A stretch of DNA of 64,000 bases, taken from NCBI GenBank assembly GCA_907163375.1, contig CAJQUW010003146.1, forward strand, positions 124,001 through 188,000, read 5' to 3'. The notes under the pieces were generated by a model. The model worked only from the letters and a program-made list of their open reading frames with translations. It had not been told where the DNA came from and did no database searches. Both the position numbers and the translations under genes were made by a program. Positions 1 to 64,000 of this stretch are shown here, piece after piece (position 1 is the first letter of the stretch; each line of letters opens with the position of its first letter). This stretch comes from Prostheceraeus crozeri (taxonomy: Eukaryota; Platyhelminthes; Polycladida; Euryleptidae).

Positions 1-2034
1 TATGAGTGATAGTGTCATGACAAGCTTGGACTTTTCAATGAGACATTGCTTTATTTTCAAAAACCAAGCAACTCTTCTTCTCAACCGATACCATGATGAA
101 GACGAATGTATCAGTCTTTCAATAGGTTCTATCTTAACGGTTGAAAGAAATGATCGGGTTTCATTTGATGATTTTACCTCTGGATCATTGTCATCGATAT
201 TCAGGTCGATAGGAGAGAGGGGAATAGAACAAGAGGAATGTGACTGACGAAGAACATTTGGACCAGATTTCCATCTATCGAAAGTAACGAAAGAAGACAT
301 AAACATACCTCTACTGGCGCAGTCAGCAAGATTCGACTCTGAAGGTATGAATTGCCAATTGTTTGGAACAGACCTTTCCCGGATAAATTCGATTCTGTTA
401 GCGACAAATCTGTGAAATCGCTTACTAGTGTTGTTTATATACTTCAATACAATTACACTATCAGTCCAGAAAAAGAACTTTTCAGTCGATATATCAAGCT
501 CCTTACTAATAATAGTCTTCAAAATAACGGCAAGTTTCGCAGCTGTAAGCTCGAGTCGAGGAATGGTAATTTTCTTCAATGGGACAAGTCTAGATTTTGA
601 TAAAATTAAAGAGCAATGACTTTCATTGTTTGGAGCGCAAAACTTCAAATATGCTACGGCACCATATCCAACCTCACTTCCATCGCAGAATACGTGGACT
701 TCGCATTGAGAATCAATAAACAATTCAGGATGGAAACACCTAGGAATTTTATAATCGCCTAGTAAATGCAGTTGTGAAATCCATCTTTTCCACGTAATTT
801 CTTACTCTTTTGGAATGGGGTCATCCCAGTTGATTTTCAACTTAAAAAGCATTTGAAAAATATGTTTCGCGGGAAGAATAGCTGGACCTAAAATTCCGAA
901 AGGATCATATATCGAAAAAATGGTGGACAAAACTCCTCTTCTGGTACATGCCTCATTTTTCAATTCAATCTTGTGACCAAGAGTATCATCCTTGAGATTC
1001 CACCTCACACCAAGTGCGCGATGCAGTTTATGTCTATCGCATTTAGTAAGATCTAGTTCTGTTGCATCATTTTCAATATCATCAGGACTTATTTTTTCTA
1101 ATGCTTCAGAATTATTTGACACGAATTTGGTCAAATTAAAGCCCCCTACAGAGCAAATGTTTTTGACATTGTATACCAACATTTTAAATGCTTCTGTGTC
1201 TTTGCAAGATTTTAGCATGTCATCTACGTAAAAGTTTTTCAAAACTGTGTTTACTACTTCGGCATTGAAGTCATTTTCATGATCTATCGCTGCTTTGCGT
1301 AGAGCAAAGTTTGAGCAACTTGGGGAGGAAATCGCCCCGAAAACATGAACTTTTAGTCTGTACTCTATAAGCCCTTTACACAATTCTCCATTAGGAAACC
1401 AAAAGAGTCTTAAATAATCTTTTTGGTTTGAAGGCACTTTTACTTGGTAAAACATTTTTTCTATGTCGGCCATAACAGCAAGCGGACCTTCACGAAACCT
1501 GAGTAAGACTCCTAAAAGGTTGTTTGTCAAGTCTGGACCTTGAAGTAATTTGTTATTCAAAGAAACATAATTATATTTCATAGAACAATTAAAGACAACT
1601 CGAATTTTATTCTTTTCTTTGTGATAGACAGCGTGGTGTGTAATGTACCATGACTTTCCGACCTCTGAGATTAATTCATTCTCAGGTACAGTTTCCATAA
1701 AGTCTCTATCGATCATCATTTGCATAAAATCGGAATATTCTTTATAAAAATCAGCATTGGATTGTAATTTCTTTTTAATCGACATTAAACGTTGAAACGC
1801 TTGATTCCGATTTTGTGGGAAATTTGGATTGTCATCTTTTAAAGGAAGTGGCACCACATAATGACCATTATGAAAGACAGTCGATTTAACCTTTTCTTCC
1901 CACAATCTATCTTCGACTGATTGGCCAATGCCATCAATATTACTATCCATGAAATCATAATTCCACATCATCTCCAACTTTTCATTCACGTCATTGACTC
2001 TTTCAACTTTGACATTGGACCGTTTATAGCCCAT
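1..2034 (-). pseudogene. BEL/Pao pol: reverse transcriptase and RNase H
   Basis: The RT domain (nt 2034-802) contains the polymerase box FYVDDML near nt 1220 and the Pao-type stretches HHAVYHKEKNKIRVVFNCS and SIYDPFGILGPA. A TAA at 802-804 interrupts the frame. Beyond it the same frame stays open to the window edge and reads as RNase H, with ITIPRLELTAAKLA near nt 570-530 and a DGSEVGYGA block near nt 690. The gene is therefore broken by one nonsense codon here and by a frameshift at its junction with the upstream gag/protease frame. The integrase would follow beyond position 1. The family assignment is firm; the protein is not intact. Confidence 0.85.
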
Positions 2035-3212
2035 CCAATCTTGTGACGAGTAGCATACGGCTCATTACCGCTACCTGCGACGATTTCCAGTGGTTTAATA
2101 ACGTCCGGCGCATTCATTCCAATTATCAATCCGACATCAGCGTTAAGCCACTGATAAGGAACGTGCTCCAAATGGGGCCAACACTGGACGTCTTTCTTCG
2201 AAGGGATGTCATCTCTTCCTATCGCTAGCTCTTCTTTGGAGTAAAGATAAGGGAGAGAGACAACTTCAGTTTCGTCCAAGTTCATTATTTCGATATCATT
2301 TATTACTAGGGTACTTGTGCGGCTTCGCTTGCGCTCCATAGTAGTCAGCAGTATACTAGTACGCGGTCCACTCGTTCCAAGCTGTCGGAGAAGACTGTCA
2401 GAAGCGAAGCAATCCGAACTGAAATTGTCTAACCCAGCATAAGTAATAACACTTTTGCTGGTATTTCGTACTCGAACTTTTACCGGAAGTATGGCCAACG
2501 CAATAGATTTAGAACTACCGGTCCCAGTATGACAATTTTTGTCTGTATTACTAGTTGGACTTCTAGGGAGAAATTCTCTGTGCAAGGAAGTTGGGTGTCT
2601 TCTTTTACACTTATCGCAGAACAGTCTGCTCTGACAATCCTTTGATCGGTGACCAGAGCAGAGGCATCCAAAGCAAAGTCCGTTTTTCATAATGAATACG
2701 TGTTTATCATTATCGGAAATCTCAGTGAAGACGAGACAATAATTCAGTACATGGCTTCCCTCACAACAATAAATACAAACTACCGAGCATTGACTACGTT
2801 TACTATCGGTTGAATTAAAGTCATAATTTCCTGTCGAAGTCATCAGGGATTTCGTAAATTTCTGTGAGCGCTTATCTCCAGTTCTTTTACCCGATGATTT
2901 AGAATAATTATCTGTAATATCTCCGAAAATAGGGAGATTCATCAAGTTGGATTGTTTCGTGACAAATTCAACCAAATCATTGAAAACGATTTTGTCACAT
3001 GAGTTGAGAACAGTATATGCATGCGCTCGCCAAGCCTCTCGCATCTTATATGGTAATTTCCTCGCTATTGACTGTATTTCTTTCGGACTGTGAAGTTGAT
3101 TTAAATGGTCAACACTTTCAGCATAGTTCGCACATCTAATCAAAAAAACTGAGAACTCCTCAAGAGCTTTCGCATCATTATATTCAATTGAGGGCCAACT
3201 TTCGATTTGCAA
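1986..3212 (-). pseudogene. BEL/Pao gag C-terminus, zinc knuckles and aspartic protease region
   Basis: The N-terminal part continues the gag (DUF1759-like) region. Next come CCHC-like knuckles (CFGCLCSGHRSKDC and a second CDKCKRRHPTSLH) and then a DUF1758-like retropepsin region ending in the conserved HKIGWAINGP, which normally leads into reverse transcriptase. At the expected protease active site the sequence is GLDNFSS rather than a D-S/T-G triad, so the protease may be inactive or diverged. It overlaps the RT frame out of phase at 1986-2034 and the gag frame out of phase at 3184-3212; both overlaps are best read as frameshift scars. Confidence 0.8.
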
Positions 3213-3864
3213 TGCTAAAATCGTTGCCGTATTTATCGTTCAATAATTTCATGGCTCTAGTATAGCCTCTTTTCGACTCCATTTGAAGACAGCTGCGGAC
3301 TAGTTCCTTCGGTAACCCACTCGTAAATTGTTCCAAATAATACAAGCGATCAGCATCACTATCTGTCTTAATTTCTATCAAACGATTGAATGATTGAAGG
3401 AAGGGCTTAAACTTTGTCAGATCTGTACCATCAAAATTTTCTGGTTCCCGACGTGGAAGCATAGCACGTTCCTGACTGATAGACAACATTTGCGATATTC
3501 TATTTTGCTCACTCAAGAATTCAAGAACAACATCTTGGTCTTTTTCCTTCTGATTATGTGAATTCGACTCAGTGGAAACAGTAGAATTCAAATAATCAGA
3601 TAACTTTTCCAAAATGGAACTTATGTTGAATTCGTATTCTAGAATTCTTTCAACTTCATCATCCATTTCCTCATCACATACAAAGTCCTGAATTTCTTTA
3701 TCCAAAAGAGACAGATCAGCACTCACTTTCAACAACATATTTTGTATAGCTTTCACGTCGGTTGCGTTATCGCCTTTCAAAAGTTCGTTTGCTCTGGTTG
3801 TCACTTTAGTTGTCTTGGAGCGTGCTGCAGCTCACTTCTTAATCAATGCCGAAATGTCAGACAT
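3184..3864 (-). pseudogene. BEL/Pao gag N-terminus
   Basis: The best start is the ATG at 3864 (MSDISALIKK, the usual BEL gag opening), but a TGA at 3832-3834 interrupts the frame ten codons later. After the stop the frame runs on without a break to 3184. It holds an acidic coiled-coil-like stretch and the DUF1759 pattern LPRREPENFDGTDLTKFKPF, then GLPKELVRS, followed by KLLNDKYGNDF. It terminates just where the next gag segment begins in another frame. Seen: family pattern, nonsense codon, frameshift. Inferred: one ancestral gag. Confidence 0.75.
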
Positions 3865-4757
3865 ATCGGTTTTTCAAAAATGTCAAAAGATATAAAGTTA
3901 GATTGAGATCACACTTAATTCACAAATTTTAGAATATGACAATAATTTACAAATATTTAGAATCGAATTTCGTTCGAGGTATAGATAGCAGTTGACCTGG
4001 TTCATGAAATCGCTTGAGTATTCAAATAAATCGTAACTTACAGTTTTTTCGGAGACAATGACACCTTATTCTTCAAAATTGTTCAAATGTTTCAAACACT
4101 TTGCTACAGTACCAGCATTTTCAAAGATCCATTTTCGATAACACTCCACCAATCGAATCGTAAAAGCCACACATTTGAAACTGTAAAATTCCTGATCGTA
4201 AAGCCTTTGAAAACGCGTCTTTTACTTTCATTTATTTAATCACACTGTCACGTTTGAAGACGGTTTCAAAAATCAGAATACATAAGAACATATACAATCT
4301 TTACACAAAACTTCAAATATAGCAAAACTTACCAAATGGTTTATGGCTTTAACAAATAACAGCATCTCATAACAGTATTTCAAATTGTATCAATGTTAGA
4401 ACGTAAGAAGAAAGATTTAAAAGTCACAACCCAAAGTCACAGATCATAGCAATCCATATGAAGAAAGCTTTACATTATATACATAGATAGATGAAGAGCA
4501 GCGCTATAACGTAACCGACGACGGAAACAAGATAACAAACTCAAGCGTACTGACAACAGACCAAAGATATCACAAAACACTCAAAGCACAGACATCGAAA
4601 ACAACATAGCATCAAAGACAACTCTAAGCAAAAAAGAACAAACTTAACAGTCATATATTATAGTGCCAATTACAGCAAATAATGTGATTAGAAATATTTA
4701 CACCTTGGCAGATCAAGTAGCAAAAATGTCCCGGTGAGAAGAGCTCAACACCGTGAC
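3865..4757 (-). repeat. Putative 5' LTR and leader of the BEL/Pao element
   Basis: This stretch of about 0.9 kb upstream of gag has no coding potential. On the minus strand it has a possible LTR start TGTCACGGTG (4757), a TATA-like TATGTATATAATG (4471-4485) and an AATAAA signal (4231-4236) about 240 bp downstream, an arrangement expected of an LTR with U3, R and U5. The 3' end of the LTR and the primer-binding site could not be fixed because the second LTR is outside the window. Confidence 0.35.
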
Positions 4758-4912
4758 ACCAAAATTGAACTCTCAAACTGGTACCATCCCGGCGAAAACG
4801 GGACAGTTGGCAGCCCTGGAGGTACAAAGATATTTAGTGCGAAAGGGAAATAAATTATTTTTCATTCATTTGCATTGCTTGGATTAGAATGCTTGGATGC
4901 GTACGTGCACGT

Positions 4913-4920
4913 GTCGAAAT
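4913..4920. repeat. Target-site duplication, left copy (gtcgaaat)
   Basis: The same 8 bp occurs at 9847-9854, exactly outside the matching inverted termini. The 8-bp length is that of hAT superfamily insertions. Confidence 0.8.
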
Positions 4921-5632
4921 TATTAACCTACGGGTATACCCGCACACTCTAGGGTGCGGGTGAAGACCTTACAGGTACGGGCGGGTAGTACGGGTGGAGA
5001 GAAACTTCGTCACGGGTACAGACGGGTAAGGATATTTTCGAATATACATTGGACGGACTACTACGAGTAGAATAAGAGTGAAAATCAAAAGTCAATCATC
5101 GTCCGTTCAGTGGACACCTTTCTGTCGTGGCCGGGTCTACTGCGCTTCATCAGGTGATATCCATGATTCCACGCCATGTACTTTTCCGGCATATTATATT
5201 GATCATCTTTAATTCGATTCAGTCTTAGATGCAGTGCATTCGAACTGTTGAGTGAGTGAATGTTTCAGGCTTGCAGCCGTTCACTGGTGGACGAGTCAAA
5301 AGAGAAAAGCGGAAACGGATATTCCAGAGAGCGAGTGGGGTTTTCGAGCTGCTACCATGGAACTGAGCTGAACTGAACTAGGGATCTGGCGTCATGAACT
5401 AGTAAACGAACTGAGCTAAAGTTTCACATATTCTTGCTATTCCCATCGAAGTATCGTGCATACATTGACGATATTTTTATCCCTGTGTCTACAATTCTGC
5501 ATTTTTTGCAGCTTAGCGGTGAAATTTCAAATTTTAGATTCTAATGCTTGAATGAATAGGTAGTAATGTAGATTTGTCATCTATTATGTAGTAAATAATC
5601 TATGGTTTACTTTATTTCTAGTTAAACCATGA

Positions 5633-5672
5633 TATGTTTCCGGGATTTACAAAAATAAATCCCGGAAACATA
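5633..5672. repeat. Perfect 17-bp hairpin
   Basis: Arms 5633-5649 and 5656-5672 are perfect reverse complements (TATGTTTCCGGGATTTA) separated by six bases. No gene is adjacent, so a terminator role is not suggested; it may be a remnant of a small inverted-repeat element. Confidence 0.7.
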
Positions 5673-5827
5673 GCGAGGCGACTTTTAGCAGTCAAAGCTC
5701 TATGATAGTTTCCATCATATGATAGTTATGAAAATTTCCACAATGTTGTGGTAATTGTTGCAAAGAACTTGAGTTGATATTCAAACTTCTATTACACATG
5801 GACTACCATAACATAGTCGATTGAGAC

Positions 5828-6109
5828 TCATCGAATGATGTCAATGTAGCTATCAAATTCAGCAGTTGTGAGAATGTATGAACTATGCCACCAAAGAAGG
5901 GAAATTTTGAGTTGATCGTCTGTGTAAGCGATACTGTTCTTTATCCATGGATCATGTGGTTCATTTTTCAGCGGAAAGCAATAAAATGTAGTTGGAGAGT
6001 CTTTAAATTTATTGTCATTGTCATTCTTATACCGGTACACAAACACAGAGCATTTGCTCAGCATTTTACGCTGTCTATACAAACACATTGCTGATGATTT
6101 GAAATGCAC
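5828..6109 (-). pseudogene. Possible THAP-type zinc-finger fragment
   Basis: A 93-residue frame. Its middle resembles a THAP domain: a cysteine (KCSVFVYRY), then TTFYCFPLKNEP followed by a tryptophan (DPWIKN), which matches the usual F-x-F-P ... W core. The second zinc cysteine of the C-x2/4-C pair is not in place, and the stretch after the tryptophan does not continue as a normal THAP domain. It would fit a fragment of a P-element- or hAT-type transposase or a decayed host exon. The call rests on one short motif and is weak. Confidence 0.3.
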
Positions 6110-7339
6110 TAATTCACAACGCCCGAAGAGAGAGTAACAAGATTACAACGCACGTAACTTCTGTATGAATGACATCGATTCAAATTGTCAGCCTCCTTTC
6201 GTATTAAAGGGTTAAGGATACCTGATCAGATTTCATTCCAGATGCTAGTCATAGATTTCCATGTATTACATCACTTGGTAGTTCCAGGCTGCCATGGTCG
6301 ATGAAATATGGTAGACGCAAGTCAACTCAACTCAATGAAGTGGACAGAAAGCAAGGGCTATTGGATGCGAAAACGAGAGTGCCTTGACTTCATTCTTCAA
6401 TAAATTGTTACTTGGATCAAATATTACGATACTTTTAAATAGATGATGGAGATGTAATTGGAATTTTTATTAGCAATTGAATGTGAGTTTCTTTTATGGA
6501 AAAGCCATCACATTAATTGTTGCAATCAACTATTCAAATGAAAATATGATTAAGTTGGTTTATGAATTTGTCAGTCGGAGTATTAATCTTAAAGGTGTTG
6601 TCCAAGTGTTTTCTAACCATGAACCAGTAGATATTTCTTCGCACTTGTTGTGTTGATGTAATAAACCATTCTTTTGGAGTACATTCGGATTATTTCAGGA
6701 TACATACAATGATTAATGCATGATATTTGTCACATAATGGTTGACGGCGTATATTGAAAGTGCTTGCGAGTTTGAGCAAATATTTTTATTGCATATTTTT
6801 CGACGAAAGCTCCCTGGTTGATCAATGAGATAAACGTTATGTTTTTACAATGATTAATTATTGCTGTTGAGACGAAAATGGAAGGAAGTACAAAATGTTA
6901 GGATCATGAAGTAAATGTTTGCTGATACTGAAATAAATTACATCTTCACCGATTTTGAAAATATTATAGTATCTTTAAAAGAATCTGAACTTCCAATTGA
7001 GCTCAAAGCCACACGGTTCCATGATTTTTTATGGTTATTTTATAAAAGCCCGTCTTGATACCAAAATTAATTGTTCAGAACATTTATCAATTAGCATTAT
7101 CAATTGACAAATACTGGATCCACTTGCATGCATGGAAAGCAGAAATGCAGGCATGACGAAAGCTTCACTAAAGCTTTTTTCATCGAGGCAAGACTTAAGT
7201 CATGGATTTCTATAAGTAGTAGTTATACTATAGACAAATGTAGTGTATGGAGATTTATTTTCATAGTTTCAAAACATGAGTATTCTGCATAGATCACGAG
7301 CTATAGCGAGTGACTAATGCTATCATAATAATAAAAGAA
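6110..7339. other. No recognisable feature
   Basis: AT-rich sequence inside the 4.9-kb hAT-type unit. Short open frames are present but none has recognisable motifs. It could contain the 5' flank of the recombinase gene that follows. Confidence 0.5.
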
Positions 7340-7512
7340 CATCCTAGTTCTTTTCTTGATTCAAATCCCAATGCTGAAATTCAACAAGATCATCCTAGCT
7401 CTTTTCTTGTTTCAAATCCCAATGTTGACATTCATCAAGAACATCCAACCACATCCTAGCTCTTTTCTTGTTTCAAATCCCAATGTTGACATTCATCAAG
7501 AACATCCAACCA
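7340..7512. repeat. Short tandem repeats (51, 61 and 61 bp)
   Basis: Two near-identical 61-bp units at 7391-7451 and 7452-7512 follow a diverged unit of 51 bp at 7340-7390. Each starts CATCCTAG and contains TTTCAAATCCCAATG. One frame encodes a repeated peptide (HPSSFLVSNPNVDIHQE). Since 61 is not a multiple of three, the last duplication shifts the frame just upstream of the recombinase-like gene. Confidence 0.85.
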
Positions 7513-8712
7513 CATCAAGATTCGCAACTGTTCACGATGTCGATGCAATGAACGACGATTTTCAATCCGAATCTTTGAAGAGACGAAACAAATGGGTTCA
7601 CAATATATTTTCTGCCTGGTACCTTGAAAAATTAAAATCAAGAGAAATTATTGACATCAACAGACAACTTGCAAATTACACTAATTTAGAAGTAAACGAG
7701 CATTTATCCAAGTTCATTCAAGAAGTACGGAAGAAGGATGGGAGTTTCTACCCTCGAGACACTTTGATTTCAATTGCTGCAGGGCTCCAGAGCATAATAA
7801 GGGAAAAGAGACCAGAAGTGAATTTATTTAATTCTCATCAGACAAAGCGTTTCACGGATTCACTTGATACGTCGATGAAGAATTCAACCAGATCTCTTCC
7901 ACCAAAGGAGAATGATAGCCACAAACCTTTATCAGTATTTGAGGAAAAAACCTTTTTGACTCGAATGTGTTCAAACAGACAACCCAGATGGATTGATAAG
8001 GGCTCTGTTTTATCTGAATTATCTTTTATCTTACATTTTGCTCTGAGGGGGGGGTGAAGAACAGACTTATTTAAAAATTCATCAGTTCCGAGTTGAGTCG
8101 AGAAATGGATTGAAATGCCTCATTTATACTCCTATCACAGGCAAAACATGCAACGCAGGCTTGAAAGACAAAAGGAAAAGTGCCGGTGAACGTTTGTATT
8201 TTGATGATGCCAATGACAAATTGAATCATATTGAACTTTTTGAAAAGTTTTTGACCGTGCGACCACCAAATGTAGAGCGGTTCTATCTGTACACATCAAG
8301 TAGCTGGGAAAATTCACGATATTGGTATAACAGCAGACCAATAGGAAGAAACAAGATTGGCAAAGTGACAACTAAAATGTGCGAAGAAGGTGGAATTAAG
8401 GGAAAGAGAGCAAACCATGCATTGCGGGCCACCTGTGCAACGAGAATGCATGAGGGAAAAGTTGATGAACAGATAATAATGGAGAGGACCGGACATACAT
8501 CGGTGATGGGAGCAAGAGTGTACAAACGAACATCTGACATATTAATACAGGACAGCCAGATAACATTACATAGAAATAATCTGATGAGTGTATCGAATCA
8601 AAGCGCAAGACAAGGTGAAGAAGAGAGCTCCGCTCAAAAGCAAGTGAAATTTGGAAACATGTATTTTTCAAACTGCAGCTTAAAGAATAATTTCTTTGGA
8701 AACAAAATATGA
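7500..8712 (+). pseudogene. Crypton-type tyrosine recombinase homologue (DUF3504, as in KCTD1/QRICH1/ZMYM relatives), frameshifted
   Basis: The N-terminal part (to 8057) reads like the core-binding region of DUF3504 proteins: KWVHNIFSAWYLEKL, then LSKFIQEVRKKDGSFYP and LISIAAGLQSIIRE. The catalytic part (8110-8712) has WYNSRPIGRNKIGKV, NHALRATCATRMHEGKV (the H-x-x-R box), RTGHTSVMGARVY (the second histidine box) and the nucleophile-position tyrosine in RVYKRTS. A G8 run at 8047-8054 lies exactly where the frame breaks, followed by a stop (8055-8057). The true start is unclear because the 61-bp repeats shift the frame upstream. Known family: domesticated or active Cryptons in animals. Inference: recently inactivated recombinase gene lying inside hAT termini. 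Confidence 0.75.
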
Positions 8713-8829
8713 CTCAAACGTGAAGTGCAAAAGAATTTGCATTGGTTTAGTTATGAGATTGTTTTATACAACATGTAAATGTAAATATTTTGTATTGCTA
8801 TGTATATCTATTCCAATGAAATGTGTATA

Positions 8830-8897
8830 ATGGACTCCTAGATATTTAGCTCAAGTTGTAGATAAAAAAAAATTAGCTCAAATATCTAGGAGTCCAT
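8830..8897. repeat. Perfect 18-bp inverted repeat downstream of the recombinase gene
   Basis: Arms 8830-8847 and 8880-8897 (ATGGACTCCTAGATATTT and its reverse complement) are separated by 32 bases that include an A-rich run and a second short pair (TTAGCTC / TAGCTCAA). It lies 120 bp after the stop of the DUF3504 gene and could fold into a stem-loop in its 3' UTR. Confidence 0.7.
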
Positions 8898-9846
8898 GAA
8901 TGAATAAATGCAATTTTATGAAGGTATTTTCTTACATTAATAGCTAGCCGGAAAATATAAATCTTCAAGTTGCGTCAAGTATTCTGATGCAACAATATAT
9001 GAGTACACCAAATTTCAGTGAGAGTAATTTATGCGGAAAATAGGCAAAATTTTACTATCTCCATATAGGGTACTTTGAATAATGATTGTCGCCGAGTAAT
9101 GAAAGTGGGGGATATTGACATTTTCGAAGTGAAGTTGCGGGAAGACACTCACGGCCATATAATTAAAAGTAGTAAGAACTTGAACAGCAGACATCAATTG
9201 GGAGCCATGAGCGACAACAGCATTTGACTGTCGAGCTTTAAAAAAAAAGGTGCTTCATGAAATACATCCTTTCAATTGATAAAATGTCCCATAGATAAAT
9301 TTGTGCGTACACAATCTCTTGAAGATGAAAATGACCTAGACTTAAATTAGTCGAATAGTATTTTCTGTTGTGCAGACTTTTTTTAATATTTTCTACAAGT
9401 TACTGGAGTGTAGACGATTTAGATTTCTTGCCTTAAGGCGTTCAGCAAAAAGTACTCTCATCAAGTCGCTATGCATTTTAATTCTTTGGATTTGTCAGCA
9501 AATGACCAACCAGTATTGTCAGTCAGTATCTGTATTAAGGCAGTGAATAAAATGAATTAGAAAATAACGATCTAATGATGACCACTTCAGATGCCTTAAG
9601 TATAAATTGGGATTCATTGTTTTTATCAAATAACAAATTTTGTCGCAGATAAAATAGTTATTGTATTTGTGTGATATTTCTATCATACATGTATGTGTAT
9701 GTCCGGGAACAGGCGGGTACGGATAGGCTAATTCCGAATACGAGTAAGTACGAGTAATTTTCTTAGTTGTACGGTCGGGTAAGGCAAGCTACTCACGGAT
9801 GCTGGCGGGTGCGGATACCAAAAAATGATCTACCCGCAGGTCACTA

Positions 9847-9854
9847 GTCGAAAT
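9847..9854. repeat. Target-site duplication, right copy (gtcgaaat)
   Basis: Identical to 4913-4920; it marks the right edge of the 4.9-kb hAT-type unit. Confidence 0.8.
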
Positions 9855-12544
9855 TGGCTCTCATAGTCTACATATATTTGCTTATGAAATGAGGCAGCAT
9901 TTTTTTGTTTCCTCAATTATGTCCACTAGGCAAAATTTGTCTCTTTCAATTTGTGGATTCAGTAGCTTATTATTCCTTCATCATTTGGTTTTAAGCTACT
10001 CACCGATAATTCATTCAAGTTGCGTATAAGCTCTTTCAATTTACTCCCCCAAAATATTGCTTTTCTCTCACTCGATTGTTATATCAATTTGCCATTTGAT
10101 GCATTCTCTATCACTTCATTCAGAGCAGGCGCACATCGAACCGTTGCAGGCGTACATTGAGTAGTTTATCCTTCGTTAAATCCGGTCAAACTTTCAGTCG
10201 AACCAAAATATTTCGATGTTGTTCCAAACATTGTGATTTAAGACAATATACACAGTACAAAGCCGTTTATGAATTTTTGTTTAGCGCTTTCTCTAGCATT
10301 AAATTCCTCACCTCTTGTACAGGATGCTTAAATGCGTCCTTCAGTTTCGCCCATCTTTGAATGAATACTAGTAGTTAAATGCGTGTAGCACATGCTGTAA
10401 ACGTGCCCGCGTCTTCTTAATGGAACACCTTTGTCCAGGGGCGCATTCAGAAATTTTAGAATGGGGGGGTTTACAAAATCAACGGAAGACAATCGACTTA
10501 GATGGTTTCAATAGCCTATCACAAATTATTTTCTTTTAATATAATCCAAAGATAGCATCAACAGGCACCATTCACCGTTTAAATTGCACACACAATCAGC
10601 ATTAAAAGAATGACCGTCATTACAAGTCAGTGTCCTCAATGATGTATTTTATTACATGTGTATGGCATTTTATGCGTGCAATAATATTTTAGCATAGCCT
10701 AAGTACATCTTAATACCCATAATGAAATGCATTTTTTCTTTTCATGTGGAGGAGCTAAACTTGTTCGGCTACCCTTAAAGTTATTATATTACATTACTTA
10801 TCACTTATTTCTAAAAAATTGTCCAAGAAGGAAATATAACAGTTCATGTCTTTTATTTCTAGATAACAGTTTTAATCTTCTTACTCATCTACTAAAATTT
10901 TAAGCGTGCTTTAAAATCCATTTTGTAGGTTTCAATAGCAGAATAGCAATTGAGAGGAATGTCCTTGTGTATACCAAGGACATTTCCTATGCAATCGGTT
11001 TCCGCTGCTACAATGGATCTGCAAAGTGATGCAGTAGTTCTCAAAATGGACCGGGAGACATTCTCCATGTCCGCCTTGGATACGCCAGTATGTCAGTGAA
11101 TTCTGGAAGTCATCGGAAGTTTCCAAACAGAGCATACATGTACTCTTATTTAATAACATTAGTAATTTCTTTAATATGTGATTTCGTCACACTATTTCGG
11201 TATGCTCTTTGCAAAGTTAGTCTTTGTTTGACTCGAGTCGTTGATGGTGGTGTCACAAAATAGCATCCTAAAATTCAAAATATGTTCAAAATTCTGGATC
11301 TTATAGAAAAATAGGTAAAAGGGCGACGTTCATCGCATATTTAGGGGATATGAATATTTTCATTTTACTAAATATCTGTCTAATGTTATAAAGAAAAGGC
11401 AGTTTGCGTCAGGGGCATTCGAAATAGCAAATGGGAAGAAGCATTAGCACCACTGGCGATGTCATTGTAGGTAATATAAGTGAAGTATTTAAAATTTGAT
11501 TTCCTAGATGCTATGCAAATGCATGATGATCTTATATGGAAGTTTTGCAATTCTGCTGCTGTGTAAATTATTCATGAGCAACTTGAATTACTGTAGATGT
11601 CCGAATTCCTCAAAAATTTCCATAAGTTTCAATATTCAAAAAGGAAGGAATAGAGTCGTCAATGCAAATTTATTAAAACATGTAGACTCCGCGAGCGCTT
11701 TCGAAGCCTCTAGTCATGCGATGCGGCCGAGTAAAAGTGACATCACAGTGAAATGCGTACACATTTAGATGCAATGAATAAAACTCAAGATAACTCATTA
11801 TAACAATAATGCAATAAATAACTCAAGACGGAAAGATAGCACAAAAGATATTGACAATCAAGACTGCCAGAGCAACAATAAACTATATACAAACTCTTTA
11901 TGAACACAAAGGGCTGGTGCTGTCAAAAAGGACTTTCCAAAATGGTCATGTAGAAAGCATTTCTGTGGAAAAACATCGTGTGCCATTGTAGATATACGTT
12001 AAACAAGAATTCTCCAAAGTTCAGACTGAAAGACGAATATTTTTGGAAATGCGACTCGTAGAGCAAATATTTGACTGGAGGGGCAGAGTGCGCAATAGCC
12101 AATAGGTATAAGTATCAAAGCATACGAAGCTACTGTGAAGGGGCAATGCAAGTCTGTAAACTCATGGATGGAGTTTTAGGATTAATGGTGTTTTATTTTA
12201 CGATTTTCAATATTAGATCAGAGTTCATGATCAACGCAAGTATCCACATTTAAAAGTTTTCAAATATTTTTAAGCGCATTGTTTCCAATTAAACGTTTTC
12301 AATTTTATGAAAGCAACGTGCGTCATCAAACGACAAGTTTTGTCCTATTTCAGTTTTGTGCAATTAATTATGATATTTCTCAAGCAATGCATATTTATGT
12401 AAATTTGTCTTATGAAATTGGGTTTATTATGTCGTACATGAGCCTACTGAGTATCGGCAGCCTACATTCTTTATTAGCCCTACTGAAAACATAGCATTTA
12501 TACGCTGATTCTGAGTTGGACTTGAAGGTATACCCCAAAAAACT
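9855..12544. other. No recognisable gene
   Basis: AT-rich DNA with only short, unconvincing open frames. A 12-bp stem (about 10951-10988, GGAATGTCCTTG...CAAGGACATTTCC) is the only local structure noted. Around 10436-10490 a short GGGGCGCATTCAG...GGGGGGG stretch could be a transposon end, but no partner was found. Confidence 0.5.
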
Positions 12545-12945
12545 TTCTGGACTGCACCCCTGAGTGACACCCCTCTCTACTGGTGCTCACTAAGATTCTA
12601 CAGTGGCCTTATGAATTTGCACTGGCTCCCCTTGCTTTCACCGCTGCCCTTTAGGCTTCCACAGATGTTCTCTTAGGTTTTTTAGAGCATCTGTAACTTC
12701 AATGAGCTCCTCTTAGCTTCCAGCGACGTCTCCTCAGTTTCGTTAGGCGTCCCTACACTCAAGCGGCACACCCGTAGACTTTCCTGACGCCCCTCTGCAT
12801 CCACTCGTGCTCTCCAAGGTTCTACAACCTCCCCCCTCTGAACTAACATTCGCGCCTCTTGAGCTTCAATGATCGCCCCTTTGCTTCCAGTGTCGCCTAC
12901 ATAGTTCAGATGGGCGCCCTCTTAGCTTCAAGCGGTGATAAGGTC
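12545..12945. repeat. Degenerate minisatellite, unit about 27-32 bp
   Basis: About a dozen diverged units share the pattern CGCCCCTCTTAGCTTCAA(G)CGG with variants such as CTCCCCTTGCTTTCACCG and GCGCCTCTTGAGCTTCAATG. The stretch is clearly more GC-rich than its surroundings. The unit style resembles, in reverse complement, the GGGGCC-rich array at 32.0-32.7 kb. Confidence 0.7.
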
Positions 12946-14914
12946 AGCTTCGTTGTGCTCATCAACTAGCCGTATCCGTTGTTCAATTACAGAATATCTC
13001 AAATGACTTTTGAGACGATTCTATGGAAGAGCGGTCACCAGTGACTAAATGTTCAGTTGCTGCACATCGAATTTGCACTATTATTGCTTCTGCATAACTT
13101 CATGGAAATTCGTCCTTACCTTTATTGAGGATGATTTTCAAAAGAATGACGCTACTTCATTGCTTACTAGTTCGGGAGCTAGCACGAATTTTTGCTTCAA
13201 GACCTTTTGTCTAAGTTCATTAATAACTAAGATTGGAAACCCCATGTATTTCCAATGGAGAAATTGTGACTTATTGGTTGTAATCACGGATTTATTGAAC
13301 TGTTGACTGCAGACCAAAGTCGAAGAAGTATTTTTTGAATATGATTAGTATAGAAAGTATTTGGAATCTCCAGAACATGCACTTTTAAATGTTCAATCTT
13401 TTGACCTATCTGTTTCCAAATCTCAGCATCGCCATCTTAACATTCTTGAAGAGCACTATGATAATACTGCACGGGTGCGAGCAATTCCAGTCACTGCTGA
13501 TGAAGTTAATATAGTTATATATCTCCTGTTTAAAACCTAAAAGTTTCCGCTAACTTTTCGATGTTGCCTACTCTTCTCTATCCGAGAGGCGAATCAGTAA
13601 TTTGAAGTCTCTTTTATACTGCGATATGCTGATTTTGAATACAGTATGATATTTTGCGTTGCTATTGTTGAACTACTCGTTTATTTACTGGCATGATGAC
13701 TGTCATTAAAGCTGTTTTTACCCAAAAATGTTCAAGGCCACTCAATAAGCAAATAATCAAAGACAAGTTATGTTTTCAGTGAACATTTGAATCTTCTCAG
13801 AAATGTTGTATTCGCATTCTGTGACAAGGGAAAGGAGTTTATCTCGACTTTCGATCACCGAAATAGGGAAGGAGAGGTTGTCAAAATTTCAATTAAATCA
13901 GTCAAAACTCGCTGGACTATTCGTTGTACTTCAACTGCCGATCGCACATGATGATGAATCAAAAAGTCCTCAGCTAGTAGCTGAATAATTTTTCCAAAAC
14001 ATTGAATTTCGTTGAATTAAAATTATTGTTCAAATTAAAATATGGGTTCAGCATGGTACCCAGAGTTACGATATGTCCGCTATTTTCCGCTTTTCGAAAA
14101 TTGTCCTTTATTTCTCGTTATTTTATTAATTTTGCTATTATTTCCTCTTTTCTTCAAATCATCATATGTATATTGCGAAATCGTACTGAATTTTGCTATC
14201 GCAGTCCTGGAACTTTCATAGTAACATTCAAATAAGTGGATTAAAGTGGAATACACTTAGGTATGATAATCTTAATTTATTGCATCAGGTGAATATAACA
14301 TGATTTCGAGGAGGGTCTACAAAAGGGAATATTAACGTATGCGTTTATGCGTATGGGATGTTTCTAATAAAAGAGAAAGATATTTTCTATTTCTGCTGTT
14401 CCTGCATCACATCATCGCATCTTGGCTGTTTTTGGAAGCATAGAGATCAATTCAGCAAAAGAAGGACAAACTTTGAAAGAACAATTTTTTCCTGAATTCT
14501 TCAAATCCTTTTAAGGGTGCAAAACTCAATGTAATCCTACTTTTAGGTTTTTATCATTTTCTGAACACATCGTTGAAATATTGTGCTCGTACTTTCATGC
14601 ACCAAATATTTGTGGTGCTTCTGTCTTTTATGCTTCTGTAATCCATCATACAGTACAAAAGTGCATTTTGAAGATGCATCCATGCTTAGTGAACAATAAG
14701 TAGGTCTATGGCAGTATTACTGTATCATGTCCTGCGCTACATATTAATACTTGAATCAAGCTTTCAGATTGTAATGTACTTTGATGTGACATTAATAATA
14801 ACAAGAAGCCTACCTTTTGTGACATGCGATTTAATCATGCCAGTAACAGACGCGGCACTATATACATGTACTATACACGATGCACTAAATCCGGGCACTA
14901 CTTTCATGTATGTG
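12946..14914. other. No recognisable feature
   Basis: AT-rich sequence between the minisatellite and the hAT element. Open frames here are short and show no protein motif. Confidence 0.5.
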
Positions 14915-14922
14915 CTGCGGAC
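14915..14922. repeat. Target-site duplication, left copy (ctgcggac)
   Basis: It matches 21114-21121 (ttgcggac) at 7 of 8 positions and abuts the CAGTGTTGCCAC terminus. Confidence 0.8.
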
Positions 14923-16257
14923 CAGTGTTGCCACCGGCCTAATAGAAAAAAAATACTCAGGCCAAATTTTTTTACGCAGCTTTTCCGACTATCGTGAATT
15001 TAACTGTAGGCCTATCAAAATAGAGGCCTGTATGTAGCGAAAGAAAATATAAAGCAAATAAATTTGATTCAGGATTTACGCTAATCGATTGTTTAAATAG
15101 ATAAGTCCTGTAAGCTTTCATCTATCTTACAATATATCATAAAATTTGTTTTCAGGGACACAACTGGCATTTCTCAAGTAAAATATATACTAACTAAATG
15201 AATCCTTTTCGCGATCGTATTGTTTTATTAGATTAACATAAGGACTTATAAAATTAGACTGTAGGGACTATGCCTAATCTTCTAAGGGGCGCTTTACATA
15301 TGTATCGGTTTACGAGGAGGTCCTCTCATAGACCAGTGTGCGTTAGGGTATGGACTTACACCAACGTGTTGGCCTACTTTCACTGATACGTACAGGATCA
15401 ACATAGAAATCAGATCATATTCTTCTGAGGGATGAGTATCTAGCCAAGCTAGACGTTTCTGTGTTTCTAAGTTAAATCATGGGCTAGTGGGGAGGTCATC
15501 CCACAGATCCTGTCAGGTTTGGCTTCAAAGTAAAATTCTTATGGTTATAATTATGAATTAGGCCTATGATGAGCCGTGGCCCGTGGGGAAGCACAAACTA
15601 TTCTTTTAAAGTACGAAAAGCTTATATAAAGTTAATATATAGTATAATGAGATTATATAATCGAAAGTACCACTAGTAGTCTCAATTGAGTAAAATGAAA
15701 CAAAAGATATGAATTACCCGCTAGCCTACACAACAGAATTTCCCGCTAACCTGATTGGAAATATACGTTTAACTGTAAGACAAAACATAAGTTGGTGTTA
15801 TGAATAAGTTTATTTTCACAGGCCATAAAAACTGATTGGAGTCTCGAGAAAATATCTCAGGAAAGTTCAACAAAAATATGAAAATATCATAAAACTTAAC
15901 AAAGATATGAATTATTACTACCCAACTGGTAATATGTAAGTTGATTGGGATAAAAATACAATTATATCACATTGTCACCAGCATTGGCAAAAGTGCACGC
16001 CGTTTGGACATTATTTTAGTCTGTAATTTTCAGAAATATATTTTGCATACATTTTATAAATATGAAGCAGACTCAATAAAAACATACGATTATTTTTATA
16101 ATGCATAGAAATATAGGAGTGATCGTAGAATTTGTAAAACAATTAGAAGTTTGATAGCTATTTTTGCTAATGATGGTGACTGTATGAAGATTGAAGAAGT
16201 CGTTAGAATCACTACATTTTTTTGGCTGCCTTGGCTATAGCCAGATCGGTTAATTTT

Positions 16258-18596
16258 TTAGTGTTGCTCATTTTCTTCTTCACAAGTTTTTCTGTCACAC
16301 GCTCTAGAATCTTTTCTTTCTCTTTCATTGCCGCCACCTTTTTTTCGATATTGTTCTAGCATTTCTTCTGCTGCATCTTTTTCAGTAGTGAGTTCAGCTT
16401 TCTGTGCCGAAAGAAGCGTTTCTTTTTCGTCCAAAACTTTCTGTCTTTTACTTGCTTTCATCTCACTCTCGATTTGTTCGTGAATTCGCTTCCTTTTTTT
16501 CTGTTCCTTTTCTTTGCGTGCATATTCCTCTTGGTCAGCTTTTATTTTGACCTTATATGCAGCCGATGCATTGAATCCTGCTGTTAAATAAGATTCATTC
16601 AAGGGGAATGTCTCACAAGTGGTTGAAGTGGCTTTCAGGAAGCCACTAAGAACAACACATGAATCGATCGACATTTTTTGCAGTCGATTGCGTTTCTTGG
16701 TGAGTAAATCACTCAGTTCACTAAACATTCGCTCAACGGCGGCGTTTCCACAAGGGATAGTCATACATCCAAATGCGACTCGGCATAATGTAGGATATTT
16801 TGTATCGTTTGTCCCACTATTGTCCTTGATTTCACTGACATCAAGCCAAAATTGAAGGACATCCGTTCTATTGTAGGACTTGTCTATATCGTTTACCGAC
16901 ACATCCACAGAATATGATTTCCACTCTATATCCAATTTATTCAACTCGTTATCCGACAAACCCATTGCGCGTCCAATTGACACCACAGCTCCACTAGCTT
17001 CATTTCTATATGAAAGTCGAACGAATTTTAAGTCACGCAAAACATTATTCGCCATTGGCAGCATTTTCTGAAGATATGTAATCAATTTCATATAAAATGC
17101 TTTCATGCGAATAAAGAATGATTTCCGTACTTCAAGACAAGACTCGCGTAAAACTTTCTTCGCTCCTCTCCGATATAGATTTCGTCATCTGGGAGCCAGA
17201 ATTTCTCGTCGAACGAAATAGTAGTCAAATTGTAGGAAAACTTTTGTACATGACTCGATTGGAGACATTTTGATAGCAAGTCACGATAGAGTGCTCGTAT
17301 GTCCTTGTACAGATTTTGGATTAAGACACCATTCTTTTGATAGCGTTTCTCGAATTTGTCCAAGTCAGGTAGAACCGCCTCCAGGAAATTTAGATCAGCC
17401 AGAACACAATGCTGTTTTATATCCGACATTATTTTCCGCACTTTTGGATTCATCAATTCATCCTTTTTCTCTGCTGGAAGAGTATTGACGAAGTATTCTT
17501 TTAAAGCAGGAAATTGTTCTAGTAGACACGAAACAACTGGAAGGAGTTGAAGCCATCGCGTTTCCACTCTACGCAATGGTCGATGATTCTCTAGTTCTAA
17601 AATTTTCTGCACATTTTTGTACCTTGTCCAGGGCGATGTGTAGTTGAAGTAACTGTGGACATTATCGGCAAAATGTTCAGCTGATCCTCCCAATTCGTCA
17701 CATGCTGCACGGACTCCATTTGCAATTACATGTAAGTTACAGGTTCCGGTGTTTAAGAGATTCGGCGCTGTTTTCTTCATGATCTGATGAAATCCATTTA
17801 ATCGCCCATCCATAACAGACGGTCCATCAGTACTGATACACACACAATTCTTAATTGGCAAATCGAAATCGATCAAAATATTCAGCAATTCAGTCTTCAA
17901 ACTTTCGGCAGTTCCACTTTCAATTTCAGCAACTTTCAAAGGAAGGATCATAAGTTGTCGTCTTTTAGATGAAATATAAGCAATAGAAACTGCAAGAAAT
18001 TTTCGATTTGAATCATTTGATTTATCAATAGACAACGAAAAAAGTCCGCAGCCAGAATTCAAATATTGAATTATTTCTCTTCGCACACATGGTGTCAACG
18101 CATGGTTTATAAGGTAAGATACCTTCGTACGCTTACATTTCTTGTCATTACTAATCTCACTGTCAGGAAACATAGATTTGTAAACTCTTGAGTGGTCGGC
18201 CACAGAAAACGAAATGTCATGTTCTACATACATGAGACACATGCGAAGCTCCGCACGCAATACATCTTCTGAGTGGTGAGAAGAATTATGACTGACAGCG
18301 ACAGGTGCATTTCTATCTGCACCGCTCCGAAAAAAATGAGTCAATGGTCCTTTGGTCGGCTTCTGCATAAAATTCCTGTGTTTCTTACCACTTGCGTGGG
18401 CAGTAACTGCGCCAAAACCATTCCTTGACAAATTTATGCTTTTATTACATTTAAAACACAATGCCAACGATTCGTTTTTGGGATCTGGCTTCAACCATTC
18501 GTGCACAGGTGTTTCATCTATAATTCTTTGAAGCCAATCAGACCGAAATTTTGTCGATCGCGGCTTCGACTGTGTCATTGGATAAGCTGTCGACAA
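16258..18596 (-). pseudogene. hAT transposase with N-terminal zinc finger, one frameshift
   Basis: The first part (18596-17103, 497 residues) opens with a BED/TTF-like finger: CFKCNKSI, then HASGKKH, with the hAT-typical WLKPDPKNE before it. The ribonuclease-H-like core follows, including LSIDKSNDSNRKFLAVSIAY and NCVCISTDGPSVMDG. The second part (17106-16258, 282 residues) has the hAT dimerisation region GNAAVERMFSELSDLLTKKR and then a lysine/glutamate-rich coiled tail. The two frames meet around 17103-17106 in different phases, so one short indel inactivated the gene; both halves are otherwise open. It sits inside TIRs with a TSD, which makes it the element's own transposase. Confidence 0.9.
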
Positions 18597-18786
18597 GCTG
18601 AAAAATATAAAAAAATATTGTAGGAAATCAAAGCAAAGAAATCATATCAGCATAAATGTAAGTCAATAGTAGTAAACCTTCCTTCATATCTCATTGTAGT
18701 TTTTATCTCAAAACTGGAGTGAGGAATATTAAGATACACGTGAATTACACCATAACCTGCAGGGCACCACCGAAAGAATACTCCTA

Positions 18787-19195
18787 CAGTAAGACCTCGA
18801 TATAACGTACCCTGATATACCGAACATTTCCCCCGTGTAGGATAATTTTCCTATCTTTTACACATATTTTTAACCTCATTATAACGTACAGTATAACCTC
18901 GATAGAAGGTATGAATTTTTTAATCTTACTGATGAAATGATGCCACAATATTTACAGTGCGTGAAGAAATGGACTCAATGGTAAACAATCAAAAATGTGC
19001 CGACACAGAACTTTGTCAATGTTCGATCAATTAGATAGATTAATCATGTAGGCCTGCACGTACTACTCAAATATCCGAACTGAAACTATTGCTTTTGAGC
19101 TTCGATAGTATCCAATTTTAGTTAAAAATGAGTAAACCTCATTATAAAGTACAAAATTTTGGTGTCCCGATTTCACTTTATATCGAGGTTCTATG
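18787..19195. mobile_element. pogo/Tigger-like MITE nested in the hAT element
   Basis: It begins CAGTAAGACCTCGATATAAC after a TA dinucleotide and ends with the inverse TTTATATCGAGGTTCTATG. Internal copies of the terminus (AACCTCATTATAACGTAC, TATAACCTCGATAGAAGG) are present. It has no coding capacity. The right TA target copy is not clear. Confidence 0.65.
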
Positions 19196-21113
19196 AGAAA
19201 ATCAACTAAAAATCTTATGTAAAATCTGTAAAAGAATGTCTAGATGTTTTATCAATGTTTCCAAACCCCTACATTGGAGTATGACTGAGTACCTCGGATA
19301 GGGTAGGGCATAAAACAACAAGAAACAAATATGAAATTCTGGGACAGAGGAACTTTAATAAAATTCAAGAAATTTACTTTAAATAAACTAAGAGTAACCC
19401 AAAAATTCCCCTACTTGACAGGCATCAATGATTTATAATATTACTCATGGATTTGCAATGACGACTCCAAACTAAGACTGAATGGTCATAATATCGATTT
19501 TAACATGCAATACAAGTAATAGATACGATACATTAAGTAGCCATGATGCAGTACTCTGATACTTTACAATTACATCTTTGTTCGAATCTATTGTAGCATG
19601 AAATGAAAATGACATCGATGTAAAAGTTTGTGAAAACTTAAAGGCTTAAATATGTCATGTAAAATTATGGAATACGTGTAATCAACTGACGCACAATAAA
19701 TATCGATAATCCATAATTGTCTGTCGGGTACAGTTGAAGCTGATAGGTTGGTAAATTCTATTCGAACAAGGATGTAGTCTGAATAAGATATGATAATGAT
19801 TAATGAATTAAAAATTAAGTATACCTAAGAAGCAAGAACAATGTTAATGAAATCAAGGAATGGAACCATCAAAATATTATAGGCCTATCAGGAGATGAAC
19901 CTGGGTCTTTCACATACCGGGTGAATATGCTGATATCAAAGCGTTTGGCTGATATAGGCATACATAACTATCAGCGATCATGTTGCATTACTTGGTGACT
20001 TACAATTGAACAAAAGAACAGTACATGACGTCCTTTCCTCGAGACACAAATGCGTTGACGTGTAGCCTATTTACTTTATGCTAGTAGCCTATATTATTTT
20101 ACTTTTACTATGTATGATGAAAAAATCAAAGCAAAGACGTGACCTTAATTAATCAGAAGCCCATGGCAAGCAATGTTGAAAGAAATTGATCGACCATAAG
20201 GATCATGGATCGTCGACGTCCGTGGAATGTAACGATGGCTTTTATTCATAACTTTCGTTATGCACTTTTGAGTTGAATCGTTGGAATAGTGTCGAGATAT
20301 TCGAAGCGATGCAGCAAACATATTTCATTAAATTTTCGAAACTCGGTCGATGATACATGATAATAAAGTAGCTATACATACATCGGTTCATTTTATATAG
20401 GCCAATTTAAATTGCATCAAAGATGCATGTCAGGGCTCCCTACATTTCAGGATAAATCTCACTGAATCAAGAAATCCGTCAACTTTGACATTAATGCCTT
20501 GGAAGGTTCCAAAGTTCAGGGTTATCATGATAGCATGCTTACACGTTCACAGTCGAAGACTCAGAATCATGACTAACCTAAAGTATGCATATTTGTAGTC
20601 CGTATAATGACAATATTGAACATGGAAAGGAATTAAAAAGATAGTTTTCCCAGAATTTTTATTGAAAGAGATAATAATCATTTACAGTAGACAATTATTG
20701 TCGTCCATTCAAATGAACCACGTAAATTATTGATGGAATAACGAATTGGTCAATTCACAGATTCACTTGTCATTTTGTAACATAGTCCGATCCAAGATGT
20801 GTTCATGCACTGCCAATTTCCAAAAAGACAACATGAGATAAGACGGAAGAGTTTTCTTGAATTTATTTCTCGGAAAATAAGCTGGAAAGGTAAATTTTTG
20901 ATTGATAACACAATTAGAATCTCTTTAAGTTAATTAGGGTTAATTTTCTATGATATATGAAATCAATAGACTTGTAATAAAGCACAACTTTCCCACTTTT
21001 CTGTTTCAACAAAAAAATACGCAGGAAGACAAAAAAACAAAAAACACAACGTTTTTACGCAATTTTCAAGAAAAATACGCATTGCGTAATTTACGCAGCA
21101 AGTGGCAACACTG

Positions 21114-21121
21114 TTGCGGAC
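21114..21121. repeat. Target-site duplication, right copy (ttgcggac)
   Basis: Partner of 14915-14922, directly after the right hAT terminus. Confidence 0.8.
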
Positions 21122-21407
21122 GCACGAAGTTAATATTTATGTATTCCACGAAATTCTGCGACGTTCAATAGATTGGCGATCAACCGAAACCTAAGTTGGA
21201 TGGATGTCTACATAATATTATCATAACATGCTCACTTGAATGGTGAAAATAATTATGTTTCAAAATCTTTTTGAAGTTATGAGTATTGAACATCGAACAT
21301 TTTTCAATAGTACGCACTCACGATGGCACCATTTAGTAGACACTCATTGCTCATTGCAGTTCATGAAGAATGTGAACCTAGGTATCCTTACTTTTTACTT
21401 TATCCGT

Positions 21408-21640
21408 TTAACGTCCTTTTCTCCATCTCCGTTCGATTGGACGATGATTCTTCATGGAATGCATCCAAGTAATCCGATTGAGCGCTTCGGTTTTTGAGGC
21501 CCCATTGCCGACAGTCTGCGGACACTGTTTTTCCCACGTCTTCTTTGGGCGGTCTCTTGGTGTTGGTCCGCTGATCTTCATTTTCCACACTTTCTTGACC
21601 CAATCGCTGGTATCTTTCCGCACCACATGGCCTTACCATC
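21408..21640 (-). pseudogene. LINE reverse-transcriptase C-terminal fragment
   Basis: The frame reads DTSDWVKKVWKMKISGPTPR, then RPKKTWEKQCPQTV and RITWMHSMKNHRP. This matches the end of many animal LINE (CR1/RTE-like) ORF2 proteins, where a GRPxxxW...D...W block precedes the stop. Only the last 70 or so residues remain; neither the catalytic RT core nor an endonuclease is adjacent, so it is a typical 5'-truncated copy. Confidence 0.5.
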
Positions 21641-22930
21641 ACAATCTGCACACTCTCATGGCCTCATCGTTCAACTGCAGGTTCAGGCTCGCCAGAAGGT
21701 CTTCGTTGGCAACTCTATGTTTGAGAAACATGAGTTCGATAAACGCTAGTCAAGAATTTTATAATACTGTCAAACTTCGATATGGCGACCGCTCTCGGTT
21801 CCGCTAGGTCGCATCAGCGCGACGGTCGCTGTACCAAGAGATTATCATTACCGCTGCTATTTAATGAGTAGTATGAAAATCAAATGAGCAATTTTGGGTT
21901 GTTTCAATGCTGTTACCACTTCAAGATCACATTGTCATGAAAAAATGCATTATTTTTTAGTGAAAAGTATCCATATTTATCTACAATATTTTATTAATTT
22001 CCCAAACGTATACCTGTAGAGTATTATGGACATTCATCGCTTACTTTCAGGCACCGCTTCAGTCATTTGTAGACTCACTTATCTTTTCTGAAGAAATGGT
22101 CAGTTGTAAATTGACGACGTCTAGCTGCGGATTCGTGTTCCTCAATAATAAGAACTCCACAATAATAATAATTTATTAAGCGGCTTGAAATGCCAATACA
22201 TAAGTCAGAAGTCATAGAAAGTCGCAAACGAATACAGCATAAGAGATGCAGAAGTCTGGATCTCTGGGGACTCTGGAAAGTTGCAGACAATAACAGGAAA
22301 CTTTCATTGATAAGATATTACATCTGGTTAGCACCAACTTGTGAATGGACAGATGAATCTGCTCACTAATCGGACACCATATCACAACAATTAGAAAAAA
22401 CAAACTTTCGAATGGAATCTTGATATCAACGATGGTGAAGTGGTCAAGATTGCACCCTTCATGAATAGCCGACAAAAGGCGGCAATTTGTAAAGGAGTCA
22501 ACATACTTATAAAAGGATAATTATATCACTCTGAACACAGGAATCATGTGGGGCAGCTGCTGCGACCAGTGATTGAGATTCTTATCCACATCATTAATGC
22601 CGACTTAAGCTGTCAATTAAGTTAAAATACGTGCTGATTTACATTCCAATTGTCAACAATTTAAGGATTAGATTTCATCGCGAAGATGATGACATGTCAT
22701 TTTTATTGTCAATTCATGCGTATCAACTGCATTGCATTTGCAAATGTAAAACCGCACCTGCATTTATATTCTTCGCTTATGTTCCATTTTTCCTTGTTAC
22801 TTTAGGAAGGGCTACTCCACTTCGGAGGCGGTTGAGCGTCTTTCATACACAGTACGGCAGTTCCTTGCCGCGCGGTAGTTTGGCCTGTGGTAACTGAGCG
22901 CTTGGTGTGGCTATAAGGAAGCTGCGTCGT
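21641..22930. other. No recognisable gene
   Basis: AT-rich DNA between two LINE fragments. Nothing with protein motifs was seen on either strand. Confidence 0.45.
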
Positions 22931-22934
22931 GACT

Positions 22935-25430
22935 TTAGCCTTGATGGTGCAAGGATTGCTGCGTGCTGTGGGTGTTTTCTGTCCTCAACGGCCTTGAAAA
23001 ATTGTCTCGTCGCTTCCATTCTTCTGTACCCAGGGGTTGTATCCCCGCAAGTGCATGTAGTTGCTGAAGAGGAGTTGTGCACAGGCAACCTGTTATGGTA
23101 CGGCAAGCGTCATTCAGGATGGGGTCTAGTTCCTTTGCGTGCGCCGACCTTTCCCACACAGGGCAAGCATATTTTGTCATGGAATATGTAAGTGCTAGGA
23201 CTGTGGAGCAGTAGGGTTTCAGGATTAGCGCCCCATCTGGTACCGATAAGCTTCCTCAGAATTTGGTTCCGGATGCTAACCTTACATGTGGTCTTTTCCA
23301 CATGCTTCTTGTACGAGTATGTCAGGCTTCGATCGTGGGTAACACCAAGATACACAGGGTACTCAGTGTTGGAGAGGTATACCATTCCAACTAACTCTCA
23401 GTTGGCGACGCGCTTCTCTGTTGCGCAGGCGAAAAGCACACACTTGTGTTTTGGATGGGTTTGCACAAAGAGCATTCTCATCATAATAGTTTTTAAGGCT
23501 TCTGAGAGCAACTGTGAGCCCATCTTCAACGGTGGTGAAGTCTCTAGATTGGCAGGCTATGCAAAGGTCGCCTTTTTATGCCAGAAGTTTTCGGTTGGTC
23601 ATTGGTGTAGATATTGGAAGAGTAGGGGTGCCAGGACACTCCCCTGTGGCAAACCGTTCGTCAACGTGCTCTATCTGTTCTTTCCTTGACCTAGTATCAC
23701 ATGAAATCGTCGGTTGCTGAGCATCTTTTCAAGCAGTCTTGTCATATGCAACGACTTCGTCATATGCAGGAATTTCCGTAGCAATATTCTGACATTGACT
23801 GTGTCATAAGGTGCTGAAAGGTCTACAAAGACTGTGCCTGTCACTTCTCCTTTCTCGAAACTGTCTTCGATGTGTTGCGTCAGGTTCAGAACTTGGCCAG
23901 TGGTGGATTTTCCAGGTCTGAACCCGGCTTCTTCTAGGATAAGGTCGTCATCGATTGTGGGGCTCACTCAAGTAAGTAAGTATTGTTCTTTCAAAGAGCT
24001 TGTATGTGTGACATAGCAGCGAGATAGGACGTTAGCTTTCTGAATCGGTAGGGTCTTTGCCCGGTTTCAGGAGGGTTATTACTTGCGCTTTCCTTCGAAT
24101 GACAGGCGTTCTCGTCTGGGTCAGGCACTCGCTGTAAAGGTCAAGGAGCCATGTTATTGCACGCATTCCCTTTTTCTTTAACAATTCTGCAGATGCGTTG
24201 TCAATACCCACTGCTTTGCCCGGTTTTAGTTCTTTTATGGCTGATTCCAGCTCATGCAGTGTGATAGACCTTGGCTCGTTGTGAGGGAACTTCCAGTCTA
24301 TTTAGACTTTCTTAGTTCGTTTTTGGCTCTTGCCGTTTAGGAGGAGTTGACTTGCAATTTGTTTGGGAGTCACCTTCGCTTCCTTCGGTCTTGTGGTCGG
24401 GTCGCCTTGCAGTTTCCTTATGGTAGTCCAAGCCTTCTTGCTGTTCCTCGACATATCGAGTGATTCGATCATGCCCTTCCACGCATTCTTCCGTATTTTG
24501 AAGATGTCCATTAGTTTTCGGTCTGTCTCGATTGTGTCTGTAATAAGAGGATCCATGTAGTAGAGCGACTGATACTGTTGATACAGAGCAGCATTTTCAT
24601 TGGTTAGGCCCGGAATGTAATTAGTTCTGCATCCTCTTGGAATAAATCTTCTCGATGTCTTGAGGACTGTTTCTACAAAGGATTCATAGTTGTCAGGTGA
24701 CGCTTCAGTCTTGTCGAGTCGAATGTCAAGTTCGTGTTTGAAACCATTCCAGTTTGCTTTCTTGTAGTTAAATCTCCGTTTGAATGGGACTGAGTTGGGT
24801 GCGATAATTGCCTTGATCTGAATATCGATTTGGCGGTGCTGACTGCACGGCAGGACAATCTTGCGGCAGTTCTCAGCAATTTCATCCCTAACTGATGCAA
24901 GATCTGGGTTATAACCTGTCTTCCAGCGTGCACTGCTGAAAGAAGCTGGTAGTTTGGGGTCATGAATAAGGGTAAGGTTGTTGTTGTCCTTCCATGTTTC
25001 CATTTTCTCTCCGTTGTCATCAGTTTTCCTATAACCCCACATTGTGCTGTGGCTGTTGAAGTCTCCTATGAGAATGTGTGGCTTGTGTTGAACAGGGTCT
25101 GGCAGGTTGAAGTCTGCGTTCGGTTGTTTGTACACACAACTGACAATCACGTTCAGTTCGACGGTGTAACCTCCGTCATAAGTAGAGTTGAAGCGTTGGT
25201 CCTTTCTACATCGAAGGTCACCTTGACAAATATGACACTGCTGCATTGCCTGTGAGGGATTTCGGCTGCAAGTTTAATTCCTGCGACGATAGGTACCGGA
25301 TCGTTGTGCCTCTTGTGAGTCTCTTGAAGACAGAGAACATTACATGAGAGATTGCGGCAGACTTATCTTCGGAGAATCCTTCCACGTCTGATGAAAGATG
25401 GTCAGGGCCGTGCTTTGGAAAGTGCGACAC
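22935..25430 (-). pseudogene. Jockey-like non-LTR retrotransposon ORF2 remnant (endonuclease and RT)
   Basis: Reading leftwards in shifting frames, the apurinic-type endonuclease appears first: LSCNVLCLQETHKRHNDP near 25.35 kb, then HILIGDFNSHSTMWGYR near 25.06 kb and KTGYNPDLASV. A linker follows (to 24302), and then the RT: LKPGKAVGIDNAS near 24.2 kb, QAGFRPGKS-type EAGFRPGKSTTGQVLNLTQ at 23.9 kb and TVFVDLSAPYDTVN near 23.85 kb. The thumb and tail come last: YLGVTHDRSLTYSYKKH, TKYACPVW, ACRTITGCLCTTP and LHALAGIQP near 22.95-23.35 kb. Several frameshifts and stops are needed, so it is dead. The order and motifs are those of the Jockey clade; the first ORF of such elements was not found. 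Confidence 0.8.
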
Positions 25431-27448
25431 TGATGTCGGAGGTTCACATTATTCGAGTTCGGCATTGAGTGTGATGTGGTGTTGCAAAGATTGGTGTTAA
25501 CCAGGGTCGCAGCGTGGAGGCTCTTTGCATGAAAAATTTTATAATAATTCATAATTGCAATGATCAACGAAATTTGATTCAGAGAGTAAATTATAAGTGA
25601 CCGTGAATCACGTTTAGAAGCAATAATCGCTGAAAATTAGCAGTGGCATCCATTTATCGTGACAGAAATGGATACCCACAAGGGATAATGATAATTCATC
25701 ATGTAAGCAATTTAAAGACGTTCTTTTAAAGGTGTCGACTGATAACCCAGTCATTTTTTCGTTTTTCTGGCAATGTTCCCTTGCCATTATTTTGAATAGC
25801 AATAAACCCGATATGAAAATCGAGTTTTCCCTAATATTATGATTGTTGTCAAGAGTACCCCCTTCCGAATTTTCTGGCCGCGCCCCCTGTTGGCCATCAC
25901 TTCGTGTTACATTCGCATGCATTTTCAAATTTTTACAGTGAGCTCTTGGCATCCTCCCGTAAGTGAAATTCACTTACATGTTCACCAACTCAAAACCGAA
26001 TATCCGTATGAGAAGTAGAAGTTTCAAACTACTATCCTCAATTCACTAGATATTTGTGATGTCAAGTGCAAGTTCTTCGCATAATATAACAGAAAAATAA
26101 TCATCCAAGTGACGGAACAAGTTTGTCTACTGGGGTTTGATTTTGCGCTAAAGAAACATTCTCAGGGGACAGTTGCAGCGGTTTCAGAACTGCAAGTTGA
26201 TCTCTCAAATGATTTCAAATCAGATTAGATGTCGTTGTAGTTATGAATAATTGACAATAAGAATTTCTGCCAATGACGCTTTTATCTGAAATGTTGAAAA
26301 TGCATATTCATTTGACCTTTGATCTTTGGATGAACAATAGTGGCTGCCGTTCAGGCTTAGCGTTATGTCTTCTTTTAAAAGGCAGTCCTTTCGCATTATT
26401 TGTTAAAAATGCCACAAATAAGTTCGTTGATGACATTCATTCGCGAGGCCTTTCGTCTGATTCTCGTATGGCGACCACATCACAGCTGCTAGCAGACAAA
26501 GAAGCGAGTCAAAGATAAAGAAAGGAAAGACAATAAAATCACCACGATAAAGATAAAGATAGGAAAGTTTAAAAAGGAGACGATGACCAGTGACAAGAAG
26601 AAAAGTGAAGAAGGAATTTTGTGGAATATGTGATAACGTAGATCAATTATGCAATGGAAAACGCATTACATGGGAAGTGTATAAATAACTCATAAATAAG
26701 AAACCAATGGAGAAATACTCACAAGAAGATGATAGATACAGAAACATGGGGTTGTAAAAAGCCCAATTCAGTACCTCAACGGACTGTCTTAAATGTGCCA
26801 AATTATGCGAGCGGTCGAATTGAACATATTTGATCAAATATGACTAATTCGGCAATAGATTACTTAATAATACCTTCGTCTAAAGGCGGGTCTGTTGGTC
26901 TGTGTTAGAATGATGTACGTTAAGGTAACGCCTACATTAGCTATAGTAATGCATGCAGCAATGCATCATTTAGAACATCATATCATATTAGGAATAATCA
27001 TTTTTATACATATGCATGCACAATAGCACATTGTAGGTCTACAGTACTGTACATTATATATTTTACTGAACGATTATATATGCAGTAAATGTCCAGTGTT
27101 GAATCATTTAAGCTTATTTTTCAATGTGAATATATTGGCCTACATGATATTTTCACAATTTAATTCTGCAGTCCCCAAATTTGAAATTTGCGTGTTGGTT
27201 GTAAATGCCGGTTGCATAAAAATAATTTGCTTTTCCTGATACGCACTATAATCCTTCGAGAAAAAGACGGCTTAATTTGGTGCTGAAGGTACTGAAATAG
27301 TCAGTCAGTGCGGTTTCTTTATTTTTGTTAATAGACTTATCTTGAATGAAAGATTCTAGAGAAAGAAGATTTATTAGCAATAAAGAACTTTCATGATTGT
27401 CATGGAATTCGACAAATCTTCGCAGTCATGTCTCACCATATTCATTGC
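25431..27448. other. No supported gene
   Basis: AT-rich DNA. A short frame at 26273-26518 with IHLTFDLWMNN faintly recalls a hAT transposase core but is too short to call. Around 26770-26820 the phrase TGTGCCAAATTATGCGAGCG resembles pogo-like termini. Confidence 0.4.
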
Positions 27449-27968
27449 TTACACAGAATGGTGTAGGCAGTTTAATATATAGAACCTGCTCCCCTTCTTC
27501 CTCTTCCACTCCTTCGAGATCGTCTTCTGTTGTCTTCGTTTTTGCCGCGTCCAAGATAGAAGCTTCCGTTGCAGTCTTATTGCATTGCAAACAACATCGG
27601 AATCAGTCTCTGCGTAGTCGTTGAAGTTGACTGCATCAGGGATGAGACTCGCTTTCCGAAGACTATCCCAGATGTTCGGCTCCGGTTCCATATACTCATC
27701 TGACTGATCGGTCAGCTGCTTGTTTTTAACTTGTGATCCTTTCCGAGTTTATAGGTTGAATAAATTAATAAAGTGCGGAGCAATGAGAAATTAATAAAAT
27801 ATTCTAAATAAGGCGAATTGTGAGAAGTTAGCCGTGCCTGTGTCAGAAAACTTGTGCCAAATTATACAGTGTCCATTTAAGCAAAATTTGAATACATGCT
27901 CAATGCGATGAAACTTCCGATTAAGCGAAATGACGATTTGAGCAGAGCTGAATTATGCAGATTCTACT
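27449..27968 (-). mobile_element. pogo/Tigger-like transposon fragment
   Basis: The minus frame 27691-27449 ends in a segment like the C-terminus of Tigger DDE transposases: NIWDSLRKASLIPDAVNFN followed by DYAETDSDVV. On the minus strand, from 27968, a terminus-like CAGTAGAATCTGCATAATTC is followed by CGCTTAATCGG and TTGCTTAAATGGAC, which is the repetitive style of pogo-like inverted repeats. The opposite end was not identified with confidence. Confidence 0.45.
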
Positions 27969-29374
27969 GAAGTTGCTGATAACTGCACAATTACTATGGG
28001 TAAGCAAGGAATTCTAAAGATGATAGTAAAAAGAAAAAGCTAATGTAGGAGAACATGAGCATATTCGACAAAGTCTTTAAATTATCAACTCCACCAATGC
28101 CGGTATCTACATGAAGTAGCGGCTTCATTTTAATTTAAGTGAAAATACGTCATCTTCGATAGCCATATCAACGGATGTAAAGTAATGCAATATCAATATT
28201 TGCGTACTAGTCATTTAAATATTCTCAAGTAGAGCTTTTTATCCTAATGTAAATCAGAAAGATAGCATTGAGATATGTGAAACAGTTAGTGAAACCGAGA
28301 AAATTCATTAAAGTCTGATGTGTTGAAGTCACAACTTCGATTATATAATTGTTTGTTCAATCACTGCAGTGTATGCATGAATGATAGTCATGAATATCTG
28401 ACCGCGTTATATATTTATAGGAGAGCTGATATGTCAACAGTGTGGCATAAGGAGGATTAGCAAGAGTAAGTTCATGATCAAATGGAATAAATTCTACAAT
28501 TCTTAGAATGTTATTCGCTGCTGGTGTGACTACATCATTAAACACGGAGTTGTGGTGATATCGGATGAAGTGACAGACGAGATAATTTCTGTCATTGATT
28601 GAAATATATATTCAAGTCTGTTTCCTTCTTTCGATTGAAGGTGCAAATTAATATGTAATACTTCACTTTTAATTCCTGCATGTCAATCAGTGTTGAATGA
28701 TATGGTGTTCAACCTTTATGTTTAATAGTTGGTTTTTATTGTTACACAATGTTTTCAGGATATCTTATTGTGAATGAAGTTTTTTTGTCTGAAGGTGAAA
28801 TTTTGTGGTAAATTTTTTTCAGATAAGAGACGCATACATTTGGTTGTTTCTAGGGACTCCAAATATATGGTTATAAAAAAGAGACTGGTTTATCTAGATG
28901 AGCGCTTTCATAAGGTCACCGAATTTCCAAGTAAGGGATCGATTGACATTGTGAACTATGAAATTATCACAGGCTCACATTTCAAAGATAGACCTTAATT
29001 TCTGGTTAAAAACATTTTTAGATGCTTGCTTATTACTGCCGCCTTTTTTATGTTAAGGCCCACTAGATTTCTGCTAGGTTTATATCAGGCTTGTATTATG
29101 CTCCAAATTGAAGCACAGGACTGATATTTGACACTTAGTTAATTTGTATTGTCTTCACTTCCTACATCAATTTTAGATAACGGTGTGTCAAAAAAGGCAT
29201 TTCCATAACCGTCCTTATGCATCTGGATTCGCATCAGGTATCTAATTGATTTTTTTTGAAAAGTTCATGTCAAAAATTGACATTAGTTTTCTGGATTACA
29301 ATGCACAACAATATATATTTATATATATTGGTGTGTACAATGTTGTGTATCTCTACACTTGTGATCACTGACTT
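27969..29374. other. No recognisable feature
   Basis: AT-rich sequence; the open frame at 28774-28998 (KFFSDKRRIHLVVSRDSKYM) has no family I recognise and no supporting context. Confidence 0.4.
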
Positions 29375-29617
29375 ATGCGATACGTTGGCACCATTAGACG
29401 TCATTTTGCTTCTCGCATTTCGGAACATTTAAAAAGCATATCCGTCTCAAGCGGAATTTCTATGCAACAACATAGTCCTAAAGCTGAAAACTTCTCTATC
29501 ATGGGAATATCGAGATATCCATTGATACTGGAATCTATTAAACTGAAAGAGAAATCGGATTGGCTGTCTAACGAAGGGAACAGATCAGTGCCTTTGTACT
29601 TGAACTTGTTACCCTGA
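29375..29617 (+). pseudogene. Penelope-like element, GIY-YIG endonuclease fragment
   Basis: The frame opens YVGTIRRHFASRISEHLKS, which is the YVG-x-R...R-x-EH block of the GIY-YIG domain of Penelope-like elements. It continues to FSIMGISRYPLILESIKLKE, the usual glutamate-containing helix, and ends in SVPLYLNLLP. A short 3' tail follows (29640-29770) with GAAGATGGAATG and CCGAAACATGTTC, the type of sequence found behind such ORFs. The reverse transcriptase part is missing, so only the 3' end of a copy remains. Confidence 0.6.
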
Positions 29618-29799
29618 CACTCTTTCTCCAGTTTTACTTCAAACGTTTTTACTTTGATCAGTATTGTAACACGCACCCATCATGCCATATAAACATTCAT
29701 TTCACCTTTACTTGTGTTTGCCGCTGAAGATGGAATGAATGTACATTCCGAAACATGTTCAGTGAAAATTTAAAGGGAAAATATTATATATATACATGT

Positions 29800-30515
29800 T
29801 ATCCATCTATCAGAATCGTCCAAGGTTTCTGATTTTCAAGACGACATAGATGAATTTTTAAATTGGACCCAGAAGAAGAAACTTACCATCAATGAAAATA
29901 AAATAAAACTAAGGTCTTCACGATCAGTAGAAAATGTCGTACATCTTCACTCGATTTTCACTTGAAAATCAATGGCTGCTACATCGAAGAAGTTCCCTCT
30001 GTAAAAATCCTAGGTGTCATTTTCTCTTCCAACAACTAATGGGACGAACAGTTTGAGTTTTTATACAAAAGATGTTGTCGTTCATCATCCTTAGTTAAAC
30101 GCATTCAGTTTAATTGTGGTCAAAGCAACATTGTTTGTCATGCCTATAATTTTCTTTTTGTTGACCCGTTATATGTGATTTAAAACAGTCTCTTGAAACA
30201 GAAAGCTTGAACGTTTAGATCGTATTGTTCACCGATGGGCAAATGTAACACCGAAGCATGGTTTTCGATTATGCTTGATGATATTTGTGTAAGACTTGTT
30301 CGTAAAGTTTCACGTTTTTCGGAATGTCATCCCTTAGCGAGGTTTTTCATTGTTCGACCCACGAATTACAAATCAGAACTCAAAGAAACTATTGTGCCAT
30401 CGACGGAAACTGTCTGCATATAATAACTCTTTTGTTTAAATTTTCTAAATTTACATGATGTTGTGAAGCATTTTATGTCATATGCAGCTCGTTGTATTGG
30501 TAAATAAAGTGTCAT
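29800..30515 (+). pseudogene. CR1/L2-like LINE reverse-transcriptase fragment with 3' tail
   Basis: Across shifting frames the DNA encodes FQDDIDEFLNWTQKKKLTIN, then VPSVKILGVIFSSN, then FEFLYKRCCRSSSLVKRIQ and LERLDRIVHRWANVTPKHG. This is the region after the RT catalytic box in CR1/L2-like LINEs, where W...N..K and VK-x-LG are conserved. It ends in an untranslated tail with AATAAAGTGTCATCATCATT at about 30504-30523, the kind of short 3' repeat typical of these elements. Stops and frameshifts make it a pseudogene. Confidence 0.6.
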
Positions 30516-30662
30516 CATCATTATCGTATATGTATATAATAAAATGAAATTTCAGCTAAATCATTCATATATTATTATAAATTTAAGTGTCACGGATGAC
30601 ATGAATGTCACAGATCATGAGACAACAAAAGATAAGAAGGAAGTCAATTTACATAATCATGG

Positions 30663-30860
30663 TTACACAAATTTCAAATTTTTGTCTATGATGGTCTTTG
30701 ATGTAAGAGTGGACAACAGAAATTTTCGTCGATGTCTGCATTTTGACATCATTTCAGTTTTCTTGTTTTTAAGTGTTTCAGGATCGGCATTGATAATGTG
30801 ATATTTTTCAGATAGACATAGACTGCAGTATCGGCTTCCACATGGGCATGGGCTTGTTTG
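30663..30860 (-). pseudogene. Second Penelope-like fragment (cysteine/histidine tail)
   Basis: The minus frame contains SRYCSLCLSEKYHIINADP and then EMMSKCRHRRKFLL. The C-x2-C ... CRH arrangement with LCL-x-EK is found at the C-terminus of Penelope-like polyproteins with an extended GIY-YIG region. Upstream residues in the same frame are not Penelope-like, so only this piece is called. Orientation is opposite to the fragment at 29.4 kb. Confidence 0.45.
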
Positions 30861-31917
30861 TTGGTCTATGCTCCATTTCCATTCCATAAATATATATGTT
30901 ATATTTACTTCTATATATGTAAGCAAAGGCTGTAGAAGACCAAAGGACAAAAAAGCAGAGAGACATAAGAGCGAATGAGAATAGAGTAGAGGACGTATAC
31001 CAGATGGCATAAGCTCCGAGAGACATAGACAACTGAGGATGCGGTGTCGTGGGCTCATTTTTGAGTAAATGAAAGATATGAATATTAAAAAAGATACAAA
31101 TACTTGGGCTTCATCATTCAATACACGGGAGGCGTGGACCAGGAGATATTCAGTCATAATGTTTATTGATTTTTAAAAACAAAATTGAATGTTTTTAGTA
31201 GCGTTAAATACTATTTGCTTTTTTTGATAAATAGATGGAAATTTTTGTTTAGATAAGTATAGGATTGTTATTTCTACAATAATCTTCGATTACAACAATC
31301 GCATTTGTACTTTGAAATTACTTATGTGTTTCTACCACTCAGTTCTCAGAAATTAATTATTTCTGTATGATTTAAGAGATTTAGAGATTATTTCTAGTGA
31401 AATCGTATTTTGAAGAAGTTTCCTTTGCGTCAATAAGTGAAGTTACAATTCCGATCCTCAAACTGCGATAAAATAAAGGAATCGACATCAATCGAATCTG
31501 GTGTGCAAATAATCATTCTCGGCAATATTGCTTTTTTCATCAAATATGTTCTACTTTCAAATTTTCTAATTGTAAGGTGAGCAGATGAAAGAGCAGAGAA
31601 GATGAAATTTGGTTTAGAATCTGACAATAAATCCAGATTTTGCGGGTACGTCTAACGTCTGTTAGTCAATAATATCAAGAGTGTCTTGTTTTTGAATGAA
31701 AATTGTGATTAATTTGTTCTGTTACTCAATGCTATCGAGTTAAGTTTTATTTCATATCATTTCTATGATAGGGAAAATTGTCCGTTGAGTACATGAACGC
31801 CCAGGCGTGGCTTATTTGTATATAGGGAGGTGAATACACATCAATGGTGCTCTACCTGAATATATTAATGCTTCATGTTAAATCACATCTATCTCTGTCG
31901 TCGAACAGTAGTTGTAT
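30861..31917. other. No recognisable feature
   Basis: AT-rich DNA without protein motifs. Confidence 0.45.
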
Positions 31918-34900
31918 CAGGGATGCCACTCTTCCGGTTTTAACCGGATTTCCGGTTTTTTAAAAAAATAAAGTAAGCAGTGAGAAAATGTTTTGCCAAG
32001 GAACAAATAATTTGGATTTTGAAATATTTTAGATTTTGAAAGGGGCCTTTTGAGATTGCGAGTGGGCCTTTTTAAGATTGTGAGGGGGCCCTTTAAGTTC
32101 GATAGGGGCCTTTTTGAGACTGCGAAGAGGCCCCTTTAAGATCGCGAGGGGCCCTTTTGAGACTGCTTAGGGGCCTTTTTGAGATCGCGAGGGGCCTTTG
32201 AGATTGTGAAGGCCCTTTTGAGACGGCGAATGGGCCCCTTTAAGATCGCGAGGGGCCCTTTTTAGATCGTGAGGGGGCCCTTTAGAGACTGCGAAGGGGC
32301 CCCTTTTAGATCGTTAGGGAGCCCTTTTGAGACTGCTTAGGGGCCCTTAATAATCGTGAGGGGGCCCTTATGAGCTTGCGAAGGGGGCCCCTTCAAGATT
32401 GTTAGGAGGCCCTTTTTAGATTGTGAAGGGGCCATATTTAGATTTCGAAAGGGACCCATAACATTTTGTGAAGCATCCCTTTGAGATTGTGAACGGCAAC
32501 TGTTTTAGTCTTTGAAGAGCACTTTTTAGATATGAATAGACCTTTTGAGATTGTAAGGGGCCTATATGATTGAGACGGGCACCCCTTAAGATTAGAGCAT
32601 GTGGGTATTTTTGCATTATGTAGGGCTCTTTTAAAATTGTGAGCGGTGCTATGCAGATTGTTGGGGGACCTTTACTACACTGCAAATTCCAAGGGTGATC
32701 AAATTCAAAGCAGATGATTTCTAATCCGCATGACTCTTGAGCAGAAGATTCTTCTACAAAGAAGTCAGTGATCCTTTCGTCAATCCAAGAAACTGGACGA
32801 AATGTATGTAATCAAGGTTTTGAAGTAGGAAATAAATTTAGGTGGGAATGCTTTACGAAAAATTTGTAGTACGTAATTATGGAGTCTAGTATGAATTGAG
32901 TTCTGATTGCTTTGATGCTCTCCAAAACTTATCTTTCAAGAAGCGTCTGTCAGAAAAGTATGAAAGAAAAATCTACTAAAAAGTTTCGGGAACACATGGG
33001 AGTGACGAAAGAATATTTTGTACGATCTCTTGTTGCAAAAGCGGCTAAATTTCGGCGAAGACACCAGCGAAAAAATGAAATCAGAAAAAATTGAGCACCA
33101 GACGTTTCATCATATGTCAAAGACAATTTCAAAGATTGCCGACGATCCTGAGAGAAAGGATACCACAGCGCTCGAATGAGACGATGTCAAAACTTAGAAA
33201 TTCATCCAGCATTACATTTTGTAAAACTGATCGATATAAGAACTCCTTCCTTCCATCTTGTGTATCGTGTTTTTCGTAGCTGTGACTTAATGCCTTTTAT
33301 ATGCTTTTTTTATCCCTTTGTATGTATTATGATCAGCCGTGGCTGTTTATCTACAAATAAATGTTTATTATTATTTTTAGTATTATAAATCTCGCAAACA
33401 ACTGCCGTGATAAGGATTTCTTTTCGTGTTGACTTTGCGTTTACTTATGCCATGGCGGATCAACCTTTATCAAATAGCTGTCATAATCTTGTTTGAAAGC
33501 CAAAAGTTGTTCTTAATGCAATTGTTGTAATGTTGTAATTGTTTTTATTATGTTCGAAGTACAAGAGATGAGAGCAAGGTTTGATTTGAATAATTGCCGG
33601 AGCTACAAGTACTGATGAAGTTTCTTCAGGCAACTTCAACTGCAAGCGTATTTGACTTTCTAGCCGCCATCAGTGCAGTAAATCAGCAACTCACTCCACA
33701 GACCCATCGATAGGTGGATGTGCTGGGGAATCTGGTGGCTCAGCTTCGTGTATGAACTGCAAACACCAATCAGCTATTTGTATTGGTGTTTGCAGATTTC
33801 AAATTTTGGAAACGGACTCTACAGAATGAGATTTGAACTGCATGTATTTCATTAATTGTAGATGTCTGTATTTCGGATGAAGATTTGTTTACATGTGAGT
33901 TACTGATTCTTTACAGGTATGCTGCACTGATGTCGGCTAAAAATCCAGAAACGTCAGTATTTCCCGTAATGGATTGTATCAAATGTTGCTCTCATCTCAT
34001 TTCAGAATAAATAGTATATTAAGTTGCATGGCTTCTATAATGTGTAATATTTGGGCACAATATAGAACTCTGTTTTGTCATATCGAGAAAATGCGATAGT
34101 TTTTAGTCGTCAATTTATTATGTGTGACATTGATTCAAATTTTTTTTGTTTATGTGACGTGGAGGATTCTAGCAGTGATAATTTCAAAGTTGTTGATGCA
34201 ATAGCAATTAGCAACCCAAAGATTAATTTCTGTAAGCTAATTATGATTCAAAGGAAAATAGTTAGTAACACGAGTACCACTATAACATTTATTTTCTACT
34301 TGCTCACCATTTACCCGAACGCAATCTAATTATTCAGTCAACAGCGCAAGAGCATATCTCTACGCGATCGCTCGTCAATCTGCAGAAAATGGTGCAAATC
34401 TTTGTTTTCCAGTTCATCCAAATGCATAGGATGACTCAAATGCACCATTTCATAAACGTGCCCAAAATAAAAAAGTCACAGGGCATTGAATCTGGTGGTA
34501 TCGGAAGCCATTCCAAAGGCTCCTATGATGGTCAATCCAAGATTAAGGAAAATTTCTGTTTAAATAATTTACGATGGGTCTGTAGTAGTGCGCTGGCATC
34601 CCATCTTGCATGAAGATATTCCTATCCTTCATGACATTCGGTACATTTTATACAGCATAGAAAGGAAGACTACCACACATTCTCGATTTCTCGAAAGAAT
34701 AATGGCTCTCCCAAAGAAATTGGCTTACGGAAATGCCAGCCCAAGCATTTAGACCGCGCTGACCATGGATTTTGTATAAAGATATTTTTTGTGACCATAC
34801 TCCTCTGCTGAAGCAGTCTTCCAAACGTCGAACAGCTGGACAACAATTTCGTAGTGTTTTCATGAAAATTCTTCACAATAAGGACGGGATCTTGCACCGT

Positions 34901-35456
34901 GTGACGTCATGGCACGATTAATAGAAAGTGACAAAGCTGCACAAGAATAGTGCATTATAAATTTTAATGTAAAATTTTTGAATGAAATGAAGGAAGTTGT
35001 CTTTGAAACAGTTAAGCAAAATCATCCATAGGCCTACATGTAGACTTCGATAATATGCAGTCTTTATATCAAGCTGAAATCGTCAATTGTTCAATAACTT
35101 CATGCTGATTTTGCATTGGGGGCAGGTAGACGGGTCTTTGTAGTATACTCAGCCCAACCTTCGAAAACGGTTCTCCTGAAAATAGTAGCTGTTTGAGTCA
35201 TGTATTCTAGTGCACCTTGATGAAGCTGATGATTGAATAATTAAATACATTTACTTGCTAACTGTAACGATTCAGAAGCATCTTTACTAGAAGAGATCCA
35301 ACTTCTGCTTTAACGCTCTTAAAACTTACCGGGTTGTGTGATATCGAATAATCGTAAGTTTCTTACTTTGAGGGGGGCCACGACTACGTTATCTAGAGGG
35401 GGGCCCATTCCGATTTGACTGTCCGGCTTTTATTTTTGATAAGAGTGGCATCCCTG
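31918..35456. mobile_element. hAT-like unit bounded by 16-bp inverted termini
   Basis: The left end CAGGGATGCCACTCTT (31918) recurs as a perfect inverse at 35441-35456. A convincing 8-bp target duplication was not found (agttgtat against tatataat), so the ends may belong to rearranged copies. Inside are a GGGGCC-rich minisatellite near the left end and a short similar stretch near the right end (35369-35410). No transposase was recognised; the 2.6 kb between them is AT-rich with no gene. Confidence 0.55.
32035..32690. repeat. GGGGCC-rich minisatellite, unit about 25-33 bp
   Basis: About twenty diverged units follow the pattern GAGGGGCCCTTTTGAGATTGC, alternating between TTTTGAGACTGCGAAG and TTTAAGATCGCGAGG versions. 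Units degrade towards 32.5-32.7 kb. Apparent open frames across it are by-products of the repeat. Confidence 0.85.
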
Positions 35457-38400
35457 TATATAATAGTAAGCGTGTGTTTAAATTTGCCTTTTACGAGCAT
35501 GAATACGAGTGTATTCATACACCTTCAGTTTGGAAGCGGGCTGGAAGACCAGTTTCAAATGCAAAAACCAGCAATTTAAGACACTGCTTCTTTCCCAAAT
35601 GGTTGGTATGCCAAATGTATCGATATATCTAAGAGAATACAGCTAGCGTTTTGACTTGCGGGTCCCGATCCATTCCTAAATCTAATCACATTAGAGCATG
35701 TAATTTATATTGATAAAACTTGCGTTATTCCAGGATTCTATGCTCAATTCTCTCATCTATAGAACGACATTGTTCTAATAGCGCCATCGAGTTTCAATGA
35801 TTTGACCAAAATCACATGTTCATTGTTTATTGTCTTAATGTGTTTAGAATAGTTCAGATTTTATAGGAGACATTCATTCGTGATTCTCAAAACAATTTCA
35901 TCAAGTCGACTTGCAATAGGTGTTAAATTCTTTAACCCTACTTTCACTAATCTTAAGCTTTCATGTGAAATCTTTTTTGTGATTCGTGTATAGATTAATA
36001 CGATGTTATTATAGAGGTTGTTTTTGCCTTTCTAAATTAGATTAATATGAAGCATGCTTCTTCAACTAATTTGATAGACAATTTTGTGAGTGTATCAGAT
36101 TGGAAACATTATTTTCCTGCTTGCGGATGTGTAGTGATTTCCTTTATGAATACCAATTCTCGATTGTAATGACATCTTTCCGCTTTCGTCCTCATATCAC
36201 TCAGTCGGAATGGTATAGAATACAATCAGTTTTGATTTCGTCGTGACTTGAATATCTAAACTCGTTTGCTTGGAAAATAGTAGATAATTAAACTTTAACT
36301 TCAATATTGAAAACTTGATAACTTGAATACACAAAGATGCTCATGAAGATGATATATTGAAAATTCTGGTAAATGTGAATAGAGGGCTCTGTCTTATTCG
36401 TCTCTTACTTAAATAGTCGCAAAGACTAGAAAGTGTAAGTGACCAACAGGACCAAATAATAGGGGAATGTCAGAGTTGGAACCGGTCTCGGCCAGACCTC
36501 GGTACCTGAATGTTTTAACATTTTATGTTTAATTTTTTACACAAAAAAAGCATAGTGGATTTTCTGCGAGGAACATCGAATGTACGCATTTCATAAATGT
36601 ATAAAAACGCGCAAACGTGTAGCACCCACGTTTATGGGTATGTAGGCTCTTTCACGCATTATGAATATGTATCTTTGCGAATGCGATTATAAGATGCAAC
36701 TGAAATGCTTAGCCTTCAACTAATACATTAAGTGGCATGGAGAGAATAGAGGTGCATCTGAAACGAATAATTATTCTTTTTATTCAAGCGATAAATACAT
36801 CGTTGATGCTTTTGCTTCTTCTTGAGAACGCAGTAAAAAGTTAAATGTTGAAAATCCAACGAATGATCCACAATTAACAACACGTAAAGAACATCGAATA
36901 AAATTTAACCAGATGAAGCAATAATGGTGTTATCAATAGTGGTAATCAGGCGATGGGTGTGATCAAAGTGTGACCTTACAGTCTTACTTACAAGGAGATA
37001 GGAAACCTTTGCTGTGATAGAGCGGTGTCGTCGTCGCGTACAGACAATCACGAAGACAACTTCCGAACAAATGGTATTGTTCGAGGATTGTACTTAATTG
37101 GAAGCCTTTATATTTGTATTGATTTAGGCCATAAAAGTATTCATTGATTAAATAAATATTCAAAATAATAAAAAACCACATGACTTCAGTGATGATTGGG
37201 AATTTTTAGCCCTGCAGTAGAATAGTGTTTTGTTTGTTGTAGTGCATTGCATATCATTTTAGTTTTGAGAAAACCGGTGTACCGGCACCAGTCAAGAAAT
37301 TTGTGTCGATTCCAACCCGGGAAATGTTATCGGTTGTTATGTAAATCAATTGGGATGGGATTTTAGAGGTCATGTTTTGCCGTAAATTAAAGATTCAGTT
37401 AGTGGCCGATGATTTCATATGCAAATGATTCCGGACTGATGTCCTATGGAAGCGAAGGATTAGGGGAAATGGTGGTCTTCACAGATTTCCTTCTCTTAAT
37501 CTGTGTTGGGCTTACGTACCTAAGGTGTCTCTCAGCAGAAGATAAAGGGTAAAGAAGCAGAAAAGTGAAGAAATATTGGGATGATGAAAATATGCATTAT
37601 TCATGACTGATTAACTACAGCTTTTTATTCTCAATTTCGGACGAGATGGCATTTCGGCAAAGGAGATTCACTTTCGGAGTCGGACCATGGAGTTCGGAAA
37701 ATAGGGATTCGATTTCGGACCACGGAGATTCAAAATTTCAGACAGATGATGTTCAATTTCGGACATTGATACACTTTTCTTAATTGGCCCCTGCAAAGGG
37801 CTAGAGCTTTCCGAACATCCAACGAAGTTCAGAATGATTTGAAATAAAGCCCGAACATCGAGATTTAAAAAAACCTTGTTTGATTATAATATCTTTCTGC
37901 ATTAAAAATCCATTGAACAGCGTTGGAGTGCACATGTAATTGATGACACGCACTGTTGATCGAGTTTACATGCTATTCGGTTGTTGCCACGCAGCCATTC
38001 ACATCATTAGTAGGCCTATAGTATTGGTTATCTCTACTTGCCTAGATGCTGATAACTGTTTTGGGTTTCGCGCTTGTCGTGTCGAGTCGATAATATTTTG
38101 ACATATTTCGCTCTCAAAAATGCGCAGCCACCCTGATGTGGAATGTAAAAAGTATAATAACTAAGCAATAACTCATAACTATGCAACTAGGAAAGGCAAA
38201 GTTGAAAATACAGGAAAGGCGACAAATTTAAAGGTGAAAACAGCATAATATCCTCATATTAGTTTATATTTATATATTATTAATATCCTAAGGAGCCTTC
38301 AAATTATTTACCTTGTTGCCAGCCGCCTTGAATGCTCCATCACTAACAGAAGTGAAGTATTATTCCACAACTTTGTTGCTATGTCAAAGAAGGATTTCTT

Positions 38401-40889
38401 GATATGCTCAGTGGAGCGATGAGGATTACTGACAAAGAAGGGATTTCTTCAGTCGTCTGATGCATGCATGTCGTCAGTCTTATGCATTTAGGAGAGGAGC
38501 GAGGTCGTCATCCTGTAAATATATATGAATCACTGAAATCAGAGCATACTATAGAGAAATTTCTTTCAATCATAAGCATGAATTAATTTTTGATATCTTA
38601 TATTTCTAAACTAACCAGAGATAAAATGTGTTTAACATTTAATCATTAACCCAGTGAACACCGGAAATGTATACATAAATCAGAAAGCTTCATAACCACT
38701 AGCTTAATCAACTATTCGATCGGTCTCAAAGTTTCAACTTGTCTCCAACTTCATGATTTTTCTACCTTTCCTAGTATTATTCCTTTGTTTGATGACGAAT
38801 AAATGATTGCCAAAGTTCACTTGACAATGAAGTTACATGTACTTCAGATGGTAAAATGCGACCTCATCACTGCTCTTTAAATTTGCGTTGTGTAAAGTCT
38901 ACATGTGAGGATTCCCTTTGTCTTGTGAAATGAGATTTCATCATGCGAACCTTGAAAATTCTGTATCATTGCACTTAAGAATAGTACTCGCATTGCATCT
39001 ATGTGTGAGAGAACATCCCTTCTCAATAAACCAATTTCGGTTGCTTTATTTGGAAGAAATGTTGAGCTCCAGTGATGTATATGGCACGGATTAATCGACT
39101 TTCTATGCTTCAGCGTAGTTGCGCTAGCCACATTGTCTCCATGCGATGTTGGTTAATTGATATATTGGTTGTAGATATACATGTATATCTACTGCAGGTC
39201 TGCGTTTGTGACACGAAGAGGATCGTGTTTAGTGTCGTGCCGAGCCTTGCATTTCATTTCATGTTCGCTTTATTGTTTTTTCAATTAGAGTCGCGTTGTA
39301 TTTTCATGTTGACAATGGTTCATAATCATTGTAGATTTTTAGTTCGAGATCATTTTTACAACTTAAAGAAACTAAAGCAACGATAAAAAAAAAGTCATCT
39401 GGAATCGGTTTTAGTTCAAGACGATAAAAGATCAATAGACAGCATTCCTTTATTGCGCTTGCAGTGGGTAGATCGGTTAAGGATGCAATGCATGGCCTAG
39501 CCAAGAACATCATCCTCTTGTGCGTACTCGGTAGGTGGTGGTCCGAGCTCGTTGCCGAGTACGCGAACCTTAGTATAGCAGTGCAGGCCATTCTTGTTGT
39601 TTCAACCACATCTCTACAAGCGAAAGTCACGCATTTTCAGCAGCGGGTCTGTCATTAAGAGACGATGTTCTCTGAGTCCAGGGCATCTTGGTAAACACAT
39701 TACAATCGTCCGTAGGTCTACAGCCTTTTGACACGAATCACTGAACTTGCAATCCAATTTGATATATTTTATAATTTCTTCAATCTGGTTTAGTCTACTT
39801 CGATGAGCTATGCTTTTGTATTGAGTCATGCTTTAAATGCATTACTCGCATGATAAATTTTGTGTTGGAGGCAAGCGATTTGGACTTCGTGTCCGTGCTT
39901 CGGTTCAAAAACTTAATGTCGTGTTGAGGGCAAATTTCCGACGACTGCATCTACTCATTTTCTTTATTAAGTCTTGACGTTTTGCAAACCAGCGAACAGC
40001 GCTTGGCTACTTGTGATGCAGTACTTCTAAATCAGATTTTTTGTCAACTGCAGCGAAGTTTCTTCTCAAATTCTGTGTAATGAATATTTAATTTGTGCCT
40101 CGAGTTTGCTGTGATTCAGTTCCATATAACAACTTCGTTCTGGTCAATGTCAAGATTTCGAGATCAAAGTTTGAAGTGCTTTTGTATTTGCCAATCACAA
40201 ATATGAATGTCCCTTGTACATGTTTCGCTATTTCAAATGGTTGAGTTATTTCTTAACGTCATATAGAAAGTCACTTCATCATATCTACCTAAATCTGGCT
40301 CTGATCGCAGTGACAGTTAGCAAATAATGTTCTCTTAATCATCTGGAGTGATAAGTTTCATAGAATCAAACTGAATCACCTGTCTTGTTCATGATTCCAT
40401 TTAATTATTTTTTATTTTGGAATATTTTTCGTTATAACCAAAAATAATTTCAACAGCATCTTCCTTTGATTGTTAATGCTAAAGTAAAATAATTATGATT
40501 TCGATTTTTCGATGCGCTGGCACTGCCTGAGATGTGAATCTAAATGATTCGATTTCCTGATATGGTGCATCACCATGGAAATATTTTTTGTCGGAGAAGT
40601 CGCTTCTGCAATTTAATAACAATAAGAATGCTTAAGCAAAAAGTCAATGTCCCGCCTCCGTCGTATGCAGACATGGTTAAGTAATGCTTTCTGCTCAATG
40701 AGGCGTATTAAAGCAGTCAATTATATAGGATTAAGTGGCCTGCTGTAACCGAATCCTAGAACCCGAATCCCAGTCAACAAGGAGCGTTAATTCACCTTAA
40801 AAGTAAAAGCCTTTTTGGCTTTTTTTTGAACAAACGGTTTAAAGCACACTTAAAATATTCAAACCAGATATTCAGAAAGCGATTATTAT
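35457..40889. other. No recognisable gene; one weak tandem repeat
   Basis: AT-rich intergenic-type DNA. At about 37630-37765 a degenerate repeat of roughly 28-30 bp with the phrase GATTCAATTTCGGACCA occurs four or five times. The open frames seen elsewhere in this stretch have no family signature. Confidence 0.45.
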
Positions 40890-40993
40890 CAGGGACATCT
40901 ATGATTGATATAAGATATATAAGGGACGTTCAACTCCGAGAGCATGTACTGAACTGGAAGCCAGTGACTTTGGTAGATTTGATTAATGACGAT
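40890..40993 (+). repeat. Inverted repeat, left arm (104 bp)
   Basis: Starts CAGGGACATCTATGATT and matches the reverse complement of 42313-42416 with only a handful of differences. It sits within a 92-codon open frame (40826-41104) of unknown nature. Confidence 0.85.
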
Positions 40994-42312
40994 AGTGTGT
41001 ATCTGGATAAAATCATGGAACAAGAGGTAAACAGTTCACTTCATTATTGTAAAATGCATCAGAATCCAGCTGAATTGATTGCTGTACTCGTACATACTAA
41101 TTAATGCGCCCGGCCCAGTCTTGCAGAGAAATTGCCGGAAGAATCTGTGCACTGTACATATTGTACACATACAAGCATGTCATCAATTGTCAGTTTCAAA
41201 TAAATTCTGACCTTCTATTTTCATTGATTTTCCCACTGTCTTATCTAAAACCCCTCCTGTATAGTAATTTGGACCACTGGTTGACTTTATTCGAGAGACT
41301 TTATTCAAGAGCAATGAAGCGATATGACCTGTGATTTATTTCCGGCCTTGAATTACTCAGCTTTCATTAAAAGAAAATTGATGGCTATTTTCATCACAGT
41401 GATTCGGGAATGTTTTCATATCCACCGACGAAATTTATGCGAATTTCGCAATCAACTGTTCCTGAATTGCCCAATATGGTAGGACTTTAAAACCGTGGAA
41501 AGTCACCAATCACCACCTGGTTTTCTTTTTATTCAATATAGTCTTCGCATTTTATGAATCACTGACATCATAATCACATTTCATTTGTTCGCCGGAGTTT
41601 TGATTATAGTTTGAAGGCCTCATAGCTGATGCTCTATAGTCACCAGATGTCTAATAAGAGATAAAAATATATTGACATCGGTAGCCATTCATTACGAGGC
41701 GCACTTGGAAAGACAACACTGGTTGCACTTTTTCACCAAAATCTTGATAAAGGATCTTCCGAAGGAATGGATATTCAAACGATTATTGCTCAACTTTTAG
41801 CATTTTCAGTTGTTGTACCAATCAAATTATCTTTGACGTTTCAATTTGTTTTTTGTTCGTTTCTGATGGCATCTTCGGTATATTTTCTTTAGATTTTAAC
41901 CATGTCTTTTACTTGTATAGTAATGAATAAGGCATGGACATATTGCTGCAATGATTGTAGTAGCAAGTAAAGTCATCACTGATCAGCTATCACTTTATCC
42001 ATGACTGCTTTTAGCAAAGGAAATAGATTATCAAAAATTTTCCATGAGTTCACAATTCTCCAAAAAAACACTGATGAATCGATTTTCGCAAGCAAAATCT
42101 ATTTACTGCTAATTGCACAAAAAAGAAACATGTATAAAATGTTCAGAATCCACACCGATGCTTATTCTTGTGGGAGTTTTGTAATTCTTTAGTCTCTTCT
42201 TGACTGGGTCCAGAATCCTCTTTCAACAGATTCATTGTATGAATGTGCGTATTAGAGTATTGGATGATTGTTTACAACTTGTTTCCTGGTTTTATCCAAA
42301 TATGCACAAAAT

Positions 42313-42416
42313 ATTGTCATTAATCAAATCTACCAAAGTCACTGGCTTCCAGTCCAGTACATGCTCTCGGAGTTGAACGTCCCTTAGATATCTTATATTA
42401 ATCATAGATGTCCCTG
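42313..42416 (-). repeat. Inverted repeat, right arm (104 bp)
   Basis: Reverse complement of the left arm, 1.3 kb away. The spacer carries no recognisable gene. Similarity falls away sharply on both sides of the arms. Confidence 0.85.
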
Positions 42417-43903
<1,487 letters not shown>

Positions 43904-44061
43904 GTGACATTTTGTCTTATTTGATAATTTCTTTAATTCTATGCAACGAAGTAGTTCTGCTACAATCCTTAGCTATCGCTAGGTGACATTTTGTCTTATT
44001 TGATAATTTCTTTAATTCTATGCAACGAAGTAGTTCTGCTACAATCCTTAGCTATCGCTAG
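43904..44061. repeat. 79-bp tandem duplication
   Basis: 43904-43982 and 43983-44061 look identical, both beginning GTGACATTTTGTC and ending in CTATCGCTAG. The lack of divergence suggests a recent event or an assembly artefact. Confidence 0.9.
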
Positions 44062-44697
44062 GCTATTTTTTTTTTTGAAGTCTGACTGAAATGATAAAAT
44101 CTTGCATATCAAATGAGATCCTCTTTACAAATAGACATATAAAATGATAGCCGAAATATCTTTTCAAAAATTGTTTGGTAAACTGCTCCTCATTCTGAAT
44201 TGGCATGAGCGGATAACCTGAACAGATCGTCTTCTGGCAATTATTAATAGGCCTACCTAGCATGGACTATATAATCGACACTAAATTCACCTGTGTTCAA
44301 ATTATAGCTCAACCCCGTCTTCCTTTTGGTGCTTCAGGCTATACTTCAACTTTAAAATCATAGTCAGAACAAGTTTCTTATGTAGGGGAGACGGGTTGCT
44401 ACAACGAGACATCAAAATTTCTCCACTCAGCGATGTGCTATACAGCAGCCAATGGGATCACAGTGAGTGGAAGACATCACTGACTTCCGTTGCGAAGGTA
44501 GCCTACAGCTGGATAGAAGCAGTTAACGTGAATCTACAGGCAAAAACACTTTTCGACAATTCCTTAGCACGGTCAGTGTCCCGAAATTTGTCGGCTGCGG
44601 ATATTAAGTAGTCAGCAAGCTTTGAAGTATTACGCACCTAGAGTAGCCTAGGGCCTCAAGCTATGGATGATGCAGCACTAAGTGACATGCCACGCTC
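44062..44697. other. No recognisable feature
   Basis: Short stretch without protein motifs between the tandem duplication and the MITE pair. Confidence 0.45.
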
Positions 44698-44705
44698 AAT
44701 TACAC

Positions 44706-45759
44706 TAGTGATGCAAATGGAAAATTTTCCAGAAAATTTTCCAATTTTTTCAAAATTTTCCAATGGAAAATTTTGAAATTTTTTTTCCCGGTGATTGACG
44801 TTTTTGCCATTGTTTTGGAGACTTGTTGCAGTCGTCTGAAAAGACTATGTAATATTCAAAGACCGAAAACTTCTCTATCATCCCTGTATGTCAACTTTTG
44901 TAACCAACTGCACCTTTAAGTTTCAGATCTTTCCAAATGGATTTCAGATTTCTCTAGCTGAATTTCAGATATCTGTTAGAAGCACAGATGAAAATATCTT
45001 AAATTCAATTGAAGATTCATGTGGATCATATCTGAAATTCATTTGGGCAGATCTGAAATCGAATTTGAACTGTCTGAACCATCTGCTAGAAATGGAAGAT
45101 GTGTATCCTCAGCAAAGATGTCGGACGATAGGCCAGAAGTTAAAGGCTATCATAGATATTCTCTTACTCATCACAGATATGTTTAGTTACCAAATATCTA
45201 ACGAGTTTACAGTCTTCATGTTTTCCAAAATGGTCGCTCATGAATGCTGCGTGGACTTGCTTATACTTCACTTGTTCATCACCACATGAAGGATTTCTTT
45301 CACTGATCCACGCTGCATAATAAAGCTTAACTTTCAAGCTAATAAGTAAACTCCAAAATGAAGTACATTATTTTTGCTCCAGATTTCACAGTGCATGAAA
45401 TTGTTCCCCTATTGTAAAGCAAGATTCACGTTATCCAAAACGGTGTCTGTGTGATAATTAAAAATGCTAACAAAATGGCACAAATAGCCACTGTGGCAAA
45501 GGAATGTTCAAAAATCCGCGGACGGAACTGGCATTGCTACGATCGCTATAATCGAAATAATGATGAAATTAAGAGTTTTAGACCCAATTTATTGGTACGT
45601 AGCTGCCTCGGCAGTGGAAGCGCTCATTCATTTATAGGACCTATCAAAAAAAATCAAAACTGTCAAAATTTTCCAAAATTTTCCAATATTTTCCGATTTT
45701 TTCCAAAATTTTCCATGGAAAATTTTGATTCAAAATTTTCCGGAAAATTTTCATCACTA
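44706..45759. mobile_element. hAT-type MITE, copy A
   Basis: Starts TAGTGATGCAAATGG and ends with the inverse (TTTTCATCACTA). It is flanked by a perfect 8-bp duplication, aattacac, at 44698-44705 and 45760-45767. Both ends are packed with the palindrome GGAAAATTTTCC. The interior is related to copy B. Open frames inside are not conserved between the copies, so it is taken as non-coding. Confidence 0.85.
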
Positions 45760-45772
45760 AATTACACACAAT

Positions 45773-46973
45773 TAGTGATGCAAATGGAAAATTTTCCATT
45801 TTTTTCAAAATTTTCCGGAAAATTTTCCAATGGAAAATTTTGAAATTTTTTTTTGGTGGTTGACGTTTTTGCCTTTGTTTTGGAGACTTCTTGCAGTCGT
45901 TTGAAAAGACTATGTAATATTCAAAGACCGAAAACTTCTCTATCATCCCTGCATGTTAACTTTTGGGACCAACTGCACCCTCCATGTCTATTTCAGATCT
46001 TTCCAACTGAATATCAGACATTAAATGAATTTCAGATTTCTCTAATTGAATTTCAGATATCTGTCAGAAGCTCAATTTTGAAAGGATCTTAGATTCAACT
46101 GGAGAATCTCCAATTCATCTGGAAAAGTCTGGAATTCATTTAAGTAGATCTGAACCATCTGAACCAGCTAGAAATGGAATGTGTAGTTTGTGCTCCACGA
46201 AGATATCGGACAATACGCCAGAAGTTAGAAGCTATCATATAGATATTCTTCTACTCATCACAGATATCTTTAGTTTCCAAATATCTCACGAGTTTACAGT
46301 CTTTATCTTCCAATATATGGTCGCTCATGTATAATGCTGTGTTGGACTGTGTGCTTGTGCTTCACATGTTCATCAACACATATGGACAATTTGTGTCATT
46401 GCAATCAAGGCTGCATAATAAAGCTTAACTTTCAAGCTATAAACAAACTCGCAAATAAAGTGCACTATTTCTCCTCCAGATCTTTCACAATGCATGAAAT
46501 TATACCCCTATTGTAAAGGAAAAAATTCACGTTGTCCCCAAAGATGTCTGTGTTATAATACTAAAAATGGCAAGAAATTGCCACAAGCCACTGGTAGCAA
46601 AGGAATACTCAAAAATCCACGGACGGGATTCGTATTGCTACTATTGTTTTAATCGAAATGATATGATGAAATCAAGAGTTTTATAACAATTCTATTGATG
46701 CTTCTATGCCTCGGTTGTGATAGAAAACGTAAAAATTATATCACAAAAATTCAAATTTCTTCATTTTTCAAAATCGTTTTATTCAAAACAATGATCAAAA
46801 TCACCAGTTTTATTGACCTATTCTATTGGTGTGTAGCTGCCTCGGCTGTGGAAGCGGTCAACGCATATACTATCACAAAAAATCAGAACTTTCAAAATTT
46901 TCCAAAATTTTCCGATTTTTTCCAAAATTTTCCAATATTTTCCAAAATTTTCCATGGAAAATTTTGATCACTA
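45773..46973. mobile_element. hAT-type MITE, copy B
   Basis: Starts TAGTGATGCAAATGG and ends TTGATCACTA, with a perfect 8-bp duplication cacacaat at 45765-45772 and 46974-46981. It shares with copy A the terminal GGAAAATTTTCC clusters and internal blocks such as GTCAACTTTTG-type and AAGACTATGTAATATTC. Its left TSD overlaps the right TSD of copy A by three bases. Confidence 0.85.
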
Positions 46974-47274
46974 CACACAATTAGACGACCCTCGTGGTTA
47001 CGCGTGACATTACTGCTACATATGTCGGCAGTCCTGTACTACATGTGTATGTATGTATCAGAGGAGAAACAATGTGATAGGATCGCAATTTTATCCTCAG
47101 GGAAGACAGAACAAGCGAAGCGGTTCATCCGTGGTTCAAGCGACAACGCGGACAACCGTAGACGACGCGTAAACGGTTGTCACTCGCCCGGGCGTATTCC
47201 TAACATAGAGGTTGGTTATTCCTAAAGTAGTAAGTAAAACTCCACTTCTGGACCGCGCAAGATGGCCGCCGTCG

Positions 47275-47465
47275 CTGACGTCCCCCCCTCTGGAACGGCA
47301 GAGTGTCGTGGTCGGCCGCCGTGGTGCTTTGAGTCTGACGTCCCCCCCCTCTGGAACGACAGAGTGTCGTGGTGTGCCGGCCACGTGCGTCCGTCAGGTT
47401 CGCTGACGCTCCCCCCTCTGGCCGACCGTCGTATAGCGCGCGGTGATGTGGTGTCTAGGTTGGCG
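47275..47465. repeat. GC-rich tandem repeat, about 60-67 bp unit
   Basis: Three diverged units begin CTGACG(T/C)(T/C)CCCCCC at 47275, 47335 and 47402, with CTCTGGAACG(G/A)CAGAGTGTCGTGG in the first two. The composition is strikingly GC-rich against AT-rich surroundings. It lies at the probable left end of the virus-like element. Confidence 0.75.
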
Positions 47466-47502
47466 TGGTGTGCCGGCCAGGTTGGGAGGGTGGTCTGTCG
47501 TA

Positions 47503-47995
47503 GCTCACCTGAAAAAATCCTAAGTGTCAGAGTGGCTTTGTATGGGTAAAATTTTGAAAATTTTCCAAAGTGTGGAATTTCGACCTGGGACCGTCACCAA
47601 AACATTTTTCATCAAATTTCACTGACTCCCCCCCCCGACAGCAATCTTCTAACTTTGGTTCTAGTGAACGGATTTTGTCTTACAGCTACTCGTTTGAAAG
47701 AGGAGAAAAAACTGCTCGACGCCATTTTTGCCGCGAGTCAATCGGACCAGCCGTTCAAAAGTTAGAGCTCTTACAAGATTTTAGGTCGGAGCTCGCTCAC
47801 CTGAAAAAATCCTAAGTGTCAGAGTGGCTTTGTATGGGTAAAATTTTGAAAATTTTCCAAAGTGTGGAATTTCGACCTGGGACCGTCACCAAAACATTTT
47901 TCATCAAATTTCACTGACCCCCCCCTCGGGAGAGCTCGCTTCGATCTTGGCTTCTAGTGGACGGATTTTGTCGTGCAATAGCTCGTTTGAAAGCT
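47503..47995. repeat. Direct repeat, about 200 bp, period 292 bp
   Basis: 47503-47626 recurs almost base for base from 47795 (GCTCACCTGAAAAAATCC onward). The similarity continues in diverged form (GTGAACGGATTTTGTC against GTGGACGGATTTTGTC) to about 47702 and 47995. It may be part of the terminal region or an origin-like region of the element. Confidence 0.8.
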
Positions 47996-48191
47996 AAGAG
48001 TGAGATCAATTCAGTGAAAGAAACGGCTTGTTCATATCAGTCTTCGTTTAGGTGTGAGACGCCATTTAAGATTTTGGGAGATTGACAAAAAACGACAGAG
48101 TTAGAATTTCCCAAGAAACAGCTCCAGCGGGCGAATGAAGGCTCGGATTCGTAAACGGAGGCCAGATTTGGAATCAGCTTGATGTTATTGT

Positions 48192-48294
48192 CCAATGAGG
48201 ATCATCATCCAATGAGAATCAAGCATTTCTATATAAATAGCGAGCCTTCCACAGTGAGAATCATTCCATCGTTGAATCGCACGAGTGACGGACG
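48192..48294 (+). promoter_or_regulatory. Core promoter: two CCAAT boxes, TATA, initiator and DPE-like element
   Basis: Two copies of CCAATGAG(G/A)ATCA start at 48192 and 48209. TATAAATA lies at 48232-48239. An initiator TCATTC puts the likely start at A48263, 31 bp after the TATA. GGACG at 48290-48294 falls at +28 to +32, where an arthropod-style downstream promoter element is expected. It drives the spliced leader exon ending at the ATG at 48344. Confidence 0.75.
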
Positions 48295-48343
48295 CACATT
48301 TTCTCTCTCTCTCTCTAGTTCCCTATTCTATTATCCAACTAAA

Positions 48344-49118
48344 ATGGTAAGTCGCTACTTCCCTCCCTCTCCTCCCTTGAACGTAAACTTAATACAATCT
48401 TTTCCATTTTCAGGCATCTACTCCATCTGCTGCACTAGTAGGACAAAATGGTGGTCAAACGTTACAAGGTTCGCTACGATCAGATCATCTACAACTGAGG
48501 CCAGTGGAAGAAACAACCAAGGTACATAATCCTACACCGCTACAGCGTAAATTTAAACAAGTCTTGCGTTATGACGATCATGGCGTAGTACTCCAAACGG
48601 GAATGCTCCCTTCCACGGATGTCAAGATAATGCACAATCAGTATGGGGACGACATACTGATCCCCGTGAGTCCGTACATTCGCCACCAACTTGATATTAT
48701 TGAGGAGTACGTGACATTAAATATGGACATTCCTACTCCTCTTGCTCAAGAGTGGAAGGCGAGAGATGACAAGGATACTCCCTATAGAAAGATTTGGGAT
48801 GGTAATCAAATTTGCCTACCGGTATCACATTAGTGCACTTACTATAAGAAGGAGGGAGATCATTCAACACCCATCACATGCGACGAGCTCGGAGAAGGTA
48901 CTTGGGATATCCTTTTCAAAGTGAATGGGCTATATTATGGTCGGCACAAGGATAACAAAATAGCCTCTCTCTCCATGCATATGGAATCCATCCTATATAT
49001 TCCAAAACCACCCAACGTGGACGACATAATTGATCAAATCCTTAACAGCAGTGGTACGAAGCGCAAGTCGGACAATAATGCTACCTCCAAACGCAAATCA
49101 AAGAAGGAGAATTACTAG
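48344..49118 (+). pseudogene. Possible ssDNA-binding (OB-fold-like) protein, spliced, with in-frame TAG
   Basis: Exon 1 supplies only the ATG (48344-48346), followed at once by a GTAAGT donor. Exon 2 starts at 48414 in phase 0 (GCATCTACTCC, giving M-A-S-T-P-S). The frame runs to a TAG at 48831-48833 and then continues open in the same phase to 49118, about 235 codons in all. The second half has TWDILFKVNGLYYGRHKDNK and IASLSMHMESILYIP, a beta-rich pattern that would suit an OB fold, and it ends in a lysine-rich tail (KRKSDNNATSKRKSKKENY). The position, first in the cluster, behind the strong promoter and next to replication-type genes, would suit an abundant DNA-binding protein. The function is inference only. 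The TAG is either a mutation or, less likely, recoded. Confidence 0.5.
48347..48413 (+). other. 67-bp spliceosomal intron in the leader
   Basis: Donor GTAAGT directly after the start codon, a pyrimidine-rich 3' part (CTTTTCCATTTTCAG), and an acceptor in phase 0. A second acceptor of the same phase at 49311-49312 could use the same donor. Confidence 0.8.
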
Positions 49119-49152
49119 TCCTTTCCTAACTCTACCCTATGACAATTCGCTT

Positions 49153-49278
49153 ATGTGCTTTGAGTGTCGTAGACGTGGTCTTATTAGATACATTTTACTT
49201 CTTCGTTGCCATCATATCATTTGTGTATTTTGTCGTGAAAAGCATCGATGTAATTCTTCATTTTGTAATATGTTATAG
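49153..49278 (+). CDS. Small cysteine-rich RING-like protein
   Basis: A 41-residue frame from ATG 49153. It reads MCFECRRRGL, then RCHHIICVFCREKHRC and CNML. The spacing C-x2-C ... C-H-H-x3-C-x2-C ... C is that of a short RING-type zinc finger and resembles the longer RING protein at 50335-50658 (CKHAFCQRC). The frame is open further upstream without an ATG, overlapping the previous gene, so a longer or spliced form is possible. Too short for certainty. Confidence 0.4.
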   Translation: MCFECRRRGLIRYILLLRCHHIICVFCREKHRCNSSFCNML

Positions 49279-49312
49279 AACGTTTCCTTAGATGTGTAAA
49301 TTTCCGTTTTAG

Positions 49313-49861
49313 GCTTCTATCATCATTTTTATGGATTGTGAGGGTGAACCTGTACAGGAGCTCAGTGCTATTGCTATGAACAATTGGACATATCAGATTG
49401 TCAGTGTCTATCATCAACATGCCAACTGCAATCCCAATGTTGATCAATGGGCGAGAAAACACATTCATGGACTTAATCTGAAATATTTGCAAGACTATGG
49501 CTTTTCTTGTGAGAGTGCTCTTCTTATTGACTTTAAACGATGGTTAGCTGCTTTCAATGTTATACGCATCTTTTGTAATAATCCTGGTAAGGAGAGGAAA
49601 GTATTTCCCAATCTAATCATTGATGACATTTTGCTCCCACCTTGGGATAGTAGAGTGAATCAACATTATCATGAAGTCACGAAACGTTTTAAGGATTTGT
49701 GTGTTCCTATTTTGTCTGTTCGTTGTAGTAGCTACGTTCATAACCAATGCTTCTTTCCTCCTTACCTCAGCACTGCCAAAGTCCTGTATGGTTATCATTG
49801 CTCGCTGTATGATAGTTACCAGCTGTATCTATTTTATCTCTTTCAAACCATTGATTTATAA
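49313..49861 (+). CDS. DEDDh-like 3'-5' exonuclease candidate
   Basis: The first ATG is at 49331, but a good splice acceptor (TTTCCGTTTTAG) ends at 49312. The frame from 49313 is open in phase 0, so the mature N-terminus may be M-A-S-I-I-I-F-M-D joined from the leader exon at 48344. Counting from 49331, the candidate catalytic residues are D2 and E4 (MDCEGEPVQELSAIA, motif I), a position in CNNPGKER (82-89) where motif II would lie but with N for D, and H156/D161 in YHCSLYDSY (the H-x4-D of motif III). KHIHGLNLKYL is also typical of RNase-T/DnaQ-like folds. Such an exonuclease could process replication ends or RNA. The substitution in motif II leaves activity open. Confidence 0.45.
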   Translation, partial: ASIIIFMDCEGEPVQELSAIAMNNWTYQIVSVYHQHANCNPNVDQWARKHIHGLNLKYLQDYGFSCESALLIDFKRWLAAFNVIRIFCNNPGKERKVFPNLIIDDILLPPWDSRVNQHYHEVTKRFKDLCVPILSVRCSSYVHNQCFFPPYLSTAKVLYGYHCSLYDSYQLYLFYLFQTIDL

Positions 49862-49921
49862 TGCATGCTTGTTCTTTTCATGTTGTTTTCATGCAATGGC
49901 TGGGTTAGATAAAGGGCGATC

Positions 49922-50332
49922 ATGTCTTTCTCAAACAACTGCGGAACATTACATTTTCATAGGCAAAGTTTAAAAGGAGCTGTTCAAGATTATGTGATAA
50001 ATTTTCATAAAGATGAGACCGACATCGAAGCAGTGGTTGATCATGCTAGCACTCTATTTCTAGAGTTAATGAATACATTCTCTGATAGCATTGTCATGGC
50101 GCGATTAGTTGCGAAAATTAAGTTTAGTCATTTTGGAAAGGAAGAGGTGGAAAGTCGCTCTTTCCATTTTGCTTCTTATTCAATGGAAGTGGTAGATCAC
50201 CCCGAAGAATTTTTTAAAAGACATATGATAAAAATTGCTGAACGTCTTAATGCATTTAACCATCATGGTAGCAGTCTAGTGATTGAAGCGATTTCAGATA
50301 TTCACATTCAACTTTCCATAAAGAAAAATTGA
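49922..50332 (+). CDS. Stand-alone homologue of the polymerase N-terminal domain
   Basis: A 136-residue protein beginning MSFSNNCGTLHFHRQSLKGA. Its ending, RLNAFNHHGSSLVIEAISDI, has the F...GSS/W...I pattern seen at the N-terminus of many invertebrate Polinton-type B polymerases. The element's own polymerase has the corresponding block near 63.9-63.7 kb (VDKFNQRDSALIFDGVDSAI). The middle (FHFASYSMEVVDHPEEFFKR) also aligns in style with FHVPSSSATEVVDCESW of the polymerase. It is therefore probably a duplicated, free-standing version of that domain; its job is unknown. Its stop overlaps the start region of the next gene. Confidence 0.4.
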   Translation: MSFSNNCGTLHFHRQSLKGAVQDYVINFHKDETDIEAVVDHASTLFLELMNTFSDSIVMARLVAKIKFSHFGKEEVESRSFHFASYSMEVVDHPEEFFKRHMIKIAERLNAFNHHGSSLVIEAISDIHIQLSIKKN

Positions 50333-50334
50333 AA

Positions 50335-50658
50335 ATGCAGTGGTATTTGATTGTAGCACAACTGGTTTTCGAGCTATGTCTGCTCACTCTCGAAGTATAT
50401 TCCTTCTGTACATGCGTCTATTATTTAGAAAAGGCTAGCAAATTCATATCTTCAAAAAGACTTGCTATAGACATCAGTAACGGTGAAACTATGTGTTGTG
50501 ATGTATGTAAGCGAAAGGATGGAAATGAAAAGCGCATCTTCAAGAGATGTAAGCACGCTTTTTGTCAACGCTGTTTCATACGTAATTGCATTCAACTTTG
50601 CCAATGTAACCACTGTGACATTGCTCATTTCGAGTGTCACTTATGTCGCAATAGTTAG
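50335..50658 (+). CDS. Membrane-anchored RING finger protein
   Basis: From ATG 50335, 107 residues. Residues 1-30 are hydrophobic (WYLIVAQLVFELCLLTLEVY), a likely signal anchor. The second half carries a RING pattern: CDVC, ten residues, C-x-H-x2-C-x2-C (CKHAFCQRC), then CNHC, with a further C-x2-C at the end (ECHLC). RING proteins usually act as E3 ubiquitin ligases; a virus-like element might use one to modify host proteins or in particle budding, but this is inference. It begins two bases after the upstream stop codon and is followed by the peptide-precursor gene 107 bp later. Confidence 0.55.
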   Translation: MQWYLIVAQLVFELCLLTLEVYSFCTCVYYLEKASKFISSKRLAIDISNGETMCCDVCKRKDGNEKRIFKRCKHAFCQRCFIRNCIQLCQCNHCDIAHFECHLCRNS

Positions 50659-50765
50659 TACCTATGCAAATGTGGTAAAGATAGGTTTTAGCAAAGACTA
50701 ACACGGAAAATGGCGAAACTAAAAAGTCTTCAAAGTTTTCTTCAGCCATTCAAGCTCTCCGACGA

Positions 50766-51053
50766 ATGAAAGCAAATCAGCGATACAATGCTATACGACA
50801 TGCTAACGATAAATTCATTCGTGAAATTATTTCTCATGTGAGAAAGTTGAGGACGAAGAAATTAGCGCCAAAACAACGAAAGTTACTTAAGCGATATGCC
50901 ACAAAATTGCGTTTCATCTCCAATCCTAAAGTCACCCTTCAAAGAAAGAGGAAAACTCTAACACAAAAGGGCGGTTTCCTTTCAGCAATACTTCCAATGT
51001 TAGCTCCTGTCGTGGGCAACCTATTGGGTAATATCTTTGGCTCTAAGCGTTAA
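50766..51053 (+). CDS. GG-motif virion peptide precursor, basic with hydrophobic tail
   Basis: 95 residues from ATG 50766. Residues 1-65 are rich in lysine and arginine. Then comes TQKGG (66-70), which looks like a cleavage site for an adenain-like protease, and an amphipathic or hydrophobic tail, FLSAILPMLAPVVGNLLGNI. This is the layout of the small membrane-active or core peptides (pX/melittin-like) of adintoviruses and adenoviruses. The frame stays open upstream to 50685 without an ATG, so a longer form made by splicing cannot be excluded. An overlapping 19-codon frame from 50710 ends on the start codon (GAATGA). A shared motif with the 53697-54152 protein supports a structural role. Confidence 0.6.
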   Translation: MKANQRYNAIRHANDKFIREIISHVRKLRTKKLAPKQRKLLKRYATKLRFISNPKVTLQRKRKTLTQKGGFLSAILPMLAPVVGNLLGNIFGSKR

Positions 51054-51084
51054 TTATGCAAATGTTGAGTCTCAAAGTAATAAA

Positions 51085-51697
51085 ATGGATTTCAGACTTC
51101 AATGTGATAAAGTTCTGACTGTATCAGGTCCATCTCATGCAGGTAAAACTGTTTTCACGCTGAATTTATTGGATAAAAGAAGGGAGTTGTTTAAGGAACC
51201 TATCAATCGAGTGATTTGGTGTTATGGTATTTATCAACCGTCGTTGTTTCAGGAATTGCAAAGTCGCAACTTTATTCGACATGAAGGATGCAGTGGATAA
51301 ACTTCAGTCTAATGATGTTGTTGTATTGGATGATTTATTAAAAGAAAGTAAGAATTCAAAAGATGTTACAGATATGTTCACTCGCGCAGCACACCATAAA
51401 AGGTGCTTTATCATCTATATCACACAAAATTTGTTTCCTGATGGAAAAGAAGCTCGTACACGAAACCTGAATACACACTATTATGCTATTTTCAAGAATC
51501 CGCGAGATAAAAGTCAATTTGAAATTTTAGCGCGACAAGTTGCACCCAGAGGATCAAAAGCCTTAATTGAAATTTTTCAAGCAGCTACTGAAAAACCACA
51601 CGGTTACTTATTCATTGACTTTACGCAAGAGTGTCCGGAAGAATTTAGATTTCGAAGTGATATTTTGAAAACTCCCATGATTATCTACAAACTATGA
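51085..51697 (+). pseudogene. FtsK/HerA-like DNA-packaging ATPase, frameshifted
   Basis: The likely start is ATG 51085 (MDFRLQ), the usual opening close to the Walker A loop. Walker A is GPSHAGKT at residues 15-22, and Walker B is VVVLDDLL in another frame near nt 51316-51339. Downstream, the FIIYITQN and AIFKNPRDKSQF blocks match packaging ATPases of Polintons and adintoviruses, which pump DNA into preformed capsids. The first frame stops at 51300, while the second is open from before 51224, so a single small indel around 51270-51295 disables the gene. Its end overlaps the next ATG by four bases (ATGA). Confidence 0.85.
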
Positions 51698-52386
51698 GTT
51701 CTTATTCTCGCATAATTGTTATTCCTCAGGATGAATATGTACAATTGACTGCCATGCAGCAAGTAAAGCAACCTCTTGCAAATCAAATGTATAGGAAAGA
51801 AATAGATTATCAGCAAAATGTTCACATCAAAGATCCACATCGTGCTGTATTATTACAATCGGAAACTGTTGAGCAATTGAAAAACTTGAAGAATAAGATG
51901 CGTGACTCTGTATCGACTGCTACACCTTTAGCATCTCGCGCACATGCCATATCTCTTTTCAACAGTATTGAACCCCATCTCAATGTAAATGATAGAGGAG
52001 AAATCATTACAGATGAAAATAAAGTGATTGATGCTTCACGTTATGAAGACTTGATTCAGTATGCGACACGTAGAAAGCGCCGTCAGGGCTATGTTCCACC
52101 TGGTTGGACATACTTTCTTAAACTATTGAAAAAGCATAATGTGCCAAAATTTGCTTTGAATAATGAGACATTGAAAGAACTTGATTCAACAGTGGCTACT
52201 GCTCCAATGCTTCAGACGATGAAAATGCCAACAAATTGGTTTAAGGCGTCACCTGCTACATCCCCTCCCACACTCACTAAGCAAACAAGAGGAAGAACTC
52301 GACGTAGATCTACATCGCCACTAAAACTAGTAAAAGGAAAACGTAAAACAGCTCCTCCCAGGAAATACATGTTCTCAGACTATTAA
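51694..52386 (+). CDS. Conserved virion-associated-type protein, function unknown
   Basis: 230 residues, starting on the ATGA overlap with the ATPase stop. The N-terminus (YSRIIVIPQDEYVQL) and the middle (YEDLIQYATRRKRRQGYVPPGWTYF) recall a protein commonly found between ATPase and integrase genes in invertebrate Polinton-like elements. The C-terminus is low-complexity and basic (TRGRTRRRSTSP, KGKRKTAPPRKY), suggesting nucleic-acid binding or a location inside the particle. No enzymatic motif is visible. The frame is intact. Confidence 0.5.
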   Translation: MSSYSRIIVIPQDEYVQLTAMQQVKQPLANQMYRKEIDYQQNVHIKDPHRAVLLQSETVEQLKNLKNKMRDSVSTATPLASRAHAISLFNSIEPHLNVNDRGEIITDENKVIDASRYEDLIQYATRRKRRQGYVPPGWTYFLKLLKKHNVPKFALNNETLKELDSTVATAPMLQTMKMPTNWFKASPATSPPTLTKQTRGRTRRRSTSPLKLVKGKRKTAPPRKYMFSDY

Positions 52387-52387
52387 T

Positions 52388-52570
52388 ATGAAGCAGATGT
52401 GTTGCTTGCCATGTAATGAGCCGCCAGAGGTGAATGTCGTTGTCACTTGCACTTGCTGCGCCAGCTCTCATAATGAAACCCCTAAGCAATGTGAACACGA
52501 TCGCAAAACCGCTAAAGCTAAATGCTGCAGTTGTTGTAAATGTAGAAAGGCAAGAAAGCAAAAAAGATGA
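52388..52570 (+). CDS. Cysteine-rich 60-residue protein
   Basis: Twelve cysteines in 60 residues, clustered as CC-x2-C, C-x-CC and CC-x-CC-x-C, with a basic tail (KCRKARKQKR). It starts two bases after the previous stop and its own stop overlaps the integrase start (ATGA), so it is tightly packed in the cluster. It could be a zinc- or metal-binding peptide. I do not recognise a family. Confidence 0.45.
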   Translation: MKQMCCLPCNEPPEVNVVVTCTCCASSHNETPKQCEHDRKTAKAKCCSCCKCRKARKQKR

Positions 52571-53655
52571 GAAGGAGGAAAAAGAGTCAGTCGTCATCGA
52601 CTGAACGTTTGAAATCAATCTATTATGATGTAAAACATCCGGCAGGATTTGCATCTATCAAGAAATTATCAAAAGCGAGTGATCTTCCACAATCACAAGT
52701 GAAACGATGGTTAAAGGGTCAAGCTACCTATACACTCCACAAACAAGCGAAAAAGAAGTACCGCACCCGCCATTATATTGTTCATGACATCGATGAACAG
52801 TGGCAAGCAGATTTGTGCGATGTCGCCTCCATTTCAAAACATAACTCGGGCAATAATTTTATTTTAACCGTCATTGATATTTTCTCGCGTTATGCGTGGG
52901 CTCAACCTTTAAAAACTAACGAAGGGAAAGGAGTAGCAAAATCATTCCAAACAATTTTTCGAGAAGGTCGGATTCCAAAAAGAATTCAGAGTGATCAAGG
53001 AAAAGAGTTTGAAAATCAGCATGTGAGAAGATTATTTGAGAGGCATGACATTGAGTTGTTTAGTGTAAAGAGTGCTTATAAAGCTGCACTCGTTGAACGT
53101 TTTAATCGCACATTAAAAAATCGCTTGTGGCGACATTTTACTGCGAACTTGACACAAAATTGGACAAAGGTTCTACAAGATACACTGCATGCATACAATC
53201 ACTCTATCCATCGTTCTATTGGACTCAGGCCAGTAGATGTAAATGCTGACAATGTAGATAAAGTGCGCGAATCATTCCAACGTAAACGCACTCATGTGAA
53301 AAGTGATGTGAAAATTGGTGATAAAGTTCGTATCTCAAAAGTGAAAAGTGTTTTTGCTAAAGGGTACCTTCCGAATTGGACAGAGGAGGTATTTACAGTA
53401 TCAAGGATTAATCAAAAAGACTCTCCGACCACCTACAAGTTGAAAGATTACGATAATGAAGAAATTGAGGGTAGCTTTTACCGCGATGAGATTGAGGTAG
53501 TCACTGAAAGTGAAACATATTTGGTAGAGAAAATCATTCGATGTAAAAAACGGCAAGGTGAAGAATGGTGTCTTGTTAAATGGACTGGTTATCCTTCAAG
53601 TATGAACTCTTGGATGCGTCGTGCCGACATCTTTCATCTAAGTGATCGACAGTGA
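52567..53655 (+). CDS. Polinton-type integrase (rve, DDE) with C-terminal chromodomain
   Basis: 362 residues and intact. The N-terminal region (about 12-60) is helix-turn-helix-like (LSKASDLPQSQVKRWLKG). The retroviral-type catalytic core has D82 (WQADLCD), D143 (IQSDQGKEF) and E177 (LVERFNR), a D-x60-D-x33-E spacing. Residues 318-357 form a chromodomain (YLVEKIIRCKKRQGEEWCLV, then KWTGYPSSMNSW) that may steer integration to marked chromatin. It resembles the transposon-derived C. elegans protein F54H12.3. It would insert the element's linear DNA into host chromosomes. All three acidic catalytic residues are present. Confidence 0.93.
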   Translation: MRRRKKSQSSSTERLKSIYYDVKHPAGFASIKKLSKASDLPQSQVKRWLKGQATYTLHKQAKKKYRTRHYIVHDIDEQWQADLCDVASISKHNSGNNFILTVIDIFSRYAWAQPLKTNEGKGVAKSFQTIFREGRIPKRIQSDQGKEFENQHVRRLFERHDIELFSVKSAYKAALVERFNRTLKNRLWRHFTANLTQNWTKVLQDTLHAYNHSIHRSIGLRPVDVNADNVDKVRESFQRKRTHVKSDVKIGDKVRISKVKSVFAKGYLPNWTEEVFTVSRINQKDSPTTYKLKDYDNEEIEGSFYRDEIEVVTESETYLVEKIIRCKKRQGEEWCLVKWTGYPSSMNSWMRRADIFHLSDRQ

Positions 53656-53696
53656 TTCATGCAAAGTTGTAACTAACAATGTTTAGGGTTTGAGCT

Positions 53697-54152
53697 ATGA
53701 ATCCAACTGCCTCATTTTATTCACGACCCTCCTATGTAAGTGGTGGAGGACAAATTTACATCGGCGCTCGCCGCCAACGTGGAGGTAGCATACTTGGCGC
53801 ACTGAAATATGTTGTAGCACCTCTCATATCCAATGTCGATAGATCTTTAAAACGAAATGTTTTAAGTAATGCCGTTGGCTTTGCTGGTGATGTTGCTAGT
53901 GATCTTTCCAGAGGTAGAAGTTTTAAGAGCAGTTTGTTGAATCGTGGGAAGGAACGCGGTTTAAAAATATTGAAGCAGACCTTTGCTGGTGTTACTCAAG
54001 GAAAGAAATCACCTAAACGAATGAAAAAAGGAAGGAGGAAACATCGCGGAGCTGGTAAGGTGCGATCTTCAGTCAAAAGGCATTCACGCAAACGTCGCAG
54101 AGGCTCTAATCATTCATCAGGCGCTAAACGACGACGCTGCCATAACTTCTAA
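53697..54152 (+). CDS. GG-motif virion core/membrane protein precursor (adenovirus pVI/pX-like)
   Basis: 151 residues. Residues 15-30 contain glycine pairs (SGGGQIYIGARRQRGG) that look like protease sites. They are followed by an amphipathic helix SILGALKYVVAPLISNVDRS and then a very basic C-terminal half (KKSPKRMKKGRRKHRG, VKRHSRKRRRGS) suited to DNA condensation. This combines features of adenoviral protein VI and core proteins and is common just before the capsid gene in related elements. It ends two bases before the capsid ATG. Exact cleavage sites are inferred. Confidence 0.6.
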   Translation: MNPTASFYSRPSYVSGGGQIYIGARRQRGGSILGALKYVVAPLISNVDRSLKRNVLSNAVGFAGDVASDLSRGRSFKSSLLNRGKERGLKILKQTFAGVTQGKKSPKRMKKGRRKHRGAGKVRSSVKRHSRKRRRGSNHSSGAKRRRCHNF

Positions 54153-54154
54153 TC

Positions 54155-55267
54155 ATGGAGTGTAAAACTTCCGGGTTTTGTTTGTTTGATCAACAAGCCA
54201 TACAGACAGATATTCTTAGTTCAAGTATTGTAGATTATCAGCCTCGAACAGCTGAGAATGCTGGCCCCATTGAATTTGTTATTCCTGGTGGTAGTGATGA
54301 CTACATAGATTTGAGTTATGCGATGGTTGATTTGAGGTTTAGAATTCAGCAAGCAGATGGAACTGCTATTGACGATACACATAAAGTTGGGCTGAACAAT
54401 TTACCATTGACTACATTACTTCGCGATGTTTCTCTAACGATTGGAGAGCAGCAGGTGGAAGGTGGTCAAAGCGATTATCCCTATAAATCATATTTCAATC
54501 ATGTATCACAGTTTCATCCAGCAGCACAAAAAAGTCATATGGAAGCCATGGGATGGTACAGAGATGAAGCAGGAAAATTTGATGTTGAAACAAACAGTGG
54601 CTTTGTAAAGCGATCTGCTATAATTAAAGATAGTAAAGTATGTCAGCTATATGGTCCACTGAATTTAGACTTCTTTAGACAGTCAAAATTTTTACTCTGT
54701 AATACCAGCATGCGACTCAAGCTGACATTGAATAAGCCTGAATTTGCGCTGAATGCATTTGCTAAAGTTGACAATTTTAGAATTCATGTGGAAGATATTG
54801 CACTTTACATTCGTCGAGTAGTACCGAATCCAAGTGTCATTAGAGGGCATGCTGAAGGTCTTAACCGTCAAAATGCCATTTACTCCGTTCAGCATACAAA
54901 GCTTCTCACCTTTACAATTCCTAAAGATCAAAAGAGTTTCATGAAAGATGGCCTCTTTCCATCGGAAGCACCGAAGCTCCTCATGGTGGCAATGGTTGAA
55001 AATGATGCATTTAATGGTAATATAAAGAAGAATACTTTCAATTTTAAACACAATCAGTTAAGTGAAATTGCTTTACGTGTAAATGGTGTGAGTCATCGTG
55101 GTCCACCCTACAAACCAGATTTTGCTGCGGATCAATTTATGCGCAGTTATGTTGATTTTATGGATGTCTTTGGCTTTTACAATACGGATGACACCAACGG
55201 ACTCACTATGAAAGAGTTTAAGAGTGGATATACTATTTATGCATTTGATTTGACTTATTTTTTTTGA
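54155..55267 (+). CDS. Major capsid protein candidate (F54H12.2-like, double jelly-roll type)
   Basis: 370 residues and intact. The early block PIEFVIPGGSDDYIDLSYA (38-56) is the recurrent N-terminal strand pattern of jelly-roll capsid proteins in Polinton-like elements. FRQSKFLLCN and the end, NGLTMKEFKSGYTIYAFDLT, are also conserved in the widespread invertebrate F54H12.2-like family. Its place after the core-protein gene and before the protease is the usual morphogenesis order. It stops with TGA at 55265-55267, and the protease frame continues directly in the same phase. The capsid call is from gene order and sequence style; a structure prediction would settle it. Confidence 0.65.
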   Translation: MECKTSGFCLFDQQAIQTDILSSSIVDYQPRTAENAGPIEFVIPGGSDDYIDLSYAMVDLRFRIQQADGTAIDDTHKVGLNNLPLTTLLRDVSLTIGEQQVEGGQSDYPYKSYFNHVSQFHPAAQKSHMEAMGWYRDEAGKFDVETNSGFVKRSAIIKDSKVCQLYGPLNLDFFRQSKFLLCNTSMRLKLTLNKPEFALNAFAKVDNFRIHVEDIALYIRRVVPNPSVIRGHAEGLNRQNAIYSVQHTKLLTFTIPKDQKSFMKDGLFPSEAPKLLMVAMVENDAFNGNIKKNTFNFKHNQLSEIALRVNGVSHRGPPYKPDFAADQFMRSYVDFMDVFGFYNTDDTNGLTMKEFKSGYTIYAFDLTYFF

Positions 55268-55603
55268 TTTGTTATTGTGCTAAACACTCATTCGCAGAAT
55301 TTAGGCGGTGAGCATTGGAAAGCGATCTTTATTGGAGAAGACCGACGTGGTGAACTATTTGACTCTCTTGCTCAACCTCCAAATATACCAACACAGCAGT
55401 GGTTGAGAAAACATACGCGTCAATATCAGCGAAATGAACGCATACTACAACATCCACTTTCATCAACGTGTGGTGCTTTTGTACTGTACTTCATCTTAAA
55501 ACGTTTACATGTATCTCGATTTGCATCTATTATTCAAAACGTTTCATGTAATCCATCCTCTAATGAAAAAATGATTTGTAAGTTCTATCATGATTTGAAA
55601 TAA
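55268..55603 (+). CDS. Adenain-like cysteine protease, N-terminus missing
   Basis: Counting from the codon after the capsid stop: H16 (GGEHWKA), D32 (LFDSLAQ), Q61 (ILQHP) and C68 (STCGAFVLYF) give the His-Asp-Gln-Cys order of adenovirus-type maturation proteases. The usual 40-60 residues before the histidine are absent and there is no ATG in a sensible place; the only in-frame candidate is a GTG at 55277. A plausible splice acceptor with branch-like GTGCTAAAC and TTCGCAG ends at 55297, phase 0, so the N-terminus may come from another exon. Alternatives are readthrough of the capsid TGA or 5' decay. It would cleave the GG-motif precursors. Confidence 0.7.
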   Translation, partial: FVIVLNTHSQNLGGEHWKAIFIGEDRRGELFDSLAQPPNIPTQQWLRKHTRQYQRNERILQHPLSSTCGAFVLYFILKRLHVSRFASIIQNVSCNPSSNEKMICKFYHDLK

Positions 55604-55634
55604 AAACATCATGTTGGAAAAATTGTTTTTTATT
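55599..55634. terminator. Convergent poly(A) signals overlapping both stop codons
   Basis: AATAAA at 55599-55604 overlaps the protease stop on the plus strand. The inverse TTTATT at 55629-55634 overlaps the TBP-like stop on the minus strand. It separates the late-type cluster from the transcription-factor cluster. Confidence 0.65.
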
Positions 55635-56175
55635 TTACAATCCGCTGGGTACGTACATACTCAATGAGATAGTCCAGGATCACATTTGCTTGTACATGAG
55701 AGTTTAGTCCAGTAATGATCACTTTACTATTATGAAAGATTGCCACATGCACAGGTAACCAACAACTAATGAGAGCTGCAGGAAAAAGTTCGGGTTCATA
55801 ACACAAATTGTAACTGCTGGTACGAATCTTCAAAAATGATACACTTTCACTCAATTGAGTAGAGATCACCATATTGTCCACAGTCAGATTCGACATCACA
55901 CACCTCTCCCTCTTCCATATCCGACGTAGTAGTCTCTGTAGCTCTAAGCGCATTGACTGCGCCGATGAATGAGAAAGGGCGCCGAGAATCTGTACAGTCC
56001 CATTTGGGAAGAGTTGAAGATTCCGTGAATTGTTCATCTTCACCACTAACATTTGAGGACGGCCCGGGTAATACTTGCTGTTTGGAAGGTATTGGTGTAA
56101 TGTTGTGAGATCGATTTTGGTGTAGAGTCTGAAGCGACGGAGAATGTTGACGATGGTGTAGCGATGGCGCTTCAT
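55630..56175 (-). CDS. TATA-binding-protein (TBP) homologue
   Basis: 181 residues from ATG 56175, the size of a TBP core. The two-fold saddle repeat is visible. In repeat one, LPNSKYYPGRPQMLVVKM and FPNGTVQILGA correspond to the N-A-E-Y-N-P...F.SGK.V.TGA region. In repeat two, VDNMVIST (99-106) matches the QNMVGS strand, SSYNLCYEPELFPAALI (120-136) matches the YEPELFPGLI signature and KVIITGLNS (151-159) matches KVVLTGAKS. Several DNA-contacting phenylalanines appear changed. TBP nucleates RNA polymerase II pre-initiation complexes; here it could direct host polymerase to element promoters. It lies beside two PC4-like genes on the same strand. A longer, shadowing frame in another phase over 55847-56266 is not considered real. 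Confidence 0.82.
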   Translation of the reverse strand: MKRHRYTIVNILRRFRLYTKIDLTTLHQYLPNSKYYPGRPQMLVVKMNNSRNLQLFPNGTVQILGALSHSSAQSMRLELQRLLRRIWKRERCVMSNLTVDNMVISTQLSESVSFLKIRTSSYNLCYEPELFPAALISCWLPVHVAIFHNSKVIITGLNSHVQANVILDYLIEYVRTQRIVK

Positions 56176-56177
56176 GA

Positions 56178-56757
56178 TTAACAACAATGAAATTAGATAA
56201 ACGATAGATCAAATTGCCATGCAAAAGATGTGCGGCTGGTAGGATCAAACCCTCACCACCACACATCAGTTGTCAAGGCAATAATAATCAATGAATAAAT
56301 AACACGTCACAATTGTGACCGCCGACATTAAGGCAAGTAGCGGGGATCGATTGTCCACCAAAGCATCTTAAACCATGTCGTGAATGCAATTAACAACAAT
56401 GAAATTAGATAAACGATAGATCAAATTGCCATGCAAAAGATGTGCGGCTGGTAGGATACGAACCTACGACCAAGGTTAACTAGACCTGTGCTCTAACCAT
56501 CTGAGCTACGAGCCACTTACGCGACTCTGTCAGTTGGCAGGATCAAACCCTCACCACCACACATCAGTTGTCAAGGCAATAATAATCAATGAATAAATAA
56601 CACGTCACAATTGTGACCGCCGACATTAAGGCAAGTAGCGGGGATCGATTGTCCACCAAAGCATCTAAAACCATGTCGTGAATGCAATTAACAACAATGA
56701 AATTAGATAAACGATAGATCAAATTGCCATGCAAAAGATGTGCGGCTGGTAGGATGA
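56178..56757. repeat. Local duplication with three copies of a tRNA-3'-end-bearing segment
   Basis: A block starting ATTAACAACAATGAAATTAG and ending GTGCGGCTGGTAGGAT occurs at 56178, 56389 and 56687. The sequence between copies (CAAACCCTCACCACC onward) is also repeated. The first unit (211 bp) equals the second (298 bp) minus the tRNA-like body, with the deletion joining TGGTAGGAT and TGGCAGGAT. The third copy runs into the end of the second PC4-like gene and supplies its last dozen or so codons. Confidence 0.85.
56443..56516 (-). tRNA. Degraded tRNA-Thr(AGT)-like sequence
   Basis: On the minus strand the A box TAGCTCAGATGG and B box GGTTCGTATCC are present. The anticodon loop is CTAGTTA (anticodon AGT), and the T arm GTAGG/CCTAC is perfect. 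The acceptor arm pairs fully only if one inserted C is ignored, and position 27-43 is mismatched. It is probably a pseudo-tRNA of host origin. Its 3' end is repeated in the flanking duplications. Confidence 0.6.
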
Positions 56758-57074
56758 AAGAATGAGTAAATTGAGCGATGCACATTCCTTTTATACTTCT
56801 CCCAACTACCTTGATGAAATGTGAAGTTAGTATGAAGTTGGGAATGATAGAGTTGAATTCGCCGATTGTTGACGCGCAGCCAGATGCGATTTCCAATACG
56901 TGAATGTCTTTTCATATAGAAGTACTTCAAATCCTTCATGATATGATGTAGAGATTGAAAATGACGATAAGATAAAGCAAACTCTCTTCTCACATTTCCA
57001 GTTGAATCTTTGAAATAGACGTTTCGATCATGATCCGTTTCAATACGTTGTAGGGAATCTAATTTCCAACTCAT
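56703..57074 (-). CDS. PC4-like protein, copy 2 (C-terminus replaced by repeat sequence)
   Basis: 123 residues, clearly paralogous to the neighbouring gene: LDSLQRIETDHDRNVYFKDS, YRHFQSLHHIMKDLKYF, GNRIWLRVNNRRIQLYHSQ, WEKYKRNVHRSI. The first half resembles the PC4 (p15) ssDNA-binding coactivator fold, in which a G-x-(V/I)-x-F-K strand precedes a (K/R)GI-x-L-x-x-x-(Q/W) helix start; here that loop reads VRREFALSYRHF. The last residues (HPTSRTSFAWQFDL) are translated from the duplicated segment, so the natural end was lost. It starts 22 bp after the stop of copy 1. Confidence 0.5.
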   Translation of the reverse strand: MSWKLDSLQRIETDHDRNVYFKDSTGNVRREFALSYRHFQSLHHIMKDLKYFYMKRHSRIGNRIWLRVNNRRIQLYHSQLHTNFTFHQGSWEKYKRNVHRSIYSFFHPTSRTSFAWQFDLSFI

Positions 57075-57096
57075 GGTGTGTGGTAGTCATGTCTGA

Positions 57097-57465
57097 TTAA
57101 GATTTGCATAGTAGGGCGACTAACTCACGACGAATAAATGTCATGATGGAGCGATGTATGTATCTTCTATACTTCTCCCAATTGTATTTGCGAAATGAGA
57201 AACAGTTTGCGGAATGAGAATGGTAGATTTGAATTTCATTTCCGTAATGTTGAAGCCAAACTTGATCACCCAAGGAGCTGAATCTTAATGTTTCAAAATA
57301 TTCCAAATCCCTCATGATATCATTGAGGTTGACAAATTGTCGCCATGTTAATGTAATACCTCTTGATGAATGACCATGAGAATTTTTGAAATGTACGTTT
57401 CCATTACGATCAACTCTGATATATTGTAGAGAGTCCAAAATCCAAGTCTTCATGATGTTATGCAA
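57097..57465 (-). CDS. PC4-like transcription coactivator/ssDNA-binding protein, copy 1
   Basis: 122 residues (a second ATG lies four codons in). LDSLQYIRVDRNGNVHFKNS followed by SRGITLTWRQFVNLNDIMRD matches the PC4 pattern of a beta strand, a GI-x-L-T/S turn and a helix. A second block (LGDQVWLQHYGNEIQIYHSH, then WEKYRRYIHRSI) is shared with copy 2 and not part of classical PC4. PC4 binds melted promoter DNA and helps activators. Next to a TBP homologue it suggests an element-encoded transcription module. It is divergent from the penton-like gene, only 23 bp apart, with an ATATAAAA stretch between. The PC4 call is by pattern and needs a profile search. Confidence 0.5.
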   Translation of the reverse strand: MHNIMKTWILDSLQYIRVDRNGNVHFKNSHGHSSRGITLTWRQFVNLNDIMRDLEYFETLRFSSLGDQVWLQHYGNEIQIYHSHSANCFSFRKYNWEKYRRYIHRSIMTFIRRELVALLCKS

Positions 57466-57488
57466 AGCCGCAGATCAGCAATATAAAA

Positions 57489-58885
57489 ATGTCGTTTTAT
57501 CATATTTTGCTTAGCAATGCGGCTACAAATAGATTTGCTAGTAATCGAGCCGCACTCTTTTCTACTCCCATTGATCATACACAACAGCTAAATGGAAGTT
57601 GGGAAGTGGGTGTCACTCAACTTGTTTATAGCAACTGTGTCTATACTTTTGATCATGAGGTGATGACTATTAATATGAGACGCACAGCTGCTTACCAATG
57701 TGAAAAGGGCTGCCGAGTATACATTCCACAGTGGGCAAAGAAAGATCTCTTATCATGTAAAAAGTTTATATATGATTTCTTGAATAAAGCGTGTAAACAT
57801 ATTGTCCAATTTACTCCGCACAATGATGATCATAATTATGTACATCATGTAGTTGAGAAAGATTGGATTGTTGGTTTAAGTCCAAGTTTAAGAAATGATT
57901 TAGGCTACCTCGCTAGCGCCTTAACAAGCTATGATAAATTTAACGTTAATTACCACATAAGTGGTCATAAGCAGTTAATATATCGAGAGGAAGCTTATTA
58001 TGTAGATCTTATTCCAAGAAATGAGAAGACGTTGGTGAAGAAGATTGTGATTAAGCCAAGAAAGACAAACATGACTCCTGAAACATTATTGAAGAAATTT
58101 AATTATCTCCTTCGAGTTGATGGTAAACAAGTGGCAACATTGACTTATATCAAATCATCTAATCAAATTGCAATAAGTAAATTGAATGATGATGATCTAG
58201 TATTAGCTTGTTCAAAAGATTTTCATCAGTTCTTACGACATCATTCTGCAGCTGTTATGGAAAATCTGATATGCAACATTTACCATGTGAAAGGTCAAAT
58301 CAATTTGATACAGAATGGGCCGTATCTTTATACAGAAAGTGTGTAGAGCCTTTAGGTGGTATCTTATATGAAACAAGAGTGTTGATGCCTCGCATTATTA
58401 CTTCGGTTAAATTGGTTGTAGATTATTTAAATGAAGTGATTAATGAGCAACATATTTCATTTTCTGAAAAAGAAGGTGTTTTGTCTCTCACTATAAGTGG
58501 AAAAGGTATTGAACTAATTATGGATAAAACTCTAATGGACATTTTGGGTTTTGATCAAAATATCTTTAAAAGTGGTACTGTAACCAAAGCTAGTGCAGAC
58601 ATGTCGCTATCGCGTCGTATTAACTATTTTCAGATATATTCCAATATTGGTGAAGATGTACGTGTGGGAGATGTTGAAGCTCCATTGCTAGCAATGATAC
58701 CATACCAGCCAAAAAGCTGCAGTATTTTATCTGAGCATACTTTCAAGAAAGTGCATTATACAAAGCTGAAATCAAACTACATCCCACAAATTGATATTGC
58801 CATTTATGACGATGCTGGTGCGTTGATTCCTTTTCATAAAGATGCTGTGACAAGTATCACACTCCATTTCCGAATGAAGAGTTAA
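57489..58885 (+). pseudogene. Penton-like/minor capsid candidate 1, frameshifted
   Basis: The first frame (57489-58346) opens YHILLSNAATNRF and has GSWEVGVTQLVYSN, the L-x-G-x-WEVG block found in a large family of Polinton-like structural proteins. The second frame (58208-58885) continues to the conserved end, QIDIAIYDDAGALIPFHKD followed by ITLHFRMKS. Comparison with the intact neighbour shows that the coding shifts between about 58262 and 58305. The C-terminal D-x-G-x-(I/V)-PF...V-T-L-H-F-R ending is typical of penton-type proteins in this group. The role as vertex protein is inferred. Confidence 0.6.
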
Positions 58886-60444
58886 TGCAAAAGTATGCTA
58901 ATATATTTTCCAATGTGAATAATATGGAAAGTGAAAATAAGGACTCGTTTCTAATCTACTTGCCCAGTAATGCTTCTATAAATAAATTTCCCAAAAATAA
59001 ACCATCAGACTATCGAGTAGAATTAAATCGTCCACTACATTTAGAAGGTGAATGGGAGGTTGGCGTTTCTAGTATTTGCTATGATAGCAATATTCAGAAT
59101 GCGAATGATTTGGAAGAAATGATATTGACTCCTCGCACCCATGATGGAATAATGATGAATAATGCATTCCAGTTCCCATACAATTTAACATCAGATGGAA
59201 AGTGGAACTATGAATGGATTCAGATAAAATCAGATTCTTATAAACCATTTGGGAATGAGAAAATTATTAAGGCATTCAATAGTGGTAATACTTCCATCAT
59301 GAAGAATAAAAATCAGAAAGCTTATGAGTTTACTATCTATCATTGGAGTGGGAGACAGTTCCTTCGCTTTCATTCTTTTACTAAAGGTCTTACACTGAGG
59401 TTGGATAATGAATTCTATCCACATCTTGGTTTTGGTCATGGACTACATCTAACGTCAATTGCTACTGCAAATGTTAAAAAAGTTTATTCAAATCGAATCA
59501 ACAAATTTCATTATAGATTTAAAATATTTGATGAAGATGTTGTAGAATGCGAAGAACGCATCATTTTAAAAAAGCGTGGTGTTCAACCTTTATCACTTAT
59601 TGAGTTAGTAAAACGATGGGATGAGACTGTGGGTAAGAAGTATGGAGAGAAAATTATGGCGGACATAAATAAGTTGGTTATTCAGAAATATAATGACAAA
59701 CTTACAGTTTATTTCTCTCCAACCTTGCGCCATTTTGTAAGACATTATACACCTATTATTGGAAGCGGTGTGGTGTATGCTTCTCATGAATATTACACTA
59801 AAGCTGATTCAGTTAATGATGAATGGTGGGTGGACATCTATGGTGATCGCATCAAGAAAATTTACCAGTCTTATCAAGAATCTAAAGTTGCTATCAATAT
59901 AATGCCGCGTCTATATCATACAGTTGAAAGCTTCATTCATGTAGTAAATCCTTATATACAACAGAAGTTGAAGCATGTGATGAAAAGTAAATATGATGTA
60001 AAGACACACCACATTTCGTTTTCAATTGAAAATCAACGCGTTGTTCTGAAACTGGGCGATGACATTCAATGTCAATTGAGTAAAAATTTGAAAAAACTCT
60101 TTGGTTTTTCAATGCTACAAACTGTGTTTACTGCTGCGCATACGATTGGTATAGAAACTCCAATGACACTTGATAAACATGAACAGCACCTTTACATTCA
60201 AAGTGATTTGATTCTACCTATTTCTGTTGGTGAGAAAAAAGAATACATTTTACGTGATTTCATTCATGATAAAGACGCTTCATATGGAATAGTCGAGAAG
60301 ATGTTTGAATCTATTTTCTATCATCCCGTCATCAAACAAACTATACCCTCTATTGCTATCAAAATTACCAATGGTTTACAAGAGTGCATCCATGTGAAAG
60401 ATACTAAATCCCTCGTAACTTTAGTGTTTCGGAAAACAAAGTGA
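58885..60444 (+). CDS. Penton-like/minor capsid candidate 2
   Basis: 519 residues from the first ATG (which overlaps the previous stop as TAATG), or 506 from the better start at 58924 (MESENKDSFLIYLPSNAS). NKPSDYRVELNRPLHLEGEW followed by EVGVSSICYD is the conserved N-terminal domain. The tandem relationship to the gene before it is plain, also in LRHFVRHYTPI and the KKLFGF block. The C-terminus (IKITNGLQECIHVKDT, LVTLVFRKTK) is a weaker version of the family ending. It is intact. Two adjacent members suggest subunits of different vertices, or a penton plus a spike-like relative. Confidence 0.6.
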   Translation: MQKYANIFSNVNNMESENKDSFLIYLPSNASINKFPKNKPSDYRVELNRPLHLEGEWEVGVSSICYDSNIQNANDLEEMILTPRTHDGIMMNNAFQFPYNLTSDGKWNYEWIQIKSDSYKPFGNEKIIKAFNSGNTSIMKNKNQKAYEFTIYHWSGRQFLRFHSFTKGLTLRLDNEFYPHLGFGHGLHLTSIATANVKKVYSNRINKFHYRFKIFDEDVVECEERIILKKRGVQPLSLIELVKRWDETVGKKYGEKIMADINKLVIQKYNDKLTVYFSPTLRHFVRHYTPIIGSGVVYASHEYYTKADSVNDEWWVDIYGDRIKKIYQSYQESKVAINIMPRLYHTVESFIHVVNPYIQQKLKHVMKSKYDVKTHHISFSIENQRVVLKLGDDIQCQLSKNLKKLFGFSMLQTVFTAAHTIGIETPMTLDKHEQHLYIQSDLILPISVGEKKEYILRDFIHDKDASYGIVEKMFESIFYHPVIKQTIPSIAIKITNGLQECIHVKDTKSLVTLVFRKTK

Positions 60445-60459
60445 AGTCATTGTGATATG

Positions 60460-60473
60460 TTTATTGAAATAAA
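60460..60473. terminator. Convergent poly(A) signals between penton-like 2 and polymerase
   Basis: AATAAA on the plus strand at 60468-60473 lies 24 bp after the stop of the penton-like gene. TTTATT (AATAAA on the minus strand) at 60460-60465 lies about 160 bp after the polymerase stop. The spacer to 60623 holds nothing else. Confidence 0.6.
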
Positions 60474-60623
60474 AATATGTATATGAAAAAGTCTTTTCAC
60501 AGATATAGGGGGAATGAGCTGACTGTAGGCATATATTCACAAGGAAGAAACGATCTCATGCGATACATAAAACAACCATGTATATCTACAAAAAGCAACA
60601 TCAAAATACTGAGTTAAAGTTGA

Positions 60624-63600
60624 TTATGTCAATACATCTCCTGAATGTGGTAGCGTGAGTTTTATTCTTTTGGGTAGAGGTATGTTTGTGTCAGGATGTC
60701 CATGTGGAAGAGATGTGTTATGACCTATCCAACACCTCTTATCTTCCCATGCTGAAAGTGCTCGTTTCTTGAACGTGTGCGTTTTCACAGTATGAACTTG
60801 AGATTTTAAGATTGTCATATTGACAAACGTTATAGTTTTATTTTTATAGGCCTTCTTATAGGACCGATGTTTCATTTTGTAAACAATGGATTTTGATATA
60901 CCTTTAGCACGCTTAATACTATCTGCACATTCTTTTAATTTCATGGAATACATTTTAGGACGGAGGAGAATCATTTCATCTATTTCCTTTCCTGCTGTTT
61001 CATCCTTAAAACAACCAAGTTTGGCTTTATTCTGTATGGAATAGAGTGGATGAGTGGGATTGTAGTTAGATGTGTCGAAATATTTTTCTAATGACTTGCC
61101 TACTTCATTAAAATTTAAATCTTTTTGAGTGGTAATTTCTAAAAAGAAACTATCTGTATCACCACCCAGCAAGCGAACCTCTTTTACGAGAGGGCATGGT
61201 TTTATTTTAATATTTTGTAGAAGAGTTGATACATTTCAAGCTTGGAATAATCTAAAACGGCTTGGCCAATATAGATGGGTTTGCACAACTCAACTTCTGA
61301 TTTAATCATTTTAACACCTACAAGATCCTCATCGATGATGTCTCTATCAATGAAAAGAGGTGATGAGGTCAATTTGTGATATTTTTGTTCATCAACGACT
61401 AGTTTGTAGTTCATACGTTTTCTGACATCCTCCATGGTCTTTCCGAAAAGACTGTTATTCTTATATTTATAAAAATCCTTTTCAAAATTATTTTGGGCGA
61501 GTGCACGTTTTTGACTGTTACTATCTATGTAGGGTTTGAAGAAGGCTTTCTGTCTAAATTTGATAATACGGTGAACTGACTTTAGAAGCATGCCCATTTC
61601 TAAATAGAATTTTAATATGCAGAAGTGTACGAGATACTTTTTCTTATCATATTGGGTGAGTAAAAGTTTACGGCATGGTTTGTACCTTGGCTGTCCACAC
61701 TCTGTTAAGTTATTATGAAATTGTGACATGAATGGTGAAAACATATCTTCAGTCACTTCACCAGATTCAGGTGAGAGTGGGAAATCAGCAGTTTTATTTT
61801 TAATGCTATTTGGATAAATCAAATCCACTTCAAAATAATATCCCCAATCACCTTCATCTGGAATCTTCAGTATGTTTGAAGGGTTGGAGTAATACTCAAG
61901 CTCATCTTGATTTAACCAACTAAACTCGGAATGAGGTAGTGGTTTAGACAGTGAACTGCCATATAAATTATTTTGGTCATAGTACTTTAGGTGGATATGA
62001 TCATCACCTACTGTTTCAGATTTTATATGATGTTTATTTACAAATGTGAGACCACCACGTATTCCACGCTCAAATATATTATACATCTCCGGGTCTTGTA
62101 AGAGATGAATGGTCTCACCAGTCATTTTAAAGGCTGATTTAAAGGACATGGCTGGTAGACTGAGAAAGTGGACAGGATCTAATTTGTCTTCTTCTAATGC
62201 CACTCGTCGAAATTCGTGAAAGACATCAGCCAGCAAAATGACATCTAATTCTAAGTAAGCGATCATATAATCGCCAAACGTTTTACAATCAAATTTTAAC
62301 CATGCCTCTTGAGCATGTTCATAGTCCTCTACTGGACAATATTCACCCGTCAAATCGTTTTTGAATTTGTTAATGGAAGGAAGGGTTGTTTCATTTAGTT
62401 TAGACATTGAGCTAAAATACGCATAAGGAAAGACTCCTTTGCGAGTGATCATGTCATCCGTTAAGTTTGGATAGTGTTTCTTCAAAGTTTGACTATGGGG
62501 AAGAAACTTGAGATTTCGAACGAGCGAAGCTAGTGACGCTGACATGAATTGAAATGAATCTAAAAATTTTATTTCGAAGAAGACTGTCTTATTTTCTTTA
62601 GTTTTATCTACTGGTACTTTTGCTGTCATTGCCATGAATTTTTCTCTCGTTTGTGCTATAACATTGAACTGCCACGATTTCATCTGGCTCAACCCTCCTT
62701 TTATGAGCATATGACTGTCATAGCCCTTAAAGTTATGAAAAATGACGGGTAGTACACGACGTCTCAACCTAAGTGAAAAGTTACATTTGGAGCAGAGTGC
62801 GTTTCTAAATTTACCAGTGATGTGATCATGATCACGCACTTTCTTAATTTTATCATCATCAAACGTTTTATGACATTTAGGGCACGATGTGCAACTTTCA
62901 AATTTCTGTTTGTCTTCATCTGACATATGTAGTGACTTACGCTGCAATTGGGAATCATATGATTGTTGAAATTTAGCAGCTTTATCGAGAAATTCTAGAA
63001 ATTTTGAAATACAATCTTCACCTTGCCAAGTATGCATTTTGTTTTGTCTATTCCTAAAGTGGTCATGCCATACTTCATAGCAGGATATGGCTGCTGGCTT
63101 GTGGATGATATCATCAATGTAGCATTCTATGTCTGCGTAAATGACACGCAGGGGACTTAATTCGTCACCATTATCCCTATGTGAAAATATTTTATCTTTG
63201 GGCATGCGTTCCATTTGTAATTTACCTCGCTTGCACCATTCATAGTGAGTTTCAAATTTATCTTTACTCCAAAAGGAGCGGATGCAGCGGTCGCATACAA
63301 AATGTTCACCTCTTTTAGAGTGCCCCAAGTGAGTGTACAAGCGAGAGATTTTGGGAATACCACAGTAGTGCCATTCCTCGCTATCATCTTGTTTTACTAA
63401 TAAGAGGTTGACTACACGTTCATAACAAGTTGAACGTGAATTATAGCGGGCACCCTTCAACCCCTTCTACCACACGTGAACGACAATTTTAATCTTATTA
63501 TGTTTTTCGAACGTTTCTACATCTTTGATTTTCATGTTGTCACTATCACAACCTTCAAAGTCTAGTTCATCCTCCCACTGTCTATAGCTATAGGTGCGAT

Positions 63601-64000
63601 CTCGATGCGCGTTGATATCATTATAGTGAAGGATGGATAGGACTGCATATTTGAAACACTGTGATTTACAATCGACATTGATGACAGCTTTCTTATTATA
63701 CAACGTTTTTGGTAGTTTAAATGTGCCTCGAGCTGCATGACTTTCTAATAGGGAAATTTTGAATATGGCTGAGTCCACACCATCAAAAATGAGAGCGCTG
63801 TCGCGTTGATTGAATTTATCTACATTTGATTTTAAACATTGAATGTGAAAATTTAGCCAAGACTCGCAGTCTACAACTTCGGTTGCGGAAGAGGAAGGAA
63901 CATGAAACTGTATTCTCTCCGTCACTTGACCCGTTTGAAAATCTATTTTAATATATTTTAGTTTAAGGTAGATGAGCGCCTTCATTCTAAAATTGTCTAA
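60624..64000 (-). pseudogene. Protein-primed family B DNA polymerase, three broken segments, 5' end beyond window
   Basis: The order on the minus strand is as follows. The N-terminal region runs from the edge to 63467 (KAVINVDC, CFKYAVLSILHYNDINAHRD). An in-frame TAG sits at 63467-63469, with the same frame continuing after it. The main segment (63460-61202) has a zinc-finger pair (CDRCIRSF, then HYEWC), exonuclease I (VIYADIECY), an endonuclease-VII-like insert (CPKCHKTF, VRDHDHITGKFRNALCSKCN), exonuclease II (HNFKGYDSH) and exonuclease III (YLELDVILLADVF). Its palm motifs are A (YYDQNNLYGSSLS) and B (YKNNSLFGKTMED). A frameshift lies between 61202 and about 61180. The last segment (61172-60624) carries motif C (GGDTDSFF, with G for the usual Y) and the thumb. 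It is typical of Polintons, which copy linear DNA from a protein primer. All catalytic aspartates are visible, but the gene is dead. Confidence 0.92.

Follow-up and report, generated by a model that had tools for sequence, protein, structure and literature searches.

How does a gene for the TATA-binding protein (TBP), which is a cellular gene encoding a subunit of TFIID and the cell's central promoter-recognition protein, come to lie among virus-like genes in a flatworm genome, and what might it do there? The question arises from a minus-strand frame in the 64,000-nt stretch of Prostheceraeus crozeri DNA analysed here (the window), which an initial annotation interpreted as a homologue of TBP belonging to a Polinton/adintovirus-like element. 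The frame (vTBP) is uninterrupted, with 181 codons and a stop, and its translation contains the near-signature blocks that had been picked out (NMVIS, YEPELFP and KVIITG). The 181-residue product matches the Pfam TBP profile in two stretches (E 2.2e-19; 69.5 bits, the cut-off being 22.9), and a PDB sequence search returned 35 distinct chain sequences at E<=10, headed by an archaeal TBP (2.7e-11) and including yeast and human TBP chains. An AlphaFold2 model built with 43 sequences (mean pLDDT 95.2) has the saddle fold of TBP; its top 44 fold matches in the PDB are TBP chains or TBP fusions (E<=3.4e-9), with a TM score of 0.78 to human TBP (1cdw), and the closest viral structure models (in BFVD) are an unnamed 189-aa protein and giant-virus TBPs, herpesvirus U58 ranking lower. 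The match to the TBP family is far above chance.

The neighbouring genes (Table 1) agree with the proposed element context, in that vTBP is flanked by an integrase with a chromodomain and by weaker protease and capsid matches. The protease frame matches C48 peptidases at E 8.5e-4/0.0011, just under the cut-off, and adenovirus C5 at 0.044. The capsid-like protein has listed relatives mostly of 424–427 aa, against 370 aa in the window copy; a double-jelly-roll-like domain was detected weakly in three of 28 of these relatives (best E 5e-4), and a PDB profile search with the protein gave nothing relevant. (One close capsid-like relative, P0067, is annotated as AAGK05_12265 in a bacterial metagenome-assembled genome, into which eukaryotic or viral DNA was probably binned by mistake.) The packaging-ATPase-like frames, in which a Walker A motif was spotted by eye, match AAA_22 weakly (0.16). 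The PolB-like frames contain an endonuclease VII domain (2.2e-6) and, by eye, what look like motifs of exonuclease and polymerase type, GDTDS among them; no Pfam polymerase model matched them at E<=1, either here or in the second element family described below, and PDB searches likewise gave no polymerase. The element occupies at least 16 kb of the window, its right end lying outside; no inverted partner of the left end was seen in the stretches compared.

Table 1. Features of the element in the window (positions are those of the 64,000-nt stretch)
Feature	Position	Strand	Basis or remark
Left element end (AGTAGTAAGTAAAACTCC)	47226..47243	+	homology to one other copy (C20) ends there
ATGCAAA box	50664..50670	+	46 nt before ATG at 50710
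ATGCAAA box	51056..51062	+	29 nt before ATPase-like ATG at 51085
Packaging-ATPase-like, two overlapping frames	51085..51697	+	Walker A GPSHAGKT by eye
Integrase (rve) with C-terminal chromodomain	52567..53655	+	Pfam 7.8e-11 and 5.5e-7
ATGCAAA box	53659..53665	+	38 nt before core-like gene
Basic, core-like protein	53697..54152	+	open frame; also in other copies
Capsid-like protein, 370 aa in window	54155..55267	+	relatives; weak double-jelly-roll match
Adenain/C48-like cysteine protease, N-terminal part absent in window copy	55277..55603	+	weak Pfam matches; copy comparison
Viral TBP gene vTBP, two TBP repeats	55630..56175	-	translation, Pfam, PDB, AlphaFold2 model, residue alignment
Second open frame over vTBP	55847..56266	-	frames; PURb tail in family-1 loci
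Insertion private to this copy, about 570 nt; tandem repeats at 56237-56457 and 56535-56755	56182..56752		copy comparison
tRNA-Thr(AGT)-like sequence inside insertion	56442..56516	-	ARAGORN; Rfam tRNA 37.2 bits, low score
PURb, second PUR/PC4-like gene, frame broken by insertion in window copy	56703..57074	-	frames; copy comparison
Predicted vTBP core promoter: TATAAAAGG, then initiator-like CA	56761..56795	-	spacing conserved across loci
PURa, PUR/PC4-like, predicted bbbba-bbbba	57097..57453	-	predicted secondary structure
ATGCAAA box	57103..57109	-	35 nt before PURb
ATGCAAA box	57460..57466	+	29 nt before 57489 gene
Predicted gene, two overlapping frames in window	57489..58885	+	frames; other copies
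ATGCAAA box	58885..58891	+	39 nt before ATG at 58924
Predicted gene, partly similar to 57489 gene	58885..60444	+	35-36% over about 65 aa
PolB-like frames and endonuclease VII domain, fragmented, extending beyond window	60624..64000	-	frames; Pfam

Is vTBP peculiar to this copy? When the window's own genome (2.05 Gb in 14,165 contigs) was queried with the protein, at least 150 scored matches were found at 98–100% identity, 149 of them without a stop; this is a lower bound on copy number, because scoring was confined to the 150 top-ranked of 11,869 first-look candidates. In 8-kb stretches around six copies of the window's family (family 1; L048–L053, two of which fall at loci already sampled), the gene order is that of the window. 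Several pairs of near-identical copies lie from a few kb to 15 kb apart (e.g. on C5587, C2952 and C9104). The window copy itself is damaged near TBP. A comparison confined to one strand, in which 11 of 20 loci gave rows, showed that the insertion directly upstream of the TBP start (about 6 nt being matched on both sides of its edges) is absent from ten of the 11, where TBP adjoins PURb, and that about 306 nt missing from the window at the capsid/protease junction are present in ten of the 11, the remaining locus falling short.

A TBP query from another lineage gave 150 scored matches (again the best), three with an internal stop, which included seven copies of a second TBP-bearing family (family 2). 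TBP in this family is 43–45% identical to that of the window, and all seven copies have a PolB-like gene, 53–65% identical, with the match lying 1.4–2.3 kb from TBP. None of the capsid, ATPase and integrase genes used as queries turned up in the 8-kb stretch around any of the seven copies, nor in the additional flanking DNA compared for two; loci L041–L047 and L054–L057, with TBP, PUR-like and PolB-like genes, may represent a capsid-less or satellite element. By eye, two further gene families are seemingly common to both element families (window 49331–49861 and 49922–50332, resembling L043 1345–1818, L054 8341–8832 and L055 7487–7960). Profile, fold, multiple copies with element neighbours, and a second TBP-bearing family with a PolB-like gene all uphold the assignment of a TBP homologue to a Polinton/adintovirus-like element. 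Judged from sequence and model, vTBP is a bona fide, strongly diverged TBP and a standing gene of a high-copy Polinton-like virus or transposon lineage.

Relatives of vTBP numbered 60 at E<=0.001, every one with a Pfam TBP domain, and 14 of them on contigs longer than 5000 nt. None was found in IMG/VR with TBP, capsid, PUR-like or integrase queries, nor in GTDB genomes with TBP and capsid queries, and PHROGs gave no match for vTBP. Some contigs elsewhere can be paired by equal size: TBP and capsid genes at 5702 and 20463 nt, TBP and PUR-like genes at 1771 nt, and PUR-like and capsid genes at 12876 and 11119 nt. In a control with lengths jittered by 5% (5000 trials, using 120 of the 204 capsid matches), two or more TBP/capsid matches arose in 427 trials at all lengths and in 17 above 5000 nt, at least one TBP/PUR-like match in 219, and two PUR-like/capsid matches in three, and we treat equal size as a supportive sign of co-location. 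No TBP was among the relatives listed on the 12,876- and 11,119-nt contigs, so some relatives may lack TBP, carry a broken copy or have one that escaped gene prediction.

In a tree confined to the 43 family members and four cellular TBPs (yeast, human and two archaeal), all 43 form one clade with 100/100 support, set apart by a very long branch. Identity of the window protein to these four is 21.7% (human), 21.1% (yeast), 25.9% (M. jannaschii) and 25.2% (P. woesei). The initial annotation had spoken of capture of TBP; for capture from the host we find no support, and a single clade, a long branch and low identity to these four proteins speak against a recent one.

What, then, distinguishes vTBP from its cellular counterparts? 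The 43-sequence alignment, which includes the window protein, was placed against yeast TBP, in a numbering and with residue roles that we take to be those of the yeast protein. F116, F190, F207, N159, T215 and E188 are conserved in all 43 sequences, E186 in 42, and N69 wherever its column is present (37 sequences). Canonical TBP has four DNA-kinking phenylalanines; three are retained throughout the family and the fourth, F99, is proline in 43/43, because of which we regard vTBP as a divergent TBP-family protein rather than a canonical TBP. Also altered in every sequence are V122 (to Gln), V203 (to His) and T124 (to Leu, Met or Phe), and L114 is Gln in 40 of the 43. These family-wide fixed changes are concentrated in the N-terminal repeat; the altered promoter preference proposed in the initial annotation, like binding to TATA DNA and TFIIB, is suggested by the residues themselves.

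Variation among family-1 copies also bears on conservation. Variants of TBP common to at least three of 44 loci comprised seven nonsynonymous, six synonymous and one stop, and rarer ones 64, 50 and four, respectively, giving per-site ratios of 0.34 and 0.37 that are biased downwards because the loci were picked by TBP protein similarity. Corresponding ratios (shared and rarer variants, 43 loci each) were 0.08 and 0.41 for PURb and 0.75 and 0.50 for PURa.

PURa and PURb are putative proteins of PUR/PC4 type; the PUR and PC4 folds bind single strands. Sequence-profile libraries gave no PUR or PC4 name for the PUR-like protein at E<=10 (a search that distant relatives may escape) and Foldseek no match at E<=0.001; compared with the single-strand binders PUR-alpha and PC4, PURa and PURb have no detectable sequence similarity, and PURb differs further in that its tail overlaps TBP. 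In 35 of 44 family-1 loci the second frame over vTBP runs on without a break from PURb and forms its C-terminal tail, so that the DNA would be dual coding, and the tail frame is open through TBP in both families (window 55847–56266, minus strand; L002 1179–1829; L043 3690–4319). At L005, L006, L009, L021 and L030, PURb is cut upstream and opens just before KYKR, the tail frame over TBP being open. Dual coding of two transcription-type proteins in this way would be unusual.

How might such a gene be expressed? The predicted vTBP promoter comprises TATAAAA followed by CATT, whose A lies 32 nt after the first T. This spacing upstream of TBP recurs in 43 of 44 family-1 loci (39 by an anchored count, plus L005, L009, L021 and L030, in which the anchor codon differs and the sequence was inspected; the exception is L037) and in 7/7 family-2 loci, all of these TATA-bearing loci being related by descent. 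The pattern recurs in translated N-terminal extensions of relatives: in nine of 11 picked by script, Ile-Lys stands 13–14 residues before the start, with His exactly ten residues later. A scan for TATA with TCA[GT]T over 48–64 kb gave two sites, against 0.22 expected: this one and another inside the capsid gene. The predicted box overlaps PURb coding sequence, where it forms the K-Y-K-R codons (PURa has TATAGAAG there), so part of its conservation may serve the protein. In the window copy the insertion separates the box from the TBP ATG.

A different candidate precedes other genes. ATGCAAA is the commonest 7-mer 20–60 nt upstream of 15 gene starts; it was spotted by eye before testing, after which two starts were moved, one backed by a longer frame in another copy and the other by similarity to a neighbouring gene. 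With the starts as first listed it occurs at four of the 15 (some 7-mer reached four or more in 73 of 5000 random placements), and with the two moved at six (six being reached in one of 5000). The 48–64 kb region contains 11 sites, namely the six upstream boxes, three in the private insertion and two elsewhere, a total that is unexceptional (model mean 5.7, maximum 12 in 100 runs). In another copy, ATGCAAA lies 83 nt upstream of PolB, and none was seen near family-2 gene starts in the scanned stretches of L043, L054 and L055.

An element with its own altered TBP, adjoined by a gene of DNA-binding type, probably directs the host transcription machinery to its own genes, and we put at about 0.65 the probability that this old, conserved viral TBP in a high-copy Polinton-like element helps to bring host RNA polymerase II to them. 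On such a reading vTBP would probably be expressed early, from a host-readable TATA and initiator promoter; it would bind element promoters through its changed saddle and recruit host TFIIB and RNA polymerase II, probably with the two adjacent PUR/PC4-fold proteins. A more elaborate version, unlikely as a whole, is a two-stage programme in which the element has a minimal viral pre-initiation complex of its own. In this version vTBP, made early from its TATA-initiator promoter, would replace host TBP and read ATGCAAA boxes that take the place of TATA at structural and replication genes, its fixed Pro, Gln and Leu accepting G:C, with PURb as a partner genetically locked to it by the overprinting of the PURb acidic tail on the TBP gene. 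A switch to ATGCAAA-type promoters is at most a bold hypothesis open to test. The box might instead be a site for a host POU/octamer factor, a reading that concerns the box only and is compatible with recruitment of the polymerase by vTBP. We consider it quite plausible, if somewhat short of an even chance, given that ATGCAAA matches what we take to be the core of the octamer ATGCAAAT and that its distance to the ATG varies (29–46 nt, and 83 nt for PolB in one copy); on the other hand, six genes have it in gene orientation at a roughly TATA-like distance.

Might vTBP ignore element promoters altogether? As a decoy it would tie up TFIIB, TAFs or TATA boxes of the host, shutting down or redirecting host transcription. 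In favour of this, the TFIIB-facing YEPEL block is retained alongside altered DNA-contact residues in the N-terminal repeat; it is nevertheless improbable, since many DNA-contact residues are invariant (F116, F190, F207, N159 and T215) and several element genes share an upstream box. Distinctly improbable, too, is a role in replication or packaging, with vTBP bending DNA at element ends or origins and the PUR-like proteins binding single strands, as PUR and PC4 folds do, rather than in transcription. The composition of family 2 (TBP, PUR-like and PolB genes, the queried capsid, ATPase and integrase not being found) would suit such a role, but the TBP fold, the retained TFIIB-facing residues and the promoter-type boxes before several genes argue against it. 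TBP being cellular, one could also imagine a host TBP-related gene or exon lying here by chance, or trapped once by one copy. We reject this reading, to which we give a negligible probability, in view of the matches at many different places (at least 150 scored), the element genes around them in the loci examined, the second family at 43–45% identity, the 60 Pfam-TBP relatives elsewhere, and the long branch that separates these proteins from the yeast, human and two archaeal TBPs compared.

Recruitment of host RNA polymerase II by vTBP, the reading that we prefer, can be set beside several known systems. With cellular TBP (PF00352) vTBP shares the two-repeat saddle and many residues that contact DNA and TFIIB; it differs in having one or two residues fewer between two strands of each repeat (in the aligned rows shown), in its 21–26% identity, in the kinking phenylalanine that is proline in 43/43, and in being encoded by a mobile element. 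With Mavericks/Polintons and adintoviruses the element shares an integrase and PolB-like, protease-like, capsid-like and ATPase-like genes. TBP had been said to stand outside the standard gene lists of such elements, in agreement with the eight core genes named in PMC8097293; no report of TBP in a Polinton, Maverick or adintovirus was found among the papers listed from an open-licence library, the TBP terms searched being absent from two 2024 preprints on related viruses and from PMC4642659 and PMC10120064. Three papers assign TBP to giant viruses or viruses of algae rather than to Polintons (PMC11464507, PMC12085832, PMC4602308).

Viral TBPs were previously known from giant viruses, mirusviruses and herpesviruses. 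Those of giant viruses and mirusviruses (in the latter of which TBP is present in 59% of genomes, according to PMC10132985) are likewise viral genes, but in large genomes, and the giant-virus fold matches listed in BFVD are 6–20% identical to vTBP and usually longer. Possession of a core-only TBP by so small a Polinton-like element would mean that promoter recognition can belong to small elements too, and it bears on the origin of viral TBPs; it would also be a small, testable system for changes of TBP specificity, with one protein, fixed residue changes and candidate boxes. The TBP mimics of beta- and gammaherpesviruses (BcRF1, UL87, ORF24 and U58) share the viral TBP fold with vTBP, that of elephant herpesvirus U58 matching the vTBP model at E 4.8e-4. 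At late promoters, where the box is TATT, ORF24 takes over from TBP, and the N-terminal domain of the herpesvirus protein, with an RLLLG motif, binds the Pol II CTD (PMC7498053). ORF24 is a large protein with a polymerase-binding N-terminal domain, whereas the 181-aa vTBP has neither RLLLG nor such a domain, being the TBP core alone, and so would need TFIIB; box and virus group differ as well. Among functional precedents for vTBP, the best is the herpesvirus TBP mimic acting at TATT late promoters.
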